Below, in pieces: positions 1 to 64,000 of a stretch of 64,000 bases of DNA (the first letter of the stretch is position 1; each line of letters begins with the position of its first letter). Under the pieces are notes generated by a model. That model saw only the letters and a program-made list of their open reading frames with translations. It made no database searches and had not been told where the DNA came from. The stretch is from Thiomicrospira sp. XS5 (GTDB lineage: Bacteria > Pseudomonadota > Gammaproteobacteria > Thiomicrospirales > Thiomicrospiraceae), in the NCBI RefSeq assembly GCF_001507555.1, contig NZ_LQBO01000001.1, positions 372,001 through 436,000 of the forward strand, in the 5' to 3' direction. The position numbers and the translations under genes were made by a program.

Positions 1-1
1 C

Positions 2-988
2 TGGTATTTCCTGCAAAAACCCGCCGCCCAAGCGCCCGGCCAACTGACGCTCTATGGCAATGTCGATTTACGCCAGGTCAATCTCGCTTTTCAGGTCACC
101 GGACAGATTGAACGCATGCAAGTCACCGAAGGCACCCACGTTAAGCCCGGCCAAGAACTGGCCTGTGTCGATCAAACGCGTTACCAAGCCAAGCTGGAAC
201 TGGCCCAAGCCAATGTCGCGGCCCTTCAAGCTCACCTCGACAAACTCATCGCCGGCAACCGTCCTCAAGAAATCGCCCAAGCCAAAAACACCTATCTCGC
301 CACGCAAAGTGAAGCCAAGCAAGCCTATAAAACCTACGAACGCTTGAAAGCCCTGTTACCGAAAAAACTCGCATCGCAGGAAGACGTCGATAACGCCGAA
401 GCCAAGGCCAAAGCCTTGCGCCATCAGGAAAAAGCCACCTATGAAGCTTGGCAGGTCGCCATTCTCGGCGCTCGCGACGAAGACATCGCGCAGGTGCGGG
501 CCCAAATCGCGCAAGCCGAGGCCGAAGTCAAACTGGCGGAAAAAAACCTCACCGATACCCAACTGCTTTCTCCCATTGACGGCATCGTCCGCGACCGGGT
601 ACTGGAACCGGGCGACCTCGCCCAACCGCAACAAACCGTCATGACGCTGGCCCTCAACAGCCCGAAATGGGTGCGCGCTTACGTGTCCGAAACCGCCCTC
701 GGGCAACTCAAACTCGGCCAACCGGCTCGCGTCCGAACCGACAGCTACCCCGACAAAGATTACTCCGGCTGGATCGGTTACATCTCACCGACCGCCGAAT
801 TCACCCCGAAAACAGTGCAAACCGAAGAACTGCGCACTCAGTTGGTCTACCAGGTTCGCGTCTTCACCTGCGATCCGGACAGCGAACTCCGCCTCGGGAT
901 GCCGGCCACCGTCTCACTCGACCTCCACGCCCCGCCGTTGAAGAACCCACAATGCGACGCGCCATCGGATCACCTGGCGGATAACTAA
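2..988 (+). CDS. HlyD-family membrane fusion (periplasmic adaptor) protein, 5' truncated by window edge
   Basis: The reading frame is open from the first bases and runs to the stop at 988, so the true start lies upstream. The visible part has the usual adaptor plan: an N-terminal biotinyl-lipoyl half motif (ITGQIERMQVTEGTHVKPGQ-like region), a long Gln/Ala/Glu-rich coiled-coil hairpin (about residues 60-190), the second lipoyl half (LLSPIDGIVRDRVLEPGDL) and a beta-barrel domain. It ends 5 bp before the double ATPase gene. Family and neighbours match the YbhG adaptor of YbhGFSR-type exporters, which links an inner-membrane ABC pump to an outer-membrane channel. The substrate cannot be read from sequence. 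Confidence 0.88.
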   Translation, partial: WYFLQKPAAQAPGQLTLYGNVDLRQVNLAFQVTGQIERMQVTEGTHVKPGQELACVDQTRYQAKLELAQANVAALQAHLDKLIAGNRPQEIAQAKNTYLATQSEAKQAYKTYERLKALLPKKLASQEDVDNAEAKAKALRHQEKATYEAWQVAILGARDEDIAQVRAQIAQAEAEVKLAEKNLTDTQLLSPIDGIVRDRVLEPGDLAQPQQTVMTLALNSPKWVRAYVSETALGQLKLGQPARVRTDSYPDKDYSGWIGYISPTAEFTPKTVQTEELRTQLVYQVRVFTCDPDSELRLGMPATVSLDLHAPPLKNPQCDAPSDHLADN

Positions 989-993
989 GCACC

Positions 994-2796
994 ATGCTGA
1001 TGGATTCGGCCGCCCCCTTATCGATTGAAAACGTCAGCAAGGCGTTCGTGCTACCGAATCGCCGAGTGCAAGCGCTTGACGACGTCACCTTTCACATCGA
1101 ACCCGGCCAAGTCACCGGTTTGATCGGCGCGGATGCCGCCGGGAAGACCACCCTGATGCGTTTGGTTGCCGGGTTGCTGACACTGGATGCCGGGCGCATC
1201 AACGTTCTCGGTTACGACGTCACCGAATCGCCGCTCGCCATTCAATCGGCCATCGGTTATATGCCGCAACAATTCGGCCTCTATCAAGACCTCACCGTTC
1301 TCGAAAACCTCCAACTGTATGCCGATTTGCAAAGCCTACCGCTGGACCAACGTGACGCCCGGTTCGACCAGCTTCTCAACATGACCGGGATGGCGCCTTT
1401 TCGGGCCCGCTTGGCTGGCAAACTCTCCGGCGGCATGAAACAAAAACTCGGTCTGGCCTGCACTTTATTGAAATCGCCGGATTTACTGTTATTGGACGAA
1501 CCGACTGTCGGCGTCGACCCGGTTTCGCGCCGCGAGCTCTGGGAAATCGTCTATCACGCCGTAGAAGAAAACGGCATGAGCGTTCTGCTCAGCACGGCCT
1601 ATCTCGACGAGGCCGAGCGCTGCCGTGATATCAAACTGTTACACGAAGGTCGCCTGCTGTCGGAAGGACCGCCCGACCAGTTCACCCAACCGCTTCAAAA
1701 CCGAACCTTTCTGGTCAGCAGCAATGCGGCCTGTCCCAAACGGCAATTGAAAAAGCAGCTCAGCCACCAACCCGGTGTGCGCGATGCCTTGATTTTCGGC
1801 GAGACGGTCCGCATTCTCACCGCCGACGTTCAACCCGAACCGGATACATTACTTGCACCACTGAATTGCCCGAACGCCGACTTGCGCATCGAGCCGGTTG
1901 ATCCACGTTTTGAGGATGCCTTTGTCGATCAACTCAGCCAGCAGGACGACGCCGTTGCCGAACCCTCGCAACCGATGGAAACCGCCGAGTCGACGCCCGA
2001 CGATGACAAGGCCCCATCTTCCGATCCCGCCATTGATGTCGAAAACCTGGTGTGTCGCTTCGGCGATTTCGTCGCGGTCGACCACCTGTCGTTTCAAGTG
2101 CAACGCGGTGAAATCTTCGGCTTGCTGGGCGCCAACGGGGCCGGAAAGACCACCACCTTCCGCATGCTATGCGGGTTGCTGCCCGCCACCGAAGGCCATT
2201 TACACGTCGCCGGGCTCAACCTGCGCAAAGCGCGCGCTCAAGCTCGGGCCCGGCTGGGGTATATGTCACAGAAGTTCTCGCTTTACGGTGTAATGACCGT
2301 GGCCCAAAACCTCAACTTTTACAGCAAAGTTTACGGCTTGAGCGGGCGACGCCGCCGGGAACGCATCGATTGGGCCATCGAAATGTTCGAACTGGAAACC
2401 TATCTACACCAGACCAGCCACGACCTGCCGCTCGGCTTCAAGCAACGCCTGGCGATGGCTTGTGCCCTAATGCACGAGCCGGACATTCTGTTTCTGGACG
2501 AACCGACTTCCGGCGTCGACCCGATGGGACGACGGGATTTCTGGAACAAAATCAATGCGCTGGCCGAACAGGGCGTGACCATAATGGTCACCACCCATTT
2601 CATGGAAGAAGCGGAATACTGCGACCGGATGGCGATTATGGCCAGCGGCCAAATTCTCGCCATCGGCTCACCGGCCGACATCAAACAAAACGCTGGTCAA
2701 ACCGATATGGAAGAGGCCTTTATCCACATTATCGAACAGCAAAAAACCGAGCCGACAGCGTCTCGCCAGCCTCAGAATTCGGAGGCCGTCGGATGA
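994..2796 (+). CDS. ABC exporter ATPase with two fused nucleotide-binding domains (YbhF-like)
   Basis: This 600-residue protein carries two ABC ATPase domains. The first has Walker A GADAAGKTT, signature LSGGMKQK and Walker B LLLDEPTVGVDP. The second has Walker A GANGAGKTT, a degenerate signature (LPLGFKQRLA) and Walker B LFLDEPTSGVDP. An acidic, Pro/Asp-rich linker separates them (about residues 315-345). Tandem domains with a weak second signature are typical of YbhF/RbbA-type ATPases. The stop overlaps the next start by 4 bp (ATGA), so it is translationally coupled to the permeases. It powers export of an unidentified, probably toxic or hydrophobic, substrate. Confidence 0.9.
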   Translation: MLMDSAAPLSIENVSKAFVLPNRRVQALDDVTFHIEPGQVTGLIGADAAGKTTLMRLVAGLLTLDAGRINVLGYDVTESPLAIQSAIGYMPQQFGLYQDLTVLENLQLYADLQSLPLDQRDARFDQLLNMTGMAPFRARLAGKLSGGMKQKLGLACTLLKSPDLLLLDEPTVGVDPVSRRELWEIVYHAVEENGMSVLLSTAYLDEAERCRDIKLLHEGRLLSEGPPDQFTQPLQNRTFLVSSNAACPKRQLKKQLSHQPGVRDALIFGETVRILTADVQPEPDTLLAPLNCPNADLRIEPVDPRFEDAFVDQLSQQDDAVAEPSQPMETAESTPDDDKAPSSDPAIDVENLVCRFGDFVAVDHLSFQVQRGEIFGLLGANGAGKTTTFRMLCGLLPATEGHLHVAGLNLRKARAQARARLGYMSQKFSLYGVMTVAQNLNFYSKVYGLSGRRRRERIDWAIEMFELETYLHQTSHDLPLGFKQRLAMACALMHEPDILFLDEPTSGVDPMGRRDFWNKINALAEQGVTIMVTTHFMEEAEYCDRMAIMASGQILAIGSPADIKQNAGQTDMEEAFIHIIEQQKTEPTASRQPQNSEAVG

Positions 2797-3929
2797 GTGC
2801 GACAACACGTCAAGCCCGCTGGATGCGTATTCGGGGGTTAATTCGCAAGGAATTTCTACAAATCATCCGCGACCCGAGCAGCATCAGCATCGCCTTTATT
2901 CTGCCGATTATCCTGTTGTTGATTTTCGGTTACGGTGTCAACCTTGATGCCAAGCACATCAAGCTCGGCGTCGTCCAACAACAACCCTCGGTGGAATCAC
3001 AGAGTTTCGTCAGCCGCTTCCACCGTTCGGAATATTTCAACACCCGTAATTATCTGACCGTCAACGACGGTCAAAACGCCATGCAGACCGGTGACATCCA
3101 AGCCTTATTGATTCTCAAAAGCAATTTCGCGCGGGAGTTCCATCAAACCGACGCCGCCCCCGTGCAATTGCTGGTCAATGGCGTGGATTCCAACACCGCC
3201 AACCTCATCAACGGTTATGTGCAGGGTACCTGGGCGGAGTGGCTGATCGCTTACGGCGACGCGCGTGGCATCGAATTCAGTCAGCCGGTGGAACAGCTCA
3301 CCCGCATCTGGTTCAACAGTGAGATTAACAGCCGCTATTTTCTGGTGCCGGGCTTAATTGCCATCATCATGACGCTGATCGGCGCCCTGCTGACCTCGCT
3401 GGTCATCGCCCGTGAATGGGAACGCGGCACCATGGAAGCCCTGCTGGTCACGCCCGTGTCGATTCAAGAACTGCTGTTAAGCAAAGTCATTCCGTATTTC
3501 GTGCTGGGCATGGGCGGCATGTTGCTAAGTTTGGTGATGGCCCTGTTCCTGTTCGAAGTACCGTTACGCGGCGCTTTGGCCTGGCTGCTGCTGAGCTCGG
3601 CGGTGTTTCTGTGGGTGGCGCTGTCAATGGGCATCCTGATCTCCACCGTCGGGAAAACCCAATTTGTCGCCGGGCAAATCGCCATTATCGTCACCTTTTT
3701 GCCCGCCTTTCTGTTGTCCGGCTTTATTTTCGACATCGGCAGTACCCCCGTGTTCATCCAATGGGTCACACACATCGTCCCGGCGCGTTACTTCGTCGCC
3801 TTGTTGCAAACCGAATTCCTCGCCGGAGACATTCTGTGGGTGATTCTGCCCAACCTCGCCGCCTTGGTTTTGATGGGATTGATTTTGACACTGGTTGTTT
3901 TGAAAAAATCCTATAAGAGGTTGGACTGA
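2793..3929 (+). CDS. ABC-2 type permease, first of a pair (YbhS-like)
   Basis: The start at 2793 overlaps the ATPase stop; a longer frame extending back to 2169 lies inside the ATPase gene and is rejected. The 378-residue product begins with MSATTRQARW, followed by a cytoplasmic amphipathic stretch (LIRKEFLQIIRDP), the first membrane helix, a long extracytoplasmic domain (about residues 60-180), and five hydrophobic segments containing EWERGTMEALLVTPV, the conserved coupling motif of ABC-2 permeases. It pairs with the following permease to form the membrane channel of the YbhGFSR-type exporter. Confidence 0.9.
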   Translation: MSATTRQARWMRIRGLIRKEFLQIIRDPSSISIAFILPIILLLIFGYGVNLDAKHIKLGVVQQQPSVESQSFVSRFHRSEYFNTRNYLTVNDGQNAMQTGDIQALLILKSNFAREFHQTDAAPVQLLVNGVDSNTANLINGYVQGTWAEWLIAYGDARGIEFSQPVEQLTRIWFNSEINSRYFLVPGLIAIIMTLIGALLTSLVIAREWERGTMEALLVTPVSIQELLLSKVIPYFVLGMGGMLLSLVMALFLFEVPLRGALAWLLLSSAVFLWVALSMGILISTVGKTQFVAGQIAIIVTFLPAFLLSGFIFDIGSTPVFIQWVTHIVPARYFVALLQTEFLAGDILWVILPNLAALVLMGLILTLVVLKKSYKRLD

Positions 3930-5050
3930 TGGCTTGGTTATCCTGGGCCCGTATCTGGGCGTTGACCCTGAAAGAATTCAGCGTGCTGTTTCAGGACAAG
4001 CGCACCCGCTTCGTGGTCATCGGGCCACCGCTGATTCAGCTGTTCGTCTTCGGTTACGCCGCCACCTTCGATTTGAAACAGGCGCCGGTGGCGATCTTCA
4101 ACCAGGATCAAGGCATGGTGTCGCAGGAAATCATCGGTCATTTGGCCGGTTCCGATACCTTTGAAATCGTCGCCCACCTTCACAGCAATCGCGAGGTGCC
4201 GGACATCATTGACCGCAAACAAGCCATGATCGTGGTCAGCTTTCCGAGCGATTTCTCTTCCCGCCTGATGAGCACCGGAAAAACCCAGATGCAGGTGATT
4301 GTCGACGGCCGTAACTCCAACACCGCCTTGCTGGCGCAAAACGATGTCGCTCAAGTGGTAGAAGCCTTCAATCAAGACTGGGCCGAGCGCCATGACCTGC
4401 CCAATCCGCCGATTGCTCTGGTGCCCCGCAACTGGTTCAACGAAAACCTGGAAAGCAATTGGTTTTTCGTGCCCGGTATCGTGGGCTTGATTGTATTGGT
4501 GGTATCCTTGCTGGTGACGGCCTTGTCGGTGGCGCGCGAACGCGAGGAAGGCACCTTCGACCAACTGTTGGTCACCCCCGCTTTGCCGGTGGAAATCCTC
4601 ATCGGCAAATCCCTGCCCGGTTTGCTCATCGGTTTGTTTGAAAGCAACGTCATCGTCCTGCTCGCCATCTTCTGGTTCGACGTGCCGTTCCGCGGCGATT
4701 ACCTGCTGTTACAGTTCGCACTGTTCTTCTTCATCCTTTCGGCCATCGGCATCGGACTGATGATTTCGTCCTTCTCCACCACTCAACAGCAGGCCTTATT
4801 GGGCGCCTTTATGTTCATGGTTCCGGCGGTCATTCTGTCCGGGTTCGCTACACCGATCGAAAACATGCCGGATGTGATTCAGTGGCTGACGTACCTCGAC
4901 CCGATGCGCTATTTCCTTGTCGTGGTGCGCGGTGTTTTTCTGCAGGATATGTCGTTTGACAGCCTCTGGCCGCAAATCTGGCCAATGATGATCATCGCGC
5001 TGGTCACGCTGTCGATGGCCGCCTGGTTGTTTAGACATCGCACCGATTAA
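3929..5050 (+). CDS. ABC-2 type permease, second of a pair (YbhR-like)
   Basis: The ATG shares its A with the previous gene's TGA, so the two permeases are coupled. The 373-residue protein has the same plan as its neighbour: N-terminal LTLKEFSVLFQDKRTR, one membrane helix, a large periplasmic loop, then five helices with the motif REREEGTFDQLLVTPA. It is last in the adaptor-ATPase-permease-permease operon. A CCAGGCCTGG palindrome lies 88 bp downstream. The operon order matches ybhGFSR of enterics; substrate unknown. Confidence 0.9.
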   Translation: MAWLSWARIWALTLKEFSVLFQDKRTRFVVIGPPLIQLFVFGYAATFDLKQAPVAIFNQDQGMVSQEIIGHLAGSDTFEIVAHLHSNREVPDIIDRKQAMIVVSFPSDFSSRLMSTGKTQMQVIVDGRNSNTALLAQNDVAQVVEAFNQDWAERHDLPNPPIALVPRNWFNENLESNWFFVPGIVGLIVLVVSLLVTALSVAREREEGTFDQLLVTPALPVEILIGKSLPGLLIGLFESNVIVLLAIFWFDVPFRGDYLLLQFALFFFILSAIGIGLMISSFSTTQQQALLGAFMFMVPAVILSGFATPIENMPDVIQWLTYLDPMRYFLVVVRGVFLQDMSFDSLWPQIWPMMIIALVTLSMAAWLFRHRTD

Positions 5051-5137
5051 TGTGGTAAATTGGGTTTTAATTCGACTGCACTCGATACGATAAACGGACA
5101 CATTCAATTTGGTTCAGGCACGATGATAATAAAACGC

Positions 5138-5147
5138 CCAGGCCTGG
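5138..5147. repeat. CCAGGCCTGG palindrome, intergenic copy
   Basis: Exact 10-bp palindrome between the exporter operon and the polysaccharide deacetylase gene. Only the left flank (aaaacgc) follows the extended consensus, so it is a poor terminator. One of 15 exact copies in the window. Confidence 0.85.
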
Positions 5148-5190
5148 AGACGATTGAAACCAATGGAAACCGTGATTGAGGAATCACATC

Positions 5191-6351
5191 ATGCCAAAGC
5201 CGCCCAATGCATCGAAACATCCTAGATCCCGACCGGTTTGGTACGGTTTGTTCCTAGTCGTTGGGCTGGTGGCCATTGGCCTCGTCGCCTGGCCGCTGCA
5301 GCCGCCGGAAGCCTCCTCCACCCCGGTGGCGGCCACGAACTCAAAAGCCTCTGCCGCCGATAACAGCGCGGTGATTTTGATTTACCACCATTTCGGTAAA
5401 GACTCCGTGCCCAGCACCAATATCCGTTTGGCACAATTTGACGACCAACTCGATTATTTGGCGGAAAACGATTTCCATGTCTGGTCACTGTCGCAACTGG
5501 TCTCGGCGTTCAAACACCAAACGCCGATTCCCGACAAAACCGTGGTGTTTACCGTCGACGACGCTTGGATCAGCGTTTATCAAGAAGCGATTCCCCGTTT
5601 CAAAGCCCGCGGCTGGCCAATGACGGTGTTCGTCAATACCGACGCCATCGACCAAGGCTATACCTCCAGCATGACCTGGGAACAGATGCGCGAAGTGCAG
5701 GGCGACGGCATTGAATTCGCCAATCATTCCCGCTCCCACGACCCGCTGATTCGTCGATCCGACGAATCCGACCAGGCCTGGCGAAAACGGGTTCGCGAGG
5801 AAGTCAGTGGCGCACAACAACGTTTACAGGCCGAACTGGGCGCCGATACCAACCAGACCAAATTGCTGTCCTATCCCTATGGCGAATTTTCCGAAGCCCT
5901 CGCCAATCTGGTCAAAGAAATGGGCTATGTCGGCATCGCCCAAAATTCCGGCGCCGTCAACCGCCATTCCGACTTACGAGCCTTGATGCGCTTTCCGATG
6001 AGCGAAGCCTTTGCCGATATGGAAGCCTTTAAACAAAAGGTCCATGCCGTGGTCTTGCCGGTGGAGACAGTTGACCCCTTTGACCCGGTCATCCGCGACA
6101 ACCCGCCGCACTTGACGTTATCGTTCACCAAACCGCCCGGCCGTAATATCCAGTGTTTCAACCCGCAGGGCGAACGCTTGCAGCAGCAATGGTTAAACGA
6201 CACCACCTTGGATGTCTGGAATGAAAAACCGATTCCACCCCCACGCAGTCGCTACGCCTGCACCCAATTGACCCGAGATGGTCGCTGGCGTTGGTTCAGC
6301 CACAGCTGGGTGGTGCCGAAAGCCGCTTCTTCCGGGCTTCAGGAAAATTAA
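5191..6351 (+). CDS. Membrane-anchored polysaccharide deacetylase (NodB domain)
   Basis: A carbohydrate esterase 4 fold protein of 386 residues. The start at 5191 is preferred to an upstream TTG at 5176 because TGAGGA sits 8 bp before it. One N-terminal membrane helix (WYGLFLVVGLVAIGLVAWPL) should anchor it facing the periplasm. NodB motifs are visible: the TVDDA aspartate pair that binds metal and NHSRSHD (HxxSH type). The C-terminal third (FDPVIRDNPPHLTLSF onward) looks like a separate beta domain. Related proteins deacetylate poly-N-acetylglucosamine or peptidoglycan; which applies here is unknown. The next gene is a diguanylate cyclase, so a biofilm role is possible. Confidence 0.85.
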   Translation: MPKPPNASKHPRSRPVWYGLFLVVGLVAIGLVAWPLQPPEASSTPVAATNSKASAADNSAVILIYHHFGKDSVPSTNIRLAQFDDQLDYLAENDFHVWSLSQLVSAFKHQTPIPDKTVVFTVDDAWISVYQEAIPRFKARGWPMTVFVNTDAIDQGYTSSMTWEQMREVQGDGIEFANHSRSHDPLIRRSDESDQAWRKRVREEVSGAQQRLQAELGADTNQTKLLSYPYGEFSEALANLVKEMGYVGIAQNSGAVNRHSDLRALMRFPMSEAFADMEAFKQKVHAVVLPVETVDPFDPVIRDNPPHLTLSFTKPPGRNIQCFNPQGERLQQQWLNDTTLDVWNEKPIPPPRSRYACTQLTRDGRWRWFSHSWVVPKAASSGLQEN

Positions 6352-6443
6352 ACACTGTGATATCAAAAAGTTACCCTATTTTTACGTAGATGCGCTAGAA
6401 TGAACTGTTACTGATTTTACAAACCCGAAACCTCGATAACCCT

Positions 6444-7703
6444 ATGACACGAAAAAAGTTTTTCAATGCGGACAACCTGCTCATCGCCATCGCTCTGGTG
6501 TCGATTATCGCATTGGTCTTCACGCTGGTTTCGGTGTCCCAAAAGATGACAACGGAAACCCTCGATGAGGCGTCCCATGCCATCAATACCCAATATCAAA
6601 AACTCGATAACCTGCTCAATCTGCAGCTCTACGGCCAGAAACGCAATATCAAGCTCAGCTTGATGCTGTTGCTGGACGATGCTTTTGCCAAAGATGCCGC
6701 CAGAATGGAGTTTTATCAAGACGCATCGAACTTTATTAAGTATCGAGATCAATTGGCCAACATCATTGATGAATCCGAAGAAGATTGGTATCAACGGCTA
6801 AAAAGCCTCGCCAACCAAGCCGAACCCTTGCAGAACGAAGTCGCTGAATTAGCACTCTCTGGCCGCATTGAGCAAGGTAAGGACCTGTTAGCCAATGAAG
6901 GGATGCTGCAATTGGACGCTTTCGGACAAAACATCGAGGATTTCTCTCAATTCCAAGCCCAACAGACCCACCAACTGATCAAGCAAGCGCGCCATAATAT
7001 CGACAACACCATGCAAAAAATTATACTGCTGGCCACCTTACTGGTCCTGGTGAGCTTTTTCTTTGCTTACCTGTTGGCTCACCGGTTCCACCTTATCAAT
7101 CTGCGCCTGAAATCCGCAAACGACACCCTGGAAAAAGAGGTGGAAAACCGTACTCAGCGCCTCACCCAAGCTCAGACCGACCTGTTGGAAAAAAACCGGA
7201 TACTGGAACACTTGTCCACCACCGATGCGTTGACCCAACTGCACAATCGATTGAAAATCGAACGCATTCTGGAAACCCTGCAATTTCGTTACGAGACCGA
7301 ACAACGGCTGTACACCATTCTGTTTATCGACATTGATTTCTTCAAGGCGATCAATGATTCCTTCGGCCACCACACCGGCGATTTGGTCTTAAAAGACATG
7401 GCACACTGTCTCAGCCACACCTTCACCGACAATTGCCACATCGGCCGCTGGGGCGGCGAAGAATTTATCGTCATTCTGGAAGAAATCGACGCCCATCAAG
7501 CGGTGTTACTGGCGGAGGAATGCCGTCAGAAAATCGAAGCACATGATTTTCCGGTTAACCGCCCTTTGACCGTCAGCATCGGCTTGGCGACCATTGAACA
7601 CGGTGAAACCACCTCCGAAGTCATTCACCTGGCCGATACCGCCCTGTACGAGTCCAAACACGCCGGACGTAATCGGGTCACCATTTACGCCAAAGAAACC
7701 TGA
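6444..7703 (+). CDS. Membrane-bound diguanylate cyclase (GGDEF) with periplasmic sensor
   Basis: The 419-residue protein has a membrane helix at about residues 11-31, a helical extracytoplasmic sensor, a second helix at about 193-215 (ILLATLLVLVSFFFAYLLAHRF), a short coiled coil, then a GGDEF domain. The active-site motif is GGEEF near residue 337, so synthesis of c-di-GMP from GTP is expected. The RxxD inhibitory site normally found just upstream is absent (TDNC at that place), so product feedback through that site is unlikely. It stands alone between the deacetylase and a LysE exporter. Confidence 0.9.
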   Translation: MTRKKFFNADNLLIAIALVSIIALVFTLVSVSQKMTTETLDEASHAINTQYQKLDNLLNLQLYGQKRNIKLSLMLLLDDAFAKDAARMEFYQDASNFIKYRDQLANIIDESEEDWYQRLKSLANQAEPLQNEVAELALSGRIEQGKDLLANEGMLQLDAFGQNIEDFSQFQAQQTHQLIKQARHNIDNTMQKIILLATLLVLVSFFFAYLLAHRFHLINLRLKSANDTLEKEVENRTQRLTQAQTDLLEKNRILEHLSTTDALTQLHNRLKIERILETLQFRYETEQRLYTILFIDIDFFKAINDSFGHHTGDLVLKDMAHCLSHTFTDNCHIGRWGGEEFIVILEEIDAHQAVLLAEECRQKIEAHDFPVNRPLTVSIGLATIEHGETTSEVIHLADTALYESKHAGRNRVTIYAKET

Positions 7704-7722
7704 TGTGCTTAACCCAAAACCT

Positions 7723-7732
7723 CCAGGCCTGG
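7723..7732. repeat. CCAGGCCTGG palindrome, intergenic copy
   Basis: Exact palindrome 20 bp after the diguanylate cyclase stop, flanked by aaaacct on the left and tcattt on the right. It lies in the short gap before the LysE-family gene. Confidence 0.85.
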
Positions 7733-7756
7733 TCATTTCCTTGACTTATCCTCACG

Positions 7757-8389
7757 ATGCCCGCACTTGATACCCTGCTGCCTTTCACCGGTTTGATGAT
7801 TGTGCTCGCGCTGTCGCCCGGGCCGGACAATCTGTTTGTGCTCATGCAATCGGCCGTTCATGGCAAAATGGCCGGGGTTTGGGTCACGCTGGGGCTGTGT
7901 ACCGGCTTAATCGGCCACACCTTAGCCGTCGCGCTTGGCCTGGCGCTGGTGCTCAAAACCTCGCCCTGGTTATTTACCATCATCCAAGCCATCGGGGCCG
8001 CTTATCTGCTTTACCTCGCGTGGCAAAGTTACCGAGCCGCCAATTGCCATATCAGCCAACAATTGCCTCAGCTCAGCGCCGGGCAACTCTATCGCCGCGG
8101 CGTCTTAATGAACATTACCAACCCCAAAGTCACCCTATTCTTTCTGGCCTTTCTACCGCAGTTTGTCGCCCCCGAAACCAACCACTTCACTGTGCAAATA
8201 CTGGTGCTGGGCGGCCTGGCCATTCTCGCCACTTTGTTGGTGTTCGGCAGTATTGCGCTGTTTGCCGGCGCCCTGAAAATCCTCAATCAATCCGATTTGG
8301 CACAACGCCGCCTCCACCTGACCACTGCCGGGATACTGGCGCTATTAGGTTTAAAGCTGTTTTTTGATCTGGCGCAATCACTTTATTAA
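7757..8389 (+). CDS. LysE/RhtB-family amino-acid exporter
   Basis: A 210-residue, strongly hydrophobic protein with about six membrane helices. The N-terminal signature ALSPGPDNLFVLMQSAVHGKMAGV matches the PGPD(N/F)xxV motif of LysE/RhtB exporters, and MNITNPKVTLFFLAFLPQF is the second conserved block. Family members export amino acids such as homoserine, threonine or lysine using the proton gradient. The substrate cannot be assigned from this sequence. It is preceded by a palindrome and followed by a separately started metallo-hydrolase gene. Confidence 0.88.
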   Translation: MPALDTLLPFTGLMIVLALSPGPDNLFVLMQSAVHGKMAGVWVTLGLCTGLIGHTLAVALGLALVLKTSPWLFTIIQAIGAAYLLYLAWQSYRAANCHISQQLPQLSAGQLYRRGVLMNITNPKVTLFFLAFLPQFVAPETNHFTVQILVLGGLAILATLLVFGSIALFAGALKILNQSDLAQRRLHLTTAGILALLGLKLFFDLAQSLY

Positions 8390-8456
8390 GCGCTTTTTTA
8401 CGTAATTCCTGTAAAATAAAATCGTCTTTAAGCGATTACCATTCGAGGGGTGCGAT

Positions 8457-9860
8457 ATGACACCGATTCAATCCTATGGAGCGGCGGAAACCGTCACCGG
8501 TTCCTGCCACTATTTACAACTGAAACAAGGTCCACAAATCCTGGTGGATTGCGGCATGTTTCAAGGCCGTTCCGCCAAACAGGCCAATGACGATTTCGGG
8601 TTCAACCCGGCCGACATTGACCTGCTACTACTCACCCACGCTCACCTCGACCACGTCGGGCGCATTCCCAAACTGGTCAATGAAGGTTTCAGCGGCCGCA
8701 TCGTCTGCCTACGCGCCACCTATGACCTTATGCAAGTCATCTTGGTGGACAGCGCGAAAATCATGCGCGAAGACTATAAAACCGACCTGAAAAAAGCCCA
8801 GCGTCGCGGTGAAGAAGACAAAGTCCGCCCGCCACTCTACACCATGGACGATGTCCAAGCCGTATTTGACCTGAGCGTTCAATACGCCGAATACGACCAG
8901 CCGGCAAAATTAACACAGGGCGTCTCCGCCACCTTCCGCAATGCCGGCCACATTCTTGGTTCCGCTAGCATTCAAATCGACTTTCAGGAAGACAACCAAC
9001 CGAAAACGGTGGTGTTTTCCGGCGATCTCGGCAACCAAAAAGATATTGCCATGCCGTCGCCGGCTTACGTCGAACAGGCCGATGCGCTCTACATCGAATC
9101 CACTTACGGGGACCGTAATCACCGCCCGTTGGAAGGCAGTATTTCCGAGTTCAAGCAAGCCATCGTCACCACCCTGATGAACCAAGGCAATGTGTTGATT
9201 CCATCGTTCGCCATCGAGCGCTCGCAGGAAATCCTGCTGCTGTTGAAGCAGATGTATTACGACAACGAACTGCCGACCTGCAAAGTCTTTCTTGACTCAC
9301 CGATGGCGATTCGCGCCACCGAAATTTACAACCAATACCACACCGATCTGAACGAAAACGCCGAAGCCCTACACGCCAAAGACGATTCGGTGTTTGACTT
9401 CCCCTATTTGGAATATTCGATTAAAGGCAGCGATTCCATGCGCATCAATGACGAAGAAAGCGGTTGTATTATCATCGCCGGCAGTGGCATGTGCACCGGT
9501 GGACGTATTTTGCATCACTTCAAACACCGTTTGTGGAACGCCCGCAACGCCGTGCTGTTTGTCGGATACCAAGCCGTCGGCACCTTGGGGCGCCTGCTGG
9601 TGGACGGTGCCGAGGAAATCCGTATTTACCGGGAAAAAATCAAAGTCCGCGCGAAAATCCATATGATCAACGGCTTTTCCGCTCACGCCGATCAAGACGA
9701 ACTCCTCGATTGGATGGCCCATTTCCGCCAACTGGATAAAATCTTTTTGATTCACGGCGAACGCGATAAACAGGAAATCTTCAAAGCCGCCATCGAAGAA
9801 AAATTCCACCACCGCAAACCGGTGCACATCGTGGAATACGCCGAAGAAGTCTGGATTTAA
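8457..9860 (+). CDS. Metallo-beta-lactamase-fold RNase with beta-CASP domain
   Basis: The 467-residue protein shows the metallo-beta-lactamase zinc motif THAHLDH near residue 60, the GH of NAGHILGSAS, the aspartate of FSGDLGN, then a beta-CASP insertion and the C-terminal GFSAHADQDEL and FLIHGE motifs. This architecture is that of CPSF73/Ysh1-like RNA-processing hydrolases found in many bacteria. RNA cleavage in the cytoplasm is the family expectation; its target is unknown. GAGGGG precedes the ATG at 8457. The next gene starts 12 bp after its stop, suggesting one transcript. Confidence 0.9.
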   Translation: MTPIQSYGAAETVTGSCHYLQLKQGPQILVDCGMFQGRSAKQANDDFGFNPADIDLLLLTHAHLDHVGRIPKLVNEGFSGRIVCLRATYDLMQVILVDSAKIMREDYKTDLKKAQRRGEEDKVRPPLYTMDDVQAVFDLSVQYAEYDQPAKLTQGVSATFRNAGHILGSASIQIDFQEDNQPKTVVFSGDLGNQKDIAMPSPAYVEQADALYIESTYGDRNHRPLEGSISEFKQAIVTTLMNQGNVLIPSFAIERSQEILLLLKQMYYDNELPTCKVFLDSPMAIRATEIYNQYHTDLNENAEALHAKDDSVFDFPYLEYSIKGSDSMRINDEESGCIIIAGSGMCTGGRILHHFKHRLWNARNAVLFVGYQAVGTLGRLLVDGAEEIRIYREKIKVRAKIHMINGFSAHADQDELLDWMAHFRQLDKIFLIHGERDKQEIFKAAIEEKFHHRKPVHIVEYAEEVWI

Positions 9861-9872
9861 GAGGAGGACAAG

Positions 9873-10091
9873 ATGCAAAATCTGACATTCAAATCGATTC
9901 TTTCCTGGGCACTGATCGCCCTCTCGATTATCTTCATCCTGCAAAACCTAGTGACGGTGGAAGTCAAATTCCTGATGTGGAGCCTCAGTGTGCCGCGCGC
10001 CGTTCTCGTAGCGGTGATGATTGGCATCGGTTTCGTCATCGGCTGGTTTTTTTCACAACATCATCATCAAAAAGACACGGAATCGTCTTAA
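9873..10091 (+). CDS. Small LapA-like (DUF1049) inner-membrane protein
   Basis: A 72-residue protein with two hydrophobic helices (SWALIALSIIFILQNLV and VLVAVMIGIGFVIGWFF) separated by a short turn, and a His/Lys-rich tail. Size and the FILQN...VxxxFLxW pattern fit the LapA/DUF1049 family, membrane proteins linked to envelope or lipopolysaccharide assembly. GAGGAGG lies 8 bp upstream of the ATG, a very strong ribosome binding site. It is probably cotranscribed with the metallo-hydrolase. Confidence 0.75.
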   Translation: MQNLTFKSILSWALIALSIIFILQNLVTVEVKFLMWSLSVPRAVLVAVMIGIGFVIGWFFSQHHHQKDTESS

Positions 10092-10155
10092 AAGGTGGCT
10101 AGAATTTTCAGAATTTAATTTGAAAACAGGCCGCCCGATGGAACAAGGATACGAT

Positions 10156-10872
10156 ATGGTTCGCTTCACCCCCGAAATGCTCGAACACCACCTGACGAAA
10201 GAACACTTCAGCCACCGCATGGGTTGGCTGCGAGCCGCCGTCCTCGGTGCCAATGACGGGATTATTTCCGTGGTCAGTTTGCTGGTGGGGGTCATCGCTT
10301 CCGGGGCGGATAAAGAAAGCATTTTACTGGTCGCGGTGGCCGCTCTGGTGGCCGGTGCGCTGTCGATGGCCGCCGGGGAATACGTCTCGGTCAGCTCGCA
10401 GGCCGATACCGAAAAGGCCGACCTGGAAAAAGAGCGCATCATGCTGGAAGAAAACTGGGAAGTCGAACACGCCGAACTGGCGCTGATTTACCGCCAACGC
10501 GGCGTCAGTGACGCCACCGCCATGCAGGTCGCCAAAGAATTGATGGCACACGACGCGCTCGGCGCGCACGCCAAAGACGAACTCGGGCTGTCGGAAATCC
10601 ACACCGCTCGCCCGATGCAAGCGGCATTGGCTTCCGCCGCTTCTTTTGTCTCCGGTGCCGCCATTCCGGTATTATTGGTGGCCCTCCTGCCGATGGAAAA
10701 CCTCGGCCTGATTATTGCCGCTTGTTCGCTGGCACTCTTAGCCGTTCTGGGAGCCATTGCCGCCAAAACCGGCGGTGCGCCCATGCTGAAAGGCGCCATG
10801 CGCATGACCACCTGGGGCTTTCTGGCGATGGCGCTCACCACCTATGTCGGCCTGATGTTCGATATCCATTAA
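10156..10872 (+). CDS. VIT/CCC1-family metal transporter
   Basis: The start at 10156 is chosen because AAGGA lies 6 bp before it; an ATG at 10138 has no such site and a longer frame overlaps the LapA-like gene. The 238-residue protein has HFSHRMGWLRAAVLGANDGIISV, the hallmark of VIT1/CCC1 transporters, then a soluble Glu-rich segment (EKADLEKERIMLEENWEVEHAEL) that binds metal in homologues, and three further helices. Family members move Fe(II) or Mn(II) across membranes. A variant palindrome (CCAGGCCGGG) follows the stop. Confidence 0.88.
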   Translation: MVRFTPEMLEHHLTKEHFSHRMGWLRAAVLGANDGIISVVSLLVGVIASGADKESILLVAVAALVAGALSMAAGEYVSVSSQADTEKADLEKERIMLEENWEVEHAELALIYRQRGVSDATAMQVAKELMAHDALGAHAKDELGLSEIHTARPMQAALASAASFVSGAAIPVLLVALLPMENLGLIIAACSLALLAVLGAIAAKTGGAPMLKGAMRMTTWGFLAMALTTYVGLMFDIH

Positions 10873-10883
10873 ACCGATAACGC

Positions 10884-10893
10884 CCAGGCCGGG
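10884..10893. repeat. Variant of the palindrome (CCAGGCCGGG)
   Basis: One base differs from CCAGGCCTGG. The flanks (taacgc on the left, tgattttta on the right) keep the A-rich/T-rich polarity seen around exact copies. It sits just after the VIT-family gene. Confidence 0.6.
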
Positions 10894-10928
10894 TGATTTT
10901 TAACCTTTAGAGACCCTTTCACGAAACC

Positions 10929-12245
10929 ATGTCACAACACGACAAATCCCGGCTCGACAAAGCCTACGACCTCATCAACAACGAAGAAGACGCCCGCGTC
11001 TGTAAAGACATCCCCGATGCGGCCTGCCACCACCAACCGAAAAATTTCTTCGCGTACCTTATCGCTAATTTTCTCGGCAAAATCGCCGACGAGCTCGCCA
11101 GTGCCAAACTGACCTTGCCTTGGTTGTTGGGCGCTTTAGGCACCCCGGCGGTGTTCACCGGCTTTCTGGTACCGATTCGCGAGGCCGGTGTCTTGTTGCC
11201 GCAACTGTTCGTGGCCGCGGCCGTGCGCCATCTGCCGGTACGCAAAGGCGTTTGGTTATTGGGGGCGGCTTTATCGGCCATCGCACTCGCCGTCATGGCG
11301 TTGACCGCAGGCTGGGTCAGCGGTGTCGCGGCCGGTTGGGCCATTATTGTATCGCTGGTGGTGTTCAGTCTGGCGCGCGGGCTCTGCTCCGTTTCCGCCA
11401 AAGACGTCTTGGGCAAAACCATTTCCAAAGGGCGGCGCGGTAACCTGATGGGTATCAGCTCCGGCATTGCTGGGGTCGCGACCTTAGGCGTTGGGGTCTA
11501 TATCGAGTTTTTCAGCCAAAATCCCTCATCGGATTTATTGGCGGGGCTGTTATGGATCGGCGCCATTCTCTGGGCCATTGCTTTTGTCGTGTTCGCGCAG
11601 ATTGAAGAGCAACCCGGCGCGACCGAAGGCGGCGGCAATGCATTCGCCACGGCGTTTAAAAGCTTCGCGTTGTTGAAAACCGACCGACCTTTCCGCCAAT
11701 ACGTCATCGGCCGGGCCTTATTGCTGAGCACGGCACTCGCGCCGCCGTTTTATGTGTTATTGGCCCAGCAATACAGCGAAAACGACCTCAGCGGTTTGGG
11801 GATGTTGATTATCGCCAGCGGCATCGCCGGTGCCATCAGCGCGCCGGTATGGGGAAAAATGGGCGACCGTTCGAGTCGTCTGGTGATGATTCTGGCCTCG
11901 TTGGCAGCTGGGGTATTGGGGATTGTACTGTTCGCGCTGGCGGAAAGCAGCAGCCCGTGGCTGTCGAACCCGTTGGTGCATGCCGGTTTCTTCTTGCTGT
12001 TGACGGTGTTTCACAGCGGCGTACGGTTGGGGCGTAAAGTCTATCTGGTGGATTTGGCCAATGCCGACAATCGTGCCACTTACGTCGCCTTGAGCAATAC
12101 GGTCATCGGCCTGACGATGCTGGCGGGCGGGGCCATCGGTTTATTGGCCGATATCCTGTCGATTCAGGTGGTGATTCTAGTATTAAGCGTCATCGCCGTG
12201 CTGGCGGCTATTTGGGTGGTGCGTTTACCGGAGGTCAGTGAATAA
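10929..12245 (+). CDS. MFS transporter
   Basis: A 438-residue membrane protein with roughly 12 hydrophobic segments. A hydrophilic N-terminal tail (about 35 residues) precedes the first helix. The cytoplasmic loop after helix 6 (FAQIEEQPGATEGGG) and GKMGDRSSR in the second half resemble major facilitator loop motifs. No specific substrate class is recognisable. It is a single gene, preceded by the VIT-like gene and followed by a 164-bp gap. Confidence 0.8.
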   Translation: MSQHDKSRLDKAYDLINNEEDARVCKDIPDAACHHQPKNFFAYLIANFLGKIADELASAKLTLPWLLGALGTPAVFTGFLVPIREAGVLLPQLFVAAAVRHLPVRKGVWLLGAALSAIALAVMALTAGWVSGVAAGWAIIVSLVVFSLARGLCSVSAKDVLGKTISKGRRGNLMGISSGIAGVATLGVGVYIEFFSQNPSSDLLAGLLWIGAILWAIAFVVFAQIEEQPGATEGGGNAFATAFKSFALLKTDRPFRQYVIGRALLLSTALAPPFYVLLAQQYSENDLSGLGMLIIASGIAGAISAPVWGKMGDRSSRLVMILASLAAGVLGIVLFALAESSSPWLSNPLVHAGFFLLLTVFHSGVRLGRKVYLVDLANADNRATYVALSNTVIGLTMLAGGAIGLLADILSIQVVILVLSVIAVLAAIWVVRLPEVSE

Positions 12246-12344
12246 CCCCTTCGGGCGCTTTACATAACACGTAAAAACACTTAAGAAATATTGAATAAAG
12301 TGTGACTCATTCTCATTTAAAGTATTTTTTATGACTGGATTAAC

Positions 12345-12358
12345 TTAATCTATATCAA
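12345..12358 (+). promoter_or_regulatory. FNR/CRP-superfamily-like operator (TTAAT-N4-ATCAA)
   Basis: The sequence TTAATCTATATCAA matches the FNR consensus TTGAT-N4-ATCAA at 9 of 10 fixed positions. It lies about 52 bp before the start of the 12410 membrane-protein gene, a plausible activating position. The matching regulator is not in this window. Confidence 0.4.
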
Positions 12359-12409
12359 GTTTTAATCGGTTTATTCAGTCCTTTAAATCTTACTTTAGGA
12401 GTCACCTTT

Positions 12410-13636
12410 ATGTCTTCGCTTCATCTGCAAAAATGGCATCCGCGCCACTGGCTACTGCCTTTGACCCTTGGCGGCCTGGCGATTATGGCCATGTTCATTC
12501 TCAAAACCTATGTCCCGCACCCGGGTGCCATGTTGCCCGATTACGCGCAACTTTACAGTTATGCTCAAACGCAAGGCGCCATCGGTTATTTACTGCTACT
12601 GGATTGGACACTCTTCTGGGCGCTGTTCATTACCACCAGTCTGCTGATTCCATTGTTTTTGTTTAAATCCGTGCAATTTTTACGCGCCGGCGCACACCAA
12701 TTGTCCGACAAAAACGTCATGGAAACCGCCGGCTGGTTTGGATTGCCCTTATCACTGGCGATGTATATGAATGTCGGTGCTTTCGGTGCGGTGATGTTTT
12801 TCGGACTGAATACCAAGCAGGATGACATTCTCTGGCCGTTTTGGCTGGGCTTGGATTTGGTGATTGCACTGATGGCATTTGGGCAATACGTTTGGTATCG
12901 TCAGATTCGTCGGTCGGCCGATAACCCTGAACAATATTCGATGGTGGTGCCGTTTGCCATCGGTTTTATGGGCTTAAACCTGGCCGGGCCGGGGGCTTTT
13001 ACCGAAAATGCCACCGTCGCTACCCTTTCCATGGGCGCGTCTTTAACCTTTTTAGCGCTGTCCGTTTACAGCTTTTTCAGCAAATTACCGGCTTTGAAGC
13101 ACGCTTTTCAACACCTTTGGATGCGCCCGCAAGATGAACAAACCCGTACACGCGTCTGGGGTCACCAAATCAACCTGGCCACCGCCATTACGGCCGTCAA
13201 TGTTTGGCAAATCATCCTGCTTCGAAATTACTTGAACTACGGCCATAATTTCGGTGAATTTTCCATTGCTTTCAAAAACAGCTTAACTTGGGGAATGGGT
13301 ATTATCCTACCATTGGTCGCTATCACTTTATTAGCCTTATGGCGCTCCGGATTCTTCAATCACCTTTTGACGGCGTCTAAAAACTATCTGTTTTCGCTGG
13401 GGCAAATTTGTATGTTGGTTTCCAGTTATGTGATGACGGCGATGTTTACCGGCACGGCGGCTAAAGCCGGCATTATTACGAAATACGGACTGGTATGGAA
13501 TGTCGCCTGGGTGCTGGAGTTGTTCTTGGCGACCCTGACACTGATAGGCGTTGGATTACTGTTGTATCGAATGGTGTTGCTCAACAACATTCAATCCTGG
13601 CAAACCGAAGAAGTTTCTCAGGCGCTCAAACCGTAA
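12410..13636 (+). CDS. Polytopic membrane protein of unrecognised family
   Basis: The 408-residue protein has about ten hydrophobic helices and a short hydrophilic C-terminus. The ATG at 12410 is preceded by AGGAGT 8 bp upstream. Conserved-looking features are several membrane-border histidines (HPRHW, PHPGAM, RVWGHQINLATAI) and a Gly/Pro-rich MGLNLAGPGAF segment. I do not recognise the family and assign no function. The 164-bp gap upstream contains an FNR-like site, so oxygen or nitric-oxide control is possible. The gene converges with the DTW-domain gene across 30 bp. Confidence 0.75.
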   Translation: MSSLHLQKWHPRHWLLPLTLGGLAIMAMFILKTYVPHPGAMLPDYAQLYSYAQTQGAIGYLLLLDWTLFWALFITTSLLIPLFLFKSVQFLRAGAHQLSDKNVMETAGWFGLPLSLAMYMNVGAFGAVMFFGLNTKQDDILWPFWLGLDLVIALMAFGQYVWYRQIRRSADNPEQYSMVVPFAIGFMGLNLAGPGAFTENATVATLSMGASLTFLALSVYSFFSKLPALKHAFQHLWMRPQDEQTRTRVWGHQINLATAITAVNVWQIILLRNYLNYGHNFGEFSIAFKNSLTWGMGIILPLVAITLLALWRSGFFNHLLTASKNYLFSLGQICMLVSSYVMTAMFTGTAAKAGIITKYGLVWNVAWVLELFLATLTLIGVGLLLYRMVLLNNIQSWQTEEVSQALKP

Positions 13637-13666
13637 TTTCAACGAAAACGAACACTAGGTCAGCTT

Positions 13667-14311
13667 TTAGCCAGGCCTGGTGGAATCGTCACGTCCTTTC
13701 GCAAACGCCTGGCGCTGGGCCACAAAATCGGCCAACGCCAGCGATAAGCCGTCGAACCGCGACGGTTCCCCTTCCAGTTCACACAACACCGCATGAATCG
13801 CTTCCAGCGTCGATAAACTCTGGGAATTCGGTGCTTTACGAATGGCATAGGCAGACCGCCATTCGCCGCTCAACTGCAAACGCGGTAAGGCCTGCAACGC
13901 CGGATTGGTTTGCAACAGTTTATAGGCTTTACGCCAGGTACCATCCAACAGCAATACCTGTATTTCGGATACGGGTGTGTCCAGTGTATCGGCGCTGTAC
14001 ACGACCTTTTTCGACACGCTATCAACGCCCTTATCCTCCGGATCGGGAAACAGCAACAGTGTCGGCTTGGCCTGTAACCAGGCCTGAAATGCCGGCAAGG
14101 CATCAACCGATTCCCCCACCCAAATCGGACAGTCCTGCAAACACAAATGCGCCAGACGCGCCGTGCCTTTCGCCTGATGCTGCTCGGACGGATGCTGTAA
14201 AATACCCAGGCCCAAGCGGTGTGCGACCGGACGCACCGAAGCACAAATGCAACTGCGCGACGGTAAGCCGCAACGCGCGCAATAGGTTCTTTTTGCGGAT
14301 GGTATGGTCAA
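13667..14311 (-). CDS. DTW-domain protein, probable tRNA-uridine aminocarboxypropyltransferase
   Basis: The 214-residue protein has an N-terminal zinc-type cysteine set (YCARCGLPSRSCICA), the LGILQHPSE region, and the family signature DGTWRKAYKLL. DTW proteins such as TapT transfer the 3-amino-3-carboxypropyl group of S-adenosylmethionine to uridine in tRNA. The only available start is TTG at 14311, which touches the divergent GNAT start. The last codons (TRPG then stop) are encoded by a CCAGGCCTGG palindrome, so repeat sequence forms the C-terminus. Confidence 0.85.
   Translation of the reverse strand: MTIPSAKRTYCARCGLPSRSCICASVRPVAHRLGLGILQHPSEQHQAKGTARLAHLCLQDCPIWVGESVDALPAFQAWLQAKPTLLLFPDPEDKGVDSVSKKVVYSADTLDTPVSEIQVLLLDGTWRKAYKLLQTNPALQALPRLQLSGEWRSAYAIRKAPNSQSLSTLEAIHAVLCELEGEPSRFDGLSLALADFVAQRQAFAKGRDDSTRPG
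13671..13680. repeat. CCAGGCCTGG palindrome at the 3' end of the DTW gene
   Basis: Exact copy inside the last codons of the minus-strand DTW gene and 35 bp beyond the stop of the convergent membrane-protein gene. Confidence 0.85.
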
Positions 14312-14760
14312 TGTCTTCTCTACTGTGTGTTAAAGCCGATGCGTCGCATCAAGCGCGTCTGAAACATTTTCACAAACAAAACCGGCTCAGCCAGCCCTTA
14401 CAGAATGAGGCCGTCTGGCTAGCCGAACGGGACGGCCGAATCATCGGCGTCGCGCGCTTGGTGCCGGTCGACCCACCCGAAACAACGGAATTTGGCCAGG
14501 CCTGGTGGTTACGCGGCCTGTTCATCTGCCCCAAACACCGCCAGCAAGGCTTTGGCCACCAGCTAATGCATGCTCTGCAAACGGAAACTGACGGCGCGCT
14601 GTATGCCTTCGCGTTGCCGCATCTCGACGCATTTTACCATCGGTTGGACTTCCAGCCCATCACAGCGGCTCAACTGCCGGAATCGCTGCAAAGCCGGCTG
14701 ACCAACTACCAACAAAGCAAATCCGCTTTGCAGGCTTACCGATATCACCGTGAGTCATGA
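14311..14760 (+). CDS. GNAT-family N-acetyltransferase
   Basis: About 149 residues from the ATG at 14311 (an in-frame ATG at 14299 is also possible). The acetyl-CoA binding motif is visible as LRGLFICPKHRQQGFGHQLM (R/Q-x-x-G-x-G/A type), preceded by the GVARLVP strand and followed by YAFALPHLDAFYHRLDFQ. The longer frame back to 13495 is antisense to the DTW gene and rejected. An exact palindrome lies in frame as GQAWW within the catalytic domain (14496-14505). Acceptor substrate unknown. Confidence 0.8.
   Translation: MSSLLCVKADASHQARLKHFHKQNRLSQPLQNEAVWLAERDGRIIGVARLVPVDPPETTEFGQAWWLRGLFICPKHRQQGFGHQLMHALQTETDGALYAFALPHLDAFYHRLDFQPITAAQLPESLQSRLTNYQQSKSALQAYRYHRES
14496..14505. repeat. CCAGGCCTGG palindrome inside the GNAT gene
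   Basis: Exact copy in coding sequence, read in frame as Gln-Ala-Trp (FGQAWWLRG). It is flanked by tggtggtt on the right, as in intergenic copies. Confidence 0.85.
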
Positions 14761-14764
14761 TGGG

Positions 14765-14786
14765 AAACCACCAGGCCTGGTGGTTT
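14765..14786. terminator. Bidirectional terminator built on CCAGGCCTGG
   Basis: A perfect 22-bp inverted repeat with arms AAACCACCAGG/CCTGGTGGTTT followed by more T, lying between the convergent GNAT (+) and PAS/GGDEF/EAL (-) genes. Its symmetry suits termination in both directions. Confidence 0.75.
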
Positions 14787-14809
14787 TTGTGAATGGCTTA
14801 ATCGCCGGG

Positions 14810-17644
14810 TTAAAGCGTCGGGTGGGTTTGCAATAAGGCTTCAAACTCGGAAGCCGGCATAGGGCGGCTCAATAAAAACCCTTGAAAACGGTCAGCGCCG
14901 GAAACCCGTAAGAAATCCAACTGTTCTTCCCGTTCCACACCTTCGGCCACGGCGATGAGGTTGAAGCTTTTTGCCAGCGCCAACATCGCCTCGACAATCG
15001 CCATGTCGTCTTTATCTTCCGGAATGTCGCGAATAAACGACAGATCGATTTTCAGGGTATTTAACGGCATCTGTTTGAGATACGACAATGAGGAATATTC
15101 AATCCCGAAATCATCAATCGCAAAGGCCACTCCGCTGCGGTTAATTTCGTTCAACACCTGCAGGGTCTGCTCCGGTGAATTCATCACAAACCGTTCGATG
15201 ATTTCCAACTCCAACCATTTGGGTTTGCAGTCGGTTTCCTGTAGCACCCGCTGTACGGTGGCACTGAGGTCGTGCTTGGTGATTTGACGACCGGAGACAT
15301 TCACCGCCACCCGGCCGGACTTCAAGCCCATGCGGTGCCATTTGGCATTCTGGAGGCAGGCTTCCCGCAATACCCATTCACCGAGTTCGATAATCAAATC
15401 GCTTTTTTCGGCCTCGGCAATGAACTGACCGGGCAGCAATAAGCCGCGCGTCGGATGTTGCCAACGAATCAAGGCCTCGGACCCGACAATGCGTTTGCCT
15501 TCACACTCGTATTTGGGTTGGTAATACACCTCAAATTCGTTCTTCTGCAGGGCGCGCCGTAACTCCGATTCGAGTTGAATGTGCTGGAAAGCGATTTTCG
15601 TGAGTTCGTCGGTGTAAAAGGCGTAAGTGTTGCGGTCATTATCCTTAGCGCGATACATGGCGGCATCGGCGTTGCGTAATAAGATATCGGAAGTTTCGCC
15701 GTTATCGGGGTAAATGCTGATACCGATACTGGCACCGATGTATAACTTGTGGCTTTCCACCAAAAACGGTTGCTCTAACGCTTTCAACACCTTTTGCGCC
15801 ACGATGCGTGCATCTTCTGGGTGCTTCAAATCCCGGATCAACAGCGCAAATTCATCGCCCCCTAAACGGGCAATGGTGTCGGATTTTCGGCCAGTGGTTT
15901 GCAGTTGTTTACCCGCCAGGCCCAACACCTGATCACCCACTTGATGGCCTAGCGAGTCATTGATTTGCTTGAAGTGATCCAAATCGATGAACAAAATCGC
16001 CAGTTTTTCCTGATGGCGCTCACTGTGAGCGACGGCCTGATCCAGCAGGCTGGTAAACAGGTGGCGGTTCGCCAGACCGGTCAAATCGTCGTGATGCGCC
16101 AAATAATAAAGCTTTTCTTCGGCTTTTTTGCGGGCGGTAATGTCACGGCTGACTCCGACCAAACCGTACACATTGCCATCTTCGCCGTAAAACGGCGTTT
16201 TCAAGGTATCCACCAACACTTCTTTACCATCCGGGTAGGTCAGCCATTCTTCGTTTTGACGGGCCTTTCCACTGTCGAACATGGCATAGTCCTGCTGGCG
16301 GAAAAAGTCAGCCACCTCCCAATCGAACAAGTCGTAATCGGTTTTTCCGACAATATCCGCCTCTACTTTACCGGTAAAGCGTTCAAACGCCGGGTTACAA
16401 CCTTGATAAACCCCCATCGCATCCTTGATAAAAATCAAATCACTGGTGGCATTAATCACCGAGCGCAACAGGGTTTTCTGTTTTTCCAAAGCCTGTTGTG
16501 CTCTATATTGACTGGTAATGTCTTGCAAGGTGCCCACAATGCGGGCTGGCGAATGATCGTCTGCATAACGGGTAATGGCGCGCTGCTCAATATAACGGCT
16601 TTCACCCGATGGGCGCACAATACGATAAACAAACACTTGCTCTTCATCCGACGCCAGCGTCTGTTCAAATCCGACTTCAATCGCTTTTCGATCTTCCTCA
16701 TGCACCAGCGCAATGAAATCTTCGTAAACCACCTCCATACCCGGCGACAACCCGAGAATCGCATAACAACCGTCCGACAGGATGACTTTTTCCGACGCGA
16801 TTTCATATTCCCAGGAACCAATTTGTGCGATGCTTTCCGCCTCTTTCAACAACGCCTGTTTTTCCACCAATTGCTGCTTGGCCATGTGGTAAGCGGTGAT
16901 GTCCTGCACGGTGCCGGTCGACATCAAAGCCCGGCCGTCCGTATCAAAGTCCGACTCCCCTTCTTCAAGCACATGCTTGATGCGGCCATCCGGCATCAGT
17001 AAACGATGCTCGACTTGATAAGGCTCACGGCTCTCCAAGGAATGAGAATAAGCATGACTGACCGCTTCCCGATCAGCCGGATGAACGCATTCCAAAAACA
17101 ATTCGTAGGACGGCTGGTGCTGCGCCGGATCCAGTTCGAAAATGTGATAGACTTCTTGAGACCAATACAAGTCCTGGGTACCGAGATGCAACTCCCAGCT
17201 ACCGACCTTCGCCATATTTTCCGCGCGCTGAAAGCGTTGAGTCTGCAACTCCAGTTGCTGCAATGTGTGTTTATACGCGGTGATGTCGGTGGCCAAACCG
17301 TGGACGGCTATAATTTCATTTTGGTCATTACGGACGCCAAACTCCTGGACCTGTAACCAGCGGGTGCCGCCGTCACGGTGATGGATTTCCACGGTGTACA
17401 CCGGTACTTTTCGGCCCGCTAACACAATGGCGATATTCGCATCCACCAAGCTATTTTTAGGGTTGTCGGTCAGAAATTGACTGTAATGAACGAGAAACTG
17501 CTCGGGCGAATAACCGAGCATTTTGGTAATGGAAGGGCTGACATAAATAAAAACACCTTGAGTATCACGTGCGTAGAAAAAACTCTTGTCACCTAAGCAC
17601 TCTTCATACTGTTCAAGCGTTACTTTTTCGCGATAATGGCGCAT
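14810..17644 (-). CDS. Multi-PAS GGDEF-EAL c-di-GMP turnover protein
   Basis: A 944-residue cytoplasmic protein with four PAS/PAC-type sensor segments (about residues 1-510; WLQVQEFG, EHRLLMPDG, QDITSQYRAQ and GVSRDITARKKAEEKLYYLAHHD mark them), a GGDEF domain with intact GGDEF and the RxxD inhibitory site (RKSDTIAR), and an EAL domain. EAL keeps SEALIRW, NVSGRQ, LEIIER, LKIDLSF and EGVE, but loop 6 reads DDFGIEYSSL rather than DDFGTGYSSL, which may weaken phosphodiesterase activity. It starts 63 bp after the chemoreceptor stop, so the two are probably cotranscribed. No membrane helix was seen. Confidence 0.92.
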   Translation of the reverse strand: MRHYREKVTLEQYEECLGDKSFFYARDTQGVFIYVSPSITKMLGYSPEQFLVHYSQFLTDNPKNSLVDANIAIVLAGRKVPVYTVEIHHRDGGTRWLQVQEFGVRNDQNEIIAVHGLATDITAYKHTLQQLELQTQRFQRAENMAKVGSWELHLGTQDLYWSQEVYHIFELDPAQHQPSYELFLECVHPADREAVSHAYSHSLESREPYQVEHRLLMPDGRIKHVLEEGESDFDTDGRALMSTGTVQDITAYHMAKQQLVEKQALLKEAESIAQIGSWEYEIASEKVILSDGCYAILGLSPGMEVVYEDFIALVHEEDRKAIEVGFEQTLASDEEQVFVYRIVRPSGESRYIEQRAITRYADDHSPARIVGTLQDITSQYRAQQALEKQKTLLRSVINATSDLIFIKDAMGVYQGCNPAFERFTGKVEADIVGKTDYDLFDWEVADFFRQQDYAMFDSGKARQNEEWLTYPDGKEVLVDTLKTPFYGEDGNVYGLVGVSRDITARKKAEEKLYYLAHHDDLTGLANRHLFTSLLDQAVAHSERHQEKLAILFIDLDHFKQINDSLGHQVGDQVLGLAGKQLQTTGRKSDTIARLGGDEFALLIRDLKHPEDARIVAQKVLKALEQPFLVESHKLYIGASIGISIYPDNGETSDILLRNADAAMYRAKDNDRNTYAFYTDELTKIAFQHIQLESELRRALQKNEFEVYYQPKYECEGKRIVGSEALIRWQHPTRGLLLPGQFIAEAEKSDLIIELGEWVLREACLQNAKWHRMGLKSGRVAVNVSGRQITKHDLSATVQRVLQETDCKPKWLELEIIERFVMNSPEQTLQVLNEINRSGVAFAIDDFGIEYSSLSYLKQMPLNTLKIDLSFIRDIPEDKDDMAIVEAMLALAKSFNLIAVAEGVEREEQLDFLRVSGADRFQGFLLSRPMPASEFEALLQTHPTL

Positions 17645-17707
17645 TTAACGGACCTTATAGTGCCCAAACAAGTGACGCAAGTGGGCACAAATCATGTTCG
17701 GGAAGCG

Positions 17708-20128
17708 TTAAAAATCTTCCCATTCATCACCGGCACCCAAGTTCTGAGTCACCGGCTTTTCTTGTTGTGTGTTTTTCTTTTTATTATGCGAGACTTCCGG
17801 TAAAACGTCCAGCGTTGGCTTTGAGGGATCGGTGGCTTTATCCGAATGATGAATTTTCAAATCGGCTTCGGCCTGCTGCATGAAAGGTCCGGCAATCGTG
17901 AACTGACGCATTCGATTCACCAGTTCTTGGGAACGCCCGGCAATCAATTCTGCACTGTTGGCGGACAATTCGACCAATTGGGCGTTCTCCTGCGTGTTCC
18001 GGTCCAGTGAAACGATCGTCTGGTTCAACTGCTCAATCCCTTGAGACTGCTGCAAAGAAGACGTCGCGATTTCACTGACCCGTTCCGTCACCTGACGAAT
18101 GGACAAATTGATCTCATCCAAGGAGGCGCCGGACTGTTCGGCCAGTTGCGTGCCGTTTTCCACTTGCGAGACCGACTCTTCAATCAAGGTTTTGATCTCC
18201 CGCGCCGCATCGGCCGATTTCCCAGCCAGATTGCGCACTTCCCCGGCCACCACCGCGAAACCACGACCATGATCGCCGGCACGGGCCGCTTCCACCGCCG
18301 CATTCAATGCCAATAAGTTGGTCTGAAAGGCAATGGAATCAATCAGGCCGATAATCTGTTCGATTTGGTCACTGGACGCTTTAATGCCTTGCATGGCCTG
18401 AATGGTTTGCTGCATGATTTGCGCCCCTTCAGCCATTTTATCGCTGGCTTGGACGGTTAAATCATTCGCCTGCTGGGCGTTTTGAGCGTTGTTTCGCACC
18501 GCGGAGGTCATCTCTTCCATCGTCGCGGCGGTTTCTTCAATCGAAGCTGCCTGTTCTTGCAGTCGTGACGACAAGTTCGTATTGCGTTCCGTCGTCGCCT
18601 GAATGTCTTCGGCAATTTCCTGCACGGACACATTCACCTGCGCCATAATCACCGACAGATTATCCAGCGATTGGTTGATGGCTTCCTGCATCGCGCCCAG
18701 ATCCGCTTCGTAATCGCCTTCCACTCGTGGCGTCAAATCACCTTTCGACAGGTGCACAATGACATCGGAGATTTTTTTATTAGCGGTATGAATCGCGCTG
18801 GACATGGTATTAATTTGTTCGCCCAAATCGTGAATGAAGCCGTCCAGCGTGGACACGTCAATTTGTGCGCCGATATGCCCCTTGGCGGCTTTGGTCACCA
18901 TGGTTTTCAGGTTTTGCTCCACGGCCTCCTGCATTTTCTCCAGTTTGACGGTTTCGGAAATGTCTTTCCACTCGGTCACAAAGCCGACCCGCTCGCCGTC
19001 CGACCCCCAAATCGGGTTCACAATGATATCAAGATGCAATTCGCCCAAGGTCAGTTTCGCGACGTAGGTATCGGTCAATTCGGCCAACAGGTTCCGTTGG
19101 TGCGATGGCTTCACGTGGAACACATCGATGTTCTGTCCGACCAGCTTTTCGGTAGAGAAGTGCGGCAGCATCTTTTGGATGTCCTTTTCCACTTTCTTTA
19201 ACGTGTCTATTATCGACTTGTTCATGTACGTAATGACCAAATCGTTATCCGCCAACATAATATTGGACGAGCTTTGATCCACGACCGTTTTAACCGAGTG
19301 CATTTTGGTCACTTCATTTTGGATGCGTTGCAACATACCGTTAATGTATTGGCCTAAACGCCGGGTTTCGCGTGCCCCTTCCACACAGATATTCGCGTCG
19401 ATATCCAAATCACCCTCAGAGTCGCATACTCGGGTTAACTGCTCATTAATGTGCAAGACGGGTTTGACCAGTGCACGACGCACTAACCACTCAAACGCTA
19501 AGCCGATCAACAATAACGAAATGCCAAAAATCACCGCCAACTGTATCAGTTGGTTACGGTCCGCATCGTCATGCAGGGCCGAAATACGCTGGGCCGCATC
19601 GGCTTTGAGAAATTTTGACCAGGCCTGAAATCCCTGCATCGCCGGGCGATCATCCACGACGACTTGCTGGTCGATGGCTTCGACACTCAACCCCAGTGAT
19701 TTCAACTCTCGGACTTTATCGGCCATCTTTTGATACTGCGTTACCACGGCTTCAATGGCATTTAGTCCGTCGGTTTCCGGCGCTTTCAATCCCGGCAAGC
19801 GACGGTACTCGTCAATATCCGTTCGAATCTGATCCAAGTTGGCTTGTAATTGTTGCGAATAACTGCCGGCACGATAGTCTCGCTCACCGCGAATCACCAG
19901 GTTCTTAAAGTTGTGTATGAATTGACCGTAGCCCATTTGCGCTTGAATGTCTTCAAACAAGGCCACCTTATGATTGATGCCCTGTTTCAGTTCCGCCAAC
20001 GCCAGGTTCGACTGGGTTTTGAGGTGGGAAAACGCCGCGAAACCGGCACCGTATACCAACAGTAACACCAGAAAAAACAAACTGATGTTTTGAATCGTCG
20101 TTCGACCTTGGGAAGCCTTCAATGTCAT
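17708..20128 (-). CDS. Methyl-accepting chemotaxis protein with PAS domain
   Basis: The 806-residue receptor has an N-terminal membrane helix ([19 protein letters not shown]), a helical periplasmic sensor, a second helix near residue 205 ([20 protein letters not shown]), HAMP, a PAS domain ([17 protein letters not shown]), a second HAMP-like segment and the signalling domain with the highly conserved [20 protein letters not shown] tip. The C-terminus DEWEDF fits the xWxxF tether that recruits CheR/CheB, so it should be an adaptation-competent receptor. Ligand unknown. It precedes the c-di-GMP gene on the same strand. Confidence 0.92.
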
Positions 20129-20189
20129 GACCCTCGTTAATCACTCAAAATAAAACAGCGGCAACCATAACAGAGTTCGAATCCAAAAA

Positions 20190-20217
20190 TTGACAACTTG
20201 CATCGATTGCATATTTA
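20190..20217 (+). promoter_or_regulatory. Possible sigma-70 promoter of the DASS carrier gene
   Basis: A perfect -35 hexamer (TTGACA, 20190-20195) is followed after 16 bp by the AT-rich TATTTA. The -10 match is poor, so this is tentative. It lies about 50-70 bp before the likely start codons. Confidence 0.35.
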
Positions 20218-20260
20218 TTCCATTATAACGCTTTCAGCATTCGTCCGTCCCGCTTCGACC

Positions 20261-21640
20261 ATGTTTTCGAACGGAAAAGGTAACCTCTTGATTGAAAAAT
20301 CCCAACAAATAAAAGGGTTAACCTGGGCCTTATTGTCAGGCCTGGTGGTTTTTGCGGTATTAACCCCTTTTCTGCCCACCATTCAAGCCTCCTTGCTTGG
20401 CATCGTCGTGACCATGGTGTTTTTATGGAGCAATGAAGCTTTACCGTTAGGGTGGGTGGCATTATTGCCCATCGTCCTGTTTCCGCTGTTCGGCATCACT
20501 CACACCAATGAAGTGGCACCCAATTATGCCCAGTCGATTATTTTCCTGTTCATCGGCGGCTTTATGCTCGCCATCGCCATTGAAAAAACCGAATTGCACC
20601 ATGTGATTTCCCAGAAAATGCTGGCGGTGTTTCCCGCCACGCCGAAAGGGATGATTTACGCCCTATCCATCACTTCCGGCGGTTTGAGTGCTTTTTTATC
20701 CAACACCACCACGGCCTTGCTGTTAATGCCGTTGGCGCTGTTTTTGACCGAGCGACGCGAACTGCAAATGCGCTTTGCACTCGCCATCGCTTACGGCGCG
20801 AGTGTCGGCGGCATTCTCACCCCGATCGGCACCCCGCCGAATCTGATACTGTTCGGGTTTTTCGACCAGCATTTGATTCCCGGCATCAGTTTCGCCCACT
20901 GGGTGTTGATGGTGCTGCCATTGGTGGCGGCCATGTTCGTGGTGGTGGGCTGGGTCCTAGCACTGGGCACCGTCAACGAAACCCTGAAAACCGACTTCAA
21001 ACCGCAACCCCTCAACTCCGGCCAGAAAAAAGTGCTTTATTTGGTCTCGGCCTTGGTGGCGATCTTGGTCATCAATGCTTTGGCGACGTCATTACTCGGT
21101 TGGAGCGGGTTCAATGAAAAAGGGCTTTTGCTCGGTTTCGGGCTTTTGCTGTTTTTACCGCCCTTCGACATTCTCAATTGGCAGGACACCAAAAAAATTC
21201 CTTATGAAATCATCTTTCTGTTCGGCGCCGGGTTCGCCATCGCCGGCGCTTTCACCTCCACCGGCTTGGCGGATCAACTCGCCTGGCTGTTACAACACAT
21301 TGCGGTGTTTCCAACCTGGCTGGTCATCGCCATCATCGCCTTTCTGGTGACGTTCAGCACCGTTATCACTAGCAACACGGCTTTGATTGCGATGGTACTC
21401 CCCATTTTACTGGCCGTGTGTGAACAAAGCGGACTCGACAGCCGTTTGTTGATGATGGTCGCCACCGTCTGCGCCAGTTACGCCTTTATGTTACCCATTT
21501 CCACGCCCCCCAATGCCATTGCCATGAGCAGCGGCGCCGTGTCTGTAAAAACCATGGCCACTTATGGTTTGGCGTTTAATTTGCTCGGGATCACTTTCGT
21601 CACACTCACCGCCAATCTCTTTTGGCAACATTTGTTGTAA
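20261..21640 (+). CDS. DASS/SLC13-family sodium-dependent anion carrier
   Basis: About 459 residues from the ATG at 20261; a TTG at 20288 has a better ribosome binding site (AAGGTAAC) and may be the real start. Roughly 11-12 helices are visible. The family motifs are SNTTTALLLMPLALFL and GGILTPIGTPPNLILFGF in the first repeat and SNTALIAMVLPI with ISTPPNAIAMSSG in the second, which form the two anion/sodium sites (SNT motifs). Relatives import dicarboxylates or sulfate; some lithoautotrophs use relatives for bicarbonate. Which anion applies here is not determinable. Confidence 0.88.
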   Translation: MFSNGKGNLLIEKSQQIKGLTWALLSGLVVFAVLTPFLPTIQASLLGIVVTMVFLWSNEALPLGWVALLPIVLFPLFGITHTNEVAPNYAQSIIFLFIGGFMLAIAIEKTELHHVISQKMLAVFPATPKGMIYALSITSGGLSAFLSNTTTALLLMPLALFLTERRELQMRFALAIAYGASVGGILTPIGTPPNLILFGFFDQHLIPGISFAHWVLMVLPLVAAMFVVVGWVLALGTVNETLKTDFKPQPLNSGQKKVLYLVSALVAILVINALATSLLGWSGFNEKGLLLGFGLLLFLPPFDILNWQDTKKIPYEIIFLFGAGFAIAGAFTSTGLADQLAWLLQHIAVFPTWLVIAIIAFLVTFSTVITSNTALIAMVLPILLAVCEQSGLDSRLLMMVATVCASYAFMLPISTPPNAIAMSSGAVSVKTMATYGLAFNLLGITFVTLTANLFWQHLL

Positions 21641-21657
21641 GCCCGGCTTGAAAACGC

Positions 21658-21667
21658 CCAGGCCTGG
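21658..21667. repeat. CCAGGCCTGG palindrome after the DASS gene
   Basis: Exact copy within a near-perfect longer inverted repeat (aaaacgcccagg/cctggcggtttt), 17 bp after the carrier stop; a likely terminator insulating it from the sigma-54 porin promoter. Confidence 0.8.
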
Positions 21668-21699
21668 CGGTTTTCATCCTTTCCGTTGCACCTTGATTT

Positions 21700-21717
21700 T
21701 GTTAACAATTCCAAACA
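21700..21717 (+). promoter_or_regulatory. Upstream activator element (UAS) of the porin promoter
   Basis: TGTTAACAATTCCAAACA, a TGT-N12-ACA element whose left 11 bases are identical to elements upstream of the ABC importer and cyanase. It is centred about 105 bp before the -24 GG, a standard distance for a sigma-54 enhancer. A weaker TGT-N12-ACA match (TGTCAAATGTATTAAACA) lies at 21741-21758. Confidence 0.7.
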
Positions 21718-21812
21718 ATTTGTCGGCGATTGAAATGCATTGTCAAATGTATTAAACAAAATTTTGGGTGCATATAAATATAATCTATTGATTTTGTTCA
21801 CTTTGTTTGTGC

Positions 21813-21828
21813 TGGCACATCCGATGCA
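21813..21828 (+). promoter_or_regulatory. Sigma-54 promoter of the porin gene
   Basis: TGGCACATCCGATGCA matches the -24/-12 consensus TGGCAC-N5-TTGCA closely, with exact GG-N10-GC spacing (GG 21814-21815, GC 21826-21827). The start codon follows 30 bp downstream, leaving a short untranslated leader. Confidence 0.85.
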
Positions 21829-21857
21829 ATACGGAAGGCTCAGACAAGGAGATCATT

Positions 21858-23102
21858 ATGAAAAAAACGGTTCTATCACGCTCTATCCAGAGCATCCTAG
21901 CGAGCTCAGCCATCGCGCTTTCCAGCATGGCGGTTTCGCAAACAGCACAAGCAGACAAATTCACCGACGCTCTAACCGGCGGTAAAGTGAATGTCGATGT
22001 ACGCGTTCGTTACGAAGGCGTTGAACAAACTGGCAAAGAAGATGCCACAGCCATCACCGAAAGAACGCGCATCGGTTATACAACCGGCGACCTATACGGT
22101 TTCAACGGTATGGTTGAAATGTCCGGTACCGAATCATTGGGTAGCCGTAAAGATTACTTCGTAGGTAAAGGGCCAGGAGCCGGTGGAGACAGTAACAGAG
22201 CCGTTATTCTAGATCCAACCATCACCGTATTAAACCAAGCTTGGATTGGTTACAAATATAAAGAGACGGGCGCGAAAGTCGGTCAACAACGTATTATTTT
22301 CGACAACCGTTTCTTGGGGAACGTGGGTTGGCGTCAAACGGAACAGGTTTACACCGCCGCCAGCTTGAAGACCAAAGCCATTCCAAATGTCGAAATTGAT
22401 TACGCTTATCTTATGAACGTCCGTAACCCGATCGGCGTCAACCAAACCATGACATCCAACGCCGCCCAAGCCAAATACACCGGTCTACCATTCGGTACCA
22501 TCACCGGTTATGGCTACTTTCTGGATTACGATTTGAAAAACCTGACCGACAGCGAAACCTACGGTGCGCGCTTTGCCGGTAAGACTAAATTGAGCGATAC
22601 CTTCAAACTGTTCTACCACGCGGAATACGCGACTCAGGACAAATACGCGGACACTAAAAAGAACGTCGGCGGTGATTACACCCGTTTCGAACTGGGTGTG
22701 GGCGTCGGTCCGGCTAAGATTTTGGCCGGTCAAGAAAAACTGGGCGGTGACGGCAAAAGCGCATTCAACACGCCTTTGGGTACGGTTCACTTGTTCAACG
22801 GTTGGGCGGACATGTTCATCGGACCGGCCGGTGGAACACCTGTCAACGGTCTGGTGGATAACTACCTAAGCGTATCCGGTAAAGCACTGGGCTTGAAACT
22901 GGCCGCGATTTACCATGACTTTAATGCCGACACAGGTGGCGACGACTACGGTTCGGAATACGATTTGTTGGTGGCTAAGAAATTCGCCAAAATCTACACC
23001 GTCGGTGTGAAATATGCCAACTATACAGCGAAAGATGCTTCCGCAAACAACAACCTGGTCGACACCACAAAACTGTGGGTCTGGGGCCAAGTTAAGTTTT
23101 AA
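21858..23102 (+). CDS. Outer-membrane porin, sigma-54 controlled
   Basis: The ATG at 21858 is preceded by AAGGAG; an upstream in-frame start at 21807 would overlap the promoter and is rejected. The 414-residue precursor has a signal peptide ending near QTAQA-DKF, then alternating amphipathic strands typical of a beta-barrel, and ends in VWGQVKF, with the C-terminal Phe recognised by the Bam machinery. It resembles alginate-export or OprD-like single-chain porins, not trimeric OmpF types. Codon use suggests high expression. Its shared enhancer and promoter type tie it to the neighbouring ABC importer, probably as the outer-membrane route for the same solute. Confidence 0.85.
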   Translation: MKKTVLSRSIQSILASSAIALSSMAVSQTAQADKFTDALTGGKVNVDVRVRYEGVEQTGKEDATAITERTRIGYTTGDLYGFNGMVEMSGTESLGSRKDYFVGKGPGAGGDSNRAVILDPTITVLNQAWIGYKYKETGAKVGQQRIIFDNRFLGNVGWRQTEQVYTAASLKTKAIPNVEIDYAYLMNVRNPIGVNQTMTSNAAQAKYTGLPFGTITGYGYFLDYDLKNLTDSETYGARFAGKTKLSDTFKLFYHAEYATQDKYADTKKNVGGDYTRFELGVGVGPAKILAGQEKLGGDGKSAFNTPLGTVHLFNGWADMFIGPAGGTPVNGLVDNYLSVSGKALGLKLAAIYHDFNADTGGDDYGSEYDLLVAKKFAKIYTVGVKYANYTAKDASANNNLVDTTKLWVWGQVKF

Positions 23103-23134
23103 CAGAACACCCTTTTGACTGATAAAAATCACTG

Positions 23135-23157
23135 AGCCCGCTTTTGCGGGCTTTTTC
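23135..23157 (+). terminator. Rho-independent terminator of the porin gene
   Basis: Stem AGCCCGC/GCGGGCT with a TTTT loop followed by a T-rich tail, 33 bp after the porin stop. It separates the porin transcript from the ABC importer, which has its own sigma-54 promoter. Confidence 0.9.
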
Positions 23158-23211
23158 TTTTCCATACCGCTTTACTTCCATCGCACCAAAAAACGACAAA
23201 GTGCTACAAAA

Positions 23212-23229
23212 TGTTAACAATTGTTAACA
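23212..23229. promoter_or_regulatory. Upstream activator element (UAS) of the ABC importer promoter
   Basis: TGTTAACAATTGTTAACA is a perfect 18-bp palindrome, the best-formed member of the TGT-N12-ACA set. It is centred about 84 bp before the -24 GG of the importer promoter. Confidence 0.75.
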
Positions 23230-23302
23230 AATCAATTCATTTTTGGCCGAAGTTTGTCATAAAAATTAATTAAGTCGTTGATTTAACTAAACTTATATTT
23301 GT

Positions 23303-23318
23303 TGGCACCACCTAAGCT
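23303..23318 (+). promoter_or_regulatory. Sigma-54 promoter of the ABC importer operon
   Basis: TGGCACCACCTAAGCT has a perfect -24 block (TGGCAC) and exact GG-N10-GC spacing (GG 23304-23305, GC 23316-23317); the -12 block is AAGC instead of TTGC. It lies 45 bp before the ATPase start. Confidence 0.8.
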
Positions 23319-23362
23319 ATATCATCAATAAATAAATTTAATTGCTAAAAGAAGATTCGATT

Positions 23363-24151
23363 ATGACTGCAAAAGGCTCCAATGTATGGATTTCAGAATT
23401 ATCCCATACATTTAAAAAACAAACCAAACCGACACTCAAGAACATCAACCTGACCATTCCAAAAGGACAATTGACGGCGCTGATCGGCCGAAGCGGTTGT
23501 GGTAAATCCACGCTGTTGCAAATGATTGCCGGCCTATTGATTCCATCCGACGGTGCAGTGCGTATCAACGCGCACACTGTCACCAAGCCCAGCGCGAAAT
23601 GGAACATGATGTTCCAGAAACCATCGCTCTACCCTTGGATGACCGTACGCGAAAACGCCGCACTCGGCTTGGTGTTTTCCGGTACCTATAACGACAAAAA
23701 AGACCGCGTCGAAGAACTGCTCGACATGGTCGGGCTGACCGAACACAAAGACAAAAACGTACAGCAACTCTCCGGTGGTCAGCAGCAACGCGTTGCACTG
23801 GCACGCTCACTGGCCACGGAGCCGGAAATTCTATTGTTGGACGAACCTTTTTCCGCACTGGATGCCTTTACCCGCAGCCAATTGCAAAATGAGGTTTCCG
23901 AAATCTGCCACAACCAGGGCATCACCATGATCCTGGTCACACACGATATCGAAGAAGCCGTGGCCATGGCCGACAACGTTGTCATCATGAGTCAAAACCC
24001 TGGGGAAATCGTCGGTGAAATGGAAGTCAAACTCGACTATCCGCGCGACCGCTCATTGGAAGAGTTCAATACCCTGAAAGAAAACCTATTTAACGAATTT
24101 GAAAAAATTGACTTGGCCAAGCAGCGAAGTGTCGCCGAATCGAACGCATAA
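23363..24151 (+). CDS. ABC importer ATPase, nitrate/sulfonate/cyanate type
   Basis: The ATG at 23363 is preferred to a TTG at 23342. The 262-residue ATPase shows Walker A GRSGCGKST, Q-loop MFQKPSLYPW, signature LSGGQQQRVALA, Walker B ILLLDEPFSALD and the switch histidine in LVTHDIEEAVAMAD. It is closest in type to NrtD, SsuB, TauB and CynD, which energise uptake of small anions or sulfonates. It is first in a three-gene operon (ATPase, binding protein, permease) driven by a sigma-54 promoter. Sequence alone does not choose the substrate; the linked cyanase makes cyanate or a precursor attractive. Confidence 0.9.
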   Translation: MTAKGSNVWISELSHTFKKQTKPTLKNINLTIPKGQLTALIGRSGCGKSTLLQMIAGLLIPSDGAVRINAHTVTKPSAKWNMMFQKPSLYPWMTVRENAALGLVFSGTYNDKKDRVEELLDMVGLTEHKDKNVQQLSGGQQQRVALARSLATEPEILLLDEPFSALDAFTRSQLQNEVSEICHNQGITMILVTHDIEEAVAMADNVVIMSQNPGEIVGEMEVKLDYPRDRSLEEFNTLKENLFNEFEKIDLAKQRSVAESNA

Positions 24152-24179
24152 CATTCCATCGCTTTAAAGGAGAACCCAC

Positions 24180-25436
24180 ATGTGTCAATACTGCAATTGC
24201 GATAACGAATTGTCCAAACACGACTATACATTCAACCCGACCAAAGGCCGTCGTGAATTCATTCTCGACAGCATGGCTGCAACCGGTGGCTTGGCCGCCG
24301 CGATGAGTTTGCCATCCAGCCAGGCTTTCGCCAACATGACCCCACCGGAAGACGAAGTCGTCCGTATCGGTTATCTACCCATCACCGATGCCAGTGCGCT
24401 TTTGGTCGCGCACGGTATGGGCTTCTTTGAAGAAGAAGGTCTGAAAGTGGAAAAACCGACCTTGATTCGTGGTTGGTCGCCGTTAATCGAAGGTTTCGCG
24501 GCGCACAAGTTCAACCTGGTGCATTTCCTGAAACCAATTCCAATTTGGATGCGTTACAACAACAACTTCCCGGTCAAAATCACCGGTTGGGCCCACACCA
24601 ACGGTTCCGGTCTGGTTGTTGGTAAACACACCGGTGTGGAATCTTTTGAAGAATTAGGCGGTATGCAAGTGGCCGTGCCTTATTGGTACTCCATGCACAA
24701 CATCGTCTTGCAGATGGCGCTGAAAAACGCTGGTTTGGAACCGGTTATCCAAGATCAAACCGATCCGTTGAAGCCGAACCAAGTCAACCTACAAATCATG
24801 CCGCCACCAGATATGCCACCGGCTTTGGCCGCGAAGAAAATCGACGCTTACATCGTAGCGGAGCCGTTCAATGCGGCGGGTGAAATGTTGGCGGGCGCGA
24901 AAATGTTGCGTTTCACCGGCGATATTTGGGAAAACCACCCTTGCTGCGTTGTCTGTATGCACGATGACGACGTTAACAAGCGTCCAGAATGGTCGCAAAA
25001 AGTTATGAATGCCGTGGTCCGAGGCGGTCTATACGCTCAGGAAAACAAAGAAGAAGTCGCGAAAATGCTGTCACGTGAAGGTAAGCGTTACCTACCAATG
25101 AAAGCCAAAGTGGTCGAAAAAGCCATGACGGATTATTCACCGGCGGATTATCAGGATCCAAAAGCGATCAAACACCCGGATTGGGACATCGGTCGTATCG
25201 ACTTTAACCCTTATCCGTATCCATCCGCGACCAAATTCTTGATGGAACAATTGAAAGAAACCTTGGTCACTGGGGACAAAACCTTCCTGGACAAACTGGA
25301 TATCGACTATGCGTTGAAAGACCTGGTCAATTACGACTACGTCACCAACGCCATGAACAAATACGACGTTTGGGACAAAGTGCCTGGCGTTAACCCAGCA
25401 GACCCAACACACCGTAAAGAGGTATTTAAACTATGA
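24180..25436 (+). CDS. ABC importer substrate-binding protein (NrtA/SsuA/CynA type) with Tat signal
   Basis: A 418-residue protein with AAAGGAG 7 bp before the ATG. Residues 24-33 (RREFILDSMA) followed by AATGGLAAAMSLPSSQAFA form a twin-arginine signal peptide, implying export in folded form. Unusually the extreme N-terminus is Cys-rich (MCQYCNC) before the RR. The mature protein has the IGYLPITDASALLVAHGMGFFEEEGL opening common to nitrate/sulfonate/taurine binding proteins, LVHFLKPIPIWM, and a Cys-rich NHPCCVVCMHD segment. The stop overlaps the permease start (ATGA). Substrate unassigned. Confidence 0.88.
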   Translation: MCQYCNCDNELSKHDYTFNPTKGRREFILDSMAATGGLAAAMSLPSSQAFANMTPPEDEVVRIGYLPITDASALLVAHGMGFFEEEGLKVEKPTLIRGWSPLIEGFAAHKFNLVHFLKPIPIWMRYNNNFPVKITGWAHTNGSGLVVGKHTGVESFEELGGMQVAVPYWYSMHNIVLQMALKNAGLEPVIQDQTDPLKPNQVNLQIMPPPDMPPALAAKKIDAYIVAEPFNAAGEMLAGAKMLRFTGDIWENHPCCVVCMHDDDVNKRPEWSQKVMNAVVRGGLYAQENKEEVAKMLSREGKRYLPMKAKVVEKAMTDYSPADYQDPKAIKHPDWDIGRIDFNPYPYPSATKFLMEQLKETLVTGDKTFLDKLDIDYALKDLVNYDYVTNAMNKYDVWDKVPGVNPADPTHRKEVFKL

Positions 25437-26263
25437 GTAATTCGGCTGCAACAACAAAGATGTCGTTCGGCCAAGCATTGGCAGGCTTCAAAAGCCTGCC
25501 GGGCTGGATGCAAAGTGTCATCAACGCGAGCATGGGGATGGGGATCCTTCTCTTGGTCTGGTGGATTGGCGGCCTGTTAATCGAGTCTAACCCGGACACA
25601 CAAGCCTTTGCGGAATTTGCGCCAGGGCCAACCTTCTCAGCACTCTGGTATCTGATTGAAACCGGAACCATCTGGGAAACCATTTATTCCAGTTTGTACC
25701 GTATCGTGGCCGGTCTCTTTTGGGGGATTGTCATTGGGGTGCCAACCGGGATTTTGGTGGGTTACTTTTTAATGGTTCGCCAAATCGCCAATATGCCATT
25801 CCAGTTCCTGCGAATGATCAGCCCACTGGCCTGGATGCCGATTGCCGTATTGGCTTTCGAAACCTGGGACGCGGCGATCATCTTCCTGCTGGCCATGGCC
25901 ACCATCTGGCCCATCGTATTCGGTACCGCACACGGCGTGCAGCGTATTGATCCAAACTGGTTCCAAGTTGCACGCAACTTAGGGGCCGACGGATACCAAA
26001 TGCTGCGCCGCGTGATCATGCCCGCCATCGCACAAGATGTTTTTGCCGGGATTCGTCTCGCCATCGGTGTCGCCTGGGTGGTCTTGGTACCTGCGGAATA
26101 TCTTGGGGTGACATCCGGTTTAGGCTATGCCATCAACGATGCGCGTGACACACTGGACTATGCAGCCTTGGCAGCCATCGTCGTAGTCATCGGCGTTATT
26201 GGTTACCTACTGGATTTTATTGCTGTCACCTTGATTAAACGTTATTCATGGCATGTTGAATAA
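25433..26263 (+). CDS. ABC importer permease, nitrate/sulfonate/cyanate type
   Basis: The 276-residue BPD-type permease has about six helices. The coupling motif EAA-G is represented by RNLGADGYQMLRRVIMPAIAQDVFAGIRLAIGVAW, which contacts the ATPase. Similarity of type is to NrtB, SsuC, TauC and CynB. It is translated from an ATG overlapping the binding-protein stop and is the last gene before a strong terminator. Confidence 0.9.
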   Translation: MSNSAATTKMSFGQALAGFKSLPGWMQSVINASMGMGILLLVWWIGGLLIESNPDTQAFAEFAPGPTFSALWYLIETGTIWETIYSSLYRIVAGLFWGIVIGVPTGILVGYFLMVRQIANMPFQFLRMISPLAWMPIAVLAFETWDAAIIFLLAMATIWPIVFGTAHGVQRIDPNWFQVARNLGADGYQMLRRVIMPAIAQDVFAGIRLAIGVAWVVLVPAEYLGVTSGLGYAINDARDTLDYAALAAIVVVIGVIGYLLDFIAVTLIKRYSWHVE

Positions 26264-26277
26264 TATTGTGACTTTTT

Positions 26278-26306
26278 GCAGGGGCGTTCCATCCCCTGCC
26301 TTTTTA
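26278..26306 (+). terminator. Rho-independent terminator of the ABC importer operon
   Basis: Stem GCAGGGG/CCCCTGC with an 8-nt loop, then CTTTTTATTT, 15 bp after the permease stop. The reverse direction has an A-rich not T-rich exit on the minus strand, so it works mainly for the plus strand. Confidence 0.88.
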
Positions 26307-26537
26307 TTTCGGGTCCTTGAGTCTCTCAATGGACACCAAACCTTCCAACGGCCATACCAGATTTTCCTGGTCGCCGTTTTTTGCTTTAAGGAACTCCTCG
26401 CCGTTCCGACTGAACAGGTCCGTAATCACCCCTTCGAAAACCGTTTCGGAATGCGGTGGTTCAAACGTCAGGCGTACTGTCTGTTTTCGCATGGCGGCCA
26501 CTTCCAATTGGTCGTACAAATGGCAGGAAATCGGCAT
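26304..26537 (-). CDS. Rof-like Rho-binding antiterminator family protein
   Basis: A 77-residue protein whose pattern follows E. coli Rof (YaeO): PISCHLYDQLEVAAMRKQ corresponds to PINCDDYDNLELACQHH, then TVRLTF, the central ITDLFSRNGEEFL (Rof: ASDLVSRKNVEYL) and a closing basic/hydrophobic LEGLVSIE strand. Rof binds the Rho primary RNA site and blocks termination. GGAGA precedes the ATG at 26537. It lies antisense-oriented between the importer operon and the activator gene; whether it acts locally is unknown. Confidence 0.75.
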   Translation of the reverse strand: MPISCHLYDQLEVAAMRKQTVRLTFEPPHSETVFEGVITDLFSRNGEEFLKAKNGDQENLVWPLEGLVSIERLKDPK

Positions 26538-26603
26538 GAGGGTTCTCCATTTTTTGTAACAAAATGCTAATATGAAAGCTCTTGAGCTTTAAGGGTAGGT
26601 TCT

Positions 26604-28292
26604 GTGAAACACGTTGAACATTTAGATATTGCCAACCAGTCGGAATATATTGTCATAAAGGAAGCGGCTGAGCAAATCGAGAAGGCCTACGAGCCTGAAA
26701 AAGCGATTCACACCATCCTGAGCTTGATTTCGCGTCAAATGGGGCTGAACCGCGGCCGTGTTCTTTTACAGGAAAGCAGTTCCGGCTATCTGCACACCGC
26801 TTATGCCTATGGTTTGACCAAAGAAGAGATCGCCCAAGGACGTTTCGCCATCAGCGAAGGGATTTCCGGGAAGGTCATGCACTCCGGCAGCCCCATTATC
26901 GTCGCCGACATCGACCGTGAAGACGACTACCTGTTCCGAACCGTCGACCGCTCCACCCTGCCACAGGAAACCGTCGCTTTCATCGCCACCCCGATTGTCC
27001 GTAACGGCACCACTGTGGGGGTTTTAGCGGTTAACCGTTTGAGCAAACGCCCCCGCTCACTGGACCGCGACTTAGGCATTCTCAAACTGATGTCGCTGTT
27101 CATCAGTGAAATCCTGGCGGTGAACGCCATGATCGAACAGCAAACCCAGTTGCTGAAAGAAGAAAACGAACAGTTACGCTCCATGGCACTTGGTCAAGGC
27201 AGCCAATACGGCATCATCGGCGAAAGTGCGGCCTTGCGCGCCGCCTTGAACAAAGTCAGTCGCGCCACCAACACCGCCGTCACCGTCATGCTGAAAGGCG
27301 AATCCGGTACGGGGAAAGAACGTTTTTCGCGAATGCTGCATCTGGCGTCGCACCGTCAAGACGGCCCTTTTATCGCCATCAACTGTGCGGCCATCCCGCC
27401 GGACTTGCTGGAGTCCGAATTGTTCGGGCATGAAAAAGGCGCTTTCACCGGCGCCACCCAAACCAAGCAAGGCAAAATCGAACTCGCCAACAACGGCACT
27501 CTGTTCCTCGATGAAATCGGCGACTTGGATTTTGGCCTGCAAGCCAAGCTGTTACGTGTGCTGGAAGAACGTTGCGTGACCCGCGTCGGCGCCACCAAGC
27601 CGATTCACGTCGACACCCGCATCATTGTCGCTTCCCACAAAGATTTGCACGAAGCCGTCAACCAAGGGCGCTTCCGTCTGGATTTGTTCTACCGTTTGAA
27701 CGTCTTCCCGATCGAACTGCCGGCGCTGCGCGAACGCGAAGGCGATATCCGCCTGTTAGCGCGCCATTTCCTTAACCAAGCCAATCAGGAATACCACACC
27801 AGCGCCATTTACGACCAAGGCGCCATGGCGTTTTTGGAAGGCTATGAATGGCCGGGTAACATCCGACAATTGGAAAACGTGGTGAAACGTGCTGTGCTGA
27901 TGGCCGACAAAGGCCGCCTGATTTCCGCCCGGTTGATTGAAAAAATCATTCAGGAAGAAAGCGCGATTATCCACGGCGGCCATGTCAAACCGCTGGAAAA
28001 CGAACTGCAGCCGGCCACCCCGAACCTCGAAGCCTACTCGCAAGAACCGCAGGTAGTGAACGGTCAAGCGACTGCCAACGGCTTCGCGCCCAACGCCAAC
28101 AACGGCTTGGCATTTCCGAACGGCCAAACCGCCATGGACGACAAGCGCGCTTACTGGCGGGTGTCCGAGGACGAGTCCGAGCAACTCAAACAAGCTCTGG
28201 AAATGGCGCGCGGCAACAAAACCCGCGCCGCTTTATTACTGAACATGACACCGCGTCAATTCAGTTATCGCTTGAAAAAGCTCGGGTTATAA
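26604..28292 (+). CDS. NifA-like sigma-54 enhancer-binding activator (GAF-AAA+-Fis)
   Basis: The 562-residue regulator starts at a GTG with AAGGGTAGG upstream. An N-terminal GAF domain (about residues 20-180) and a short coiled coil precede the AAA+ domain with Walker A GESGTGKE (232-239), the sigma-54 contact loop GAFTGA (279-284) and Walker B LFLDEIGD. After a low-complexity Asn/Gln/Pro/Ala linker comes a Fis-type helix-turn-helix ending MTPRQFSYRLKKLGL, close in pattern to the NifA DNA-binding helix. It lacks a response-regulator receiver, so a small ligand or partner probably controls it through GAF. No nif genes are nearby. It is the obvious candidate to bind the TGT-N12-ACA elements in this window. 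Confidence 0.92.
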   Translation: MKHVEHLDIANQSEYIVIKEAAEQIEKAYEPEKAIHTILSLISRQMGLNRGRVLLQESSSGYLHTAYAYGLTKEEIAQGRFAISEGISGKVMHSGSPIIVADIDREDDYLFRTVDRSTLPQETVAFIATPIVRNGTTVGVLAVNRLSKRPRSLDRDLGILKLMSLFISEILAVNAMIEQQTQLLKEENEQLRSMALGQGSQYGIIGESAALRAALNKVSRATNTAVTVMLKGESGTGKERFSRMLHLASHRQDGPFIAINCAAIPPDLLESELFGHEKGAFTGATQTKQGKIELANNGTLFLDEIGDLDFGLQAKLLRVLEERCVTRVGATKPIHVDTRIIVASHKDLHEAVNQGRFRLDLFYRLNVFPIELPALREREGDIRLLARHFLNQANQEYHTSAIYDQGAMAFLEGYEWPGNIRQLENVVKRAVLMADKGRLISARLIEKIIQEESAIIHGGHVKPLENELQPATPNLEAYSQEPQVVNGQATANGFAPNANNGLAFPNGQTAMDDKRAYWRVSEDESEQLKQALEMARGNKTRAALLLNMTPRQFSYRLKKLGL

Positions 28293-28372
28293 AAGCGGCA
28301 GAAATTCCCGCGCGGACAATAAAATAAGGTTACGATTAAACCTGATTAACACCCGCACGTTAAGGAGCCGCC

Positions 28373-29026
28373 ATGGCCAAGTTCTTCACCCCGTTCATTG
28401 CGATCAGTCTGCTTTTATCCGGCATCGGCCATGTGGCGGCGTCCGAGCCCGCCCTATGCACCGCTTCGGAAACCCCGGCCCAAAACCTGACACTCATCAT
28501 CGCTCGGCACGGCGAAAAACCGCGACCCATCGCCAATGACCGTGGCGTTCTCAATTGTCGCGGTGAAAACCGGGCATTGCACCTTCCGCAAGTCATGCAA
28601 AACCGATTCAAAACCATCGATGCGGTCTTTACCCCTTCGCCGCATTTCACCACCAAATACGGTGCCGACGGAAAAGGCGCTTTCTCCTTGAGACCCTTTC
28701 AAACCGCTTTGCCGACCGCCACCTTCTTTAACACCGGCGTCAACCTTTGTGTGGCCGTGGACAAACCCAAAGCCATCGCCCAGCTCGCCACCTCATCACA
28801 ATACGAAGGCAAAACCACGCTCATCGTCTGGCAACACACCCGAATTAAAGACATTGCCAAACACGTCAACGACGCCTACGGTGCCAACTACGATTTCGGC
28901 AAATGGCACGGCAGCGACTTCGATACTCTGTATGTTTTTACCGTCAAAAACGGCCAACTGACGTTTGAAAAATCCGCGGAAGGGCTTAACAAGGTTCTCT
29001 CCGACCAATGCCCGAATATCGAATAA
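28373..29026 (+). CDS. Exported histidine-phosphatase superfamily protein
   Basis: A 217-residue protein with a signal peptide (FIAISLLLSGIGHVAA-S) and AAGGAG before the ATG. The phosphohistidine motif is LIIARHGEKPRP (RHG), and IVWQHTRIKDIAKH may supply the second catalytic histidine. The core is shorter and more divergent than cofactor-dependent mutases. A periplasmic phosphatase role is inferred; the substrate is unknown. A palindrome follows its stop at 29030. Confidence 0.75.
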   Translation: MAKFFTPFIAISLLLSGIGHVAASEPALCTASETPAQNLTLIIARHGEKPRPIANDRGVLNCRGENRALHLPQVMQNRFKTIDAVFTPSPHFTTKYGADGKGAFSLRPFQTALPTATFFNTGVNLCVAVDKPKAIAQLATSSQYEGKTTLIVWQHTRIKDIAKHVNDAYGANYDFGKWHGSDFDTLYVFTVKNGQLTFEKSAEGLNKVLSDQCPNIE

Positions 29027-29029
29027 CCG

Positions 29030-29039
29030 CCAGGCCTGG
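29030..29039. repeat. CCAGGCCTGG palindrome after the phosphatase gene
   Basis: Exact copy 4 bp after the stop, flanked by aaccg on the left and tgattttg on the right, giving a partial terminator-like inverted repeat. Confidence 0.85.
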
Positions 29040-29120
29040 TGATTTTGACCATTCGGCCTGTCTTTAAACCGGCAGGCTGGCTATACTAACGCTTTCACAT
29101 CACTGACATAACCCGTTTTC

Positions 29121-30065
29121 ATGCTTGGAACCCTTTCGATTCTCTTACCCATTTTCGGCCTGATCGCCGCCGGATTCATCAGCCGCAAAACCGGCGTGAT
29201 GGGGCAAACCGCCGCCAGCGAACTGAACCGTTTCGTGGTGTGGCTGGCGCTGCCGGCTTTGCTGTTCGACATCATGGCCAACAGCAATTGGTCGGCACTC
29301 TACTTGCCCGATTTCATTCTGGTGTATCTCATCGGTTCGGTTGGCCTGTTTGTGTTGGTGATCATCTGGCGCCTCAAACAAGGCGTGCCGCTGGCCGATG
29401 CCAGCATCGACAGTGTTTCCGCCGCTTATTCCAATACCGGTTATGTCGGTTTTCCACTGCTGTTTCTGGTGTTCGGCGCGTCCAGTCAGGTGCCGACCAC
29501 CATTGCCAGCATTATCGTGGTCAGTATCGTCTTTGCGCTGGCGATTATCCTGATTGAAACCGGCCTGCAAGCGGAAGCCAGCTTACGCCTTAAAATCAAA
29601 AACGTGCTCAAAGCCGTGTTTCTCAACCCGCTGATTGTCTCGCCCATCGCCGGGATGCTGTTTGCCCTGACCTCCTGGCAACTGCCGCAAGGCGTGGAAA
29701 CCTTTTTAACCCTATTGAGCGGTGCCGCCAGCCCGGCCGCTCTGGTCAGCTTGGGGCTTTTTCTGGCGGATGCGGTGGCGTCTTCCAATGAGAACACCAC
29801 CGCGACACGCCAAACCGCCTGGCAACTGACCGCCATCAAACTGATTGCCCAACCGTTATTAGTCGCTTGGTTAGCACTAAGTGTGTTTGAAATGGATTAT
29901 GAACTGGCGATGATGGCCATCCTGTTAGCCGCTTTGCCGACCGGCACCGGGCCGTTCATGTTGGCCGAATACTACCGGCGCGAAGCGGTCACCACCGCCC
30001 AAACGGTACTCTTTTCCACCGTGCTGTCGCTTGTGACCCTGACACTATTACTGAGCTTTATGTAA
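29121..30065 (+). CDS. AEC-family (auxin efflux carrier type) transporter
   Basis: The 314-residue protein has ten predicted hydrophobic segments in two five-helix halves. GLIAAGFISRKTG near the N-terminus, ASELNRFVVWLALPALLF, AAYSNTGYVGFPLLFLVFG and ALPTGTGPFMLAEYYRRE are typical AEC/PIN-like blocks. Bacterial members carry malate, malonate or related organic acids. It converges with the RsgA-type gene across a perfect palindrome terminator. Confidence 0.88.
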   Translation: MLGTLSILLPIFGLIAAGFISRKTGVMGQTAASELNRFVVWLALPALLFDIMANSNWSALYLPDFILVYLIGSVGLFVLVIIWRLKQGVPLADASIDSVSAAYSNTGYVGFPLLFLVFGASSQVPTTIASIIVVSIVFALAIILIETGLQAEASLRLKIKNVLKAVFLNPLIVSPIAGMLFALTSWQLPQGVETFLTLLSGAASPAALVSLGLFLADAVASSNENTTATRQTAWQLTAIKLIAQPLLVAWLALSVFEMDYELAMMAILLAALPTGTGPFMLAEYYRREAVTTAQTVLFSTVLSLVTLTLLLSFM

Positions 30066-30087
30066 TTCGCTTGGTACGCAGAAAGTA

Positions 30088-30113
30088 AAAAACCACCAGG
30101 CCTGGTGGTTTTT
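30088..30113. terminator. Bidirectional terminator, best-formed CCAGGCCTGG element
   Basis: Perfect inverted repeat with 13-bp arms (AAAAACCACCAGG and its complement) and no spacer, between convergent genes ending at 30065 (+) and 30140 (-). Both strands exit into a T run, as in an intrinsic terminator. Confidence 0.85.
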
Positions 30114-30139
30114 GAGATGAACCGTAAAACGGCTTTAAG

Positions 30140-31180
30140 TTATCGTTGCTTGAAGTGTTTGGCGGATTTGACCATTTTGCTGAAGCGCTTGTCTTGTGCG
30201 CGTTTTTCCGCCAAAGTCACGGCGTTAAACGCTTGCTCCTTCATCAGCTTGTGGTAGTTCACCAAACGGCGTTCCGCCAACTGACTGGATTCAATCGCCG
30301 CCCGAACCGCACATCCGGGTTCGGACTGGTGCTGACAATCGGAAAACTTACACTGCTCCGCCAAAGTGGCGATATCGGCAAAGGTTTCATCCACGCCCTG
30401 TTCACAATCCGCCAATTGCAATTCCCGCATGCCCGGCGTGTCCAGCAACAACACACCAGAAGCCGTCAAATGCAACGAACGCGCCGTCGTGGTGTGACGC
30501 CCTCGGCTGTCGTCTTCGCGAATCCGATTGGTTTCCTGAACGTCACCGCCCAACAGCGTGTTCACCAACGTGGATTTGCCCACGCCGGACGACCCCAAGA
30601 AAGCCAGCGTATGGCCGGGCAACAACCACAGTTCCAACGCCTGTAAAGTCGCCGAATCATGGGCATTGACCGCAAACACCGGCAGCATCTTATCCAGCGC
30701 CTGAACCGCTTCCAAAAACGATTCCGGCTCATCGCACAAATCGGCTTTGGTGAGCACAACAATCGGCTCCACACCAGCCTCATGCGCCAACGCCAAATAG
30801 CGCTCAATGCGGTTCAAATTAAAATCGTTGTTCAAAGAACTGACAATCAAAACCGAGTCCACATTCGCGGAAATCAATTGGCGATCAACCCGTGTGCCCG
30901 CCGCCTTTCGCGAAAACAACGACGCTCGGTCCAACAAGCGAACAAAGCGATGCTCGGCATCGATTAAAACCCAGTCGCCCACCGCCAGATTAGGAATGGA
31001 TTGTGTCATCATCATGGACAACGGACCTTCAGTGGTCAATAGCTGAATAATCGAACGTTCGATGCCGAAGACACGCGCCGGAATCAAGGTTTCCAACGCA
31101 TCAAGTGACAGTTGGTGTTGAAAAAAGGGTTTCCACCCTAATTGATGAAGAGAATAATGTGATGTCATCATAAGCCCCAT
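30140..31180 (-). CDS. rsgA: RsgA/YjeQ-type circularly permuted GTPase (ribosome small-subunit maturation)
   Basis: A 346-residue GTPase with OB-fold N-terminus (AVGDWVLIDAE), then permuted G motifs: G4 TKAD before G1 GSSGVGKST, G2-like RGRHTTT and G3 DTPGM, and the C-terminal zinc knuckle CKFSDCQHQSEPGC. RsgA proteins help the 30S subunit mature. It resembles the longer paralogue type starting HQLGWKPFF. The start is uncertain: the ATG at 31180 has no ribosome binding site, while ATGs at 31171 and 31168 follow GGGG. A leader peptide and mutually exclusive hairpins lie upstream (31181-31320). It may be a second copy, since the housekeeping rsgA is not seen here. Confidence 0.88.
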   Translation of the reverse strand: MGLMMTSHYSLHQLGWKPFFQHQLSLDALETLIPARVFGIERSIIQLLTTEGPLSMMMTQSIPNLAVGDWVLIDAEHRFVRLLDRASLFSRKAAGTRVDRQLISANVDSVLIVSSLNNDFNLNRIERYLALAHEAGVEPIVVLTKADLCDEPESFLEAVQALDKMLPVFAVNAHDSATLQALELWLLPGHTLAFLGSSGVGKSTLVNTLLGGDVQETNRIREDDSRGRHTTTARSLHLTASGVLLLDTPGMRELQLADCEQGVDETFADIATLAEQCKFSDCQHQSEPGCAVRAAIESSQLAERRLVNYHKLMKEQAFNAVTLAEKRAQDKRFSKMVKSAKHFKQR

Positions 31181-31277
31181 AACGCTTAAGCGTTGTAAGA
31201 AATCAAATTCTGGGGCTGAAAAGGCCCCGGTACACTGACCGGGTAGCGAAGAATAAATCTACGAAAAAACTACCCGG
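31173..31277 (-). promoter_or_regulatory. Structured leader with competing hairpins upstream of rsgA
   Basis: Read on the minus strand, four stems share arms in a chain. Stem 1:2 joins 31270-31277 with 31239-31246 (8 bp). Stem 2:3 joins 31238-31243 with 31226-31231 (6 bp, 6-nt loop). Stem 3:4 joins 31224-31228 with 31212-31216 (GGGGC/GCCCC). Stem 4:5 joins 31212-31217 with 31173-31178, covering the GGGG and start-codon region of rsgA. A perfect palindrome AACGCTTAAGCGTT (31181-31194) sits inside the last loop. Forming one stem excludes the next, the layout of an attenuator. Confidence 0.65.
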
Positions 31278-31297
31278 AGGCTTTTAACAACAATCAT
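31259..31297 (-). CDS. Putative 12-residue leader peptide of rsgA
   Basis: MIVVKSLRVVFS followed by TAG. The ATG has GGAGG (31304-31308) at 6-bp spacing, a stronger ribosome binding site than rsgA itself. Its stop lies inside the loop of stem 1:2 and its codons 6-9 form one arm of that stem, so ribosome position on this peptide would choose between the downstream hairpins. No protein evidence is possible from sequence alone. Confidence 0.55.
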   Translation of the reverse strand: MIVVKSLRVVFS

Positions 31298-31338
31298 CAA
31301 TATCCTCCGTTTGAAATAGAAATATAAGGTTGGTTTTT

Positions 31339-31347
31339 ATTATAGCA
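31339..31347 (-). promoter_or_regulatory. Extended -10 promoter of the rsgA leader
   Basis: On the minus strand the sequence reads TGCTATAAT, an extended TGn plus perfect TATAAT. No good -35 hexamer was seen. Transcription would start near 31332 and give a leader of about 150 nt that includes the peptide and hairpins. Confidence 0.55.
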
Positions 31348-31432
31348 AATGGCGCCTAAAAATCCTGTCATTAAAGAACGGATTTTTGATTAGCTAGCTA
31401 AAACCAAATTTCATTAAATTATCTCTCTCATT

Positions 31433-31438
31433 TATAAT
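31433..31438 (+). promoter_or_regulatory. Possible -10 element of the unknown exported protein gene
   Basis: Perfect TATAAT 33 bp before the ATG at 31472, with only a weak -35 (TTCATT, 17-bp spacing with 31410-31415). The surrounding 31381-31471 is AT-rich and otherwise featureless. Confidence 0.35.
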
Positions 31439-31471
31439 GAAAAACACTTATTTTTTAACGACGCCATATTC

Positions 31472-32368
31472 ATGATTCACCATCCCACTAAACATCCAAG
31501 CACCACAACCTTTGGTCAATATCTTAAAAATCGCCAGGCCTGGTGGTTTTTAGTCTTTTACTTACTGGGATTAACATCATCCGTCCAGGCCGAAACCCGT
31601 GAAAACTGGAACTATGAATCCCGCTTCACGGCAGAGGGGTTTAAGGCTTCCGGAAAGTCCGGCACCTATGCTTACGACCCCCATGTTTGGGTCTATACAA
31701 CCGCATTTGCAAAGCGCTTCGGCATGCCGGAAAAATGGATTGATGATTCCTTAAAAGGAGCGGAAGCCTTGGCTTACCGAGTAGACCGAACTTATTACAT
31801 TAAACAATGCGGTTACTTTGGGGATATGAAGAAATGCCGCACTCCAATTGCCTGTATGCTGGATTTATATATCCCCTCTTCGGCTAACTTACCTTGGAAT
31901 ACAGAATTGCGTTATGACTCTCGATATGGAAAAAAATCGGTTAGAGCATTAACAACAAACGAACCATCAAGCATCTACAAAAGAATCACTAAACGTGGCA
32001 CCCATCTTTTAGGCGCCAAATTTGGATTGGATTTAGTAGGAATTGTCTACGGGAAAGATAAACGTAGTTCTATTGGAAGTTATACGATTGCCGAGTACGA
32101 AATAGGGCTGTATAGAAATCTTGATTATATTTCAGGAGCAACAAGCTGTGCATTCCAGAGAGTAAAAGACGCCGAAGTCAGAATAAATCAACCTGTTTTT
32201 AGGGAGAATGGTTCCGTCAACGTTTCTAAAAGCTATAACAAAATTGCTCATAAAATAGAAATCCCCAACAGCTTTATGGATAGAGTCGAAAGCTATGCAG
32301 AAAAAGAATATGAACCCCATAGTCTGGCTAAAGACTTGGAAAATAACCTGCAGCAAAAAGGTAAATAA
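31472..32368 (+). CDS. Exported protein of unknown function
   Basis: A 298-residue protein of no family I recognise. A signal peptide is likely (residues 20-40, cleavage after SSVQA), and its n-region and hydrophobic start (NRQAWWFLVF) are encoded by a CCAGGCCTGG palindrome with its usual T-rich flank. The mature part is rich in Tyr, Lys and Ser, with four cysteines (CGYFGDMKKC, PIACML, SCAF) that could form disulfides. Its DNA is visibly more AT-rich than neighbouring genes, which suggests recent acquisition. No clear ribosome binding site precedes the ATG. Confidence 0.7.
   Translation: MIHHPTKHPSTTTFGQYLKNRQAWWFLVFYLLGLTSSVQAETRENWNYESRFTAEGFKASGKSGTYAYDPHVWVYTTAFAKRFGMPEKWIDDSLKGAEALAYRVDRTYYIKQCGYFGDMKKCRTPIACMLDLYIPSSANLPWNTELRYDSRYGKKSVRALTTNEPSSIYKRITKRGTHLLGAKFGLDLVGIVYGKDKRSSIGSYTIAEYEIGLYRNLDYISGATSCAFQRVKDAEVRINQPVFRENGSVNVSKSYNKIAHKIEIPNSFMDRVESYAEKEYEPHSLAKDLENNLQQKGK
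31534..31543. repeat. CCAGGCCTGG palindrome encoding part of a signal peptide
   Basis: Exact copy with flank tggttttta, read in frame as Gln-Ala-Trp (residues 22-24) of the exported protein starting at 31472. Confidence 0.85.
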
Positions 32369-32395
32369 TCATGCTTTCAGTCGTCAATTCAATAA

Positions 32396-32419
32396 AAAAG
32401 GCCACCGAAGTGACCTTTT
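32396..32419. terminator. Bidirectional terminator between convergent genes
   Basis: Ten-bp stem (AAAAGGCCAC/GTGACCTTTT, one wobble pair) around a 4-nt loop that reads TTCG on the minus strand, a stable UUCG tetraloop. Positioned between the stops at 32368 (+) and 32472 (-). Confidence 0.85.
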
Positions 32420-32471
32420 ATGACGTTTAACGCCTTTTGGGCGTTGTTTTGGGTGCGGATTAAATGCTGAA

Positions 32472-33839
32472 TTACGCGCTGAACAACTCTTGGTAAAGAG
32501 CGTTGGCGCTGGTGACCAGGTCGCCGCTGAGGGCGAAACCAGAGACGTCCTCGCCTTCTTTGTAAAGCAGGCGTTGGTTGTCGCCGACCATCATAGTTTG
32601 CTCCCATTGGCCGTGCGTGGCGTGCAATGGTGGGCTGATCATAATGGATAAGCTTGGTGTTTTGGTTTTGATCAAGCTTGGCAGCACTTGGAACTGGTCG
32701 GTATCTTCGCCTTTGAGGTGCGCGGCAATGGCTTTAGCCTGACGACGAATCGGCTCCAGATACGCTTGCAACACGCCACCGGCTTCGGCACAATCGCCAA
32801 TCGCGAAGATGTCCGGGTCGGAGGTTTGGCAAGCGCCGTTGATGCAGATACCGCGGTTGGTTTCCAACTTGGCTTTTTTGGCCAATTCCAAATTCGGTGC
32901 CAAGCCGATGGCGGCGACCACCACACCCGTTTCGATGTATTCGCCTTGGTCGGTATGAAGCATGTAACCGTTTTCGGCTTGGTTCATGTCCACCAGTTCG
33001 GAATTTTTGTACAGCTTGACGCCTTTGCTTTGCAGCTTTTCTTCCAACGACTGGGAAATGGCTTGCGGCAAAATCTGGCTCATCAAATGCGAACCACGCA
33101 CCACCATATTGACTTCGATGTCTTGTGAACTGAGGTCCTCGGCCAGCTCGGTGGCAATCAAACCGCCGCCGATAAGGGTGACGGATTTTTTGCCTTCCAG
33201 GGCTTTATGGAAACGTCGGTAAGCCGGCAGGTCGTTGATGGTCATGATGTCCTGGGCGGCATTGCCGTCCACGGTTGGCGACAGGGCTTTGGCACCGGTC
33301 GCGAGAATCAGTTTGTCGTATTGGAAGCTGCCGGAAGTGGTCATGACCTTTTTACGCTTGGTGTTGATGGACATGACTTTGGTCCGGGTTTTAACACCCA
33401 TATTCAGTTCGGCGGCTTTGGCTTCCGCGGTCATTTCTTTTAAGTCGTCCGGCGTTCTCCCTTGGCTTAAGGCCATGGACAGGGACGGTTTCGGATAGAC
33501 GGTTCCGTCACAGGCGGTGAGCAAGCTGATTTCGGCGTCCGGCATGGCTTGACGAACGTTTTCAGCGGCTTGCCAACCGGCGTAACCGGCGCCGATAATC
33601 AAGACGTCGGCATGAGTGCTGGCTTTGCGCTTAGGCGCACCATCCGGTGAAGATTTCGCCTTCGCTTCGTCGAGTGGAATGAAATCCGATTTACTCACCA
33701 GGCACAAAGGGCAGTACCAGTCATCCGGGATGTCTTCGAAACGCGTGCCCGGCGCCAATCCGGAATCCGGATCGCCCAGCTCTTCGTCGTAAATCAAACC
33801 GCATGTCTTACAAATATACTTTTTAAAATCTTCACTCAT
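32472..33839 (-). CDS. Rubredoxin fused to FAD/NAD(P)-dependent oxidoreductase
   Basis: A 455-residue natural fusion. Residues 1-50 are rubredoxin with CxxC pairs at C10/C13 and C43/C46 ([19 protein letters not shown]). From about residue 75 follows a rubredoxin-reductase-like flavoprotein: FAD motif [17 protein letters not shown](P) motif [17 protein letters not shown] and second FAD block [10 protein letters not shown]. It should pass electrons from NAD(P)H through FAD to the iron centre and on to a partner. It is the last gene of the OsmC-flavoprotein-reductase operon, 9 bp behind the flavoprotein gene, which makes that protein the likely electron acceptor. Confidence 0.9.
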
Positions 33840-33848
33840 CTTGGTCTC

Positions 33849-34937
33849 CTATGCCGCTTCGATGCGGTCAATTTCCTTACGAAGATGCTTGATGGATGGC
33901 GTGACGATAATCACGAAATACGCTTCACGCATTTTACGTTGCGGTGCGGCATCCACCAGATAGCCTTTGGCTCCGGCGTGCTGCATGACCGAATCGGCCG
34001 CGCGTTTGCAGATTTCCGCGCCCAGCAAACGGGCTTCCAGTACCGATTTGATGTATTCTTGTCCCGGTGTGAAAGGGTCTTCGCACAGGGCTTCGATCAA
34101 ATCGATGGCATCTTCCAAATCTTCTGTTATTTCTTCCGGCGAATCGTCCAGATATTCGTTGATCTCGGACAAGGTCAGATTCGCTTTTTCCATTTCGTTG
34201 ACGGCGCCTTTAATGACTCCGGCGGCCATACCGGTTTGCAATAAAATGAATCCGGCTTTGATTTTTTCCAAATACGGTTTCAGAGGGTCAGCCAACAGGT
34301 ATTTCTTAGGCAAGAAGGCGTTGTCGAACAACAGGGAATAGGTTCCTGTGCCTTCCATACCGACGAATTCGGCCATTTGTTTCATGGTCAAGCCTTCCAA
34401 ATCACATGGAATCAGGGCCATGACATCTTTTTCATAGTTTTTGTCGTGGTCGTGCACGCTGAAAATCGAGCCGAAGAAGTGATTGCTAGAACCTTCCAAC
34501 AGGTTGGATACCCAAGGCAAGGTGCCGTTGATGATGTAACCGTCTTCGGTTTCTTCCGCAGATAATTTCAGGTCTTCAATGCCGGCAAAATACTTCATCG
34601 GGTTCGACAAAGCCGTGGCACCGAAATATTCGCCATCCACCATTTTCGGCAGGATGTCGGACTTCAACCATTCGTTTTCAGAGTTTTCGATGTACCAGGT
34701 ACAGACGGACTGCGCCCACATCATAAAGCCGGTCGACATACATTCTTCGGACACGGTCGCCATATCCTGAATGGTGCCGAATAGGTTCAAGTCGCCATTG
34801 TTCAGGGATGGAATATGGTGACGAAACGCGCCGGCTTGGCCAACTTTCGATAATACTTCGGTCGTGTACTGTCCATGATCAATCGCCACAGTTAACGGCT
34901 TCAGATCTTTTTGAACAATTTGACTAATCATGGTCAT
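33849..34937 (-). CDS. Acyl-CoA-dehydrogenase-fold flavoprotein, probably a monooxygenase or oxidase
   Basis: A 362-residue protein with the acyl-CoA dehydrogenase fold order: helical N-domain, a central FMN/FAD beta region (EYFGATALSNPMKY, ETEDGYIINGTLPWVSNL) and helical C-domain (LLGAEICKRAADSVMQHAGAKGYL). The YEGT-type catalytic glutamate region of fatty-acid enzymes is replaced by VIIVTPSIKHLRKEI, as in DszC/SfnB-type oxygenases and other non-beta-oxidation members. With rubredoxin reductase next door it may use reduced flavin and oxygen. Substrate unknown. The operon has a divergent sigma-54 promoter shared with the cyanase control region. Confidence 0.8.
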   Translation of the reverse strand: MTMISQIVQKDLKPLTVAIDHGQYTTEVLSKVGQAGAFRHHIPSLNNGDLNLFGTIQDMATVSEECMSTGFMMWAQSVCTWYIENSENEWLKSDILPKMVDGEYFGATALSNPMKYFAGIEDLKLSAEETEDGYIINGTLPWVSNLLEGSSNHFFGSIFSVHDHDKNYEKDVMALIPCDLEGLTMKQMAEFVGMEGTGTYSLLFDNAFLPKKYLLADPLKPYLEKIKAGFILLQTGMAAGVIKGAVNEMEKANLTLSEINEYLDDSPEEITEDLEDAIDLIEALCEDPFTPGQEYIKSVLEARLLGAEICKRAADSVMQHAGAKGYLVDAAPQRKMREAYFVIIVTPSIKHLRKEIDRIEAA

Positions 34938-34971
34938 TCTCCTTCAAAGTGGGAAAACCTGGCGAAAACCG

Positions 34972-34981
34972 CCAGGCCTGG
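34972..34981. repeat. CCAGGCCTGG palindrome between OsmC and flavoprotein genes
   Basis: Exact copy in the 53-bp intercistronic gap of a minus-strand operon, flanked on the plus strand by aaaaccg and acagtg. It might set the ratio of upstream to downstream expression. Confidence 0.85.
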
Positions 34982-34990
34982 ACAGTGTGA

Positions 34991-35530
34991 TTAACCGACT
35001 AACTTACCGGACAGATCCACCGCATTCATATAAGTGTTGGCAACTGGTGACCATTTGATGGCATGCGCGACCAAAGCTTCCAAATCTTCTTTTGAGGCTT
35101 CTGGTGATTCAATGGTGAACATGGCGCGAACTTCGGTAACACCCAATTTTTTGTTTGGATCCACATCACCGGTACCCCAAACAGCGGTGATGTTGATGTC
35201 ACCTTCCAATTCGATTTCCAATTTGGTTAAATTAATACCACGGGCTGTCGCGTTGGCTTGAACCCCAACAGACAAACATGAACCCAAAGACAACAAAGCC
35301 ATTTCAGATGGGTTTGGTGCCGTGTCTTCACCCAACAGGACAGGTGGCTCGTCCACAACAACCGGGTCCAAATCACGGATGTAGTTCAAGTTTTTGAACT
35401 GACCTTCCAATACGGTTTTGGACTTCAATGTTTTGATGGTATCCGGTGCGGCTTTGCCCGCTTCGGCCAATTTGTTCAAACCATCGTTATCGATTGGACG
35501 GATACATGAAGGGATATAGACTTCGCTCAT
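34991..35530 (-). CDS. OsmC/Ohr-family protein lacking the second cysteine
   Basis: A 179-residue OsmC-fold protein with the conserved NPSEMALLSLGSCLSVG segment carrying the first catalytic cysteine (C85). The second, normally in a CPV motif, is serine here (KWSPVANTY, S161), so the usual two-cysteine hydroperoxide reduction cycle cannot run unchanged. It is first in the operon with the flavoprotein and rubredoxin reductase. GAGGAGT lies just upstream of the ATG at 35530, and a sigma-54 promoter lies about 55 bp upstream. A thiol-dependent detoxification or sulfur-transfer role is possible. Confidence 0.85.
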   Translation of the reverse strand: MSEVYIPSCIRPIDNDGLNKLAEAGKAAPDTIKTLKSKTVLEGQFKNLNYIRDLDPVVVDEPPVLLGEDTAPNPSEMALLSLGSCLSVGVQANATARGINLTKLEIELEGDINITAVWGTGDVDPNKKLGVTEVRAMFTIESPEASKEDLEALVAHAIKWSPVANTYMNAVDLSGKLVG

Positions 35531-35594
35531 TTGAGACTCCTCGTAAATTTTTAAAGTGAATAATTTCGACTTTTTCGAAACTTACCCCTGACAT

Positions 35595-35610
35595 AGCGTG
35601 AAGGATGCCA
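35595..35610 (-). promoter_or_regulatory. Sigma-54 promoter of the OsmC-flavoprotein-reductase operon
   Basis: On the minus strand TGGCATCCTTCACGCT keeps exact GG-N10-GC spacing (GG at 35609-35608, GC at 35597-35596) and five of six -24 bases; the -12 block is ACGC. It faces away from the cyanase promoter across a shared 200-bp control region. Confidence 0.7.
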
Positions 35611-35726
35611 CAATTTAACAAAATATTATTTTTCAAATATTTACATAATATTGTTTATAATTCAGATTAATAAATTAACGGAAAATGTCTACAAATTACT
35701 TACAAAGTTTTACATTTGGTAATATT

Positions 35727-35744
35727 TGTTAACAATTGTAGACA
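35727..35744. promoter_or_regulatory. Upstream activator element (UAS) shared by cyanase and the OsmC operon
   Basis: TGTTAACAATTGTAGACA differs from the palindromic element at 23212 by two bases. It is centred about 74 bp before the cyanase -24 and about 127 bp before the OsmC-operon -24. A related but imperfect half-site pair (TGTCTACA at 35686-35693) lies nearer the OsmC promoter. The 336-bp gap 35531-35866 is otherwise AT-rich without a gene. Confidence 0.72.
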
Positions 35745-35807
35745 AAAAGAAAAGTCCGAAACGCCAAAAAACAGACAATATACAATTAAATCAACCACTT
35801 AATAAAT

Positions 35808-35823
35808 TGGCACAAGCCTTGCA
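35808..35823 (+). promoter_or_regulatory. Sigma-54 promoter of cyanase
   Basis: TGGCACAAGCCTTGCA is a consensus -24/-12 sequence (TGGCAC-N5-TTGCA, GG 35809-35810, GC 35821-35822). The cyanase ATG is 43 bp downstream. Confidence 0.92.
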
Positions 35824-35866
35824 TTATGGTCATTGCATTTTAATAACCTCATTGGAGACAAAGACT

Positions 35867-36310
35867 ATGATGTCAAAAGTAGAAATGACCGAAGCAATCA
35901 TCCTGGCTAAGGCTGAAAAATCCGTTGGTTGGAGTGATATTGCGGCGGCCGCAGGATTGAGTGAAGTCTATACCACATCCGCTTGTTTGGGGATGAACCA
36001 CTTGGATGCTGAGCCGGCTTCTAAAGTCGCCGCTTTTTTGGGATTGGGCGCGGATATTGAAGCCGCTTTGCAAGCTTACCCGCACAAATCATGGGAAAAA
36101 GCGGTGCCAACCGATCCATTGATTTATCGTTTGTACGAAATTGTCGGTGTTTACGGTCCGACCATGAAAGAATTGATCCACGAAAAATTCGGCGACGGCA
36201 TCATGAGTGCTATCGATTTCTCCATGGACATCGATAAAGAAGAAAACCCGGCCGGTGACCGCGTTGTCGTCACCATGAACGGTAAATTCCTACCGTACAA
36301 AGCCTGGTAA
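35867..36310 (+). CDS. cynS: Cyanase (cyanate hydratase)
   Basis: 147 residues, the standard cyanase length; the longer frame from 35726 runs through the promoter and is rejected. GGAG lies 9 bp before ATGATG. All three catalytic residues of the E. coli enzyme are present: Arg and Glu in YRLYE (R88, E91) and Ser in GIMSAIDF (S114), within the near-invariant HEKFGDGI block. Cyanase converts cyanate plus bicarbonate to ammonia and carbon dioxide as a decamer in the cytoplasm. A consensus sigma-54 promoter and a shared enhancer link it to the ABC importer, porin and OsmC operon. Confidence 0.97.
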   Translation: MMSKVEMTEAIILAKAEKSVGWSDIAAAAGLSEVYTTSACLGMNHLDAEPASKVAAFLGLGADIEAALQAYPHKSWEKAVPTDPLIYRLYEIVGVYGPTMKELIHEKFGDGIMSAIDFSMDIDKEENPAGDRVVVTMNGKFLPYKAW

Positions 36311-36464
36311 TCCAACCCGCTTCCCATTGCTTGGCGACGACATTTGTTCGGCGCCGGCAATCGGCTTTACATCCTCCTTTCGTTATTTCATCTTAAGCTA
36401 ATCTTTTCGTTGCCAAAATTTCGGTTTCAGCGCATAATTCTTCGTCTTGCCCCTGGAGGCGCTT

Positions 36465-37109
36465 ATGTCGCTGAAACTCACCCCCAATATTCTGAATGAA
36501 CTGCTGGATGCCTTGGTCGAACAAGGCTGGTACGAATGGCCGAATGCCGTCACCGATTCCTTGTGCGAACAATTGCTGGCCGAAGTCGAAACCTATGATG
36601 CGCAAGGCGATTTGCAGAAAGCAGGCATCGGGCGCGGCGACATTCATCAAATCAACGAATCGGTTCGGCGCGACCAAATCAAATGGCTCAATGGCGCCAC
36701 CGACGCCCAACAGCAGTATTTAGCGCAAATGTCGGAATTACGATGCCAATTGAATCGCGCCTTGTTTTTAGGGTTGTTTGAATACGAATGCCATTTTGCG
36801 CTTTATAAGCGCGGCGATTTCTATAAAAAACACTTCGACAGCTTTCGAGGGCGCGCCAATCGCATGGTGACCACGGTGTTGTATCTCAATCCGAACTGGC
36901 AACCGGACTGGGGTGGGGAATTGGTACTCTACGCCGAAGAAGGCGACGAGCGCTTGGCGGTGATTCAACCGCAAATGGGCAAAATGGCGGTATTTATGAG
37001 TGAATGGATTCCGCACGAAGTGTTGCCCGCGCAACACGAGCGTGTCAGCATCGCCGGTTGGTTCCGTTGCAACACCAGTGTCGACGGTTATGTCGACCCG
37101 GCGAAATAA
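36465..37109 (+). CDS. 2-oxoglutarate/Fe(II) dioxygenase (prolyl-hydroxylase-like)
   Basis: Start at 36465 chosen for GGAGG 5 bp upstream; an in-frame start at 36447 lies before it. The 214-residue protein shows the facial triad HxD...H (KKHFDSFRG and IPHEVLP) and the 2-oxoglutarate-binding arginine in RVSIAGWFR. It resembles SM-20/prolyl 4-hydroxylase-type proteins, which in bacteria modify ribosomal or elongation-factor residues. Its target is not shown. It converges with the DUF4395 gene. Confidence 0.87.
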   Translation: MSLKLTPNILNELLDALVEQGWYEWPNAVTDSLCEQLLAEVETYDAQGDLQKAGIGRGDIHQINESVRRDQIKWLNGATDAQQQYLAQMSELRCQLNRALFLGLFEYECHFALYKRGDFYKKHFDSFRGRANRMVTTVLYLNPNWQPDWGGELVLYAEEGDERLAVIQPQMGKMAVFMSEWIPHEVLPAQHERVSIAGWFRCNTSVDGYVDPAK

Positions 37110-37140
37110 TACCCGCAGTAAAACCGAACTTCCGAAAACA

Positions 37141-37166
37141 AAAAACCGCCAAGCCTGGCGGTTTTT
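37141..37166. terminator. Bidirectional terminator, variant of the palindrome family
   Basis: Perfect 11-bp arms (AAAAACCGCCA/TGGCGGTTTTT) around AGCC between convergent genes. The core is CCAAGCCTGG, one base from the exact palindrome, and gives it a true 4-nt loop. Confidence 0.85.
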
Positions 37167-37192
37167 CATTCCTACAAAACACTATTCAAACA

Positions 37193-37942
37193 TTAAGAAT
37201 TGCTTTGAGCGGCTTCCTGCGCTTGGCGTTCTGCATGTTTTCGGGCGATTTCGTCCCAGTCGATGTTGTTACAGGCTTCGCATTCTTCTTCGAAAATGCC
37301 GACTTTCACCAACAAAGCGTGTACTTTACAGCCCACACAGAACCCGAGAATCGCTTCCAGCCACATAAAGCCGAAACACACCCAAACCAGAACCAACGGA
37401 ATCCAGTTGGACATATAGTTTTCGGTGGTCGGTAGCAGTTTACTGCTGAAAAGCGTATTCACCCAGTTGGCGAACACATCCGGATTAAAGAAAATCAAAC
37501 AGACGGTGATGAAAGACGCGCCAATGGTCCAAGCAAAGCGTTTCGGCACCAACGGTTTCCAATTCGGTTTTTGCGCTTTTGCCAGAAAGGAAGCGATGTA
37601 AATCGTCGGCGACAAGCGCGAAGTGGCGACGAACATCCCGGCAATCATTTCAAACAAGCCATAAAACAATACCCAGGTTTGAATGGTGTAATCGTACACC
37701 CGCTGAGTGGCTTGCACTTGATAAATGGTGTGCCAGTTCCAATCGGTTTCCAAGGTATCGATCATGGTGGTGTTTTCCAGAACCGACCAGCTGGAACCAA
37801 ACACCACGTCAATCAAGGTGTAAGTCATGTAAATCGGGATAATCAACAACATCCCGGCGCGGATTTTCACGGCGTTATCATTGATGAAAGTCGGTTTTTC
37901 CTTTGGGTCTCGAAACCAAAGGTTTTTGAAAACTGAGTGCAT
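37193..37942 (-). CDS. DUF4395-family membrane protein
   Basis: A 249-residue protein with about four to five membrane helices. The DUF4395 hallmark is visible as FMWLEAILGFCVGCKVHALL (CxxC-like pair) and PNWKPLVPKRFAW. The hydrophilic C-terminus adds EEECEACNNIDWDE, a second cysteine pair. DUF4395 proteins often occur with rhodanese or thiol-sulfur genes, and a role in sulfur or thiol handling is inferred only from that. No operon partner is present. The 217-bp gap upstream to 38160 shows no recognisable gene. Confidence 0.8.
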   Translation of the reverse strand: MHSVFKNLWFRDPKEKPTFINDNAVKIRAGMLLIIPIYMTYTLIDVVFGSSWSVLENTTMIDTLETDWNWHTIYQVQATQRVYDYTIQTWVLFYGLFEMIAGMFVATSRLSPTIYIASFLAKAQKPNWKPLVPKRFAWTIGASFITVCLIFFNPDVFANWVNTLFSSKLLPTTENYMSNWIPLVLVWVCFGFMWLEAILGFCVGCKVHALLVKVGIFEEECEACNNIDWDEIARKHAERQAQEAAQSNS

Positions 37943-38159
37943 ACAACCCCCTTCTTTGGACAGCTTGGGCTTTACCCTGAACGCATCATGGGTATCAATT
38001 TATTAGAATATAATGAAGCAGTGATATAGTGTTACATCAATATAACAATTGAGACCGGAAGCGCCAGCAAAAGTTACTGATTTTTCGATAGAATTTTTTA
38101 ATTCCGGGGAAATAACAGGGTTGGATTTTCAGAAAATTTAGAGAGTTTTGATGCCAAAA

Positions 38160-39083
38160 TCAATGCGAACGATGGGCCAGAAGCAAGCTTTTGAAAACGT
38201 TAGGGTCTTTGATTTGCGTCATTTCGCCTTCTCTCGGCAAATGCTTGTCTTTCAAACGGGACAGGAAGAAACGCAAAGCGCCCATTCGCAACGCGGCCGG
38301 CCAGGTTTGCTGTTCCAGTTCGGTCATCGGGCGCACTTGCTGATACGCCGCCAACACCGCCGCGGTTTTCTCCTCGCACAAGGTTAAATCCGGCAGTCGG
38401 CACCAATCATTCGCCATCACTGCCAAATCGTACAGCATGGCGGAATTACACGCATAATAAAGGTCGATGATGCCGGACAGTTCATCCCCATTGAATAAGG
38501 CATTGTCACAGAAAAGATCGGCGTGGATCACGCTTTTCGGCAAGTGCGTCCAATCCTGTTGCGACTGAAAAGCGATTTCGGATTCGATCAACTCGACCTC
38601 GTCCTGCGGTAAATGGGAATGAATCAATTCGAATGTTGATTGCATCCAGTCCAAACCGCGGTCGTTGGCGCGGAAAGCGTCATAATCCTGCCCGGCCAAA
38701 TGGAACTTAGCCAAATACGTCGCCATCACTTCGCATTGTTTCAAGGTCGGGTGTTCCACACCGGAACCGGTCAAGCGCTCCACCAGTGCCGCCGGTTTAC
38801 CTTTCAGTTCTTTAAGATAAGAACCGTCGCGCGTCGGTTTGGGATGCGCGGTGGGAATGGCGTGCTCCGCCATAAACGCCATGATGTCGAGAAAATACGG
38901 CAACTCGTCGAAACTGTGATGTTCGAAGATGGTGAGGACAAAACGCCCAGCCGTGGTATCGACAAAATAGTTGGTGTTTTCAATGCCGGCACTGATGCCT
39001 TCAAACGCAACCAGCGTTCCCTGGTTAAAATCCGCCAAAAACGCTTCCAAATCCGCTTGATTAACGACAGTGTAAACAGACAT
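38160..39083 (-). CDS. thrB: Homoserine kinase, type II (choline-kinase fold)
   Basis: 307 residues, normal for the aminoglycoside-phosphotransferase-like ThrB. Motifs are GISAGIENTNYFVDT at the nucleotide loop, VIHADLFCDNALF (Brenner-type catalytic HxDxxxDN) and GIIDLYYAC (metal-binding DxYYA). It phosphorylates homoserine to O-phosphohomoserine in threonine synthesis. It is divergent from polA, separated by 274 bp that holds a probable miniature inverted-repeat element. Confidence 0.92.
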   Translation of the reverse strand: MSVYTVVNQADLEAFLADFNQGTLVAFEGISAGIENTNYFVDTTAGRFVLTIFEHHSFDELPYFLDIMAFMAEHAIPTAHPKPTRDGSYLKELKGKPAALVERLTGSGVEHPTLKQCEVMATYLAKFHLAGQDYDAFRANDRGLDWMQSTFELIHSHLPQDEVELIESEIAFQSQQDWTHLPKSVIHADLFCDNALFNGDELSGIIDLYYACNSAMLYDLAVMANDWCRLPDLTLCEEKTAAVLAAYQQVRPMTELEQQTWPAALRMGALRFFLSRLKDKHLPREGEMTQIKDPNVFKSLLLAHRSH

Positions 39084-39129
39084 CCCAAACCGCCCTGAGA
39101 AAAGGTTAAAATTACGACAATTTAATCAT

Positions 39130-39289
39130 GAGAGCTTTGCACGAGATGGATTCACGGTTAAAAATGGCTAAAATCTTCCTGAATGTCGTTGAAAAACTCG
39201 TTAATAGCCAGCTATTAACTTCATTTTCCGCCTAATTCAGAAAAATTTTATCTCACTTTTTCCTCGCCCCCCACTCGAGCAAAGCTCTC
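39130..39289. mobile_element. Probable MITE (160 bp) between thrB and polA
   Basis: Sixteen-bp terminal inverted repeats (GAGAGCTTTGCACGAG and CTCGAGCAAAGCTCTC, 15 of 16 complementary) bound a 160-bp segment with no coding capacity. Both ends are followed outward by the direct repeat ATCAT (39125-39129 and 39290-39294), like a target-site duplication. A 9-bp internal inverted repeat (GTTAATAGC/GCTATTAAC) lies near its middle. The terminal repeats resemble those of IS5-type elements (GAGNCTTTGCACGA pattern), from memory only. Confidence 0.65.
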
Positions 39290-39357
39290 ATCATAACGGA
39301 ACCCGGTTCCGCTAAACGGCGACATTTTAGCATAATCCTTTAGAGGCAACGCATTCA

Positions 39358-42198
39358 ATGACTCAGATCCTACCCAAATTCAACCCCGACAGCCCGTTCA
39401 TTCTGGTGGACGGTTCCTCTTATCTGTTCCGTGCTTTTCATGCCATGCCGCCTTTGACCAACAGTGAAGGTCATGCCACCGGGGCGATTTTCGGGGTCAT
39501 CAATATGATTGGGAAACTGCTGGAACAGTACCAGCCTGAACGCATCGCCGTGGTGTTCGATGCCAAGGGCAAGAACTTCCGCCACGACCTCTACAGCGAA
39601 TACAAAGCACACCGCCCGCCGATGCCGGATGAACTGCGCATTCAGATCGAACCAATTCACGAAATTATCAAAGCGCTGGGCATTCCGTTACTGGTCATTG
39701 ACGGTGTTGAGGCGGACGATGTGATGGGCACCCTGGCCCACCACGCCACCCAAGCCAAAATGGACGCTTTGCTTTCCACCGGCGATAAAGATATGGCGCA
39801 GTTGGTCAACCAGCACATCACGCTGGTCAACACCATGACCGACACCTTGATGACCCCGGAAAAAGTTGAAGAAAAGTTCCACGTGAAACCCGACCAAATT
39901 ATCGACTATCTGGCATTGATGGGCGACAGCAGTGACAACATTCCCGGCATTCCGAAATGCGGCCCAAAAACCGCTGCGAAATGGCTGGCGGAATACGGCG
40001 ACATCGACAACCTCATCGCACACGCCGACGACATCAAAGGCAAAATCGGGGAAAATCTGCGCGCCAACCTCGACCAATTAAAACTTTCCCGCGAGCTGAC
40101 CACCATCCGCATCGATTGTGATTTGCCGATTGCCTTAGCCGATATCAAACGCCATGAAGCCGATATGGACGCTTTGGAAACTCTGTTCGCGCGCTTTGAC
40201 TTGCGTAACTGGTTGTCGCGGGTGTTGAAAGGCGATCTGCCTTTCAGCCAAAGTAGCGGCCGTAAAGCCCACTCCGAGACCGTCACCAATGGCCATTCCC
40301 AAAAATCCGCCACCACGGAAACCGACGGCGTGACCATCGAATCCGAACCCTATGCCACCATTTTGGACATGGCCGAACTGGACCAATGGCTGAAAAAACT
40401 CGAAAGCGCCGAAGTGTTTGCCATCGACACCGAAACCACCTCGCTTAACGCGATGCAGGCCAAAATCGTCGGCATCAGTTTCGCTTATGCGGAACCGGCC
40501 AAAAAAACCGACAAACCCGAAAACGGCCAGGCCTGGCGAAATTTTGCGGCCTATGTTCCCTTAACCCACGATTACGACGGCGCTCCGTCACAACTGCCTT
40601 ACGACGACGTCATTGCCAAACTGAAACCCATTCTGGAAAACCCCGCCATTCAAAAAATCGGCCAGAATTTCAAATACGACTGGCACCTCTTCCAAAACGC
40701 CGGTATCGACGTGCAAGGCATCGCTTTCGACACCATGCTGGAATCCTACTGTTTCAACAGTGTCGCCACCCGCCACAATATGGACGATTTGGCGCTGAAA
40801 TACCTGAACCATTCCACCATTCATTTCGAAGACATTGCCGGTAAAGGGAAAAAACAAAAAACCTTCAATGAAATCGATATTGAAACCGCCGCGCCTTACG
40901 CCGCCGAAGACGCCGACATCACCCTGCAATTGCACCAAACCCTGATGCCGAAACTGCAAGCCGAGCCCAAACTGGAAACCGTTTTCCGCGACATTGAAAT
41001 GCCGTTAGTGCCGGTGCTGGCGAAAATGGAACACACCGGCGTCCTCATTGACCGCCAAATGCTGGCCGATCAATCCTATGAACTGGGTGAAAAACTCACG
41101 GCACTGGAACAAAAAGCCCATTTGATTGCCGGCAGCCCTTTCAACTTGAATTCTTCCAAGCAATTGCAGGAAATCTTGTTCGAAAAGCTGGATTTACCCA
41201 TCATCAAAAAAACCCCGAAAGGCCAACCGTCCACCGCTGAACCGGTGCTGGTGCAACTGGCCGAAGACGGCCATGAAATGCCGAATCTGATTCTGGAATA
41301 CCGCAGTCTGGCCAAGCTGAAATCCACTTACACCGATTCATTACCCAAGCAAATCAATCCGAACACCGGGCGGGTACACACCTCTTACCAACAGGCCGTG
41401 GCCTCGACCGGGCGTTTATCATCCACCGAACCCAACTTGCAGAACATTCCGATTCGCACCCCCGAAGGCCGCCGCATTCGTCAAGCCTTCATCGCCGATG
41501 ACGGGCACCAACTGCTGGCGGCGGATTATTCGCAAATCGAACTGCGGATTATGGCGCATTTATCGGGCGATGCCAGTTTATTAAAAGCCTTTGCCGAAGG
41601 CAAAGACATTCACCAGGCCACCGCCGCAGAAATCTTCAATATGCCGTTGGAAGAGGTGACCTCCGAACAACGCCGCAGCGCCAAAGCGGTTAACTTCGGT
41701 TTGATTTACGGCATGTCCGCCTTCGGACTGGCCAAACAGTTGAATATTTCGCGCGGTCTGGCGCAAGAATACATCAATCTGTACTTTTCGCGTTATCCGG
41801 GCGTGGCGGATTATATGGAAAACACCAAACAGAATGCCAAACAGAACAGTTATGTCGAAACCCTGATGGGCCGCCGCCTCTATCTGCCCGACATCAATGC
41901 CAAAAACGGACAATTGCGTCAATACGCCGAACGCACCGCCATCAACGCGCCGATGCAAGGCACCGCCGCCGACATCATCAAAACCGCTATGGTGAAAATG
42001 CAGGCCTGGCTGAATGAGACAAAGCTCGACATCAAAATGCTGATGCAGGTGCACGATGAATTGGTGTTTGAAGTCGCGGAACAGGATATCGAATCGGCCA
42101 AAGCGGAAATCAAAACCATAATGGAATCCGCCTTGGCACTCGACGTGCCGTTGATTGTTGAAATCGGTCAGGGCAAGAATTGGGACGAAGCGCATTAA
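39358..42198 (+). CDS. polA: DNA polymerase I
   Basis: 946 residues with all three domains. The 5'-3' exonuclease runs to about residue 290, with DGVEADDVMGT and GDKDMAQL. The 3'-5' proofreading domain has its acidic motifs intact (AIDTETTS, GQNFKYDWHLF, YAAEDAD). The polymerase domain shows ADYSQIELRIMAHLSGD, RRSAKAVNFGLIYGMSAFGLA and QVHDELVFEV. Compared with E. coli, a Lys/Asn/Trp-containing insertion occurs in the proofreading domain (about residues 380-396, before FAAYVPLTHDYDG), and a CCAGGCCTGG palindrome encodes part of it. It acts in Okazaki fragment maturation and repair. Confidence 0.97.
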   Translation: MTQILPKFNPDSPFILVDGSSYLFRAFHAMPPLTNSEGHATGAIFGVINMIGKLLEQYQPERIAVVFDAKGKNFRHDLYSEYKAHRPPMPDELRIQIEPIHEIIKALGIPLLVIDGVEADDVMGTLAHHATQAKMDALLSTGDKDMAQLVNQHITLVNTMTDTLMTPEKVEEKFHVKPDQIIDYLALMGDSSDNIPGIPKCGPKTAAKWLAEYGDIDNLIAHADDIKGKIGENLRANLDQLKLSRELTTIRIDCDLPIALADIKRHEADMDALETLFARFDLRNWLSRVLKGDLPFSQSSGRKAHSETVTNGHSQKSATTETDGVTIESEPYATILDMAELDQWLKKLESAEVFAIDTETTSLNAMQAKIVGISFAYAEPAKKTDKPENGQAWRNFAAYVPLTHDYDGAPSQLPYDDVIAKLKPILENPAIQKIGQNFKYDWHLFQNAGIDVQGIAFDTMLESYCFNSVATRHNMDDLALKYLNHSTIHFEDIAGKGKKQKTFNEIDIETAAPYAAEDADITLQLHQTLMPKLQAEPKLETVFRDIEMPLVPVLAKMEHTGVLIDRQMLADQSYELGEKLTALEQKAHLIAGSPFNLNSSKQLQEILFEKLDLPIIKKTPKGQPSTAEPVLVQLAEDGHEMPNLILEYRSLAKLKSTYTDSLPKQINPNTGRVHTSYQQAVASTGRLSSTEPNLQNIPIRTPEGRRIRQAFIADDGHQLLAADYSQIELRIMAHLSGDASLLKAFAEGKDIHQATAAEIFNMPLEEVTSEQRRSAKAVNFGLIYGMSAFGLAKQLNISRGLAQEYINLYFSRYPGVADYMENTKQNAKQNSYVETLMGRRLYLPDINAKNGQLRQYAERTAINAPMQGTAADIIKTAMVKMQAWLNETKLDIKMLMQVHDELVFEVAEQDIESAKAEIKTIMESALALDVPLIVEIGQGKNWDEAH
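40527..40536. repeat. CCAGGCCTGG palindrome inside polA
   Basis: Exact copy read in frame as Gly-Gln-Ala-Trp-Arg in a segment of the proofreading domain that E. coli PolA lacks. Confidence 0.85.
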
Positions 42199-42318
42199 AA
42201 ACGGACTAAACAAGCGGTTTTTTTCAGTAGAATCTTAACAGAGTAAAGAAAATTAACTGTATATACCAATAAACAAAAATACAGAAAACTTAAAAACTGT
42301 CTTTGGAGAATTTTAAAC

Positions 42319-43599
42319 ATGATCAAGCGTACCCCTTTAGCCGGTGCCATTCTGATGGCCACGGCAGTGTCGGTTCAGGCCGCACCGAGTTCCTATACCC
42401 CAATTGCGTCCAATATCGGCTATGGTGATGCCTCCAACCCGAACACCCTTTACAGCCCATTGGCCAACCCGGCCAATAATGCGCTGACCGCGGCGGACAT
42501 GGAAGGCTCTCGTTTCGGTTTGGGTGCCACGGTTCAAATTCAAGCGGAATTCGACGGCCTCGAAGGTTCCAAGGACTTCCTGGATGACAAGATCAAACCC
42601 ATCCTGGATAAAGAAACTTATACCCCTCAAGATGCCATCGATCTTCAGAACCTGACCAATGAGTTTTTAACCAAATACAACCACGGTAATTTCAGCACCA
42701 TCGCTGGCGCCACCGTACCCTTAGTGGTCAAACACAGCTTTTTGGGCGGCGGCCTGTCCTTTGACTACACCCGTCAAGTCGGTGCTAAAGGTTATGTCAT
42801 CAAACAAAATGACGTCACCGCTTACGATAATGGCGGTAACCTAGCCATCTCCTCAGGTGATGCCGCTTTGGGTGTCGGCTACAAGCAACTGGATGAATTC
42901 GCCGTCAGTTACGGGTTTGATGTTTTGAAATCCGACAGCGGTGCCCTGTCACTGGGTATTACCGCCCGTTACTTAAGCTTAATGTCCAATGTCAAACTGG
43001 TGGACTTCAGCGAAATTGTCAACGACAACTTAGGCAGCAGTGATAAAGATGTCAACGATTACATCAAAGACATTGATTCCGGTTCCAGCGACAGTAACTT
43101 CACCGCAGATATTGGTCTTAACTGGACTGGGCAAAATTACATGGTCGGGGTGGTCGGGATGAACCTGACATCGCCTAAATTCGACATCAACAATAAATCC
43201 ACAACACAAACTTCAGCTGATTTCAGCAGTTACATCGATTCCAAATTCGAATTGAAGCCTCAATATCGTATCGGCGCGCAAATCTTCTCCCAAAACCGTA
43301 AATGGACCTTGGCCGGGAGCTACGATTTAAACAAAGCCAACGATTTGAATAATGAAGACACCCAATGGTGGACCACCAGTGTCAGCTACGCCACCAATGC
43401 CGCCTGGTATATCCCGGATGTCCGTTTGGGGCTGCGCGGCAATATGGTCGGCACCGAATACACTTACGGTACCGCTGGCTTGACCTTCGGCTTCCTGACA
43501 TTGGACGTGGCCACGACAACAACCGACTTCAGCGGCATTTCGGATAAACAGAAAGATGCCGGTGCCATGGCGTCGGTAGGCGTTGAATTCGATTTCTAA
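42319..43599 (+). CDS. TraF-like outer-membrane beta-barrel protein
   Basis: A 426-residue protein with a signal peptide (ILMATAVSVQAA), GGAG before the ATG, and a YxxxxNPA-like start (YSPLANPANNALT) typical of the conjugal-transfer-TraF-like or OMPP1-type barrel families. The rest is Gly/Asn/Asp-rich amphipathic strands ending VGVEFDF, a C-terminal aromatic barrel signature. Despite the family name nothing conjugative is nearby. The role is unknown, possibly transport or envelope structure. Confidence 0.75.
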   Translation: MIKRTPLAGAILMATAVSVQAAPSSYTPIASNIGYGDASNPNTLYSPLANPANNALTAADMEGSRFGLGATVQIQAEFDGLEGSKDFLDDKIKPILDKETYTPQDAIDLQNLTNEFLTKYNHGNFSTIAGATVPLVVKHSFLGGGLSFDYTRQVGAKGYVIKQNDVTAYDNGGNLAISSGDAALGVGYKQLDEFAVSYGFDVLKSDSGALSLGITARYLSLMSNVKLVDFSEIVNDNLGSSDKDVNDYIKDIDSGSSDSNFTADIGLNWTGQNYMVGVVGMNLTSPKFDINNKSTTQTSADFSSYIDSKFELKPQYRIGAQIFSQNRKWTLAGSYDLNKANDLNNEDTQWWTTSVSYATNAAWYIPDVRLGLRGNMVGTEYTYGTAGLTFGFLTLDVATTTTDFSGISDKQKDAGAMASVGVEFDF

Positions 43600-43624
43600 A
43601 CATATCGTTTATTAAGAAAGTCTG

Positions 43625-43658
43625 AACCCCTCTTCAAGATTCCCTTGAATGAGGGGTT
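43625..43658 (+). terminator. Rho-independent terminator after the TraF-like gene
   Basis: AACCCCTC pairs with GAGGGGTT, extended by TTCAAG/CTTGAA with a bulge, followed by a run of T. It lies between the two barrel genes and shows that the second has its own start downstream. Confidence 0.88.
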
Positions 43659-43693
43659 TTTTGTTTATAATGCTCGAAAACGGAGTCAGACAT

Positions 43694-44422
43694 ATGTTGA
43701 AGAAAACCCTACCCTTTCTGTTGGCGATTCCCTCGGTCGGATTCGCTTCCGGAGCCAAAATCGATTTTTTGAATTTCGACAGCCAAACACAATTTCAGGA
43801 CTTCGCTAAGGATTTGACCGGCGCTTTGTCGACCAAAACCCTCGAACCGGCCGAACCGCTTGGTTTACCGGGATTCGACATCGGCATTTCCTATAATATG
43901 TCCAATCTAAAAACCGATTCGATGGATTATGTCTCCAACAATGGTGGAAAAAGCATTCAAGCGATTACGCTTCATGCGGTCAAAGGACTGCCCTTTGATA
44001 TGAATTTCGGTTTGGATTATTCCCGGGCACTGGACAGTAATATCCAAGTTTGGGGGGCTAAACTCAGTTACGCTTTAATTGAAGGTGGTGCTTTATATCC
44101 GGCCGTCGGCATCAGTGCAAATTACACCCAAACCACCGGCATTGATGCCCTAACCTTCAACGGTTATGGCGCCGAAGTGGCTGTTTCCAAAGGGTTTGCC
44201 AACTTCACCCCTTATGCGTCTTTGGGCATGGTCACGGGGAACGTTAAAGCGCGGGAAGACAATACCGGTGCCGCCGGGCCGGACTTGCAAGACGAAACCG
44301 TCTCCATGCCGAAAGCCGCCATCGGGGTGAATATCAATCTGTTGGTGATGGATGTCTTGGTGGCCTTCAACCAAATCGGCGAAGTCTCCACCTATTCAAT
44401 AAAAGCCGGTTATCGTTTCTAA
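43694..44422 (+). CDS. Outer-membrane beta-barrel-like exported protein
   Basis: The start at 43694 is chosen because the upstream frame from 43649 lies in the preceding terminator and GGAG precedes the ATG. The 242-residue precursor has a short signal peptide (TLPFLLAIPSVGFAS) and Gly-rich beta strands (GIGYNMSN-like, GLDYSRALDSN, GAEVAVSKG), ending SIKAGYRF, a barrel-type C-terminus. No family is named with confidence. It may work with the preceding barrel protein. Confidence 0.7.
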   Translation: MLKKTLPFLLAIPSVGFASGAKIDFLNFDSQTQFQDFAKDLTGALSTKTLEPAEPLGLPGFDIGISYNMSNLKTDSMDYVSNNGGKSIQAITLHAVKGLPFDMNFGLDYSRALDSNIQVWGAKLSYALIEGGALYPAVGISANYTQTTGIDALTFNGYGAEVAVSKGFANFTPYASLGMVTGNVKAREDNTGAAGPDLQDETVSMPKAAIGVNINLLVMDVLVAFNQIGEVSTYSIKAGYRF

Positions 44423-44445
44423 CCAGAACACTCCATTGAATATGA

Positions 44446-44455
44446 CCAGGCCTGG
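44446..44455. repeat. CCAGGCCTGG palindrome between convergent genes
   Basis: Exact copy between the barrel gene (+) and engB (-), with flank gcgttttta on the right. It probably serves as the shared 3'-end signal. Confidence 0.8.
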
Positions 44456-44482
44456 GCGTTTTTAAGATTCAGACAATGAATA

Positions 44483-45115
44483 TTAAGACGATTCGGCCTT
44501 GGATTTCACCGGACGTTCGTATTCCATCCATTCGTCCAATTTCGACCAGACCTGATCCAACCCTTGACGTTTTAAAGACGAAAACAATTGGACCGTGGCA
44601 TGCGGATACTGTTCTTTCAATAATTGTTTGAATTTCAACAGACTGTTCTGTGCCGGGCCTTTTTTCAATTTATCGCTCTTGGTCAGCAATACGTGTACCG
44701 GCAGTTCCAACGACAGGGTCCAATCCAGCATCGTCAAATCGATTTCGGTCGGCGGCATGCGCGAATCCACCAATAAAATCAAACCTTTCAATGCATGGCG
44801 GGTTTCGATGTATTCCGACAAACTTTGTTCCCAAGCGCGTTTGGTGCGGACATTGACTTTGGCATAACCGTAACCGGGTAAATCCACCAGTTTGCGTTCG
44901 TCATCACACTGGAAAAAGTTGATGAGCTGCGTCCGCCCCGGCGTTTTACTGGTTTTGGCCAGGCCACGTTGTGATGTGATCACATTCAAAGCGCTGGATT
45001 TACCGGCATTGGAGCGACCAGCAAAAGCGACTTCATAACCGGTATCCTCCGGACAATGTGATAAATCCGGTGCCGATTTCAAATAAGTGGCTTTTTGGTA
45101 GAGAGGATGTTGCAT
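44483..45115 (-). CDS. engB: Ribosome biogenesis GTPase EngB (YihA/YsxC)
   Basis: A 210-residue GTPase with G1 GRSNAGKSS, G2 region KTPGRTQLIN, G3 DLPGYGYAKV and G4 TKSDKL. EngB is needed for 50S subunit assembly. Its place near polA and cytochrome c maturation genes matches the conserved polA-engB neighbourhood of gammaproteobacteria such as Pseudomonas (recalled). Confidence 0.95.
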   Translation of the reverse strand: MQHPLYQKATYLKSAPDLSHCPEDTGYEVAFAGRSNAGKSSALNVITSQRGLAKTSKTPGRTQLINFFQCDDERKLVDLPGYGYAKVNVRTKRAWEQSLSEYIETRHALKGLILLVDSRMPPTEIDLTMLDWTLSLELPVHVLLTKSDKLKKGPAQNSLLKFKQLLKEQYPHATVQLFSSLKRQGLDQVWSKLDEWMEYERPVKSKAESS

Positions 45116-45221
45116 AAAATTCGTTTATCCGTGCTGTTTTGCGTTCATTCTTTATCAATGGTTTGAATCGGTATATACTTTACAATCTTTTGTCTAACTG
45201 CATACAGAATAATTATTTATT

Positions 45222-47216
45222 ATGGCCGATTTATCAAGTAATTCCAGCCCTTCAAGGAAGAAGAACCCCGGGGTTTTCATTCAATTTTTAGGCTCCATGA
45301 ACCTGGCCGTCACCCTGCTGGTTATGTTAGCCATCGCGTCGGTCATCGGGACGGTTCTGCAACAAAACCAGGCCTTTCAGGACTACATCATCAAATTCGG
45401 TCCTTTCTGGACTCAGGTGTTCAATCAGCTCGGCCTGTTCCATGTTTACGGTGCCGCCTGGTTTATTTTGGTCCTGTTGTTCTTGTTGGTCTCGACCGCC
45501 GTTTGCGTCAGCCGTAACGGGCCTTCGTTCATTAAAGACATGAAGCAATACAGTGAAACGCTGTCGTTGAACGCCTATAAACACCAACCCCATAACCTCA
45601 CCTATACGCCGGAGCATTTTGACACCGAAACCGCCGAAGCCATCTTGAAAGAACAAGGTTTCAAAACCAAAATCCATCAACGCGACGACGGCGTCACCAT
45701 CGCCGGCCTAAAAGGCCAATGGAACCGTCTCGGCTACATTTTCACCCACGTTTCCATCATCATTATCTGTATCGGCGCCTTGTTCGACAGTAACTTGTTA
45801 TTGAAATACCGTGAACTGACCGGCCAATTGGCGCCGGAAACCCGTTCAGTTCCATTGAGTCAAATTCCGCAAAAATCCTGGGTTGGGCCGGAAAACTTCT
45901 CCTTCCGCGGCACCGTCAATATTGCCGAAGGCCAGAAATCGGACGTGCTTTTCTTACCCTATGAACGCGGTTTTCTGGTGCAAAAACTGCCTTTCAAACT
46001 GGAAGTGAAAGATTTCCGTATCGAATATTACGACACGGGTATGCCGAAATCCTTTGAATCGGATTTGATTCTCACCGCACCGGATTTGGATAAACCGATT
46101 GAAAAAACCATTTCCGTCAACCATCCGCTGTTTTATAAAAATTACGCCATTTATCAATCGTCATTCGGCGATGGCGGCAGTCTGTTAAATCTGGAAGTCC
46201 ATCCATTATTGGCGCCGGAAAACAAACCGTTGATTCTGGATACGGCCGTCGACAAAGTGGAACCGTTGAAAACGCCGATCGGCACTTTCCGAGTCGAATT
46301 GAACGATTTCAAGATGTTCAATATCGTCCCGGCCACCGAAGAAGAAAAAGCCAAAACCGGCAAGAAAATGCATAACAACGGTCCAAGTATCATTTTCAAA
46401 GTCCGTAACGATCAAGGAAAGGCTTGGGAATACGAAAATTACATGCAACCAAGCCTGCAGGATGACCGTTGGTTCTTTATGACCGGCATGCGCACCAGCC
46501 AGGCCGAGCCTTTCCGTTATCTATTTATTCCGGCCGATGAAAAACGCAGTAAAGAACGTTTCTTCAACTTCCTGGCGTTGATCAACAATAAAACCGAAAC
46601 CACCAAAGTATTGGAAAAGGCCTTCCCGAAACTGGACGGAATCGACGAACGCACCTATGAATTGCAAATTCGTCTGTTGAATCAGTTGATGGTGCTGTTC
46701 CGCCAAAAAGGCTTCAGCGGCATCACCCAATTCGTTCAGCAAAATGTGCCGGAAAAAGACCGGGAAAAAGTCGAAGAATATTACATCAACCAAACCAGCA
46801 TTGCTTTGCAAACCTTGTATCTGTCAATTCTGGAAAAGGAAAATGCCAAAGATCTGGCCGACATTTCCGATTTCAATAAACAGTGGTTTGAAGATGCCAT
46901 TACGGTCATCACCAGTTTGCCGAATTATGGTCCGCCGCTGTTTTTCGATTTGGCATCCTTTAAGCAAATCGAATCCACCGGTCTGCAAATCACCAAATCC
47001 CCTGGAAAAGATATCGTTTATTTCGGGAGTGCATTACTTATAATTGGGGTATTCTTTTTATTCTACGTTCGACAAAAACGGATTTGGTTGGTCTATTCGG
47101 AAACGGATAAAACACTGACCATTGCCGGAAAAGATACCAAAGAGCTGCCTGAAGTGGCTAAAGAATTTGAACACGTTGTACAGGCGGTACAATCTAAACT
47201 ACAGGTGAAATCATGA
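45222..47216 (+). CDS. resB: ResB-family cytochrome c biogenesis protein
   Basis: A 664-residue membrane protein with an N-terminal pair of helices (SMNLAVTLLVMLAIASVIGTVLQ and AAWFILVLLFLLVSTAVCVSR), a third near residue 170, a very large periplasmic domain and a final helix near 605 (VYFGSALLIIGVFFLFYV). This is the ResB/CcsB plan of system II cytochrome c maturation, where it works with CcsA to deliver heme to apocytochromes. It overlaps the ccsA start by 4 bp. Confidence 0.92.
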   Translation: MADLSSNSSPSRKKNPGVFIQFLGSMNLAVTLLVMLAIASVIGTVLQQNQAFQDYIIKFGPFWTQVFNQLGLFHVYGAAWFILVLLFLLVSTAVCVSRNGPSFIKDMKQYSETLSLNAYKHQPHNLTYTPEHFDTETAEAILKEQGFKTKIHQRDDGVTIAGLKGQWNRLGYIFTHVSIIIICIGALFDSNLLLKYRELTGQLAPETRSVPLSQIPQKSWVGPENFSFRGTVNIAEGQKSDVLFLPYERGFLVQKLPFKLEVKDFRIEYYDTGMPKSFESDLILTAPDLDKPIEKTISVNHPLFYKNYAIYQSSFGDGGSLLNLEVHPLLAPENKPLILDTAVDKVEPLKTPIGTFRVELNDFKMFNIVPATEEEKAKTGKKMHNNGPSIIFKVRNDQGKAWEYENYMQPSLQDDRWFFMTGMRTSQAEPFRYLFIPADEKRSKERFFNFLALINNKTETTKVLEKAFPKLDGIDERTYELQIRLLNQLMVLFRQKGFSGITQFVQQNVPEKDREKVEEYYINQTSIALQTLYLSILEKENAKDLADISDFNKQWFEDAITVITSLPNYGPPLFFDLASFKQIESTGLQITKSPGKDIVYFGSALLIIGVFFLFYVRQKRIWLVYSETDKTLTIAGKDTKELPEVAKEFEHVVQAVQSKLQVKS

Positions 47217-48388
47217 ATACTATGAATTCTTCCGTTAATATGGAAATCTCGAAGCGAACGGTTTCAATCAGCGATTGGATATGGGCCATCCTGGTCATTG
47301 GCGGGTCCTTTTATGCCTGGCAAGTCTTCGGGCAACTCATGGATAATTACGAAATCGGCATTTTGATCGGTTCCGCCATTGGCTTGATCGCTCTAGGGCG
47401 TTTCTGGCAAAGCGTTAAACCCCTGACCTACTCGGTCGCGGCCTTGAGCTTACTCGCGGTTTGGACTTACCAAACCCACGGCAATCAAATAGCCATTAAC
47501 GAACAGGCCTTCTTTTTGAAATTCCTGGTGTCCAGCCAATCCGCCATTATGTGGATGAGCGCCTTGTATGTTTTGGCCACCATCACTTATTTCCTGGCTC
47601 TGTTCTCCAAATCCGATTATGTCGGCAAAGTGGCGTCCTTCCTGGCTTGGGCCGGTTCCACTTTCGGTTTGGTCGGTATGATGGTTCGCTGGCGTGAATC
47701 CTATCTTATCAACCCGGACTACGGCCACATTCCGGTCAGCAGTCTGTATGAAGTCTTCATCCTGTTCGCAGTATTAACGACCTTGATTTACCTGTATTAC
47801 GAGCAAAAGATGCGCACTCGATCCATGGGCGGTTTCGTCATGCTGATCGTCAGTGCGTCCGTCGCTTTCCTGCTTTGGTACACCTTTGATCGTCAAGCCC
47901 ACGTGATTCAGCCATTGGTACCGGCCCTGAAAAGTTATTGGATGAAAATCCACGTACCGGCCAACTTCATCGGTTACGGCGCTTTCTCCATCGCAGCCAT
48001 GGTGGGTTTGGCTTATCTGTTGACCGATAACATCAAACAGAAAAACCCGGATTCGTCCTTCCTTAAAACCATGCCGAGCTTGGAAAAAATGGACGACCTG
48101 ATGTACAAAACCATTGCACTGGGCTTTGCCTTCTTCACCATCGCCACGGTTTTAGGCGCCATGTGGGCCGCAGAAGCCTGGGGCGGTTACTGGTCTTGGG
48201 ACCCGAAAGAAACCTGGGCGCTGATTGTTTGGCTAAACTATGCGGCCTGGTTGCACATTCGCATGTCAAAAGGCTGGCGCGGACGTCCAATGGCTTGGTG
48301 GGCTCTGGTCGGCTTGTTGGTCACCACCTTTGCTTTCTTGGGCGTGAATATGTTCTTGTCCGGTCTGCATTCTTACGGTGAACTGTAA
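47213..48388 (+). CDS. ccsA: Cytochrome c biogenesis heme-handling protein CcsA/ResC
   Basis: A 391-residue polytopic protein with eight hydrophobic segments. The tryptophan-rich WWD-type motif WGGYWSWDPKETWALIVW, which holds heme at the periplasmic face, is intact, with nearby conserved histidines (WLHIRM, GLHSYGEL). It starts on the ATGA overlap with resB and is followed directly by dsbA, giving one system II cytochrome c operon. Confidence 0.95.
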   Translation: MNTMNSSVNMEISKRTVSISDWIWAILVIGGSFYAWQVFGQLMDNYEIGILIGSAIGLIALGRFWQSVKPLTYSVAALSLLAVWTYQTHGNQIAINEQAFFLKFLVSSQSAIMWMSALYVLATITYFLALFSKSDYVGKVASFLAWAGSTFGLVGMMVRWRESYLINPDYGHIPVSSLYEVFILFAVLTTLIYLYYEQKMRTRSMGGFVMLIVSASVAFLLWYTFDRQAHVIQPLVPALKSYWMKIHVPANFIGYGAFSIAAMVGLAYLLTDNIKQKNPDSSFLKTMPSLEKMDDLMYKTIALGFAFFTIATVLGAMWAAEAWGGYWSWDPKETWALIVWLNYAAWLHIRMSKGWRGRPMAWWALVGLLVTTFAFLGVNMFLSGLHSYGEL

Positions 48389-48400
48389 ATGAGGTTTTTC

Positions 48401-49024
48401 ATGACAAAAGGATTCGTCACTTATGCTTTCTTCCTGTTTGCCCTGGCGTTTCAGCCAGTGCAAGCCAATACCGACATGGGCATTGTTGAAGGCGTTGAAT
48501 ACAAGAAAGTACCCAACCCGCAATCCATTGCACCGCATAAAAAATCCGTGGTGGAAGTCTTTTATTACGGCTGTTCGCATTGCTATAACCTGGAACCCAG
48601 CCTGCACAACTGGCTGGAAACCAAACCGAAAAACGTTCATTTCGAACGTATGCCGGCGGTGTTGAACAACCCGAATTGGGTCTTTATGGCCCGAGTGTAT
48701 TACACGGCAAAATTTCTCGGCATTGAAACGCAATTTCATAACCGCTATTTCGACGCCATCCAGCGCGATCGTAAACCGATTTTCAATGTTGATGCCTTGG
48801 CGAAATTTGTTGAACCGATGGGTGTGAAACCGGAGGACTACAAAAAAATGTTCAACAGTTTCCAAGTCAACAGTGCCATTGCCAAAGCTAAACAGAAAAC
48901 TCAGGACTACGGCATTGACGGTGTTCCGGCCGTTATCGTCAACGGAAAATACCTGACCGATGTGCCGATGGCGTCTTCCCGTGAAGGGCTATGGAAAGTG
49001 GTCAATACCCTCGTCAATAAGTAA
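48401..49024 (+). CDS. dsbA: DsbA-type periplasmic thiol:disulfide oxidoreductase
   Basis: The ATG at 48401 is preferred because GAGG lies 6 bp before it; an ATG at 48389 directly after the ccsA stop would add four residues. The 207-residue precursor has a signal peptide (ending FQPVQA-N). The thioredoxin-fold active site is CSHC (YYGCSHCYNLEP), with cis-proline in GVPAVIVNG. DsbA introduces disulfides into exported proteins; here it is cotranscribed with cytochrome c maturation genes, where cysteine redox control of CXXCH sites matters. Confidence 0.93.
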   Translation: MTKGFVTYAFFLFALAFQPVQANTDMGIVEGVEYKKVPNPQSIAPHKKSVVEVFYYGCSHCYNLEPSLHNWLETKPKNVHFERMPAVLNNPNWVFMARVYYTAKFLGIETQFHNRYFDAIQRDRKPIFNVDALAKFVEPMGVKPEDYKKMFNSFQVNSAIAKAKQKTQDYGIDGVPAVIVNGKYLTDVPMASSREGLWKVVNTLVNK

Positions 49025-49141
49025 CCTCTCCTCTTTTAGAATGCTCGTCATCGGGCATTCTGTCCCCCTCTCTTAGCTGAATTTTGCGCTTCATCCGTTT
49101 TTACGTTTATAATCGTTAAAAAACGAGTTATTCAGAAATCA

Positions 49142-49151
49142 CCAGGCCTGG
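49142..49151. repeat. CCAGGCCTGG palindrome upstream of the acetolactate synthase gene
   Basis: Exact copy in an inverted repeat (aaatcaccagg/cctggtgattt, 49136-49157) in the 160-bp gap between dsbA and the synthase. It may end dsbA transcription, but it lies only 27 bp before the next start codon. Confidence 0.85.
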
Positions 49152-49184
49152 TGATTTTTAACCATTTACAAAGCGGAACACACA

Positions 49185-50828
49185 ATGAAATCCTCCAAAC
49201 TCTTCGTACAATGTCTTGAAAACGAGCAAGTTGAATACGTATTCGGAATCCCCGGCGAAGAGAATATGGACATGATGGATGCCCTGCTGGACTCCAAAAT
49301 CCGTTTCATTACCTGCCGACATGAACAAGGTGCAGCCTTTATGGCAGACGTTTACGGCCGTTTGACCGGCAAGGCCGGTGTTTGCCTTTCCACCCTCGGC
49401 CCTGGTGCGACCAACCTGGTGACCGGCGTGGCGGACGCCAATATGGACAATTCCCCGGTCGTAGCCATTGCCGGTCAAGCCGCCACCACCCGATTGCACA
49501 AAGAATCGCATCAGGTCGTGGATTTGGTCAATCTATTCAAACCCATTACCAAATATGCGACACAAGTATTGGAACCGGAAATTCTGCCGGAAGTGGTTCG
49601 TAAAGCCTTTAAATTGGCGCAAGCGGAAAAACCGGGCGCGGCCTTTATCGATTTTCCGGAAAACGTCAGTGAGATGACCACGCCGGAAAAACCGCTGCCA
49701 GTCGTGGAATCACGCCTCAGCTTAGCGGATAACAAACTCATAGACAAAGCCGTGGCCATTATCCAAAAAGCCGATAAACCGATGATTTTGGTTGGCAACG
49801 GTGCCGTCCGCGCCAAAGCCACTTCTCAATTAGAAGACTTTTCCAATCATTATCAAATTCCTTTGGTGAATACCTTTATGGCCAAAGGTGCAGTGCCCCA
49901 CTACAAAAATCCCTTGTCGGTCGGCACCGCTGGATTGCAAAAAGGCGATTATGAAAACGGCGGGTTCGCGGAATCGGATTTGGTAATTTGTGTCGGATTT
50001 GACATGGTGGAATACCACCCACACCTCTGGAACCCGAACCGTGAGCACACCATCATCCACATTGACACCTATCCGGCCGAAGTCGATTACAGCTACATTC
50101 CGGATGTGGAACTGGTTGGGAACATCGGTCGAAACCTCAAGGCCTTGACCGAAAGGCTGCCAAAAAAAGAATCGGTTCCCACCCCGTTTCCATTGCGTGA
50201 ATCCATGATTCAAGAAATGAATCGCATGGGCGACAGCGATGCCTGGCCGATGAAACCACAAAAAATCATCTGGGATCTGCGAACCGCGATGAATAAAGAA
50301 GACATTGCCATTTGCGATGTCGGCGCCCATAAAATGTGGATGGCGCGGTTTTTCCGTTCCGAAGTGCCAAATACCTGCATTATCTCCAACGGGTTTGCCA
50401 GCATGGGGATTGCCATGCCGGGTGCCATTGGGGCCAAACTGGCTTTTCCGGAAAAAGCGATTGTCGCCGTCACCGGTGATGCCGGCTTTATGATGAACGC
50501 GCAAGAAATCGAAACCGCCCTGCGTTGTGAAACGCCAATTGTGGTGCTGATTTGGAACGACAGTCAATATGGCCTCATTAACTGGAAACAAAAACGCCGT
50601 TACGGCCGCCCGGCCTATATCGACTTTAAAAACCCGGATTTCGTCAAATACGCTGAATCCTTTGGTGCCACCGGTGTTCGAATAAACGCCGCCAATGAAT
50701 TGCTGCCGGCACTGAAAACCGCTTTAAACAACCATACGGTCACAATCATTGACTGCCCGGTGGATTATTCGGAAAACAGTCGTTTGACCGAATTGCTTGG
50801 CAATGTGATTTCGGAAATCGAATCTTGA
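49185..50828 (+). CDS. Acetolactate synthase large-subunit-like ThDP enzyme
   Basis: A 547-residue thiamine diphosphate enzyme. The catalytic glutamate lies in GIPGEENMDMMDAL, the RHEQGAAFMADVYGRLTG and GPGATNLVTGV blocks are typical of acetolactate synthases, and the ThDP/Mg motif is GDAGFMMNAQEIETA...WND. Its length and lack of an adjacent ilvN small subunit suggest the catabolic AlsS-like type, condensing two pyruvates to 2-acetolactate. No acetolactate decarboxylase is visible here. Other ThDP enzymes of the family (for example glyoxylate carboligase) are less likely. Confidence 0.88.
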   Translation: MKSSKLFVQCLENEQVEYVFGIPGEENMDMMDALLDSKIRFITCRHEQGAAFMADVYGRLTGKAGVCLSTLGPGATNLVTGVADANMDNSPVVAIAGQAATTRLHKESHQVVDLVNLFKPITKYATQVLEPEILPEVVRKAFKLAQAEKPGAAFIDFPENVSEMTTPEKPLPVVESRLSLADNKLIDKAVAIIQKADKPMILVGNGAVRAKATSQLEDFSNHYQIPLVNTFMAKGAVPHYKNPLSVGTAGLQKGDYENGGFAESDLVICVGFDMVEYHPHLWNPNREHTIIHIDTYPAEVDYSYIPDVELVGNIGRNLKALTERLPKKESVPTPFPLRESMIQEMNRMGDSDAWPMKPQKIIWDLRTAMNKEDIAICDVGAHKMWMARFFRSEVPNTCIISNGFASMGIAMPGAIGAKLAFPEKAIVAVTGDAGFMMNAQEIETALRCETPIVVLIWNDSQYGLINWKQKRRYGRPAYIDFKNPDFVKYAESFGATGVRINAANELLPALKTALNNHTVTIIDCPVDYSENSRLTELLGNVISEIES

Positions 50829-50920
50829 TGGCTGAAAAAATGCATAAGATTTTTTACTCATGAAAAATCCAGGACGAACGTCTATACTAGGATTTTCCTT
50901 TCCAGTATTGCGGATACTTT

Positions 50921-51259
50921 ATGATTTACATTAAATGCGATGCCCAAAACCAGATCCAAGACATCACCTTTTCAGAAACCGATGGTTACATTGAATCGAG
51001 TTTGTTTGACCCACAAGTCAAAGCCTTTCTGCAGAATTCTCAGAATGAAGAGTTGATAAAGGAAGTACTCAATAAACTCGATTTGGATATGGTTCGTGTC
51101 ATCGAGGATATGGTTGATCTGATGATTGAAAAACGCCTGATTCTGTTCACGGATCTCCCGCAACCGGTTCAGAACAAACTCTTGTTCAAACGTTCCTTAC
51201 GGGAGTCCCTCAACCCGGAAATCAGTCTGATCGACGACGAAGAAACCCTGAATTTCTAA
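50921..51259 (+). CDS. Small conserved protein (tryptophan synthase beta-like family)
   Basis: A 112-residue acidic, helical protein. The motif DMVRVIEDMVDLMIEKRLILFTDLPQPVQNKLLFKRSLRE matches short proteins of gammaproteobacteria misnamed tryptophan-synthase-beta-like; no catalytic residues of TrpB are present. Function unknown. It is followed 20 bp later by the convergent end of the nitroreductase gene. Confidence 0.65.
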   Translation: MIYIKCDAQNQIQDITFSETDGYIESSLFDPQVKAFLQNSQNEELIKEVLNKLDLDMVRVIEDMVDLMIEKRLILFTDLPQPVQNKLLFKRSLRESLNPEISLIDDEETLNF

Positions 51260-51279
51260 GGCATGACGTTTTGGCGTTT

Positions 51280-51846
51280 TCAATCCAGATACGTCGTCAC
51301 CTTTTCAATCGGTTTACGGCCGGTTTCCCCGACACAAGCCGGTTTCCCCATATACAAAGCCCCAATCAGCTCCACCTTATCAGAATCGATTTGTAAGGCT
51401 TTAAACGTCCTTTCATCCTGAATAATGGGCCCGGTACTCCACTGTACACCCAACCCCAATTCCCAGGCCGCCAATTGAAAATTTTGAATGGCACAGCTGC
51501 AAGCCGCGTAATCTTCTTTACGCATAATGGGATCAGAGCTTAAAACCTGCCCCACCAGAACGATTTTTGGAATGGCTCGGAATTTTAAAATGGCTTTATC
51601 ATAAATTGCGGTAAACGCATCGGTTTTTGGTTCAGCTCGCTTCATCGCACGACTGTCGGCATAAATATGCGCCAAACTCGCTTGTGTGTCGGGTCCTAAG
51701 ACCCAAAAACGCCAGGGTTCGGTGACTTTATGATTTGGGGCCCAAATCGCCGCTTCCAGGCATTGGTTGATCCATTCCGCTTTAATTGGGGCCGGTGTAA
51801 ACTGATAAACACTGCGGCGTGATTTAATTGTCTGTAAGATTGGCAT
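51280..51846 (-). CDS. Nitroreductase-family flavoprotein (YdjA-like)
   Basis: A 188-residue FMN-dependent oxidoreductase. The N-terminal FMN loop is IKSRRSVYQFTP, followed by AAIWAPNHKVTEPWRFWVLG, and the C-terminal GLGVQWSTG completes the family pattern. Short, single-domain members of YdjA type reduce nitroaromatics or quinones with NAD(P)H; the physiological substrate is unknown. It is divergent from oxyR across 281 bp that holds several DnaA-box-like sites. Confidence 0.85.
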   Translation of the reverse strand: MPILQTIKSRRSVYQFTPAPIKAEWINQCLEAAIWAPNHKVTEPWRFWVLGPDTQASLAHIYADSRAMKRAEPKTDAFTAIYDKAILKFRAIPKIVLVGQVLSSDPIMRKEDYAACSCAIQNFQLAAWELGLGVQWSTGPIIQDERTFKALQIDSDKVELIGALYMGKPACVGETGRKPIEKVTTYLD

Positions 51847-51899
51847 AGAATAACTCTTGAATAACTACGGTATGTGGACTTGGATAAACTGTAACAAAT

Positions 51900-52122
51900 T
51901 GTGAATAAAATCTTGGGTAAAGTTTATTCAGGCTGTTATCCACAATTCTTTCACATCTCATACAGTCAAAAGTAGTCCAATTCTTATTAGGGTTATAAAC
52001 AGGCTAACAAATTGAATTCAAAATCAAAACTGAACTTATCCTTGTTATTGGGCCTCACTAAGAGAAACAAAAAGAACAAAACAAAATAAAGAATACATAA
52101 ATATATACTTAAGTGTGAATAA
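51900..52122. promoter_or_regulatory. DnaA-box cluster in the oxyR upstream region
   Basis: Three sites fit the DnaA box TTATNCACA: 51900-51908 (minus strand TTATTCACA), 51936-51944 (TTATCCACA, the perfect high-affinity box) and 52114-52122 (minus strand TTATTCACA). A near match (TTATAAACA) is at 51993-52001. The interval is AT-rich, especially 52060-52110. Random expectation in 281 bp is about 0.01. It could be a DnaA-titrating or DnaA-regulated site; a replication origin is possible but unproven. Confidence 0.6.
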
Positions 52123-52127
52123 TCGGA

Positions 52128-53063
52128 ATGACATTAAACGAACTTAAATATTTGGTGGAATTGGCTAAAGAAAAACATTTTCGAAAAGCATCGGAAAATT
52201 GTTTTGTCAGTCAGCCAACCTTGAGTATCGCCATTAAAAAACTCGAGGATGAATTGAATGTGACTTTGTTTGAAAGACGTAAAAACGATGTCTTGATTAC
52301 CCCAATCGGTCAACAAGTGGTCGATTTGGCGGAAGAAATCATTCAAAAAACCAAAACCATCAAACAAATTACCCAGGATGAACAGTCTCAAACCACCGAA
52401 TTAAAGTTGGGTGCGATTTATACTATTGGGCCCTATCTGTTACCGCATTTGATTTCAGAGTTTCATCAGAAGGCCCAAAACATCCGTTTATCCATTGAAG
52501 AAAACTATACGCACGAGCTGGCGAAAAAATTGCACAGCGGTGAATTGGACATCATTATTGTTTCGTTACCCTTTTCGGAACCGAATACCGAAGTCTTCCC
52601 GCTTTATGAAGAAAATTTCGTGGTGGCCATGCCGAAAGATCATCCTTTGGCCAAAAGGGATAAAATTGCTTTGGAAGAAGTGCATAACGAAACGGTTTTA
52701 TTGTTGGGGGCCGGTCATTGTTTTCGTGATCAGGTCGTGGAAGCCTATCCCAGCTTGATGCATTTGAATTATCAAAGTAATCCATTACAAAAAACCCTGG
52801 AAGGCAGTTCATTGGAAACCATTCGTTATATGGTCGCCTCAGGGGCCGGTATTACCGTTCTGCCCTGTACCGCCTGCCAGAAACAGGACGATTTGCTGGT
52901 GTATAAGCCGCTTAAGGACCCAGTCGCGAAACGGGAAGTGGTCATGGCCTGGCGAAAAAGCTTTCCAAGGCATAAAGTGTTACAAACCTTTAAAGAAACG
53001 CTGCACGGCATTGAGTTACCCTGTACCCTAAAACCGGATTTGAAAGAAGAAGAAACACCGTGA
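52128..53063 (+). CDS. oxyR: OxyR-type LysR peroxide regulator with altered second cysteine
   Basis: A 311-residue LysR regulator with N-terminal helix-turn-helix (FRKASENCFVSQPTLSIAIKKLEDEL). The redox-active cysteine of OxyR is conserved in GAGHCFRDQ (equivalent to C199). The partner C208, nine residues on, is tyrosine here (VVEAYP; VLEACP-like in many relatives). Two other cysteines occur in LPCTACQ. The peroxidatic step is possible, but disulfide formation would need another cysteine. Its stop overlaps the mlaA start. Confidence 0.85.
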   Translation: MTLNELKYLVELAKEKHFRKASENCFVSQPTLSIAIKKLEDELNVTLFERRKNDVLITPIGQQVVDLAEEIIQKTKTIKQITQDEQSQTTELKLGAIYTIGPYLLPHLISEFHQKAQNIRLSIEENYTHELAKKLHSGELDIIIVSLPFSEPNTEVFPLYEENFVVAMPKDHPLAKRDKIALEEVHNETVLLLGAGHCFRDQVVEAYPSLMHLNYQSNPLQKTLEGSSLETIRYMVASGAGITVLPCTACQKQDDLLVYKPLKDPVAKREVVMAWRKSFPRHKVLQTFKETLHGIELPCTLKPDLKEEETP

Positions 53064-53824
53064 TTCGATTAAAAAGCGCCCTATTTGCTGTCTGTTTAAG
53101 TTTGATGGCGGTAACCACTCAAGCCGATGACGATATTCTCAAAGATTATGATTTCCCCACTCGTCCGGCAATGAATTCGCAAGATCCGTATGAAGACTAT
53201 AACCGGGCGGTCTATCAATTCAATATGGCCTTTAACGATGCCGTTGGGGAACCGGTGGCCGGCGCCTATAATCGGTATGTACCGACCCCGGCCCGAACCG
53301 GTATCAGCAACTTCTTTCGAAATTTGAAAGAGCCTTTAAATACCGTTAATGCATTTTTTCAAGGCAATGTCGAAGCCGGGTTGACCAGTTTCATGCGCTT
53401 GGCAATCAACACCACCTTTGGTTTATTTGGGATATTGGATGTCGCAACGCCGGCCGGACTGACGTACGAAAAAGAAGATTTGGGGCAAACTCTGTATAAA
53501 TGGGGCGTCTGGTCGGAAGCGTCTTTCTTCATGGTGCCGTTTATCGGGCCTTATACCACGCGGGAATTGGTCGGTGGCAGTATCGATGCGGTTTATAACC
53601 CGACCTATCCGTATTTGATCGAAACCGATGATGTCGGTCGTATCATGCTTTTCTTAGGTGAGAAATTTGTCGATTACACCCAAGTGATCACTTTAATGGG
53701 TGAAATCCGTTCTCAACCGGACCCGTATATTTTCATGCGCGAGAGTTATATGCAATATCGTATGCATTTGATTTATAACGGCAATCCGCCAATGCCAGAA
53801 TTGGACGATTTCAACTTTGAATAG
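53060..53824 (+). CDS. mlaA: MlaA/VacJ-family phospholipid-transport protein
   Basis: 254 residues from a GTG that overlaps the oxyR stop. It has a cleavable signal peptide (CLSLMAVTTQADDD) but no convincing lipobox, whereas classical MlaA is a lipoprotein. The MlaA core is clear: DPYEDYNRAVYQFNMAFND, NFFRNLKEPLNTVNAFFQG, WGVWSEASFFMVPFIGPYTTREL and DAVYNPTYP. MlaA removes misplaced phospholipids from the outer leaflet with porin and MlaBCDEF. The following genes encode an RND pump. Confidence 0.9.
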   Translation: MIRLKSALFAVCLSLMAVTTQADDDILKDYDFPTRPAMNSQDPYEDYNRAVYQFNMAFNDAVGEPVAGAYNRYVPTPARTGISNFFRNLKEPLNTVNAFFQGNVEAGLTSFMRLAINTTFGLFGILDVATPAGLTYEKEDLGQTLYKWGVWSEASFFMVPFIGPYTTRELVGGSIDAVYNPTYPYLIETDDVGRIMLFLGEKFVDYTQVITLMGEIRSQPDPYIFMRESYMQYRMHLIYNGNPPMPELDDFNFE

Positions 53825-53837
53825 GATTTGAAAAATC

Positions 53838-54911
53838 ATGAAACGTTTACTGATGTTATGTTTATTGCCAGGCCTGGTGCTTTTGGCAGGATGTGAATCT
53901 CACCAACCGGGTTCGGAAACGGAAAACAGCATCAGGCCGGTGAAATACACCATTGTTTCTGAGCCCACCCTATTGACGCAGCGCGAATTTCCCGGGGTAT
54001 TGCAAGCCAAAGACCGGGTCGATCTGTCTTTTCAGGTGTCGGGAAAACTCAAAAAACTGCCGATTAAAGAAGGTCAAACCATCCAAAAAGACGATTTGAT
54101 CGGTCAATTGGATCAACGCGATTATCAAGCCAAATACGATTCGGCGGTGGCCGATTTTGAAAACGCCCGAGCCGACTATAATCGGGCGAAAAAACTCATC
54201 CAAAAAGAATTTATTTCGCAATCGGATTTTGACAAACTCCGCGCCAAAAGAGACATGACCGACGCTAATGTGCGTCTGGCCAAAAAAGCCCTTGAAGACA
54301 CCGTTTTAAAAGCGCCTTTTACCGGGACCATCGCCAAGCAATATGTCCGGAATTTCACCGATGTTCAGGCCAAGGAACCCATCGCCAGTTTGCAGAATAA
54401 CGATGAATTGGAAATTGTGGTTTCGGTTCCGGAATATCTGATGGTGATGAATGATGAAGACAAGCGTCAGGGCGGTTTTGACCTTAAAGCGGTGTTTCAG
54501 AATATTCCCAAAGAAAGCTTCGATTTGAAAGTGAATGAATTCGCCACCGAAGCCGATTCCTCCACCCGAACCTACAAAGTGACCTTAGGCATTCTGGATA
54601 AAAAAGGTTACAACCTCTATCCGGGGATGACCGCCAATGTCTATATTTCCGGAAAAGCGGGTAAAAAAGTCAATCTGGTTCCGGTCAATGCCGTGTTCGC
54701 CGATCCGGATGGCAAGCGGGTTTCTCTGGTCTGGAAAATCGATTCGGACAATAGGGTGCATCAGCATCCGGTTGAAATCGGTCAATTGAAAGGTGACCAA
54801 ATCGAAATCCTCAGCGGTTTGGAAACCGATGACAAAATCGTCACCGCGGGCGTGCATCACCTGGTTGAAAATCAGCCGGTGAAATTGCTTCCGGCTTCTC
54901 AAACCCCTTGA
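53838..54911 (+). CDS. RND efflux periplasmic adaptor lipoprotein
   Basis: A 357-residue adaptor with a lipoprotein signal (LLAGC, Cys19) partly encoded by a CCAGGCCTGG palindrome. Lipoyl halves (VSGKLKKLPIKEGQTIQKDDLIGQ and VLKAPFTGTIAKQYV) flank a helical hairpin (about residues 95-145), followed by beta-barrel and membrane-proximal domains. It should bridge the following RND pump to an outer-membrane channel, which is not encoded here. The pump starts 10 bp after its stop, so they form one operon with mlaA just upstream. Confidence 0.92.
   Translation: MKRLLMLCLLPGLVLLAGCESHQPGSETENSIRPVKYTIVSEPTLLTQREFPGVLQAKDRVDLSFQVSGKLKKLPIKEGQTIQKDDLIGQLDQRDYQAKYDSAVADFENARADYNRAKKLIQKEFISQSDFDKLRAKRDMTDANVRLAKKALEDTVLKAPFTGTIAKQYVRNFTDVQAKEPIASLQNNDELEIVVSVPEYLMVMNDEDKRQGGFDLKAVFQNIPKESFDLKVNEFATEADSSTRTYKVTLGILDKKGYNLYPGMTANVYISGKAGKKVNLVPVNAVFADPDGKRVSLVWKIDSDNRVHQHPVEIGQLKGDQIEILSGLETDDKIVTAGVHHLVENQPVKLLPASQTP
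53868..53877. repeat. CCAGGCCTGG palindrome in the adaptor signal peptide
   Basis: Exact copy read as LPGLV within the hydrophobic core of the lipoprotein signal, in a different frame from the QAW copies. Confidence 0.8.
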
Positions 54912-54921
54912 GGAGACGGTT

Positions 54922-57900
54922 ATGAATATCGCGGAATACGCCATTCGAAAAAGAACCGTCACCCTGATTTTGACGCTTTTTGTGATTGTCGGCGGTTTAT
55001 TTTCCTACGAAAACATGGGCCGTTTGGAAGACCCGGAATTCACCATCAAAGAAGCGGTGATCATCACTTTCTATCCTGGCGCGTCGGCTCAACAAGTTGC
55101 GGAAGAAGTCTCCGATAAACTGGAAACCAAAATTCAGGAACTGGGCGAAGTCAAAGAAATCCGCTCGCTCAATAAACGCGGTTCCTCGGTGATTACGGTT
55201 CAGATGAAAGATAAATACGGTAAACAGGACTTACCGTTAATCTGGCAGAAATTACGTTCCAAAGTGAACGATATCACGCCGAGTTTACCGCCCGGGGTGT
55301 CGAAACCCATCGTCAAAGATGATTACGGGGATGTTTACGGTATTTTATTCGCCATTACCGGGGACGGCTTCTCTTACGCGGAAATTAAGGAATACGCCAA
55401 ACTGTTGCGTAAGGAACTGTTGCTGGTGCCGGACGTCGCCAAAGTGGAAATGACCGGCGTTCAGGATGAAACCATTTACATCCAACTGGATCGCAGTCAA
55501 ATGGTGTCGTTGGGAATCGGCATCGATGAAATCGTTGATAATCTGCACAACAAAAACACCATTTTGTCGGCCGGGGCGGTAAAGGTCGGTCCGGAATACA
55601 TCACCTTGAACCCCACCGGTAAAGTCGATGCCATTGAAGACATTAAAAACCTGGTCATCGGTTCTCATGCCAGTGGTTCGGACGGTCGAACCAATCTGAT
55701 TTACCTCAAAGATATCGCCAATATTTACCGCGGTTATGAGGATCCGCCGAGCGAGATGATTCGCTATAACGGCTTTCCGGCGATTGTTTTAGGGATTTCG
55801 ACGGTGCAGGGCGGTAATGTCGTCAAGATGGGCGAAGCCATTGAAGCACGCCTGGCGGAAATCGAAACTCAGATTCCGGTCGGTATCGAATTGAACGCCA
55901 TTTCCATGCAATCCGACAGAGTGACCGAATCCATCAATGCGTTCATTATCAACCTGATTGAAGCGGTCTTGATCGTGGTGGCGGTGCTGGTGATTTTCAT
56001 GGGCTTCCGCAGCGCTTTGATTATCGGAACGGCCTTGTTCGTGACGGTGATGGCCACTTTTATTCTGATGAAAACTCAGGGCATTCTGCTGGAACGGATT
56101 TCTTTGGGGGCGTTGATCATCGCTTTGGGGATGTTGGTCGATAACGCCATCGTCATCATCGACGGTATGTTGGTACGAATTCAAAAAGGCATAGAACGGA
56201 TTCAAGCGGCGCGGGAAGTGGTCAAACAAAATCTTTGGCCGTTATTGGGTGCCACCTCGGTGGCGATTCTGGCGTTCGGGGCCATCGGCCTGTCTCAAGA
56301 CAGCACGGGGGAATACACCCGTTCGTTGTTTTACGTGATTCTGTATTCGTTATTGTTGAGCTGGTTGGTGGCGATTACCGTGGTGCCGTTATTGGGTGTG
56401 ATGTTCATCAAAGTCTCGGAACAGCAAGGTGACCCTTTCGCGAGCCGCTTTTATCGCGGTTTGAAATCGGTGCTGATCGTCCTTCTCAAACATCGTTGGG
56501 TCACAGTGGTGGTGATGCTGGGGCTGCTTTACAGTTCCTTCCTGGCGTTTGCGCAACTCAAGGACAGTTTTTTCCCGTCTTCCACTCGAGATCAGTTCAT
56601 GTTCCACATGTATTTTCCGGAAGGAACCGATATCCGTGTGGTCAGTGAAGTCAGTCATGAATTCGAACAAGTCTTGCTGAAAGACGACGAAATTAAAGAT
56701 GTGTCCACCTTCGTCGGCAGTGGCGCGCCGAGATTTCTATTGACCTATTCGCCGGAAAAAGACCCGTCCGCCTACGCTTACATGGTCATCACCGTCAAAG
56801 ATTACCAGACCATTCCGGCGTTGATGAAAAAATATTACGACTATGCCGAAGCGCATTATCCGTCGGTTTTGCCGCGGCCGGAAGCTTTCGCGCTCGGGCC
56901 GACCAAGCCGGCGGTGGAAGCGGTGATTTACGGTGAAAATGCCGATACGCTTCGCCACATTGGCCATCAAATCGAAGACATCATGCGTGAAAACGGCGCC
57001 ACCGCCATCCGTTCCGAATGGCGTGAACGCGTTAAGGAAGTCATTCCGGTGTTTGACGAAGTGCGTGCCCGTGAACTGGGTGTGAGCCGCGAGGATTTCA
57101 ATCAGACGCTCGACATCACGTTTAAAGGTTTAGCCGTGGGTCATTATCGTGAAAAGGATGAAATGATCCCTATGGTCATCAGAAGCGACGAGAAAGACCG
57201 TTCTGATATCGATCAGCTGAACAATATTCAGGTTTGGAGCAGTGGGGCGCGCAAATACGTGCCGATCAATCAGGTGGTCAAAGACATCAAAGTCGAATTT
57301 GTGGACGCCGCTTCGCATCGAAAAAACCGAAAACGGATTTATAAAGTGATGTGCGATCCGGCCATCGGCGCTCTGAAAAGTTCCATTTTCAAAAAAGTGC
57401 GCGAACCGATTGAAGCGCTGCCGTTGCCGGACGGGTATCATCTGGAATGGGAAGGTGAGTTCAAGTCCTCGAACGATGCACGAGCCGGTCTGATGGCGTC
57501 GATTCCGATGTTCCTGATATTGATGATTTTGATTGTCATCGCCTTGTTCAACTCGATTCGCGAACCGTTGATTATCTGGTTGACGGTGCCTTTGGCGTTG
57601 GTCGGGGTCGGGTTTGGTTTGTATATCGCCGACCAGCCTTTCGATTTCATGGCCCTGCTGGGTTTCCTCAGTCTGTCGGGGATGTTGATCAAAAACTCGA
57701 TTGTTCTGATTGATGAAATCAATTTGGAACTGTCGCAAGGGTTTGAAAAATTCGACGCCATCATCCATTCGGTTTTGTCGAGAACCCGTCCGGTGAGTAT
57801 GGGCGCTTTGACGACGGTGCTGGGGATGATTCCGCTGCTGTCGGATGCGTTTTTCGTCGCCATGGCGGTGGCGATCATGGCCGGTTTGGCATTTGCGACC

Positions 57901-57975
57901 ATTCTGACGTTATTGTTCGTACCGGTACTCTATGCGATTTTCCACGGCGTCAAAGTGCCGGAAAATGTTAAATAA
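54922..57975 (+). CDS. RND-family efflux pump (HAE1/AcrB-like type)
   Basis: A 1017-residue pump with GAGGAG before the ATG. It has the RND plan: one N-terminal helix (TLILTLFVIVGGLFSY), a large periplasmic loop (GRLEDPEFTIKEAVIITFYPGAS), a block of six helices, a second loop (about residues 540-850) and a final six-helix block. The proton-relay acidic pair is visible as GMLVDNAIVIIDGM in helix 4. Substrate likely hydrophobic or toxic compounds; specificity unknown. It converges with the Mrp operon. Confidence 0.94.
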   Translation: MNIAEYAIRKRTVTLILTLFVIVGGLFSYENMGRLEDPEFTIKEAVIITFYPGASAQQVAEEVSDKLETKIQELGEVKEIRSLNKRGSSVITVQMKDKYGKQDLPLIWQKLRSKVNDITPSLPPGVSKPIVKDDYGDVYGILFAITGDGFSYAEIKEYAKLLRKELLLVPDVAKVEMTGVQDETIYIQLDRSQMVSLGIGIDEIVDNLHNKNTILSAGAVKVGPEYITLNPTGKVDAIEDIKNLVIGSHASGSDGRTNLIYLKDIANIYRGYEDPPSEMIRYNGFPAIVLGISTVQGGNVVKMGEAIEARLAEIETQIPVGIELNAISMQSDRVTESINAFIINLIEAVLIVVAVLVIFMGFRSALIIGTALFVTVMATFILMKTQGILLERISLGALIIALGMLVDNAIVIIDGMLVRIQKGIERIQAAREVVKQNLWPLLGATSVAILAFGAIGLSQDSTGEYTRSLFYVILYSLLLSWLVAITVVPLLGVMFIKVSEQQGDPFASRFYRGLKSVLIVLLKHRWVTVVVMLGLLYSSFLAFAQLKDSFFPSSTRDQFMFHMYFPEGTDIRVVSEVSHEFEQVLLKDDEIKDVSTFVGSGAPRFLLTYSPEKDPSAYAYMVITVKDYQTIPALMKKYYDYAEAHYPSVLPRPEAFALGPTKPAVEAVIYGENADTLRHIGHQIEDIMRENGATAIRSEWRERVKEVIPVFDEVRARELGVSREDFNQTLDITFKGLAVGHYREKDEMIPMVIRSDEKDRSDIDQLNNIQVWSSGARKYVPINQVVKDIKVEFVDAASHRKNRKRIYKVMCDPAIGALKSSIFKKVREPIEALPLPDGYHLEWEGEFKSSNDARAGLMASIPMFLILMILIVIALFNSIREPLIIWLTVPLALVGVGFGLYIADQPFDFMALLGFLSLSGMLIKNSIVLIDEINLELSQGFEKFDAIIHSVLSRTRPVSMGALTTVLGMIPLLSDAFFVAMAVAIMAGLAFATILTLLFVPVLYAIFHGVKVPENVK

Positions 57976-57992
57976 CGTTATTCAAATACAAA

Positions 57993-58014
57993 AAACGCCC
58001 AGGCCTGGGCGTTT
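57993..58014. terminator. Bidirectional terminator on CCAGGCCTGG between RND and Mrp operons
   Basis: Perfect 11-bp arms AAACGCCCAGG/CCTGGGCGTTT with an A run before and T-rich sequence after, between genes ending at 57975 (+) and 58044 (-). The exact palindrome is 57999-58008. Confidence 0.85.
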
Positions 58015-58043
58015 CTTATTAATGTAATTCCATGAAAAGCGTT

Positions 58044-58370
58044 TCAATCGATACGGTTTCGGGTTTTGTCGATCTGTTTGATTTTGATGTGTAAAGCCGC
58101 TTTGGCCATCAAATGCGCGCTGACCGGCGCGGTGATGAACAAAAAGAAGGTCACCAGAATTTCGTGCAGGCTTACGCCGTCCTTATCCAGGCTGAAATAC
58201 AGCGCCGAGGCCAATAAAATCGCGCCCACGCCCAAAGTGGTGGCTTTGGTCGGTCCATGCAGACGCATGAAGAAATCCGGCAGTTTGAACAGCCCGATGG
58301 AGCCTACCAGCGTGAAGAAAGCGCCGATGAGAATCAGCGCGGCTAAAAGATATTCCAACATGATGCTCAC
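58044..58370 (-). CDS. mrpG: Mrp antiporter subunit G
   Basis: A 108-residue protein with three helices and the MrpG pattern SIGLFKLPDFFMRLHGPTKATTLGVGAIL. It is the last gene of the mrpABCDEFG-type operon and ends 1 bp before mrpF's stop region on this strand. MrpG is a small accessory subunit needed for assembly of the Na+/H+ antiporter. Confidence 0.92.
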   Translation of the reverse strand: MSIMLEYLLAALILIGAFFTLVGSIGLFKLPDFFMRLHGPTKATTLGVGAILLASALYFSLDKDGVSLHEILVTFFLFITAPVSAHLMAKAALHIKIKQIDKTRNRID

Positions 58371-58371
58371 C

Positions 58372-58641
58372 TTATTCCATGATGTCGCCGCGAAGCAGGT
58401 ATTTGCTTAAGGCCACGGTGCCGACGAATCCCATCACCGCAATCAAGAGCGCCGCTTCGAAATACAGCGGACTGCCCAGATACAATCCGAACAGAATCAA
58501 TAAAGCGATGGAATTGATGTACAGCGTGTCCAACGCCAGAATGCGGTCGGGAATGTCCGGCCCTTTCAATAATCGGTAAAAACTCAACACCAACGCCAGA
58601 CTCACCATGACGAAAGCGATTTCCAAAACGGTTTCTAACAT
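58372..58641 (-). CDS. mrpF: Mrp antiporter subunit F
   Basis: An 89-residue, three-helix protein: FVMVSLALVLSFYRLLKGPDIPDRILALDTL is the MrpF signature (GP..PDR...D), with an aspartate thought to be involved in ion transfer. It overlaps mrpE by 7 bp, showing translational coupling. Confidence 0.93.
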   Translation of the reverse strand: MLETVLEIAFVMVSLALVLSFYRLLKGPDIPDRILALDTLYINSIALLILFGLYLGSPLYFEAALLIAVMGFVGTVALSKYLLRGDIME

Positions 58642-59132
58642 GACTCAAAAATCTCCATTAACGGTCGCTCATAGCGTTGTTTGATTTCCTGAATGGTTTC
58701 GGTCGGGTCTTCGACATGCAGCGCGTGTACCAGCAATTGCTTGCGGTCTTCCGACAAATCGCAGGAAACCGTGCCCGGCGTCAGAGAAATGGTATTGGCC
58801 AGAAAACTGATCCCAAGTGGATGTTGGATGTCCAGATCGATGGTGATGAACCCCGGTTGCAAATGGTCTTTCGGCCCCAGAATCAGTTTGGCGACCGCCA
58901 CGTTGGCCACCAAAATGTCCCACAGTACAATGCCGAAAAACCTCAATTGGGTCCAGGGGCGGCTCAAACAGACTTTTTCCTGCCAGAAAACCGCCGTGAT
59001 CATTGGAATGACCAAGGCTAGAACCAAGCCGAGTACCATGTGTCCGGCGCTGAAATTATTGTTTAATAGTAGCCAGATCAGCCATAAGAACAGGCTCAAT
59101 ACCGGATGGGGCAATAGTGTTTTCAATCGCAT
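58635..59132 (-). CDS. mrpE: Mrp antiporter subunit E
   Basis: A 165-residue subunit with hydrophobic helices at the N-terminus (LPHPVLSLFLWLIWLLLN) and the conserved HPLGISFLANTISLTPGTVSCDLSEDRKQLLVHAL block of MrpE. It supports assembly and activity of the Na+/H+ antiporter. Twelve bp separate it from mrpD. Confidence 0.93.
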   Translation of the reverse strand: MRLKTLLPHPVLSLFLWLIWLLLNNNFSAGHMVLGLVLALVIPMITAVFWQEKVCLSRPWTQLRFFGIVLWDILVANVAVAKLILGPKDHLQPGFITIDLDIQHPLGISFLANTISLTPGTVSCDLSEDRKQLLVHALHVEDPTETIQEIKQRYERPLMEIFESC

Positions 59133-59144
59133 CGTCTCTTCTCC

Positions 59145-60662
59145 CTATCCTGTCACCGCTGGGGTGCCGAGCACCGTTTCGATATACAGCATCGGCTGCT
59201 GCAACTGCTGGGCGATCGAGTCGGTCAAAGCCGTTACCGGCGTGGCGAAAATCACCAACAGCGGACTGACGGCCAATAAAAATGCGACTGCGACATAAGC
59301 GTTGCGGTTACAGCGTTCGCCATCCGATTCAATGTGCGGTTGGGTGTGATAGAACAGCAGGGAACCGGAGCGCGCCAAGGCGATGATCATCAGTAAACCG
59401 GAAACCAGTACCGTGGCCAGAATCCACCCGAACCAATCGGATGTCAGGGCCGCCGACAGAATCAAGACTTTCCCGAAGAAGCCGGATAACGGTGGCACCC
59501 CGGTCATGGCGACGGCGACGAACATGAAAGTACCGCCCAGCAAGACCGCGCGGTGCATCACCGGGCCGGAATCGAAACGGTCATCGAAGTGGCCACGCCC
59601 ACGGGCAATCATATCCGCCAGCAAGAAGAAACCTCCGGCCATCAGGGTGGAATGAATCAGGTAATACAAGGTCGCGGAAAGTCCGGCTTCGGTGTTTAAA
59701 CCGATCCCGATCAATAATGTCGCCACCGAAGTCAACACCAGATAAGCCACTTGTTCGCGCAAACCGCGGGAGGCCATGACGCCTAGGGCGGCGAGCAGCA
59801 TGGTGACCAGTCCGAAGCCCAATATCCAAGGAATGTAGTAGAAAGCCAAATCCTGTGCGGTTTCCCCGAAAACGGTACCGTGCACGCGGATAATCGCATA
59901 AAGCCCGACCTTGGTCATAATCGCAAAAAGGGCGGCGACCGGCGCCGAGGCATTGGCGTAAGCCTGCGGCAACCACAGATACAACGGGAAAATCGCCGCT
60001 TTGATGCCGAAAACCAATAACAGCAATAAACCGGCGGCGGCGACTACCGCGTGTTCGCTTTCCGGTAATTGTGACACTTTCACCGCCATATCGGCAATAT
60101 TCAAAGTGCCGAGAATGCCGTAAAGCGCGCCGACCGCGAACAGGAATAAAGTGGAACCGATCAGATTGATGACCACATACTGCAAGCCGGCTTTGGTGCG
60201 GAGACGGCCGCTGCCGTGCAACATCAATCCATAGGAAGCCAATAACAAGACTTCAAAGAAGACGAACAGGTTGAAGACGTCGCCGGTCATGAAAGCGCCG
60301 TTCAGACCGAACAACTGAATCTGGAACAACACATGGAAATGCGACCCTTTGGCATCCATCCCCGTGCTCATCGCATACCAAAGAGCGCCGATGGCGAGAA
60401 CCGACGTCATCAACACCATCAGGGCGGACAATTGATCCAGCACCAGCACGATGCCATAAGGCGCTACCCAGTTTCCTAAAGCATAGACTTGAGGTGAGTT
60501 GTCCATGGCGGTTTGCAACAACAAAACTGCAATAAACACCAGGCCTGACGTCAACAGGAAGCTTAAGGCGCGTTGCAATTTGAGGCCGCCGAAACGCGCC
60601 AACAAAAGCAGTACGCCGCCAATCAACGGCAACAGCAGCGGATAAATCGTTAAAGGCATCAT
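59145..60662 (-). CDS. mrpD: Mrp antiporter subunit D (NuoN/M-like)
   Basis: A 505-residue protein with about 14 helices, homologous to respiratory complex I antiporter subunits. Conserved ion-path residues include a lysine in the middle helices (VFGIKAAIFPLYLWLPQAYANA) and glutamate in FFEVLLLASYGLML. It is one of the two large proton/sodium pathways of Mrp. The start overlaps mrpC by 4 bp. Confidence 0.94.
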   Translation of the reverse strand: MMPLTIYPLLLPLIGGVLLLLARFGGLKLQRALSFLLTSGLVFIAVLLLQTAMDNSPQVYALGNWVAPYGIVLVLDQLSALMVLMTSVLAIGALWYAMSTGMDAKGSHFHVLFQIQLFGLNGAFMTGDVFNLFVFFEVLLLASYGLMLHGSGRLRTKAGLQYVVINLIGSTLFLFAVGALYGILGTLNIADMAVKVSQLPESEHAVVAAAGLLLLLVFGIKAAIFPLYLWLPQAYANASAPVAALFAIMTKVGLYAIIRVHGTVFGETAQDLAFYYIPWILGFGLVTMLLAALGVMASRGLREQVAYLVLTSVATLLIGIGLNTEAGLSATLYYLIHSTLMAGGFFLLADMIARGRGHFDDRFDSGPVMHRAVLLGGTFMFVAVAMTGVPPLSGFFGKVLILSAALTSDWFGWILATVLVSGLLMIIALARSGSLLFYHTQPHIESDGERCNRNAYVAVAFLLAVSPLLVIFATPVTALTDSIAQQLQQPMLYIETVLGTPAVTG

Positions 60663-61075
60663 GGCGTTCCGTCCTCTTGGCTAGGGGAATCGGAACCGTT
60701 TTTATGCAGTTTCGGTGGCACGGTATTTTCCAGAGAATCTTCGTCCGGCGCCAAATGCAGACCGTCGACATGGTCGTTGCCCAATTCGGCGCGGGCTTTT
60801 AGGGATAAAACAATCAAAAAGGCGGTCATCCCGAAGGCGATAACGATCGCGGTCAGCACCAACGCTTGCGGTAACGGGTCGGTATAACCGCCTTGTGCCG
60901 GGTCGATGACGGCCGGTAAACCGATGGTCAAACGGCCCATGGTGAACAGGAAGACATTCACCGCATAAGACAGCAAAGTGATGCCCAATACCACCGGAAA
61001 GGTCCGGGCGCGGAGGGTCAAAAAGACGCCGCTGGCGGTCAAAACACCAATGACCAAAGCCACGAGAATTTCCAT
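60659..61075 (-). CDS. mrpC: Mrp antiporter subunit C (NuoK-like)
   Basis: A 138-residue, three-helix protein resembling complex I NuoK. DPLPQALVLTAIVIAFGMTAFLIVL is the family block. The C-terminal tail (about 35 residues, acidic and hydrophilic) is cytoplasmic. It begins one base into the mrpA stop, so the whole operon is tightly coupled. Confidence 0.94.
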   Translation of the reverse strand: MEILVALVIGVLTASGVFLTLRARTFPVVLGITLLSYAVNVFLFTMGRLTIGLPAVIDPAQGGYTDPLPQALVLTAIVIAFGMTAFLIVLSLKARAELGNDHVDGLHLAPDEDSLENTVPPKLHKNGSDSPSQEDGTP

Positions 61076-63930
61076 TATTTCACCTCCTGACTGACGGGGT
61101 TCGCCGTTGGATCATTCGGATGATGCGAGGCGTAACTGAGTTTACCGAGTTGCACCAGGCTCATGACCGTGGCGCCGACAACGACCAGGAAAACGCCCAG
61201 GTCAAACGCAATGGCGCTGGCCACTTCGAATTCACCGACCACTGGCCAATGCAGATGCGTGAAGGCGGATGTCAGGAACGGATAACCCAGTCCCATCGCC
61301 ACCAAGCCGGTGGAAATGGCGATCAGCAACCCGACGCCGATGGACCAATGCATGTCCACCTTGATGCGCTGGCTGGTCCATTGAATGCCGTTGGCGAGGT
61401 ATTGGACGATCAGCGCCACTGAGGCGATCAAACCGGCGATAAAGCCGCCGCCCGGCAGGTTGTGGCCGCGCAGGAAGATAAACACCGCCACCAGCAACAT
61501 CAGTGGCAAGAGCAATCGGGTCAGGGTTTGCATGATTAAAGGATGTTTGTCGGTGTTCCACAAGCGCCCTTCGATATCGTTTTTCGGAGCCGGCAGTTTC
61601 ATGCCTTCCAGCATGGCAAAAACGCCCAGGCCTGCCAATGCCAATACCACGATTTCACCCAAGGTATCGAAGCCACGGAAATCCACCAGTATGACGTTGA
61701 CCACATTGGTGCCGCCGCCGCCCGGGACACTGTTGGTGAGGAAGTATTCGGCAATGGTGCTGTAATCGCGTGTCAATACCGACAAGGTAAAGAGAGTGAC
61801 ACCGATACCGGCAAAAGCCGCCAGAAAACCGTCACGCCACAGACGAATCCGACTGGCTTGTCTTGGGGTGTATTGCGGTAGGAAATACAACGCCAGCAAT
61901 AGTAGAACAATAGTCACCACTTCCACCGATAATTGCGTCAACGCCAAATCCGGCGCGGAGAATTTCACAAAGCCGAGTGAAATCACCAGTCCGATGACGC
62001 CGATGACAATCAGAGTCAACAGCCGTTGACGGTGCCAGACCATGGTGAGAAGGCTGATAATCATCAAGCCGAGGGCGACCACCAAAGTCACGCCGTCCAG
62101 CGGCAGCAAGGCTCGGTCGCCGAGCAAGGCGCCCGGATACGTCAGGAAACCATAGGCGCCAATCACCAGCGAGGCGCCGATAATCCAAGCCGAAGCGTTC
62201 TGCAAGGAACCTTTATCGAAGCTTCGGGTAACGCGAATCGAGGCATTGAATAATTTCTGTAACCAGAAGTTGAAGTACCGTTTGGCATTGATGCGGCGGA
62301 AATAACGTTTGTAGAAGGCAAAGAAACGTTCGCGGCGGAAATACACCAGCACCCCGACGGCCATGGCGATAAAGCTCATCATTAACGGATAGTTAAATCC
62401 GTGCCAGATCGCCAGACTGTACGCCGGGGCCGCTGTTTGTAAGGTGCCCATGACCGCCACCTGCAGAATCGGTGCGACGGTGTAAGCTGGGAAAATCCCG
62501 ACGGCCAGACAAACAATAACCAAAATATCGACGGGAATTTTCATAAAACGCGGCGGTTCGTGCGGCGTTTTGGTCAAACCAATCGGTTCGCCGTTGAAGA
62601 AAACATCGTGAATGAATCGAATCGAATAGGCCACCGAGAAAACGCCACCGATGGTGACCAGCACCGGAATCATCCAAGCCATAGAGTCGGCATTCGACAT
62701 TTCCACCGCTTGCTGGAAGAACATTTCCTTACTCAGGAAACCGTTCATCAGCGGCACACCGGCCATGGCGGCCGAAGCGATGATTGCCAGCGCGGCGGTG
62801 TGCGGCATGTATTTAATCAGACCGTTGAGTTTACGCATATCGCGGGTGCCGGCTTCGTGGTCGATAATGCCCGCCACCATGAACAACGAGGCCTTAAAGG
62901 TGGCGTGGTTGATGATGTGGAAAATCGCCGCGACGGCCGCCAATTGCGTGCCGAAACCGAATAACAGGGTAATCAGGCCCAAATGACTGATGGTGGAATA
63001 GGCTAACAGACCTTTTAAATCATTCTTAAACAGGGCGGTGTAACCGCCGAGCAGGAAGGTGATCAAACCGGCGCTGCCAACCAACCAGGACCATTCCGGT
63101 GTGCCCGATAAAACCGGGAAAAAACGCGCCAGAAGGAAAATCCCGGCTTTGACCATGGTGGCCGAGTGCAAATAGGCCGATACCGGGGTCGGTGCGGCCA
63201 TGGCATGCGGCAACCAGAAATGGAATGGAAATTGGGCCGACTTGGTGAAAACACCCAACAGAATCAATACCAGAATCGGCAAATACAAAGGGCTGTTACG
63301 AATGACTTCGCCGGCTTGCAACACGTCGGTCAGCTGGTAGCTGCCGACGACGTTCCCCAGCAACAATACGCCCCCGAGCAAGGCCAAGCCGCCACCGCCG
63401 GTGATGGCTAAGGACATACGCGCGCCCTGACGGGCGTCTTTACGTTGCTGCCAATAACTGATTAGCAGGAAAGAGGTGATGGACGTCAATTCCCAGAACA
63501 CCACCAATTGAATCAGGTTTTCCGACAGCACAATTCCGAGCATGGAGCCCATGAACATCAGCAGGTAGGAGAAGAAGCGCCCCATGGAGTCTTTGGCGGC
63601 GAGGTAATAACGGGCATAAAAGATGACCAGTAACCCGATGATCAGAATCAATAAGGCAAACAGTAGGGCGAGGCCATCGAGGCGGAAAGCGAAGTGCAGT
63701 CCGATGGAATCAATCCAAGGCCAGCTTTGAATCAGGGTTTCACCTTGAAACGGCAAGGAAGCCGATGGCATCAGAAACGCCAATGAAAGGAGGGCAACAC
63801 CGCCGCTGGTCCAAGCCGCCGCCAGACGGTTCAGCTTGGAAGCCCACGCCGCCAAAATGGCGCCGAAAAAGGGAAGGAGCACCACGATGGGAAGATTAAA
63901 GGCCAATAGGTTCATAATAATCGGATTCAC
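61075..63930 (-). CDS. mrpA: Mrp antiporter fused subunit A/B
   Basis: A 951-residue protein uniting MrpA and MrpB. The first ~780 residues are MrpA, with complex I NuoL-like helices (conserved [14 protein letters not shown] glutamate and [34 protein letters not shown]). The last ~165 residues match MrpB ([29 protein letters not shown] and [15 protein letters not shown]). Such MrpAB fusions are known in pseudomonads (PhaAB/ShaAB). The operon exports Na+ in exchange for protons, useful for pH and salt homeostasis in a marine or alkaline setting. Confidence 0.95.
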
Positions 63931-64000
63931 TATAAAAGCAGTTTATAACCTGAAAAGGTTACCATAAAGCGCCAGCGAGTCAATGTTTTAGCGGTTTTTC

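Follow-up and report, generated by a model that had tools for sequence, protein, structure and literature searches.

The window analyzed here (64,000 nucleotides of Thiomicrospira sp. XS5) contains on its minus strand a gene of the RsgA family, rsgA2, preceded by a leader with a short open reading frame (ORF) and five segments that can pair in mutually exclusive ways. We keep the segment numbering, 1 to 5, of the initial annotation, which had been made from the sequence, and all of the pieces that it had described are present where it had placed them in the minus-strand region 31347-31168. The features of the locus, most of them recognized from sequence, are as follows:

31339..31347, minus strand: extended -10 promoter TGCTATAAT, a perfect match
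31304..31308, minus strand: GGAGG, Shine-Dalgarno (SD) sequence of the leader peptide
31259..31297, minus strand: leader ORF MIVVKSLRVVFS, 12 codons plus stop, ATG to TAG, also supported by conservation
31270..31277, minus strand: segment 1 CCGGGTAG, within the ORF from nucleotide 21 (the aligned block starts at nucleotide 20)
31239..31246, minus strand: segment 2 CTACCCGG, partner of 1 or 3 by duplex energies and compensatory changes
31224..31231, minus strand: segment 3 ACCGGGGC, partner of 2 (via ACCGGG) or 4 (via GGGGC)
31211..31217, minus strand: segment 4 AGCCCCA, partner of 3 or 5 by covariation
31181..31194, minus strand: small hairpin AACGCTTAAGCGTT, immediately 5' of segment 5
31173..31179, minus strand: segment 5 TGGGGCT, containing the GGGG SD of rsgA2 (4:5 covariation, predicted accessibility)
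30140..31171, minus strand: rsgA2, a second RsgA-type circularly permuted GTPase (Pfam, TIGRFAM and structure matches, tree)
31472..32368, plus strand: divergently transcribed ORF of 298 amino acids, no Pfam match

Judged by its sequence, the product of rsgA2 is an RsgA family GTPase, with matches to Pfam RsgA_GTPase PF03193 (3.4e-51), TIGR00157 (2.2e-49) and solved RsgA structures (E of 2e-39), and with the motifs TKAD, GSSGVGKS and DTPG in permuted order in its translation; binding to the 30S subunit and 30S-stimulated GTPase activity are putative. The C-terminal zinc motif CX4CXHX5C is kept (CKFSDCQHQSEPGC), which rules out a zinc-independent paralog. The ORF is open from 31180, and the start codon is likely the ATG at 31168 or 31171, not 31180. 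The gene had been taken at first for plain rsgA, but the same genome codes elsewhere for a canonical rsgA that is 31% identical to it, so that rsgA2 is a second copy. In the tree, its clade is separate from canonical RsgA (support of 100/100), and we consider it a distinct accessory paralog (RsgA2), not the housekeeping RsgA. RsgA2 shares with RsgA/YjeQ, the housekeeping 30S assembly GTPase, the domain family, the permuted GTPase and the zinc motif, and differs from it by its separate clade, its accessory nature and its patchy occurrence. The G1 motif is GSSG(V/A)GKS in RsgA2 and mostly GPSG or GQSG in canonical RsgA. A minority of the genomes of the window's family code for rsgA2, as do 207 of the 297 Vibrionaceae genomes sampled, and in Vibrio, Photobacterium, Shewanella and Pseudoalteromonas copies are carried by secondary replicons or plasmids. 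Carriage by phages was discarded, as no viral contig relative was found, and so was membership among defense genes, for which only weak matches to GTPase motifs appeared. Two papers that pair this GTPase with Vibrio concerned genes of other species.

The leader of the window is predicted to fold at -63.2 kcal/mol (z of -4.2), which beats 200 of 200 dinucleotide shuffles, and its own GGAGG (31308-31304) is also able to pair with CCTCC at 31280-31276. The lack of a T run after the 3:4 hairpin had been pointed out before and is borne out, as the terminator search identified no intrinsic terminator with a T run in the leader; the single terminator-like match, at 31139-31126, is a coding stretch of rsgA2 that encodes the conserved LGWKPFF. 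Transcription attenuation or termination within the leader is ruled out by the missing T run. The Rfam covariance models gave no gathering match in the window and nothing convincing at E values up to 1 on eight related loci, so the leader was dropped as a member of a known RNA family. Pairing of AUGAUUGUA with the start region of rsgA2, inspected by eye, was rejected as well, the matches being only short and inconsistent.

The 65 unique leaders identified upstream of rsgA2 come from Thiomicrospira-type bacteria, Vibrio, Photobacterium and Pseudoalteromonas, the peptide ORF and the stem chain being shared by numerous marine bacteria, and since the whole arrangement recurs in these other species, we can dismiss chance as its origin. 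The peptides read MIVVKSLRVDFS in Thiomicrorhabdus heinhorstiae, MRVVNLLRVAFR in Hydrogenovibrio sp. SC-1, MIVFRTCRVDFS in a third genus beside these two, MIVLKTNRAQRD in Photobacterium, MIVMNNTNWAVKG and MIVFKTHPATIEKQSGHSTLN in other Vibrionaceae, and MIVLLSHPVKVVARCD in Pseudoalteromonas. The short peptide, whose conservation in relatives the initial annotation had proposed as a check, starts with MIV in about 95% of the cases and has variable residues after it. Leaders were initially recognized by their position and stems upstream of rsgA2, and they were then collected by a rule that combined an SD-like motif, a third codon for Val and a CCGGG(G/A) further downstream; this rule retained 74 of the 102 loci first inspected, to which a longer inspection added a few. 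Among 63 unique ORFs, Ile is encoded at codon 2 in 60, always as ATT, with R, F or N in the remaining three, and Val at codon 3 in all 63 (GTA in 52, GTT in 9 and GTC in 2, that is, synonymous change only). Because the collecting rule asked for Val at this codon, the invariance of Val is partly imposed, but nothing in the rule imposed the predominance of ATT and GTA. The promoter motif TGnTAnnnT lies 23 to 85 nucleotides upstream of the ORF in 42 of the 65 leaders, against 5.3 expected from shuffles. The segment 1 block begins at ORF nucleotide 20 in 40 of the 65 leaders and at nucleotide 23 in 17, a shift of exactly one codon, and segment 2 begins 9 to 198 nucleotides beyond the stop codon. 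Hairpins resembling AACGCTTAAGCGTT can be recognized by eye in the leaders of Vibrio and Photobacterium.

Pairing between the ORF and segment 2 involves the purine-rich second half of the ORF, which consequently has many Lys, Arg, Glu and Gln codons, and a C/U-rich tract before segment 2. This 1:2 duplex averages -21.6 kcal/mol between cognate partners and -17.8 kcal/mol with the partner of another species, an average advantage of 3.8 kcal/mol over the 65 leaders. Covariation was assessed in a block alignment of 47 distinct leaders, with shuffled and slid controls, the blocks being anchored on complementary motifs, which favors the tested structures. For 1:2 plus 3:4, 89.8% of the cells are paired and 28 are double-change cells, against a shuffled mean of 9.6 (reached in 0 of 500 shuffles) and above every slide; for 2:3 plus 4:5, 83.3% of the cells are paired, with 29 double-change cells against 16 (0 of 500). 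Compensatory changes exceed the controls in both alternative structures, covariation of the stems being a check that the initial annotation had proposed. Taken singly, 2:3 is paired in 97% of cells and 3:4 in 94%, but the covariation of 2:3 rests on one pair because five of its six pairs never vary, and the support for 4:5 is clear yet uneven across lineages. Two marks of a translational attenuator are found at the locus, a short upstream ORF with its own SD and mutually exclusive covarying stems, the last of which covers the SD of rsgA2. By this comparison, the ORF, its MIV start, the five-segment chain and the position of segment 1 are conserved, and the stems covary.

The leader is not universal. 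It is degenerate in a close relative (G027) whose rsgA2 is 76% identical and missing in several Vibrio lineages in which rsgA2 itself is present, and its presence on the rsgA2 tree needs at least three changes. Loss in relatives that retain the gene, which had been named in advance as evidence against the leader, does therefore occur in G027 and in several Vibrio operon types, against an overwhelming conservation elsewhere. In six of the loci without a leader (L039, L040, L042, L168, L171 and L182), rsgA2 follows genes for a GNAT acetyltransferase, an AraC-type protein or a MerR-methyltransferase in apparent operons, perhaps a stress setting. At four other loci (L170, L174, L176 and L183), the MIV start is kept (MIVFNPKRHESKTGL, MIVAMHLERRGS, MIVAMPH) and the CCCGG..CCGGG chain is absent. 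MIV thus seems to be conserved independently of these stems, which gives it a role beyond what the pairing relay alone explains.

A covariance model built on segments 2 to 4 matched only the window genome and one relative among 369 gammaproteobacterial genomes, and nine genomes, one match each, among 395 of the order of Photobacterium, with eight of the nine matches preceding rsgA2. Pattern and covariance-model searches gave no sign of a wider regulon: each genome with the element has a single one, located at rsgA2, if coincidences in coding sequence and the ninth genome are set aside. There (G818; L194 and L203, contig G818:C128), a leader with the full chain, MIVSNTNWARRKLVL, precedes the gene for a standalone 127-residue TipAS antibiotic-recognition protein. 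Four close relatives of this TipAS gene lack the leader, and no match to the protein was found in 197 Vibrionaceae genomes or in the 10 other genomes of the G818 family. TipAS proteins bind thiopeptides. Thiostrepton blocks IF2-dependent initiation, A-site delivery and translocation (PMC5960728). In this one genome, the placement of the leader points to translation inhibitors as the signal, and this single case supports a drug that would halt ribosomes at or near the start.

The pairing scheme can be read together with the footprint of the ribosome. The edge of a ribosome held at a start codon lies at +16 to +18 (PMC12121999), and the toeprint on the MIN upstream ORF of Bacillus subtilis is at +16 (PMC9226507), so a ribosome at codon 1 spares segment 1, the block of which starts at nucleotide 20 or 23. 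Over 62 leaders, the predicted accessibility of the rsgA2 SD does not change with a ribosome at codon 1 (p of 0.45) or 2 (p of 0.23) and drops with a ribosome at codon 3 (p of 3e-4) and at codons 6 and 8 (p of 1e-8). With codon 8 masked, segment 2 moves from 1:2 (median of 0.83) to 2:3 (0.82). Predicted accessibility is low in every state, with medians of 0.25 for naked leaders and 0.08 with a ribosome at codon 8, and the naked window leader is mostly closed (0.08) because its 4:5 stem is strong. Constrained folding describes equilibrium and ignores cotranscriptional kinetics, and we take it as a consistency check rather than a proof.

On these sequence comparisons and folding predictions, we consider it probable that the leader is a translational switch for rsgA2 that reads the passage of ribosomes beyond the first codons of the upstream ORF. 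A ribosome translating the peptide, or halted past about codon 3, would cover segment 1, leading to 2:3 plus 4:5 and a hidden rsgA2 SD (OFF), and if the leader were not initiated, or a ribosome were arrested on its first or second codon, segment 1 would be free, 1:2 and 3:4 would form, and rsgA2 would be translated (ON). With five segments, covering the first would close the rsgA2 start, which would reverse the usual attenuator in which a stall means ON. Start-codon arrest alone does not account for the conservation of I2 and V3, given that codons 2 and 3 vary in vmlR, and this counts against the proposed reading. The natural signal would probably be impaired initiation or impaired first elongation steps, with start-codon-arresting antibiotics or 30S subunits that function poorly as possible causes. 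Under such stress, the 30S subunits would be the target of RsgA2, which would stay silent in good growth, when excess RsgA would be harmful. Overproduction of RsgA reduces growth and 70S formation (PMC10475562), and this harm is a reason for keeping rsgA2 tightly silent. The initial annotation had proposed a peptide-coding leader whose exclusive stems control how an RsgA-type gene is translated, which the sequence analysis supports, the stems covarying and a terminator being absent. Its further suggestion, that stalling within the peptide is the inducer, is not supported, since by computation a ribosome over segment 1 yields 2:3 plus 4:5, the closed state.

The same computation bears on classical drug- or peptide-induced attenuation, in which the nascent peptide would stall the ribosome inside the ORF, after MIV or near its end, and open the gene as in ermC or toiL. 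The conservation of MIV with only synonymous change at codon 3, its persistence at the four loci lacking the stem chain and the TipAS case would all fit this mechanism. However, a ribosome stalled past codon 3 sits on segment 1, with 4:5 as the result, and ribosomes at codons 6 to 8 lower the predicted accessibility (a computed result only), contrary to the ermC type; segment 2, at 9 to 198 nucleotides past the stop, is in most leaders out of reach of the stalled ribosome, and the residues after V3 vary, so we regard this mechanism as unlikely. Shortage of isoleucyl- or valyl-tRNA could hold the ribosome at codon 1 or 2, which would free segment 1 and open rsgA2, and Ile-Val at codons 2 and 3 with fixed codon use agrees with such amino acid attenuation. 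It is nevertheless very improbable, as there is a single codon of each, three leaders encode R, F or N at codon 2, the known ilvB leader is enriched in such codons (PMC11109978), and RsgA has no known tie to branched-chain synthesis.

The strong and covarying RNA structure would also suit a switch worked by RsgA2 itself, a ribosomal protein, an ion or cold acting on the stems, with the ORF in a minor role, and autoregulation is common among genes related to the ribosome. Such a ligand, protein or temperature switch is quite improbable given that the ORF, its start and the constant spacing between it and segment 1 are conserved, that segment 1 is displaced by exactly one codon and that no Rfam family matches. 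A leader with no regulatory function, in which linkage to rsgA2 or chance would have preserved a small ORF next to structured DNA, agrees with its loss in some lineages, but the covariation against shuffled and slid controls, the z-score of the fold and the recurrence in distant families and once at another gene make this extremely unlikely.

Attenuators of the ermC type have four segments, and a stall over segment 1 gives 2:3 and frees segment 4 (ON). The rsgA2 leader resembles them in its leader peptide, mutually exclusive stems and sequestered SD, and differs by one extra segment that would reverse the sign and by the C-terminal end of its peptide, where no arrest motif is conserved. In the toiL upstream ORF of Escherichia coli topAI-yjhQP, a short upstream ORF sequence likewise helps to hide the downstream SD; toiL senses ribosome-targeting drugs and is induced by start-codon arrest (tetracycline, retapamulin) (PMC12121999), but there the stalled ribosome breaks the hiding hairpin directly, at later codons too (stall = ON), and Rho acts, whereas the five-segment relay of rsgA2 predicts ON only with absent or very early held ribosomes. 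The vmlR uORF(MIN) of B. subtilis is similar in its very short AUG AUU ORF and mutually exclusive stems, and its inducers hold ribosomes at the start codon; it differs in combining transcription termination with an SD hairpin and in controlling an ABC-F resistance factor, and its codons 2 and 3 vary among relatives (MIN, MDN, MDK, MRK) (PMC9226507). No description of the MIV leader element was found in the open-access literature, in agreement with the earlier statement that no described case was known. We tentatively propose, as a possibility somewhat short of even, a new class of MIV-leader upstream ORFs that would report first-codon arrest, with a five-segment relay inverting the attenuator logic and an inducible second RsgA as a 30S stress or antibiotic-response factor. 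If true, this would be a widespread and undescribed control element in Vibrionaceae, it would place a ribosome assembly GTPase under a control that reads the first translation steps directly, and it would suggest a role of the second RsgA in responses to stress or drugs.

Last, a palindrome, CCAGGCCTGG, lies in a terminator-like repeat after rsgA2 (window positions 30085-30115), with a near copy at about 31535-31545 within the divergent ORF and a further copy upstream of the leader at locus L005; it is possibly an abundant short palindrome of this bacterial group.
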